14,974 nt of DNA from NCBI GenBank assembly GCA_003598085.1, contig QZKU01000024.1, positions 1 through 14,974 of the forward strand, given 5' to 3'. This document shows positions 1-14,974 of the stretch, one piece after another. The notes under the pieces were generated by a model that did not search any database, had not been told where the DNA came from, and saw only the letters and a program-made list of their open reading frames with translations. Position 1 is the stretch's first letter, and each line of letters opens with the position of its first letter. Origin of the DNA: Candidatus Abyssobacteria bacterium SURF_5. GTDB taxonomy: Bacteria > Abyssobacteria > SURF-5. The position numbers and the translations under genes are program-made.

Positions 1-1
1 C

Positions 2-1573
2 TATACAGTCATACCCAGCCTCGCCGGTTATACCTTCATTCCCGCAAGCCGGAGTTATTCCCCGCTCGCTTCAGACCAGATAAATCAGGATTTTTCAGGG
101 ACATGGATTCCGCCCACCTACTCAATTTCGGGAACGGTCTCACTTGATACGGGCGATGTGACTCAAGTAACGCTTACTCTGAGCGGGAATGCGGCGGGGG
201 TCACAAATCCCAATGCTGCCGGGTATTATCAATTTTCCGGATTACTTGCCGGAAATTATGTGGTTACACCTTTCTTTGCCGGGCATGCCTTCACTCCCAC
301 TGACCGTAGTTATTCACCGCTTGAGTCTGATCAGACAGACCAAGATTTTGTCAGTGACAGCCTTTCTCCAACGATAATGGAAGATTCGCTTTGCCCGCAT
401 GCGGGAGCTGGGATTGATGATGGTGCCTTGGTGCCGGCTGATACTTGCATCCGTGTTCGGTTACAGGATAGCACCGGAGTTTACTTTGAGGAGGTGGCGG
501 AGGCCGTTCTTGCGGTAACGTGTCAAACACAGATCACCGCTTATGGGATATACTCTCCTGGCGAAGAGCCGTTGCCGGAAGATTTGATCATTGGTTCTAT
601 GTCATTCCAGGAAATAGAGCCGGGCAACCAAACCGATATATGGGCGATGTTTTGCCCTGATTTTGAAAATACATATGCCTCAGCTCTTTTATATGGGCTT
701 GAAGTTCAAGTTACCGTAGATGCATGTGATGTTTTTGAGCATTCTATGACACCCTTTACTTTTTCATTTAAGGTTAGAGATGTTCCACCCGATTTGCCTG
801 CGCAATTCACCGCTGTTGATGACGGTATACTTACTAGAACGTTGATTGAGGGGGAGATGGCCGGAACGAAGATGGTATATTCTGAGACTTTAATTCCAGA
901 ACCGTATTTTGGTTTGTCGGAGGAGATTCCGTCTTTGCCCTCTGAGACAGGAGGTTATGGACTTGCGCTCAACCTGAACCCATCAGGATTGGTTTTCGAT
1001 GAATGTTTAACGATTCTTATTCCAGTTCCTGGAGAAACGAATCTCGAGAAATACGATATATGGCACTATGAGGAAACGACAGGCTGGTTAAGAGCGGAAG
1101 TGGGTGATGGATGGCTTGCTTCTCGAACCGATCATGCCACCGGTTTCCCTGATCCAACTATAGAAGTATGCGTGAATTATTTCTCGGGTTTGCAGCCGGC
1201 GACCGCTGCTGTTCCTACCGGCGGCGGTGGTGGTGGAGGAGGTGGCTGCTTTATTGCGACCGCGGCTTACGGTTCGAAAACGGGAGCCGATGTAATGGTT
1301 CTCAGGAGGTTCAGGGATAGGTATTTGCTGCCAAACAAACTCGGCCAGTTCGTTGTCAACTACTATTACAAGGTAAGTCCGCCGATTGCGGAATATATTT
1401 CCAGGCATGAAGCGATGAGATCGGCGACGCGAATTGTACTGAAGCCTGTAGTGTGGGAATGCAGTTTCATCGTTAATTCTCCTTCTCTCGCAGGCTTCGC
1501 AGTTGTTCTCTTGTGCGGCTTCGTGGTGAGTATTGGAGTGACAAGACGCATTTCTCGTAAAAACACTCTCTGA
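2..1573 (+). CDS. Cna-B-repeat surface protein with C-terminal CFI box (5'-partial)
   Basis: The frame is open from base 2, so the gene starts outside the window; the ATG at 158 is internal. The visible 523 residues begin with two copies of a roughly 70-residue carboxypeptidase-regulatory/Cna-B-like repeat: SLAGYTFIPASRSYSPL near the start and FFAGHAFTPTDRSYSPL at about 273-333, each followed by SDQxxQDF. A central region of about 270 residues is unrecognised; its end (GLVFDECLTILIPVPG) is weakly ZU5-like. Then follow nine glycines (1220-1246), the motif CFIATAAYGS (from 1247), a conserved-looking VLRRFRDRYLLPN segment, one hydrophobic helix (about 1485-1540) and a basic tail TRRISRK. That glycine hinge, box, helix and basic end matches the CFI-box C-terminal domain that I recall from NCBI family models; a role in surface anchoring or sorting is inferred. 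Base use looks more AT-rich than in the neighbouring transporter genes. No partner gene is evident next to it. Confidence 0.8.
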   Translation, partial: YTVIPSLAGYTFIPASRSYSPLASDQINQDFSGTWIPPTYSISGTVSLDTGDVTQVTLTLSGNAAGVTNPNAAGYYQFSGLLAGNYVVTPFFAGHAFTPTDRSYSPLESDQTDQDFVSDSLSPTIMEDSLCPHAGAGIDDGALVPADTCIRVRLQDSTGVYFEEVAEAVLAVTCQTQITAYGIYSPGEEPLPEDLIIGSMSFQEIEPGNQTDIWAMFCPDFENTYASALLYGLEVQVTVDACDVFEHSMTPFTFSFKVRDVPPDLPAQFTAVDDGILTRTLIEGEMAGTKMVYSETLIPEPYFGLSEEIPSLPSETGGYGLALNLNPSGLVFDECLTILIPVPGETNLEKYDIWHYEETTGWLRAEVGDGWLASRTDHATGFPDPTIEVCVNYFSGLQPATAAVPTGGGGGGGGGCFIATAAYGSKTGADVMVLRRFRDRYLLPNKLGQFVVNYYYKVSPPIAEYISRHEAMRSATRIVLKPVVWECSFIVNSPSLAGFAVVLLCGFVVSIGVTRRISRKNTL

Positions 1574-1582
1574 TCTCTTGTG

Positions 1583-1625
1583 GTGCCCCCTCATCTGATT
1601 GATGGGTGAGGGGGGCATCTTTTTT
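1583..1625 (+). terminator. Rho-independent terminator after the CFI-box gene
   Basis: GCCCCCTCA pairs with TGAGGGGGGC (one bulged G) around a loop of about 13 bases, and is followed by a run of six T on the plus strand. It begins 10 bases after the stop codon of the CFI-box gene. On the minus strand no T run follows the stem, so it should not terminate the convergent operon ending at 1719. Confidence 0.85.
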
Positions 1626-1718
1626 AGAAAGCGGTCGGCAAGCCTTGGTGACAACAGCACAATTGAAAGTCCACAGGCGGATAGGCTGAGCCCGTGCCAC
1701 CGGAAGCTTTACGGTGAA

Positions 1719-2384
1719 TCAGATCGACACCAGCAGGACGGCGATGATGCTGGAGAAGAAGATGCCATCGAAGGTGCCGGCCCCGCCAATCGAGACGAAT
1801 TCCGAGCCGAGCACGGCGATGTTGCCGAGGTTGAGGAGGTCGGCCCCGATCAGGGTTCCGAGGCTGCCGGAAATATACGCGATCTGCGGCGCCTCTTTTC
1901 GGCACAGCAGAATTGCGCATAGCGCTGCCGTGACCGGCGGAATGAATGCCGGAATCGTGATGCCGACGCCCGGCACCAATGTGGCGAAATAGAAGGAAAG
2001 CGCCGAGACGACGACGACCGCCAGAACTGCTCGGAGCACGTGGTCCATCTTCACGAGCAAAAAAATGGATACCAGCGTAGGTATGAGCGCTCCTCCGACA
2101 TTGATCGCGACCGTGACGCCGTGCGCGGGCACGAATATCTCAAATCCATAGCTATTTATCTGGTTTTCGACCGTCGGAACGTGACCCGGCAATTCAAATA
2201 ATGGAATATTGACGGCACTCCCGATAAAGGACAGCAGCAGCACGAGAAAAACATAGCGGTGGTTGATTCCGATCTTTTCAAATGCATAATGAATGACGTT
2301 GACTTCGATAAGGAGAAAAACGAGCAGAAGGAGCAGCGCGACCAGCACTCCGACGGACCCGTAAAACGGAAAATAGGGAACCAT
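1719..2384 (-). CDS. DUF1614 family multi-pass membrane protein
   Basis: This 221-residue protein has about seven hydrophobic segments and the features I associate with DUF1614: a conserved SFIGSAVNIPLF loop, the glycine-rich stretch AINVGGALIPTL, LGTLIGADLLNL, and the ending SIGGAGTFDGIFF. Its function is unknown. I chose the ATG at 2384 because AAGGAG (2397-2402) lies 12 bases upstream and the product then starts MVPYFPFYG directly before the first membrane helix; an in-frame ATG at 2468 has no ribosome-binding site. It lies 136 bases downstream of cbiQ on the same strand, so it is probably the last gene of the nickel/cobalt transporter operon, in the place where an ATPase gene is often found. 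It is an integral membrane protein with no Walker motifs and cannot replace the ATPase. No terminator with a T run follows it. Confidence 0.8.
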   Translation of the reverse strand: MVPYFPFYGSVGVLVALLLLLVFLLIEVNVIHYAFEKIGINHRYVFLVLLLSFIGSAVNIPLFELPGHVPTVENQINSYGFEIFVPAHGVTVAINVGGALIPTLVSIFLLVKMDHVLRAVLAVVVVSALSFYFATLVPGVGITIPAFIPPVTAALCAILLCRKEAPQIAYISGSLGTLIGADLLNLGNIAVLGSEFVSIGGAGTFDGIFFSSIIAVLLVSI

Positions 2385-2520
2385 TCTGCGCTTTTTCTCC
2401 TTTATGAGGATGAGCACGGATGCCGCCGAAAGTTCATGGATTACCGGGTTCTCAATAAAGCGTGTCATGCAGGGTGGGGGAGCGCTATGAGGAAAAGAAC
2501 TGATTGAAAAGCCGTTTTGG

Positions 2521-3270
2521 TTAGACCAATTGCAGATAAAGCAGAAGCATTAGCACAGCCGCCATTGAAGCCGCGAAAAGCATGTCCGCCCGCGAGCGCG
2601 GCCGCTCATCGAGGACGTAAAATCTTCCATCAAACCCGCGGCATAACATCGCCGCATGGATCGCCTGCGCTTTTTCATAGCTTACAATCAACAGCAATCC
2701 GATCAGGTGGGCATATGCCTTATATGTCCGCAGATTGTTTGTCGGTCGAAACCCGCGCATTGTCATGGCCGCCTTCATCCATCCGTACTCGCGCTCGATT
2801 TCCGAAAGATAGCGAAGCATGAAGAGCAATATCTGCACGATCTTGGCGGGCACGCGCAGGCGGTGCAGCCCGCGCGCGATCTCGGCCGGCCGATTCGTTG
2901 CAAGAAGCGCAATGCCGGCGGCTACGATCGCATTCGATTTGATTGTGAGGATGAGCGCAAGCGAAAATCCGTCGGGCGCGATGCCGACCGGCCCGAGTTG
3001 AATGGGCGCCGCGCCCGCGAGCCTGATCGGGAGCGTGAGCCACAAAAACAGCACGAAGAAATTCACTATCACCAGACGCCGCAGGAGCGGGCGGACGGGC
3101 AACTGCGCCTGCACGATCAGGACAAAGGCCGCGCATGCGGCCGAGGCCAGAGCGGGATGGCGGCTCAGCAGGGCCGTCACGACCGAAAATCCCGTCGCTG
3201 AAATGATCTTCACGCGCGGGTCGAGCCGGTGAATCCAGGACGAGCCGGCGGAAAAATCCTGTTCGAGCAT
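2521..3270 (-). CDS. cbiQ: Cobalt/nickel ECF transporter T component (CbiQ/NikQ)
   Basis: This is the 249-residue energy-coupling transmembrane subunit that links the metal-binding S component (CbiM) to cytoplasmic ATPases. Seen in the sequence: the family opening HRLDPRVK (residues 14-21), several membrane helices, and the two alanine-arginine-glycine coupling motifs AMTMRGF (168-174) and AMLCRGF (207-213) that form the coupling helices touching the ATPase. Length is normal for the family. The ATG lies one base beyond the TAA of the upstream NikL-like gene, with AAGGG inside that gene's end, so translation is probably coupled. Both coupling motifs are intact, which implies that a partner ATPase exists although none is encoded in the window. 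Whether cobalt or nickel is moved cannot be read from CbiQ itself; the NikL-like neighbour favours nickel. Confidence 0.93.
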   Translation of the reverse strand: MLEQDFSAGSSWIHRLDPRVKIISATGFSVVTALLSRHPALASAACAAFVLIVQAQLPVRPLLRRLVIVNFFVLFLWLTLPIRLAGAAPIQLGPVGIAPDGFSLALILTIKSNAIVAAGIALLATNRPAEIARGLHRLRVPAKIVQILLFMLRYLSEIEREYGWMKAAMTMRGFRPTNNLRTYKAYAHLIGLLLIVSYEKAQAIHAAMLCRGFDGRFYVLDERPRSRADMLFAASMAAVLMLLLYLQLV

Positions 3271-3271
3271 A

Positions 3272-3916
3272 TTACCCTTTTCGCCTGCTGCGCAGGTAGG
3301 CGATGAGCCCCATGATTCCGACGATGTAACCGATGCCGCCGATGATATCCACCAGACGCCTGCGGTCGCGCTCCGCCTCGAACGCCCGCCGCAACGGGGC
3401 CACCTGCCGCGCGACTGCGCGGTCTATCATCTGTTCGAAAGCGGTGAGGTCGGCAGTTTCCTCGATCGCCGGCATTTCTTCAGCCGCAGGCGATGGTTCG
3501 ACTATTTCGGGTCCGCTCTCCGCCGTTTTTGCCATTTCTCCCTCTTTTGGAGGGAGCGGAATTCCCCATGCGGCGGGAAGATCGGCGGCAGGCAGCACGT
3601 ATTCGGCCTGGTGGCCCATCGATGCGTTCAGCCTGATGAGAAGATCGGACCGCACCGGCGGCTTGAACCGGAAGCTGCCGTGCGCGTCCGTCTTTCCTTC
3701 AAGGAGTTTCTTCCCGTTCGCATCGAAAACTTCGATCGCCGAATCGGCGCATTTGCGGCCGTCCGCGAAGTACGTTTCCGCGATCACCTCGCCGCCTTCG
3801 ACATAGGCGAAGACATTCACCTTATGCGCCCACGCCGGCGCCGGAACGGCCAGAATCGCCGGCAGCAGAACCGCGGCAATCAGGAGATTTCTATACACGG
3901 GTATGCGTTCGCTCAT
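3272..3916 (-). CDS. NikL/CbiL-like accessory subunit of the nickel ECF transporter
   Basis: This 214-residue protein has an N-terminal signal peptide with likely cleavage after AWA (residues 28-30), which would leave a mature protein starting HKVNVFAYVEGG. A small beta-sandwich-like domain follows (AIEVFDANGKKL, GSFRFKPP), typical of carboxypeptidase-regulatory-like folds. Then come a Pro/Glu-rich linker (about 120-155), a charged amphipathic stretch (FEQMIDRAVARQVAPLRRAF) and a C-terminal membrane helix (about 188-208) with a basic end. This layout matches the NikL/CbiL components that replace NikN/CbiN beside some nickel CbiM-type proteins. The start overlaps the end of cbiM by 26 bases and has GGAGG 6 bases upstream; the stop is one base before cbiQ. 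It should sit in the inner membrane with its folded domain in the periplasm, helping metal capture or gating. Family is fairly clear; the nickel preference is inferred. Confidence 0.82.
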   Translation of the reverse strand: MSERIPVYRNLLIAAVLLPAILAVPAPAWAHKVNVFAYVEGGEVIAETYFADGRKCADSAIEVFDANGKKLLEGKTDAHGSFRFKPPVRSDLLIRLNASMGHQAEYVLPAADLPAAWGIPLPPKEGEMAKTAESGPEIVEPSPAAEEMPAIEETADLTAFEQMIDRAVARQVAPLRRAFEAERDRRRLVDIIGGIGYIVGIMGLIAYLRSRRKG

Positions 3917-4517
3917 GGGGCGCCTCCAGGACTTCGATCTTTACCTTTTTCAGAAAGCCGACGACGAGCATGGTCAGTATTCCTTCAATAATCATGATCG
4001 GAACGTGCGCCAGCACAATGATACGGGCGGCCACAAGAAAGGAGTTCCCTGATAATAATAACGTAAATGCGACCAGAATGCCGCTCAATGCTATGGCCGC
4101 GGCTCCGGCAAGAAAGGATGCCGCCGCCGAGACCGCCGCCCGCTTTCCCCTTACGAGGCGGCCAAACAACAGATAGCAGACGACTGCGGGCAAAGCCAGA
4201 TTGAACGTGTTGACACCGAGCGTGGTTAACCCGCCGAATTGAAAGACGATCGCCTGCAGAAAAAGCGCTGACAAAACAGCAGGGAATGCCGCCCATCCGA
4301 GCAGGATGCCGGTGAGCCCGTTGAGCACAAGATGCATGCTGGCGGGGCCGACCGGCACGTGAATCAGCGAGGCTACAAAGAAAGCGCTCGCGGTGATCGC
4401 GACCTGCGGAATGCGGTCGTAATCCATCTTCCGCAAGCCGCAGGCGACGCCGGCCGCGGTCAAGCCGGTGCCGGTTATCAATACAGGAGCTGTGAGAACG
4501 CCTTCCGAAATATGCAT
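3891..4517 (-). CDS. cbiM: Cobalt/nickel ECF transporter substrate-binding S component (CbiM/NikM)
   Basis: This is the metal-recognising membrane subunit (208 residues). It begins MHISEGVL, the diagnostic start of the family; in solved NikM/CbiM structures the free N-terminal amine and His2 take part in binding the metal. Further histidines at 53 and 62 (LIHVPVGPASMHLVLNG) sit where the family has its conserved metal-site histidines. About six hydrophobic helices follow, ending in a basic HERTHTRV tail, which adds two more histidines. AGGTGA lies 4 bases before the ATG. It is the first gene of the tight cbiM, NikL-like, cbiQ operon and overlaps the next gene by 26 bases. No cobalamin riboswitch and no NikR-type GTATGA dyad was seen upstream; the 560 bases before it are repeat-rich. 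Confidence 0.93.
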   Translation of the reverse strand: MHISEGVLTAPVLITGTGLTAAGVACGLRKMDYDRIPQVAITASAFFVASLIHVPVGPASMHLVLNGLTGILLGWAAFPAVLSALFLQAIVFQFGGLTTLGVNTFNLALPAVVCYLLFGRLVRGKRAAVSAAASFLAGAAAIALSGILVAFTLLLSGNSFLVAARIIVLAHVPIMIIEGILTMLVVGFLKKVKIEVLEAPHERTHTRV

Positions 4518-4520
4518 TCA

Positions 4521-5079
4521 ATCACCTGACTTCTTATCTTGTATTCCGGACTCCGGATCGGAGTCTTTACCAGAGAGATTCTTCGTCGCGTTGCTCCTCA
4601 GTAACGACAATCCTGGGTGCCCGGCTGGAGGTCCGTGCGGTCGGGCACGTCCCGCCGTGCCCCTACATCCATGAAAGCTTGTCCCGGACCCGATCCGGGA
4701 TCTGCGGGAATCCGCGGATATCGCGCCTTTCTGCGGATCTCCTGCGACACCGGCAACTCCACCAGGGTTACACCATGATTTTTTATCCGCAGATTACGCA
4801 GATTCTCACAGATTAAAGACCGACATTTCAACGACAAAAAATTCTTGAGCATTTGTCGTTTTCCTCTTCGTATCTTTTGGTCCCGAAGATTGTCATTTAG
4901 GCTTTTTCCGGAATCCGTGTAAACTTGTCCCGGACTCCGATCCGGGATCTGCGAAATCTGCGGATTAATAGTCTTTGTCTTTAATCCGTGTTAATCCGTG
5001 GTCCAATAATCTTTGTGGTTAATCCGCGAAAGCCGGGATCTGCGAAATCTGCGGATACATCTCTTGGATTTTATGAATC
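4521..5079. repeat. Intergenic repeat mosaic between DUF4198 gene and cbiM
   Basis: No gene is supported here. From left to right the stretch holds an AGAGAGATTCTTCGTCG-type phrase (4573-4612, recurring at 5891-5930 and inverted at 11282-11320), a GGGCACGTCCCGCCGTGCCC palindrome (4643-4662), a CCCGGACCCGATCCGGG dyad (about 4683-4700), CGCAGATT phrases (4783-4813), a hairpin AACGACAAA/TTTGTCGTT (4830-4860), a GTCCCGGACTCCGATCCGGG dyad (about 4926-4947), and TTAATCCGTG phrases (4980-5010). The part 4816-4956 is closely repeated in direct orientation at 8935-9075. An open frame at 4598-4852 (-) has a counterpart at 13704-13928 (+), but this only reflects copying of the DNA. Confidence 0.85.
4642..4866 (-). 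repeat. Long inverted repeat, copy 1 (partner at 13674-13899)
   Basis: Read on the minus strand this 225-base segment matches 13674-13899 on the plus strand almost base for base, with one length difference in a T run and a few substitutions (for example GTCCGGGACAAGC against GTCCGGGAGAAGC). It is a composite of the AACGACAAA hairpin, CGCAGATT phrases, the CCCGGATCGGGTCCGGG dyad and the GGGCACGGCGGG palindrome. No target-site duplication or transposase was recognised. Confidence 0.9.
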
Positions 5080-5847
5080 TCATTTCATGTCGCGGACATT
5101 GATCCACATGAGCCCGCCGACCTCGACCGGTACTTCCTCGCCGTCCGGGTTCTTCAGTTTGTGCTCGCTTTCGCTCAAGGCCGAGAATCCCCACCAGCCC
5201 GCGCGCGGCATCGCATAACTGAATACGCCGCCGGCGTCGGTCTTGATGACCTGCGTGATGAACGGATCGGCGGGCGGCTGCACCTTGCCGTCCTGATTGT
5301 AATATTCGACCTCGACCTCGGCAAACGGGAGCGGTACTCCATTTTTCTTCACAATTCCGCGGAACAGGTTGCCCGCCCACAGGCCGTACGGGCGCGTCAG
5401 CGGCACGATCTCCATTTCGTATCCGAGCTCCGCGTCCCAGCCTTCTTCGAGTCCAAGCGCGTTCACCACGACTTTCGTGTAATGAACGATCATCAGTCCT
5501 TCGGCCGGCTCCCAATACGGCGCGGGCTTCACATAGAAGACGTGGTCGCCGGGGCGTCGTATCGTATAGCTGGCCTGGAAGGCCGAGCGTCCTTTGCAGG
5601 GCGCGCCCTCGAGCGACTTCAGCAGGTCATGTTTCTTGCCGCCCGCGAAGACGCCGAATTCCGCCGGTTCGGCCATATCCATCGCTGTTCCTTCCATCGG
5701 ATGAATGAACATGAGCCTGAGGCTCACCTCCTTGTTGTCAGCCGGAGAGACGATATCGGTGGACGGAACGAGCATCTGGAAATGACCGTATGCCGGCGCA
5801 GCAACTGAGAACAGCATCAGGAAAACGAATGGGGTGATCTTGTTCAT
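5080..5847 (-). CDS. DUF4198 (NikK-like) periplasmic protein, nickel uptake associated
   Basis: This 255-residue secreted protein has a signal peptide ([21 protein letters not shown]) with likely cleavage before HFQMLVPS, so the mature chain would begin with histidine. The opening [12 protein letters not shown] and the closing beta-sandwich domain ([40 protein letters not shown]) are characteristic of DUF4198. Members of this family are often encoded beside cobalt/nickel ECF transporters and include NikK. It should act in the periplasm as a metal-binding or metal-presenting factor. I chose the ATG at 5847 because AAGGAG (5855-5860) lies 7 bases upstream and the signal peptide then starts directly; the frame runs on upstream to 6054 but through repeat DNA and without a ribosome-binding site. 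It precedes cbiM on the same strand across 560 bases of repeats, so it may be a separate transcript. The nickel role is inferred from family and context. Confidence 0.85.
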
Positions 5848-6043
5848 TTGTCGGCTCCTTTTTGTGGAATGTTTTTCCTGGTTTCGGTAATAAGAGAGAT
5901 TCTTCGTCGCCTTGCTCCTCAGAATGACAACCGCCAACTCCACAGGCTGGAAGCCTGTGCCACCATGCCTTTTCAAACGTCTTTCAGTTTTCCCAAAAAA
6001 TTCGTCTAATTCAGTAATTCGTGGCCCAAAATGTTTTTCAGTT

Positions 6044-6162
6044 ATTCGTCTCATTCGTGCTTCTTATTCGTGTTCCAATATGTTTGTCTTTAATCCGAGT
6101 TAATCTGCGAAATCTGCGGACTAACAGTCTTTGTCTTTAATCCGTGTTAATCCGTGGTCCAA
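6044..6162. repeat. 119-base direct repeat, copy A
   Basis: This segment is repeated 144 bases further on at 6188-6306 with essentially no change; the one difference I noticed is CTAACAG against CTAATAG. The 25 bases between the two copies are a degenerate form of the sequence just before copy A, so the pair looks like a tandem duplication within the repeat mosaic. Confidence 0.9.
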
Positions 6163-6187
6163 ACGTCTTTCAGCTTTTCCTCAAGAA

Positions 6188-6306
6188 ATTCGTCTCATTC
6201 GTGCTTCTTATTCGTGTTCCAATATGTTTGTCTTTAATCCGAGTTAATCTGCGAAATCTGCGGACTAATAGTCTTTGTCTTTAATCCGTGTTAATCCGTG
6301 GTCCAA
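6188..6306. repeat. 119-base direct repeat, copy B
   Basis: Second copy of the segment at 6044-6162, with a spacing of 144 bases from start to start. Confidence 0.9.
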
Positions 6307-6391
6307 TAATCTTTGTCTTAATCCGCGAAAGCTTCTCCCGGACCCGATCCGGGATCTGCGAAATCTGCCGATTCGCAGCCTTTGCCTTTCC

Positions 6392-7690
6392 TCAGAAATC
6401 CACCTGCGCGCGAGTGCCGAGGATAATGATGGTATCGTTGTCGTCGTTGCCGCCGGGGTTGGATATCAGCTGTATGTCGGGCGACAGACGCAGCCACTCG
6501 TTCAATGCAATCGAATAATACGCTTCCACGAGCGTTTCGGTGTCGTCGGGTTCCACGTCGTCATTGATAAGCGCCTGCGCCAATGCCACACCGGCGACGT
6601 CTCCTTCGCGTCCCCACTTCTGGCCGGCCAGTTCGAAGCCTGCGCTCCATGCTTTTTCGACTTCGTAAACATCATCATCCTCGAAACCGAACCTGAGAAA
6701 GGCCGTTAGGTAATCGGTGATCGCCTGATCGAAACTGATGCCGGCGCCCCATCCGTCATCGCTGTTCCCGGAACTGAAGTCGGGTTTGTCCGAGTGGTTG
6801 AGCCAGGCATAGAAGCGGTAGTTGCCAGGCCTCCCGAGCAGGAGCGGCTTGAAATGAAGCTGGGCAATGCCGAAGCCGTCGCGGTCGAGGTCTTCCCATT
6901 CGCTCTTGCCCCAGCCGGCGGCCATTTCGACCCAGTCGGCGGGATATGCGGTTGCGACGGCGCCGGGCCCATTATCCGGGAATTCGACCGCAATCGAATT
7001 CACCAGCGCCGAATTGAGGAACTCATATCGTTCGTCATTGGCGACTTCGTTCGTATCGAAGTAATTGGTCATATCGAGTTTGCCGGCGACCAGCGTGAGG
7101 CGCTCAGGGATGACAGAATGCTGATACCACGCTTCGCTGATTTCGAGGCGGCTCTCGGAGTCGAGCGCATCATCATTGACGTTGTGATAGAGAAGGGCGA
7201 GTTCATCGGTAAGACCCTCTCCCTGGCCCGCCTCAATCAGGATGAAGGCATGTCCGCGCTCTCCTATAGGGGATTCGATCTCGAAGTCGGCCGACCACGA
7301 GCCATCGATGGTGTCGCTCTTCTCTCCGCTGAGGTCCTCGGCGTCGATGCTTCCCTGCACGATACCGGTCAGCGCCGCCGCAACGCTCAAATCGCCCAAC
7401 TGCTTCCCTATGTCGGCTCTTTCGTGCAACAGATGCTTGTCGATGTGCGGCGCCAGGCGGGCGGCGGTTTCGGGCGAATGCATCTGCTCCCTCATCTCTT
7501 CGATGAGTAGCTGCTGCTCCTTCATTTGCTCGGATTGTTGTTCGACAACCTGCTGCAACTCGATCACCATCTGTTTCAAGTCGCGCAGTTCCTGCTCGAT
7601 TGGAACATCCTGCGCCGCCGCAGAGGTGGGCAGCGCCGTAACAAGCGCAGTTAAGAGGAGCGCTTGAATCTTGCGGCTCCACGTCGTCAT
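6392..7690 (-). CDS. OprB-like outer-membrane porin with N-terminal coiled coil
   Basis: This 432-residue protein has a signal peptide (cleavage near SAAAQD, residue 26), then a glutamine/glutamate-rich coiled coil (about 30-70, heptads around LRDLKQMVIELQQVVEQQ). The rest consists of alternating aromatic and polar strands typical of a beta barrel and ends in a terminal phenylalanine (RAQVDF), the usual signal for barrel assembly. The segments LVAGKLDMTNYFD and FYAWLNHSDKPDF, with WGAGISFDQAITDYLTAFLRFGFEDDD, resemble carbohydrate-selective OprB-type porins. The coiled coil probably spans the periplasm toward peptidoglycan. GGAAGGAG lies 7 bases before the ATG. The loops are very acidic (DDDVYEVE, NDDVEPDDTE), which would suit cation passage. 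It lies between the DUF4198 gene and cooT on the same strand, so a role as an outer-membrane nickel entry port is conceivable but is context only; sugar or other solute uptake is equally possible. Confidence 0.82.
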   Translation of the reverse strand: MTTWSRKIQALLLTALVTALPTSAAAQDVPIEQELRDLKQMVIELQQVVEQQSEQMKEQQLLIEEMREQMHSPETAARLAPHIDKHLLHERADIGKQLGDLSVAAALTGIVQGSIDAEDLSGEKSDTIDGSWSADFEIESPIGERGHAFILIEAGQGEGLTDELALLYHNVNDDALDSESRLEISEAWYQHSVIPERLTLVAGKLDMTNYFDTNEVANDERYEFLNSALVNSIAVEFPDNGPGAVATAYPADWVEMAAGWGKSEWEDLDRDGFGIAQLHFKPLLLGRPGNYRFYAWLNHSDKPDFSSGNSDDGWGAGISFDQAITDYLTAFLRFGFEDDDVYEVEKAWSAGFELAGQKWGREGDVAGVALAQALINDDVEPDDTETLVEAYYSIALNEWLRLSPDIQLISNPGGNDDNDTIIILGTRAQVDF

Positions 7691-7743
7691 ATCGGTTCTC
7701 CTTCCGCTGTCATTTGCGATCTGGTTTCAGCTTCGCTCGCTCC

Positions 7744-7805
7744 GGGGACAGACACCGTTCTATGCCCTCAGGCATACTTGTTGCTCTGGGACAGGCACCA
7801 TTCTA
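7744..7805. repeat. GGGACAG-CACC flanked hairpin repeat
   Basis: Two related phrases, GGGGACAGACACCGTTCTA (7744-7762) and GGGACAGGCACCATTCTA (7788-7805), flank a perfect hairpin TATGCC/GGCATA with loop CTCA (7761-7776). The arrangement resembles REP-like palindromic units mobilised by Y1 transposases, but no transposase gene is present here. Confidence 0.65.
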
Positions 7806-7827
7806 CGAATTCAAAAAGACGTGAATT

Positions 7828-7881
7828 CCGTAAATGGAGCCAGTCCCCGTCGCATCCCGTAAATGGAGCCAGCCCCGTCGC
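7828..7881. repeat. Two-copy tandem repeat, period 29
   Basis: CCGTAAATGGAGCCAGTCCC with GTCGC after it starts at 7828 and recurs at 7857 with one base missing in the CCCC run. Only two copies are present. Together with the flanking elements it fills the gap upstream of the porin gene; no gene lies between 7691 and 8051. Confidence 0.7.
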
Positions 7882-7915
7882 CTGGACACGACTCCCGCAG
7901 GCATCATTTCGCGGT

Positions 7916-8038
7916 TTTCGGAAAGATATTCCGAAAAAAAATCACGAAGGCTGCACTGGCTTCGTGCCAGCGCAATTACCTTCGTGGTAAGGAATCGAAA
8001 TGATGCTGTGTCGTCGCATCCGGGCCTTCGTGGCCCGG
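7916..8038. repeat. Cluster of hairpins, three sharing a TTCGT loop
   Basis: A hairpin TTTCGGAA/TTCCGAAA (7916-7936) is followed by three more: CTGGC/GCCAG (7956-7970, extendable to 7953-7973 with one mismatch), TTACC/GGTAA (7976-7990) and CCGGGCC/GGCCCGG (8020-8038). All three enclose the identical five-base loop TTCGT while their stems are unrelated. They lie between the 3' end of cooT and the 5' end of the porin gene. None has a T run in the sense needed for a standard terminator of cooT. Confidence 0.75.
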
Positions 8039-8051
8039 TTTTCGCGGATTC

Positions 8052-8240
8052 TCAGCTCTTCTCGAGAATGATCTTGTGGTCCATCAGGCGTATCTCTTTC
8101 AGCCGGGCATTGACTTTCTTCTGTTCACCGAAAACGCTGAGGAGATAGACGCTGTCGCCCTCGGGGCGGATGATATCCACGCTCTCGAGATACAACTGCT
8201 CTTTGCCGTCTTCTACAAAATAGGCGTTTGCTTCACACAT
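8052..8240 (-). CDS. cooT: CooT-family nickel-binding protein
   Basis: This 62-residue protein begins MCEANAYFVEDG and ends LMDHKIILEKS. The invariant Met-Cys start, a central VDIIRPEGDSVYLLSVFGE strand region and the closing DHKIIL-type strand match the CooT family. In Rhodospirillum rubrum, CooT is a small dimer that binds nickel through Cys2 and helps maturation of CO dehydrogenase. Here Cys2 is present. The ATG overlaps the 3' end of the DUF3842 gene by 8 bases, so the two are translated together. No CO dehydrogenase gene is in the window; the nickel transporter genes lie further along on the same strand. It is cytoplasmic and has no signal peptide. I am confident of the family; the client enzyme is unknown. 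Confidence 0.9.
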   Translation of the reverse strand: MCEANAYFVEDGKEQLYLESVDIIRPEGDSVYLLSVFGEQKKVNARLKEIRLMDHKIILEKS

Positions 8241-8658
8241 TGGATGGTTCCCTTACAAGTGCACTGATGCGGCGGGCGAGTTCTTCGATCAGGTGAGGGA
8301 TCGGCTCGTCCTTGAGTCCAACCAGTTCGATCTCGGCCGACTTGAGCGGCATCACGATCTTGCGACCCCGGCTCTGTACGAGGGCCTCCACCATTGCGGG
8401 GGTAATCTCACCCAGCATCGAGTGCGGTTGCAGGATCGCCAGCGCGCCCGTAATAACATCGAGGCGCGGCGCGGTCTGGCGGATCGCATTCTCGCCGGAC
8501 GCGCCCTTGTTGGCGCCCGCTTTCATCATTGCGACGGTGGCGATGGCATTGGTGCCAAGGGCGATGATCTCGGTCTCTTCGGGAAGCGCCTTCCGTAGGC
8601 GCTCGACCACGTGTGCTCCGATCCCTCCGCCCTGTCCGTCCACCACGCCGACTATCAC
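8233..8658 (-). CDS. DUF3842 family protein
   Basis: This 141-residue cytoplasmic protein starts at a GTG and reads VIVGVVDGQGGGIGAHVVERL, a glycine-rich nucleotide-binding-like beta-alpha turn. Then follow EIIALGTNAIATVAMMKAGANKGASGENAI, with a G-T-N and G-A-N-K pattern, and a C-terminal helix ELARRISAL. These are the hallmarks I recall for DUF3842, whose function is unknown. AGGTG (8664-8668) is 5 bases upstream of the GTG. The gene overlaps cooT by 8 bases, and this pairing with CooT-like genes argues for a link to nickel-enzyme maturation. The N-terminal GxGGGxG loop could bind a nucleotide or dinucleotide, but I see no Walker A lysine. Confidence 0.85.
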   Translation of the reverse strand: MIVGVVDGQGGGIGAHVVERLRKALPEETEIIALGTNAIATVAMMKAGANKGASGENAIRQTAPRLDVITGALAILQPHSMLGEITPAMVEALVQSRGRKIVMPLKSAEIELVGLKDEPIPHLIEELARRISALVREPSNV

Positions 8659-8698
8659 ATCTGCACCTGTTCCTGATAAGACAGAGTTGCCACATCAC

Positions 8699-8728
8699 AG
8701 CATAACAGAATCGCAAGAACGTAGTCAA
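8699..8728 (-). promoter_or_regulatory. Predicted sigma70-type promoter for DUF3842-cooT
   Basis: On the minus strand TTGACT (8723-8728) is followed after 18 bases by TATGCT (8699-8704), about 40 bases before the GTG start. The -35 matches five of six consensus bases and the -10 four of six. No metal-responsive operator was recognised around it. Confidence 0.5.
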
Positions 8729-8835
8729 GCGTTTGCGAAGGCGCATCCGCACGCTTGCGAAGAGCAAAGCGTTCGCATCCGCAGATTCCGCAGATTCTCG
8801 CAGATGAAAGACCGATTCCGCTGCAGCCCCCCTTT

Positions 8836-8891
8836 GGTAGGGCCGAATTCATTCGGCCGGTCTTGAATGTGCGAATAAATTCGCACCTACC
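8836..8891. repeat. Cruciform-like palindromic element (two hairpins in an outer stem)
   Basis: GGCCGAA/TTCGGCC with loop TTCA (8841-8858) and GTGCGAA/TTCGCAC with loop TAAA (8869-8886) lie side by side, closed by GGTAG (8836-8840) and CTACC (8887-8891). A related half, GAATTCATTCGGCCGG, appears at about 11326-11341. It sits in the gap between the DUF3842 gene and the sigma54 activator. Confidence 0.8.
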
Positions 8892-8933
8892 ATAGCGCGG
8901 TTGAACCCGAGAGTGGGGGTTTTGCAGCAGAAT

Positions 8934-9240
8934 TAAAGACCGACATTTCAACGACAAAAGAAACCTCGAGCTTTTGTCGGTTTCCTCTTCGTATCTTTTG
9001 ATCCTGAAGATTGTCATTTAGTCTTTTCTCGAATCCGCGAAAGCTTGTCCCGGACCCGATCCGGGATCTGCGGAAGAATCCTTTTCTTTACGACGTTTCT
9101 CGCCCGGGCGGCCACGCCGGCATGCCTCTAAATCCGCGAAAATCTGCGGAATCTGCGGATTAATAGTCTTCGTCTTTAATCCGCGTTAATCCGTGGTCCA
9201 ATAATCTTCGTCTTTAATCCGCGGAATCAGCGGATGAAAA
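8934..9240. repeat. Intergenic repeat mosaic upstream of the sigma54 activator
   Basis: No gene is supported. The first 140 bases (8935-9075) closely repeat 4816-4956 in direct orientation, including a CGACAAAAG/CTTTTGTCG hairpin. There follow the CCCGGACCCGATCCGGG dyad, an inverted copy of the GGATCC-TTTC-CGGGCGGCCACG element (about 9083-9125; other copies at 10919, 11125 and 13431), and TTAATCCG and CTGCGGA phrases up to about 9237. Confidence 0.85.
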
Positions 9241-9273
9241 GGTCTTGGCTCATGCGTCAAAATGACCATCGGC

Positions 9274-9300
9274 TTGACTTTACCCAAGGATTTGTATACT
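9274..9300 (+). promoter_or_regulatory. Predicted sigma70-type promoter for the sigma54 activator
   Basis: TTGACT (9274-9279) and TATACT (9295-9300) each match five of six consensus bases, with a short 15-base spacer; TACTAT at 9297-9302 would give 17. The start codon lies about 20 bases downstream, so the leader would be short. Confidence 0.55.
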
Positions 9301-9322
9301 ATTCTTCTTAAAAGGTCTCATT

Positions 9323-10840
9323 TTGCTACAACGCGATCGAGGACCAATGCCTGCACCCGCTCAGTCGGACCGATATCACAAGCTTGTTGAAATCAGCAAT
9401 CTGATTAATTCCACCATCGAAATAGATTCTCTTCTCGACCTTGTCATAGATACCGTTTCTTCCGCGTTGGATGCCGAAGGCTGCTCGCTCGTGTTGAGGC
9501 AGCCGGGCACGGATGAGCTTCAGTTTCGCCACGCCTCGGGCGCCGCGAAAGAGGAAGTAAAGAAGATTCGGCTGAAATTGGGCGAAGGCGTGGCGGGGCT
9601 GGTCGCGCTGGATGGCCGGCCGATACTGATACCCGATGCGCGCTCCGACAGCAGGGTGCGCCACGATATCTCTCGGAAGGTAGGCATGCCGGTTCGCAGC
9701 ATGTTGTGCGCGCCGCTCTCGGTGGGGGGCAAGCTTGTCGGCTCGATCGAGGTGCTCAATCCCCGAAACAAACCCTCCTTTGATGAAGAAGATCTCAAGT
9801 TCTTGACCGCAGTCAGTGAATCCATTGCCATTTCAGTGCGCAACGCGCGCCTGTTCGACCTGGTGAGCTCCGAAAAGGAGGCGCTCAGCCGCGCGCTCGG
9901 GCTGCACCCCACAATCGTTGGCAACAGCGAGGCGATGCAATCCATCTTTGCGATGATCTATCGCATCATGCGCACCGACGTCACCGTGCTCATAACCGGC
10001 GAGACCGGCACCGGCAAGGGGCTTCTGGCGCGCTTCATTCATGAGAACAGCCCCCGCCGCCATCAGCTTATCGTGGAGGTCAATTGCGCGGCAATTCCGG
10101 AGACGCTCATCGAGTCGGAACTGTTCGGCCATGAGAAGGGCGCCTTCACCGGCGCCACGTATCAGCGCAAGGGAAAATTCGAGCTGGCCGATAACGGGAC
10201 ACTGTGTCTCGATGAGATCGGAGACCTCTCTCCGCGCGCGCAGGCAAAGCTGCTCAGGGCGATCGAGGAGCAGCAGTTCGAGCGAATCGGCAGCAACACC
10301 ACCATCACGACCGACGTGCGCCTGATCGCCACCACCAACCGCGACCTCGCGCTAGCGGTCAAGGCCGGCGATTTTCGCGAAGACCTGTATTACCGCCTCA
10401 ACCAGATTCAGATTCATCTCCCATCGTTGAAGGAGCGCCGCGAGGATATCATGCTGATCGTCGAGCACTACCTCGAACAGTACAGCCGCCAGTTCGATAA
10501 GAAGATCGCTTCCATTTCCGTGCCCGCCAAGAATTTTCTGCTCGACTACGACTGGCCCGGCAATGTGCGCGAGCTGAAAAACATGCTCAAGCGCGCTCTC
10601 CTGCTGTGTGACGAAGACGAGATCAAGTGCGAACATCTCCCCCTGTTGATTCAACCCGGAAGCGAGAAGGAAACGGTCGCGGGCGCGCAGATGTTTCCGA
10701 ACCTGAACGACCTCGAAAAGACCCACATCATTGCAGCGCTGCAGCGGGCGGAAGGCGTAAAAAAGAAGGCGGCGGAAATGCTCGGCATCTCGCGCTCGAC
10801 GCTCGACAGGAAAATTGAGGCGCACAAGATCGTGCTGTAG
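9323..10840 (+). CDS. GAF / AAA+ / Fis sigma54-dependent transcriptional activator
   Basis: This 505-residue enhancer-binding protein activates RNA polymerase carrying sigma54. An N-terminal GAF sensor domain (about 20-180) is joined by a short linker to the central AAA+ domain (about 195-430). The latter has Walker A GETGTGKG (226-233), the sigma54-contact loop GAFTGA (273-278), Walker B TLCLDEIG (293-300), sensor I ATTNRDL (336-342), the arginine-finger region FREDLYYRL (351-359) and WPGNVREL (411-418). A C-terminal Fis-type helix-turn-helix (KKKAAEMLGISRSTLDRKI, 480-498) binds the enhancer. All motifs are intact. I used the TTG at 9323 with AAAGG 8 bases upstream; an ATG at 9347 is the alternative and would cost only eight residues. 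There is no receiver domain, so the signal is probably a ligand or redox state sensed by GAF. Its neighbour on the other strand is DUF3842-cooT. I did not find a clear TGGCAC-N5-TTGC site, so targets are unknown. Confidence 0.95.
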   Translation: MLQRDRGPMPAPAQSDRYHKLVEISNLINSTIEIDSLLDLVIDTVSSALDAEGCSLVLRQPGTDELQFRHASGAAKEEVKKIRLKLGEGVAGLVALDGRPILIPDARSDSRVRHDISRKVGMPVRSMLCAPLSVGGKLVGSIEVLNPRNKPSFDEEDLKFLTAVSESIAISVRNARLFDLVSSEKEALSRALGLHPTIVGNSEAMQSIFAMIYRIMRTDVTVLITGETGTGKGLLARFIHENSPRRHQLIVEVNCAAIPETLIESELFGHEKGAFTGATYQRKGKFELADNGTLCLDEIGDLSPRAQAKLLRAIEEQQFERIGSNTTITTDVRLIATTNRDLALAVKAGDFREDLYYRLNQIQIHLPSLKERREDIMLIVEHYLEQYSRQFDKKIASISVPAKNFLLDYDWPGNVRELKNMLKRALLLCDEDEIKCEHLPLLIQPGSEKETVAGAQMFPNLNDLEKTHIIAALQRAEGVKKKAAEMLGISRSTLDRKIEAHKIVL

Positions 10841-10854
10841 CAAGAGGATTCGCG

Positions 10855-11340
10855 ATCCGCAGATTCCGAAATTAAAGACAAAGACTGTCAATCCGCAGAT
10901 TCCGCAGATTTTCGCGGATGTAGGGGCGGCCCCGCGTGGCCGCCCGGGCGAGAAACGTCGTAAAGAAAAGGATCCTTTCCCAGATCCCGGATCGGAGTCC
11001 GGGACAAGTTTACACGGATTAAAGACAAAGATTATTGGACCACGGATTAACACGGATTAAAGACACGGATTAAAGACAACGACTATTAATCCGCAGATTT
11101 CGCAGATTCCCGCAGATTTTTATGGATGTAGGGGCGGTCCCGCGTGGCCGCCCGGGCGAGAAACGTCGCAAAGAAAAGGATCCTTCCGCAGATCCCGGAT
11201 CGGGTCCGGGACAAGCTTTCACGGATGTAGGGGCACGGCGGGACGTGCCCTATCGCACAGGCTTCCAGCCCGTGCACCCGGGATTGTCATTCTGAGGAGC
11301 AGAGCGACGAAGAATCTCCATGGTCGAATTCATTCGGCCG
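10855..11340. repeat. Intergenic repeat mosaic downstream of the sigma54 activator
   Basis: No gene is supported. The stretch holds CGCAGATT phrases (10859-10910), two direct copies of the TGTAGGGGCGG-CCCGCGTGGCCGCCC-GAGAAACGTCG element (10919-10978 and 11125-11185), the GATCGGAGTCCGGGAC dyad (about 10984-11005), GGACCACGGATTAACACGG (about 11037-11055), a GATCGGGTCCGGGAC dyad (about 11197-11212), GGGGCACGGCGGGACGTGCCC (11230-11250), a GGCTTCCAGCCCGTGC remnant (11260-11275) and an inverted ATTCTTCGTCG phrase (11282-11320). Confidence 0.85.
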
Positions 11341-12065
11341 GTTTGATCGATCTCCCCGGCCTGCAACGGGCTTGGACGAGCGGGATCCCCCTTTATAGTC
11401 GCAGCGGGCACAGATTGCCCTGAAAATTGTGAAAATGCACCGAAAAGTTGTAACAACTACAAATTACGCGCTGTTTTTCTGTGACGGCCCGGCCGAATTT
11501 TTATAACTGAAAAGATCGTTTTATTAGTTCAGGGCGCTCAGGCGTGATTGAATTCCCAAGGTTCTGAAATGAGTCAAGGCAGCCGCTCGGGTATGTCCAA
11601 CACGATACACATCGAAACCCCAATCTTTGACAGAAGTTACGCATCAAATAGCGCCCGCGTTGCGCACGATAAGACACACCCTGCATACCGATGTCCCGAA
11701 ACAGGTTCAACGAGCCCCAAAACGTGCGGCGGCCAGTCGTTCTAAAGCCTTGCAAATGTGCCAATTGCAGTTGGGAACCGGCAGTTCAATTCCGTATGCC
11801 TTATTGTGGCACAGTCTTTGCTCGAATAATAATGGCTGATTCCGGCCCACCAGGCAGGCAAAGCAGCCGGCTGAATTCAGGACGAAACGTAAGTGATGCC
11901 TACGAAATCAGTTGTGCGTGGAGGAGCGCGAGAAGATGCCGAAGGCGTTCACCGTTCGGCAACTGCGGAGGTGGGAAAATGCTGCCTTTTCCTGAGGTTT
12001 TTTCTGCCCCAAATCTTCTCCAGCACACGGCTTGGCGCACTTTTTCGATGAAAGGAGAGATACCG
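11341..12065. other. Unassigned leader region before the GspG-like gene
   Basis: This 725-base stretch is not made of the repeat families seen elsewhere and has no gene I can support. It is open in the frame of the downstream pseudopilin from 11691, but that extension has no ribosome-binding site and would put 125 residues before a prepilin signal, so I reject it as coding. Within it, about 11745-11835 reads as a decayed zinc-ribbon-like peptide (CKCANC and MPYCGTVFAR, with one of the expected cysteines replaced by Met). Possible RNA stems are GCCGAA/TTCGGC (about 11938-11964) and GGAAAA/TTTTCC shortly after, followed by a T run near 11996-12003. The segment from 11400 to 11530 is AT-rich and could carry a promoter, but I cannot assign one. 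Confidence 0.45.
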
Positions 12066-13385
12066 ATGCCTCCTCGGCTCGCCGATGAACGAGGTTTTAC
12101 CCTGACGGAACTGCTTGTGGTGGTTGGAATCATCGTGCTGTTGACCGCGATCGTGGTTCCTAACATCGTAGGACGGATCGATGCGGCGAAGATGCACGCA
12201 GCCGAGGATCAGATCGCGGAAATCGAGACCGCGCTCGCGGCCTACTACGCCGATTTCGGGACGTATCCGGGCGACGTGTTCCCGACCGAAGACAGGAACA
12301 ACGACGGCGTTCTCGAACCCAGTGAAGACTCCAACTTCAATAACAGTCTTGATGCGGGTGAAGATAAGAACAGCAACTCTGTCCTTGACCTTTACGAGGA
12401 TACCGGCGTCGATATCGATGGCGACGGCTACTACGATTATGCGTGCAATACGGACGGCACCGGCCGGTCCAACGGCCGGCTCGACCGCGGCGACGGCGTC
12501 ATTAACATCGATGACCTCGAGTGGGCGCTGAAGACCACCGCGAAGAACGGTCCCTACATCAAGGAGATTCCGCTCGATCCCTGGGGCAACAGGTATGTCT
12601 ATTACGCTCCATTGAGGCGGCCAACCTACAACTCGAATGACCTAAACGACAGGGGCGACGAAGACTATCTGTGGATTGATCCTGCGAATAACGATAGTCC
12701 ACCCACTCTGAATGATCGAACGTTGTGCAGCGAGGATATTAACGGGAACGGCAGGCTGGATACCGGCGAAGACGTCGGTATCGCGGTTTACGATGTGAAT
12801 ACAGGCGTTGCGACTGTCTACGTGAGAACTGCGGCCACGCCCGGTGGCGTGCCTGCGTTCACCTCGATGCGCGCTGGCTCCGGCAACGGCATCCTCGATC
12901 ACGGCGACGACGACAACAAGAACAACAATATCGAGACGTATATCGATATGGCCACGCCGGAGGCGCCCAATCACATCGAGCTCGGCAATGCGGATATCTC
13001 GCCCGACGGCCTCGCGCGCAATATCGGCTACTACATCTACTCCATCGGAAGAGACAAGCGGGACCAGACCGCGACCGGATACGAGGATATAGAGTTGAAC
13101 GGCATGATTAACGGCGTGCTTGATATCGATCCGTCAACCACATTTGATGAAGACCTCGACGCGGACGGCTCGCTCGATTGCGGGTATGAGGACGTCGGCC
13201 TCGACGGTATCCCCGGCACGAAGGACCAGGGAGAGGATGACGGCGAGCTGACCGTCGGCACCGGCGGCGATACGCGCGACGAAGACTTCGACGGCGACAG
13301 CGAACTCGACGGTCAAGACAACGACGATATCAATAGCTGGAACAAGAAGAGGCCGTGGCGCAGCCATTCGAATTACGGCGGATGA
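12066..13385 (+). CDS. GspG-like major pseudopilin expanded with calcium-loop (EF/dockerin-like) repeats
   Basis: This 439-residue prepilin has a class III signal: cleavage after Gly10 in DERG, mature start FTLTELLVVVGIIVLL with Phe+1 and Glu+5, helix to about residue 34. It then follows GspG: the amphipathic helix DQIAEIETALAAYYADFGTYP (49-68), the hallmark DPWGNRYVYY (171-180), IYSIGRDK (324-331) and the closing DDINSW (420-425). GspG is normally about 140 residues; here about 300 extra residues are inserted in three places: 75-155, about 185-318, and 333-417, the last inside the family's own calcium loop. The inserts carry about ten Asp/Asn/Gly motifs such as DRNNDGVLEPSED, DIDGDGYYD, DINGNGRLDTGED and DLDADGSLD, which look like EF-hand or dockerin loops. 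AAGGAG (12052-12057) is 8 bases before the chosen ATG. A GspH-like gene follows 956 bases later. Assembly into a pseudopilus stabilised by calcium is inferred. Confidence 0.88.
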   Translation: MPPRLADERGFTLTELLVVVGIIVLLTAIVVPNIVGRIDAAKMHAAEDQIAEIETALAAYYADFGTYPGDVFPTEDRNNDGVLEPSEDSNFNNSLDAGEDKNSNSVLDLYEDTGVDIDGDGYYDYACNTDGTGRSNGRLDRGDGVINIDDLEWALKTTAKNGPYIKEIPLDPWGNRYVYYAPLRRPTYNSNDLNDRGDEDYLWIDPANNDSPPTLNDRTLCSEDINGNGRLDTGEDVGIAVYDVNTGVATVYVRTAATPGGVPAFTSMRAGSGNGILDHGDDDNKNNNIETYIDMATPEAPNHIELGNADISPDGLARNIGYYIYSIGRDKRDQTATGYEDIELNGMINGVLDIDPSTTFDEDLDADGSLDCGYEDVGLDGIPGTKDQGEDDGELTVGTGGDTRDEDFDGDSELDGQDNDDINSWNKKRPWRSHSNYGG

Positions 13386-13399
13386 TGAAAAGAAGCACG

Positions 13400-13905
13400 T
13401 ACGATCCGCAGATTTCACAGATTTTCACGTATGTAGGGGCGGCCCCGCGTGGCCGCCCGGACGAGAAAAGTCGCAAAGAAAAGGATCCTTTTGCAGATTT
13501 TTACGGATTAAAGACAAAGACTATTAATCCGCAGATTTCGCAGATTAACTCGGATTAAAGACAAAAATATTGGAACACAAAACGCACGAATAAGAAGCAC
13601 GAATGAGACGAATAACTGAAAAAACCTTTTGGACCACGAATTACACGAATGAGACGAATTTTTTGGGAAAACTGAGGAAAACGACAAATGCTCAAGAATT
13701 TTTTTGTCGTTGAAATGTCGGTCTTTAATCTGTGAGAATCTGCGTAATCTGCGGATAAAAAATCATGGTGTGACCCTGGTGGAGTTGCCGGTGTCGCAGG
13801 AGATCCGCAGAAAGGCGCGATATCCGCGGATTCTCGCAGATCCCGGATCGGGTCCGGGAGAAGCTTTCATGGATGTAGGGGCACGGCGGGCCGTGCCCGA
13901 AGACG
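13400..13905. repeat. Intergenic repeat mosaic between the two pseudopilin genes
   Basis: No gene is supported. It holds CGCAGATT phrases, a fourth copy of the TGTAGGGGCGG-CCCGCGTGGCC element (13431-13490), ATTAAAGACAAAGACTATTAA phrases (13506-13565), ACGAATGAGACGAAT phrases (about 13590-13660; inverted relatives at 5978-6125) and then the long inverted-repeat partner at 13674-13899. The open frame at 13704-13928 is a by-product of the latter. Confidence 0.85.
13674..13899 (+). repeat. Long inverted repeat, copy 2 (partner at 4642-4866)
   Basis: This 226-base segment is the near-identical reverse-complement partner of 4642-4866. It contains the AACGACAAA/TTTGTCGTT hairpin, CTGCGTAATCTGCGG, the GATCCCGGATCGGGTCCGGG dyad and a GGGCACGGCGGGCCGTGCCC palindrome. 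Confidence 0.9.
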
Positions 13906-13906
13906 G

Positions 13907-13966
13907 ATTCCCGCTTGCGCGGGAATGACAAAGAGAGGGTCTTATCCCTCTCCCTGAGGGAGAGGG
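13907..13966. repeat. Two short intergenic hairpins
   Basis: ATTCCCGC/GCGGGAAT with loop TTGC (13907-13926) and CCCTCTCCC/GGGAGAGGG with loop TGA (13946-13966). Both resemble short palindromes that are common between genes in many bacterial genomes. Neither is followed by a convincing T run. Confidence 0.75.
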
Positions 13967-14071
13967 TTTGGGTGAGGGGGTTCCCCATGTGGGCGCCGCA
14001 GATGAAAAACAGGTTTTCATTATGGGTCGATAATGATTGAAGGGATTGGAAAGAGCCCTTTCCCCGGGTAA

Positions 14072-14125
14072 ACACCGGGTCCGGGCGAGTAGGCGCTTCA
14101 GGCGCCTCCGAGCCGGACCCGGTGT
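14072..14125. repeat. Nested palindromic hairpin element
   Basis: The outer stem ACACCGGGTCCGG (14072-14084) pairs perfectly with CCGGACCCGGTGT (14113-14125) and encloses a second hairpin AGGCGC/GCGCCT (14091-14107) with loop TTCAG. It is followed by TATTATTAAAAAA, which is not a T run, so I call it a palindromic repeat and not a terminator. Confidence 0.8.
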
Positions 14126-14156
14126 ATTATTAAAAAAGAATACGCAAAAACAATAG

Positions 14157-14307
14157 ATCCGCAGATTCCGCAGATTAACGCAGATTAGAATGAATGGAAA
14201 TCTTCGGGGGCAAGAGATATAAGAATCGAACCAGAAGGGGCCTAAGACTCTTTTTGTCGCTGAAAGTTTGTTTCTTAATCTGAGAAAATCTGCGTAATCT
14301 GCGGATA
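14157..14307. repeat. CGCAGATT repeat phrases before the GspH-like gene
   Basis: ATCCGCAGATTCCGCAGATT and a further CGCAGATT occur at 14157-14187, and the opposite orientation CTGCGTAATCTGCGG at about 14290-14305. Between them a short TTTTTGTCGCTGAAAGT piece (about 14251-14267) resembles part of the long inverted repeat. No gene is present between 13386 and 14341. Confidence 0.75.
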
Positions 14308-14341
14308 GAGACTTAACCGAATCTGTGGCTGGCGAGGGAAA

Positions 14342-14974
14342 ATGAAGCGGCAGGGGTACACGCTGGTTGAGATGCTGGTCGTTCTGGCGATCATCGCGCT
14401 CATGATGGTCATTGTGGTTCCCCGTTTTGCCGTTTCGCAGAAGGGGGAGGGCCTCAAGGGGGCCGCGAACGAGCTCGGCTCAATGTTACGAACCGCCCGC
14501 CGCATCGCAATCACGAAGCGCCAGGTCCGCGCGCTCGCCCTCGATATCTATTCGATTCCGGCTGAATTCATGATCATGAGATGGGATGAAGATCCTGATC
14601 CCACCAAGTCCACATGGATTCAGGATGAGGGGACGGAAACGCATAGGTTCACCGATGAAAATGTCGCGGTTGTGGCGGTAACGACGCGAAACTGGGGCGG
14701 CGGCTCAAGTCTGGATATCACGCGAACGGATGATATGAATCCTTTCGACGGCGCTGAGGAGCTTTGCACCGGGACACCACCCTACTTCGATTCCAATGAA
14801 AGGTTATTCAATCCACAAATTAATGCTTCGGGAGCCCCGGCTTACGGCAATAGCCACGTGAATGTGGTTTACCACCTCATCAAGTTCCAGCCGACCGGCA
14901 CGGCCGACGAGGCGCTCATCTATCTGTGGAATATTGAAGAGAATCGGCGCGAGATACCCACCGCCGAATACGCA
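14342..14974 (+). CDS. GspH-like pseudopilin (3'-partial)
   Basis: The frame is open from the ATG at 14342 to the window end, 211 residues. It starts MKRQG then YTLVEMLVVLAIIALMMVIVVP, a class III prepilin signal with cleavage after Gly5 and Glu at +5; the +1 residue is Tyr where Phe is usual. After the helix comes KGAANELGSMLRTARRIAITKRQVRALAL, the conserved stretch of GspH/FimT minor pseudopilins (a helix and first strand). The rest is unrecognised. GAGGG lies only 3 bases before the ATG. It follows the GspG-like gene on the same strand, as expected for a type II secretion pseudopilus operon, but 956 bases of repeats separate the two. The product is longer than a typical GspH (about 170 residues) and is not finished at the window edge. 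A FimT-like type IV pilus role is the alternative. Confidence 0.87.
   Translation, partial: MKRQGYTLVEMLVVLAIIALMMVIVVPRFAVSQKGEGLKGAANELGSMLRTARRIAITKRQVRALALDIYSIPAEFMIMRWDEDPDPTKSTWIQDEGTETHRFTDENVAVVAVTTRNWGGGSSLDITRTDDMNPFDGAEELCTGTPPYFDSNERLFNPQINASGAPAYGNSHVNVVYHLIKFQPTGTADEALIYLWNIEENRREIPTAEYA

Follow-up and report, generated by a model that had tools for sequence, protein, structure and literature searches.

Pseudopilins of the GspG type (GspG/PulG/EpsG/XcpT; PF08334, TIGR01710) are major pseudopilins of type II secretion, and the function of GspG requires calcium (Korotkov 2009, as cited in PMC10574481). The ion is bound by a PERCAL-type loop, defined as G-x-D-G-x-x-[GN]-[TN]-x-D-D, with D117 and D125 (3G20 numbering) as side chains of the canonical site (PMC3396595). 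Hydrogen exchange on PulG showed that in the filament residues 86-97 and 127-134 are newly protected, while the loops α2/β1 (residues 69-85), β1/β2 and β2/β3 remain accessible (PMC6692295). Modular type IV pilins, which carry extra sequence on the pilin core, are known and varied, e.g. PilB and PilC from Streptococcus sanguinis and GspK, where a domain is inserted in the sheet, and many of their modules are expected to be still missing from databases (PMC8179133). Calcium-type loops repeatedly inserted in a folded domain are found as PERCAL inserts in PepA peroxidases and GspG (PMC3396595). In literature searches we found no description of EF-hand modules on any pilin or pseudopilin.

Here, we describe a GspG-type pseudopilin whose enlargement is conserved and lineage-specific; it is enriched in calcium-type loops at what appear to be outward positions and is probably under its own sigma-54 control. 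The protein shares with GspG the prepilin signal, the helix, the order YP, GPYI, DPWGN-Y, YSIG-D and DDINSW, and the position of the calcium loop, but it differs in its three inserts, in a TIGR01710 score below the cut-off, in its location outside the type II secretion system (T2SS) cluster, and in the presence of a separate, ordinary GspG in the same genome. As compared to modular type IV pilins, the extra part is not one grafted domain, but is spread over three outward loops and matches no known domain; what is unusual is that the chain is interrupted at three loops, the calcium loop itself included.

A GspG core interrupted at three points

The window, i.e. the whole stretch of DNA analysed, is one complete contig of 14974 bases from the 5.1 Mb draft genome of Candidatus Abyssobacteria bacterium SURF_5 (G000). 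The limits of cores and inserts were obtained by aligning the protein to nine ordinary T2SSG-type pseudopilins. The gene and its parts are as follows:

12051..12057, plus strand: Shine-Dalgarno sequence AAAGGAG, read directly, ahead of the ATG at 12066
12066..13385, plus strand: enlarged GspG-like pseudopilin, 439 aa, ATG at 12066, stop at 13383-13385
12066..12272, plus strand: core 1, residues 1-69, RGFTLTE prepilin signal and long N-terminal helix to ADFGTYPG (N_methyl, TIGR01710 on residues 9-69, alignment)
12273..12515, plus strand: insert 1, residues 70-150, about 81 aa, α2/β1 loop, three contiguous EF-type loops (alignment)
12516..12614, plus strand: core 2, LEWALKTTAKNGPYIKEIPLDPWGNRYVYYAPL, residues 151-183 (T2SSG profile positions 55-83 on residues 159-186, alignment)
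12615..13028, plus strand: insert 2, residues 184-321, about 138 aa, β1/β2 loop, EF-type loop at residue 224
13029..13055, plus strand: core 3, YYIYSIGRD, residues 322-330, strand and first side of the canonical calcium loop (alignment)
13056..13322, plus strand: insert 3, residues 331-419, about 89 aa, within the canonical calcium loop, one EF-type loop (residue 407)
13323..13385, plus strand: core 4, DDINSWNKKRPW..., residues 420-439 and stop, second side of the calcium loop and C-terminal peptide (alignment)

An earlier note, made from the DNA sequence alone, had described the protein as a GspG scaffold kept in order, about three times the usual length and interrupted at three points, one of them the calcium loop, and this description is borne out throughout. 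Pfam T2SSG (PF08334) matches the 439-aa protein in two stretches (8e-11, 42.4 bits; gathering cut-off 21), N_methyl reaches 21.5 bits (1.6e-4; cut-off 21.2), and the class III signal, G followed by FTLxE and a hydrophobic helix, is present, with TIGR02532 above its cut-off. TIGR01710, the GspG equivalog, also matches in two stretches, but with 67.4 bits remains below its cut-off of 88.85, as is expected for a chain that is broken by inserts. PDB matches to EpsG/GspG cover residues 159-197. In the alignment all conserved GspG blocks occur in order, i.e. RGFTLTE with the helix to TYPG, LEWALKTTAKNGPYIKEIPLDPWGNRYVYYAPL, YYIYSIGRD and DDINSWNKK, and the three inserts, in total about 308 aa absent from canonical GspG, lie between them. 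In the canonical calcium loop G-x-D forms one side and DDINSW the other, and insert 3 separates them. A scan of viral contigs for further GspG rows gave mostly N-terminal pilin matches, which were left out of the alignment.

The only two other genomes of the phylum Candidatus Abyssobacteria, a deep-branching and uncultured lineage, in our collection (G001 and G002) contain orthologues with 64% and 61% identity, both with inserts of differing lengths at the same three points, so that homologues with the same insert positions, which the earlier note had proposed to search for, do exist. All three genes are preceded by the Shine-Dalgarno sequence AAAGGAGAG. Differences at codon positions 1/2/3 amount to 0.27/0.24/0.56 for the 64%-identical and 0.31/0.25/0.56 for the 61%-identical orthologue, which, together with the degree of identity, demonstrates that the frame is truly coding and under purifying selection.

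Judged from the alignment, the three inserts appear to map onto the three PulG loops that are accessible in the filament, and the counterparts of the protected PulG segments, GPYIKEIPLDPWG and SWNKK, seem to be retained. This is the architecture expected if the protein still polymerises and carries its extra parts on the outside. AlphaFold2, run with the three orthologues and thus on a shallow alignment, gave a mean pLDDT of 30.8 and a pTM of 0.15 and was counted neither for nor against this arrangement.

Searches covered 386 genomes, i.e. the three of the phylum and 383 sampled from other lineages. A match running through the inserts was found in none of these 383 genomes, and a separate scan of genome contigs returned just the two known orthologues. 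The family-level relatives of the source genome are limited to Candidatus Abyssobacteria SURF_17 and to one genome from groundwater that is filed under Poribacteria. Matches to long frames from other phyla were read as possible equivalents and rejected, as they do not have this architecture; several of them (L068, L070, L075) are cassettes in which four to six large pseudopilin-like genes (300-560 aa) lie together, some with isolated, scattered Asp loops of the EF type. Enlarged sets of pseudopilins are thus not limited to Abyssobacteria.

Calcium-type loops in the inserts

The strict 12-residue EF-loop pattern occurs five times in the 439-aa protein (starts at residues 76, 88, 100, 224 and 407), as compared to 0.07 expected from shuffled sequence. 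The "about ten" calcium motifs of the earlier note are reproduced in number by a loose pattern (10 found, 2.5 expected in shuffles), but this count includes one motif overlapping another and one that is the core DDINSW; the strict definition gives five. Two elements can be singled out:

12291..12398, plus strand: three EF-type 12-residue loops head-to-tail (D76, D88, D100, next D112), in exact register and without spacer
13197..13226, plus strand: PERCAL-like GLDGIPGTKD, residues 378-387 in insert 3, shared by the three orthologues, with another residue in place of the last PERCAL Asp

The loops share the ligand spacing D-x-N/D-x-N/D-G-x-L-x3-E/D with EF-hand, dockerin and thrombospondin type 3 loops, but they are contiguous, lack flanking helices, form a tandem array without cysteines and are missed by the Pfam models. 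For the whole protein, Pfam EF-hand, dockerin and TSP3 gave no match at E up to 1, and for the separate inserts there were only non-significant EF-hand (3.5 and 4, the best being EF-hand_1 with E=3.5) and TSP_3 (7.7) hits. The inserts thus contain no recognised Pfam domain, i.e. not the recognised extra functional domain by which a modular pilin is defined. Because these models miss the inserts, calcium binding stays a prediction, which we regard as plausible from ligand spacing and enrichment.

Among the three orthologues the strict loops number five (window), three and one, i.e. individual loops turn over, and by eye G001 has three units of the contiguous array and G002 a single one. Within the inserts Asp, Asn, Glu and Gly are invariant in all three orthologues at 67 of 145 positions, as compared to 43 of 163 for the other residues (p = 0.0003), and the invariant blocks include GNxDxSPDGL and GYEDxGxDGIPGTKD. 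The part GxDGIPGTKD, once per orthologue in insert 3 and invariant except for the x position, resembles a PERCAL loop, but GLDGIPGTKDQ, GLDGIPGTKDN and GNDGIPGTKDF all lack the last ligand Asp and so deviate from the motif; moreover, most loops here are of the EF type. At the canonical site the equivalent of D125, D421, is invariant, whereas the equivalent of D117, D330, is Asn in both other orthologues. One reading is that the ancestral calcium site may have been relaxed and other sites may have taken over.

Predicted sigma-54 control, operon partners and other pseudopilins

Three elements were observed that go beyond the earlier note, namely a predicted sigma-54 promoter with an activator gene, partner pseudopilins and, elsewhere in the genome, a second GspG of the ordinary kind. 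The features in the window are:

9323..10840, plus strand: gene of a NifA-like sigma-54-dependent activator, GAF - AAA+ - Fis-type HTH (Pfam: Sigma54_activat 2.6e-70, GAF 2.1e-20, HTH_8 2e-14)
11807..11822, plus strand: predicted sigma-54 (-24/-12) promoter TGGCAC-AGTCT-TTGCT, 11/11 consensus match
14342..14974, plus strand: GspH-like pseudopilin, cut by the contig end at 14974 (N_methyl 1.2e-7; TIGR01708 7.6e-9, below cut-off; 55% identity to G001)

The predicted promoter lies about 240 bases ahead of the enlarged gspG gene and is the single 11/11 site in the window (0.02 expected per window). Sites of the same quality, again the sole ones per locus, precede both orthologues (L016:7933 and L017:8141); the 295 bp upstream contain no 9-mer common to the three loci, yet the sigma-54 site is conserved. 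No shared activator-binding site was found upstream of the three promoters, and neither the T2SS region of G000 examined nor the surroundings of the stand-alone GspG-like paralogues described below yielded an 11/11 site. A GAF-AAA-Fis activator, which in the window scores under the NCBIfam equivalog cut-offs shown, is the upstream neighbour at L016 and L017, too, and we infer that the adjacent activator drives the promoter of the enlarged gspG.

In G001 the enlarged gspG is followed by genes for an H-like protein, a small protein (GxxExxY type by eye, unrelated), an I-like protein (395 aa) and a J-like protein (688 aa). DxDxDG occurs four times in the I-like (0.12 expected) and twice in the J-like protein (0.45 expected), but the H-like proteins have no such Asp loops. 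The contigs of the window and of G002 stop inside the H-like gene, and searches for H-, I- and J-like genes in G000 and G002 indicate that the remaining operon is hidden by contig ends, which is not demonstrable gene loss. The Verru_Chthon cassette (TIGR02596/02598/02599) resembles this locus in comprising several large pseudopilin-like genes and in N-terminal matches of the H-, I- and J-like proteins; all these matches are, however, far under the cut-offs and confined to the N-terminal signal and helix.

The ordinary GspG of G000 has 150 aa, scores 132 bits to T2SSG and 167.6 bits to TIGR01710, and sits on another contig (G000:C25, L019) within a cluster whose genes were read as gspD to gspM, whereas the window contains neither gspD/E/F nor assembly genes, i.e. 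the enlarged protein is not part of a T2SS cluster. As an ordinary GspG is present in an ordinary T2SS cluster, the enlarged protein represents a second, dedicated pseudopilin. By reading, the gspD-M cluster at L019 is nearly complete, whereas the paper describing Ca. Abyssubacteria states that the SURF genomes have no complete secretion system (PMC6121073).

All three genomes also contain a stand-alone enlarged GspG-like paralogue of 355-377 aa with ED-x-G-x-D repeats and without strict EF loops (L018:7838-8971, minus strand; L066:5979-7094, plus strand; L067:6809-7876, minus strand). A conserved and unusual expansion of PilT-family retraction ATPases is a further trait of these genomes: each has about 10-11 that score above the curated cut-off, including a tandem of four (G000:C113:25234-29571, minus strand; G001:C184:22136-26524, minus strand; G002:C99:3848-8190, plus strand), in addition to about seven GspE/PilB-type ATPases. 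A search for PilY1 was blank, as were its controls, and has no bearing on the absence of PilY1.

Possible roles of the protein and surroundings of the locus

Taking these observations together, we lean slightly towards a GspG-derived modular pseudopilin which is the first gene product of a second, sigma-54-controlled pseudopilin operon and which has predicted calcium-loaded outward loops. The enlarged protein would be processed by prepilin peptidase and polymerise as PulG does; the platform would probably be a shared one, of a T2SS or a type IV pilus, with its genes at another place in the genome. In the periplasm or outside, calcium would be bound by the EF-type and PERCAL-like loops, thereby folding the inserts; the calcium-loaded outer layer may stiffen the filament and present an acidic surface for adhesion or binding of secreted cargo. 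The role of calcium would then be mainly structural, as in GspG, but at more sites; calcium sensing, as envisaged in the earlier note, is possible, and nothing specific points to it. The positions of core and inserts, the promoter at three loci, the excess of EF loops, the Asp loops of the partners and the presence of both PilT and GspE/PilB-type ATPases count in favour of this reading, whereas the turnover of strict loops, the exchange of D330 for Asn, the incomplete PERCAL-like loop, the H-like proteins without loops and the missing Pfam EF-hand, dockerin and TSP3 matches count against it. Whether the whole operon forms a calcium-armoured pseudopilus, with many outer calcium sites on the main subunit and on the I- and J-like partners, with stiffness or adhesion set by external calcium and with a borrowed, shared assembly machine, is a more speculative extension that we put forward tentatively and consider rather doubtful.

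If the main-subunit reading holds, the protein would constitute a natural test of which parts of a pseudopilin may vary, its chain being broken at three outward loops with the polymerisation segments intact, and of whether multiplied calcium sites can tune a filament. Moreover, a lineage first described without a complete secretion system would then have a regulated, sigma-54-dependent pseudopilin operon located outside its T2SS cluster.

Alternatively, the protein could belong to a type IV pilus as a minor or tip pilin, not as a main subunit, with the Asp-rich inserts serving as an adhesive module exposed at the filament tip. Modular pilins are widespread and thought to be mostly located at the tip (PMC8179133), the PilT-family proteins make type IV pili likely, and the partners resemble minor pseudopilins, the I-like protein scoring best, although below cut-off, with PilV (TIGR02523); in addition, a filament may lack room for three large inserts on every subunit. 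Nevertheless, we regard this alternative as unlikely, as the core is of the GspG type, i.e. that of a major pseudopilin, the gene is the first in its operon, the strong-consensus promoter suggests high expression and the inserts avoid the segments that are buried in the PulG filament.

Even less probable in our view is that the inserts are an acidic, mostly disordered spacer, i.e. fast-changing Asp/Asn-rich repeats that act as hydrophilic padding with little or no specific calcium binding. A spacer would fit the composition (23% D+N, pI 4.05), the lack of Pfam domain matches, the varying number of strict motifs and, weakly in view of the shallow alignment, the very low pLDDT; it would leave unexplained a ligand spacing far above shuffled expectation, three loops in exact register, the invariant insert blocks, and the higher conservation of Asp, Asn, Glu and Gly.

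Dockerin-like docking, in which the inserts would bind partner cohesin domains and build a surface complex, had been suggested in the earlier note and is highly improbable: the EF-type loops look like dockerin calcium loops by eye and G001 has eight cohesin matches, most in large open frames (L083-L085; G001:C81 and C262), but neither the whole protein nor the separate inserts (E up to 10) match Pfam dockerin, the loops are back to back without dockerin helices, and there are no cohesin matches in the window's genome or in G002, both of which have the pseudopilin.

Away from the pseudopilin genes the window contains the following features:

158-1573: CFI-box-CTERM protein (99.8 bits to NF041770); a glycine run precedes the CFIATAAYGS box, and there is a weak SdrD_B-like match
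2521-7690, minus strand: genes of a CbiM/CbiQ-type metal transporter, a DUF4198 protein and an OprB-type porin
about 4640-5070, 6020-6390, 8930-9230, 10860-11270, 13400-13900 and 14130-14310: mosaic intergenic repeats

The region with the CbiM/CbiQ-type genes is possibly a metal-uptake locus. The mosaic repeats (ATCCGCAGATT... and GGACCACGGATTAACACGGATT...) occur in many copies with 60-98% identity and are a possible cause of contig breaks; they are minus-oriented in the left and plus-oriented in the right part of the window, matching the direction of the neighbouring genes.
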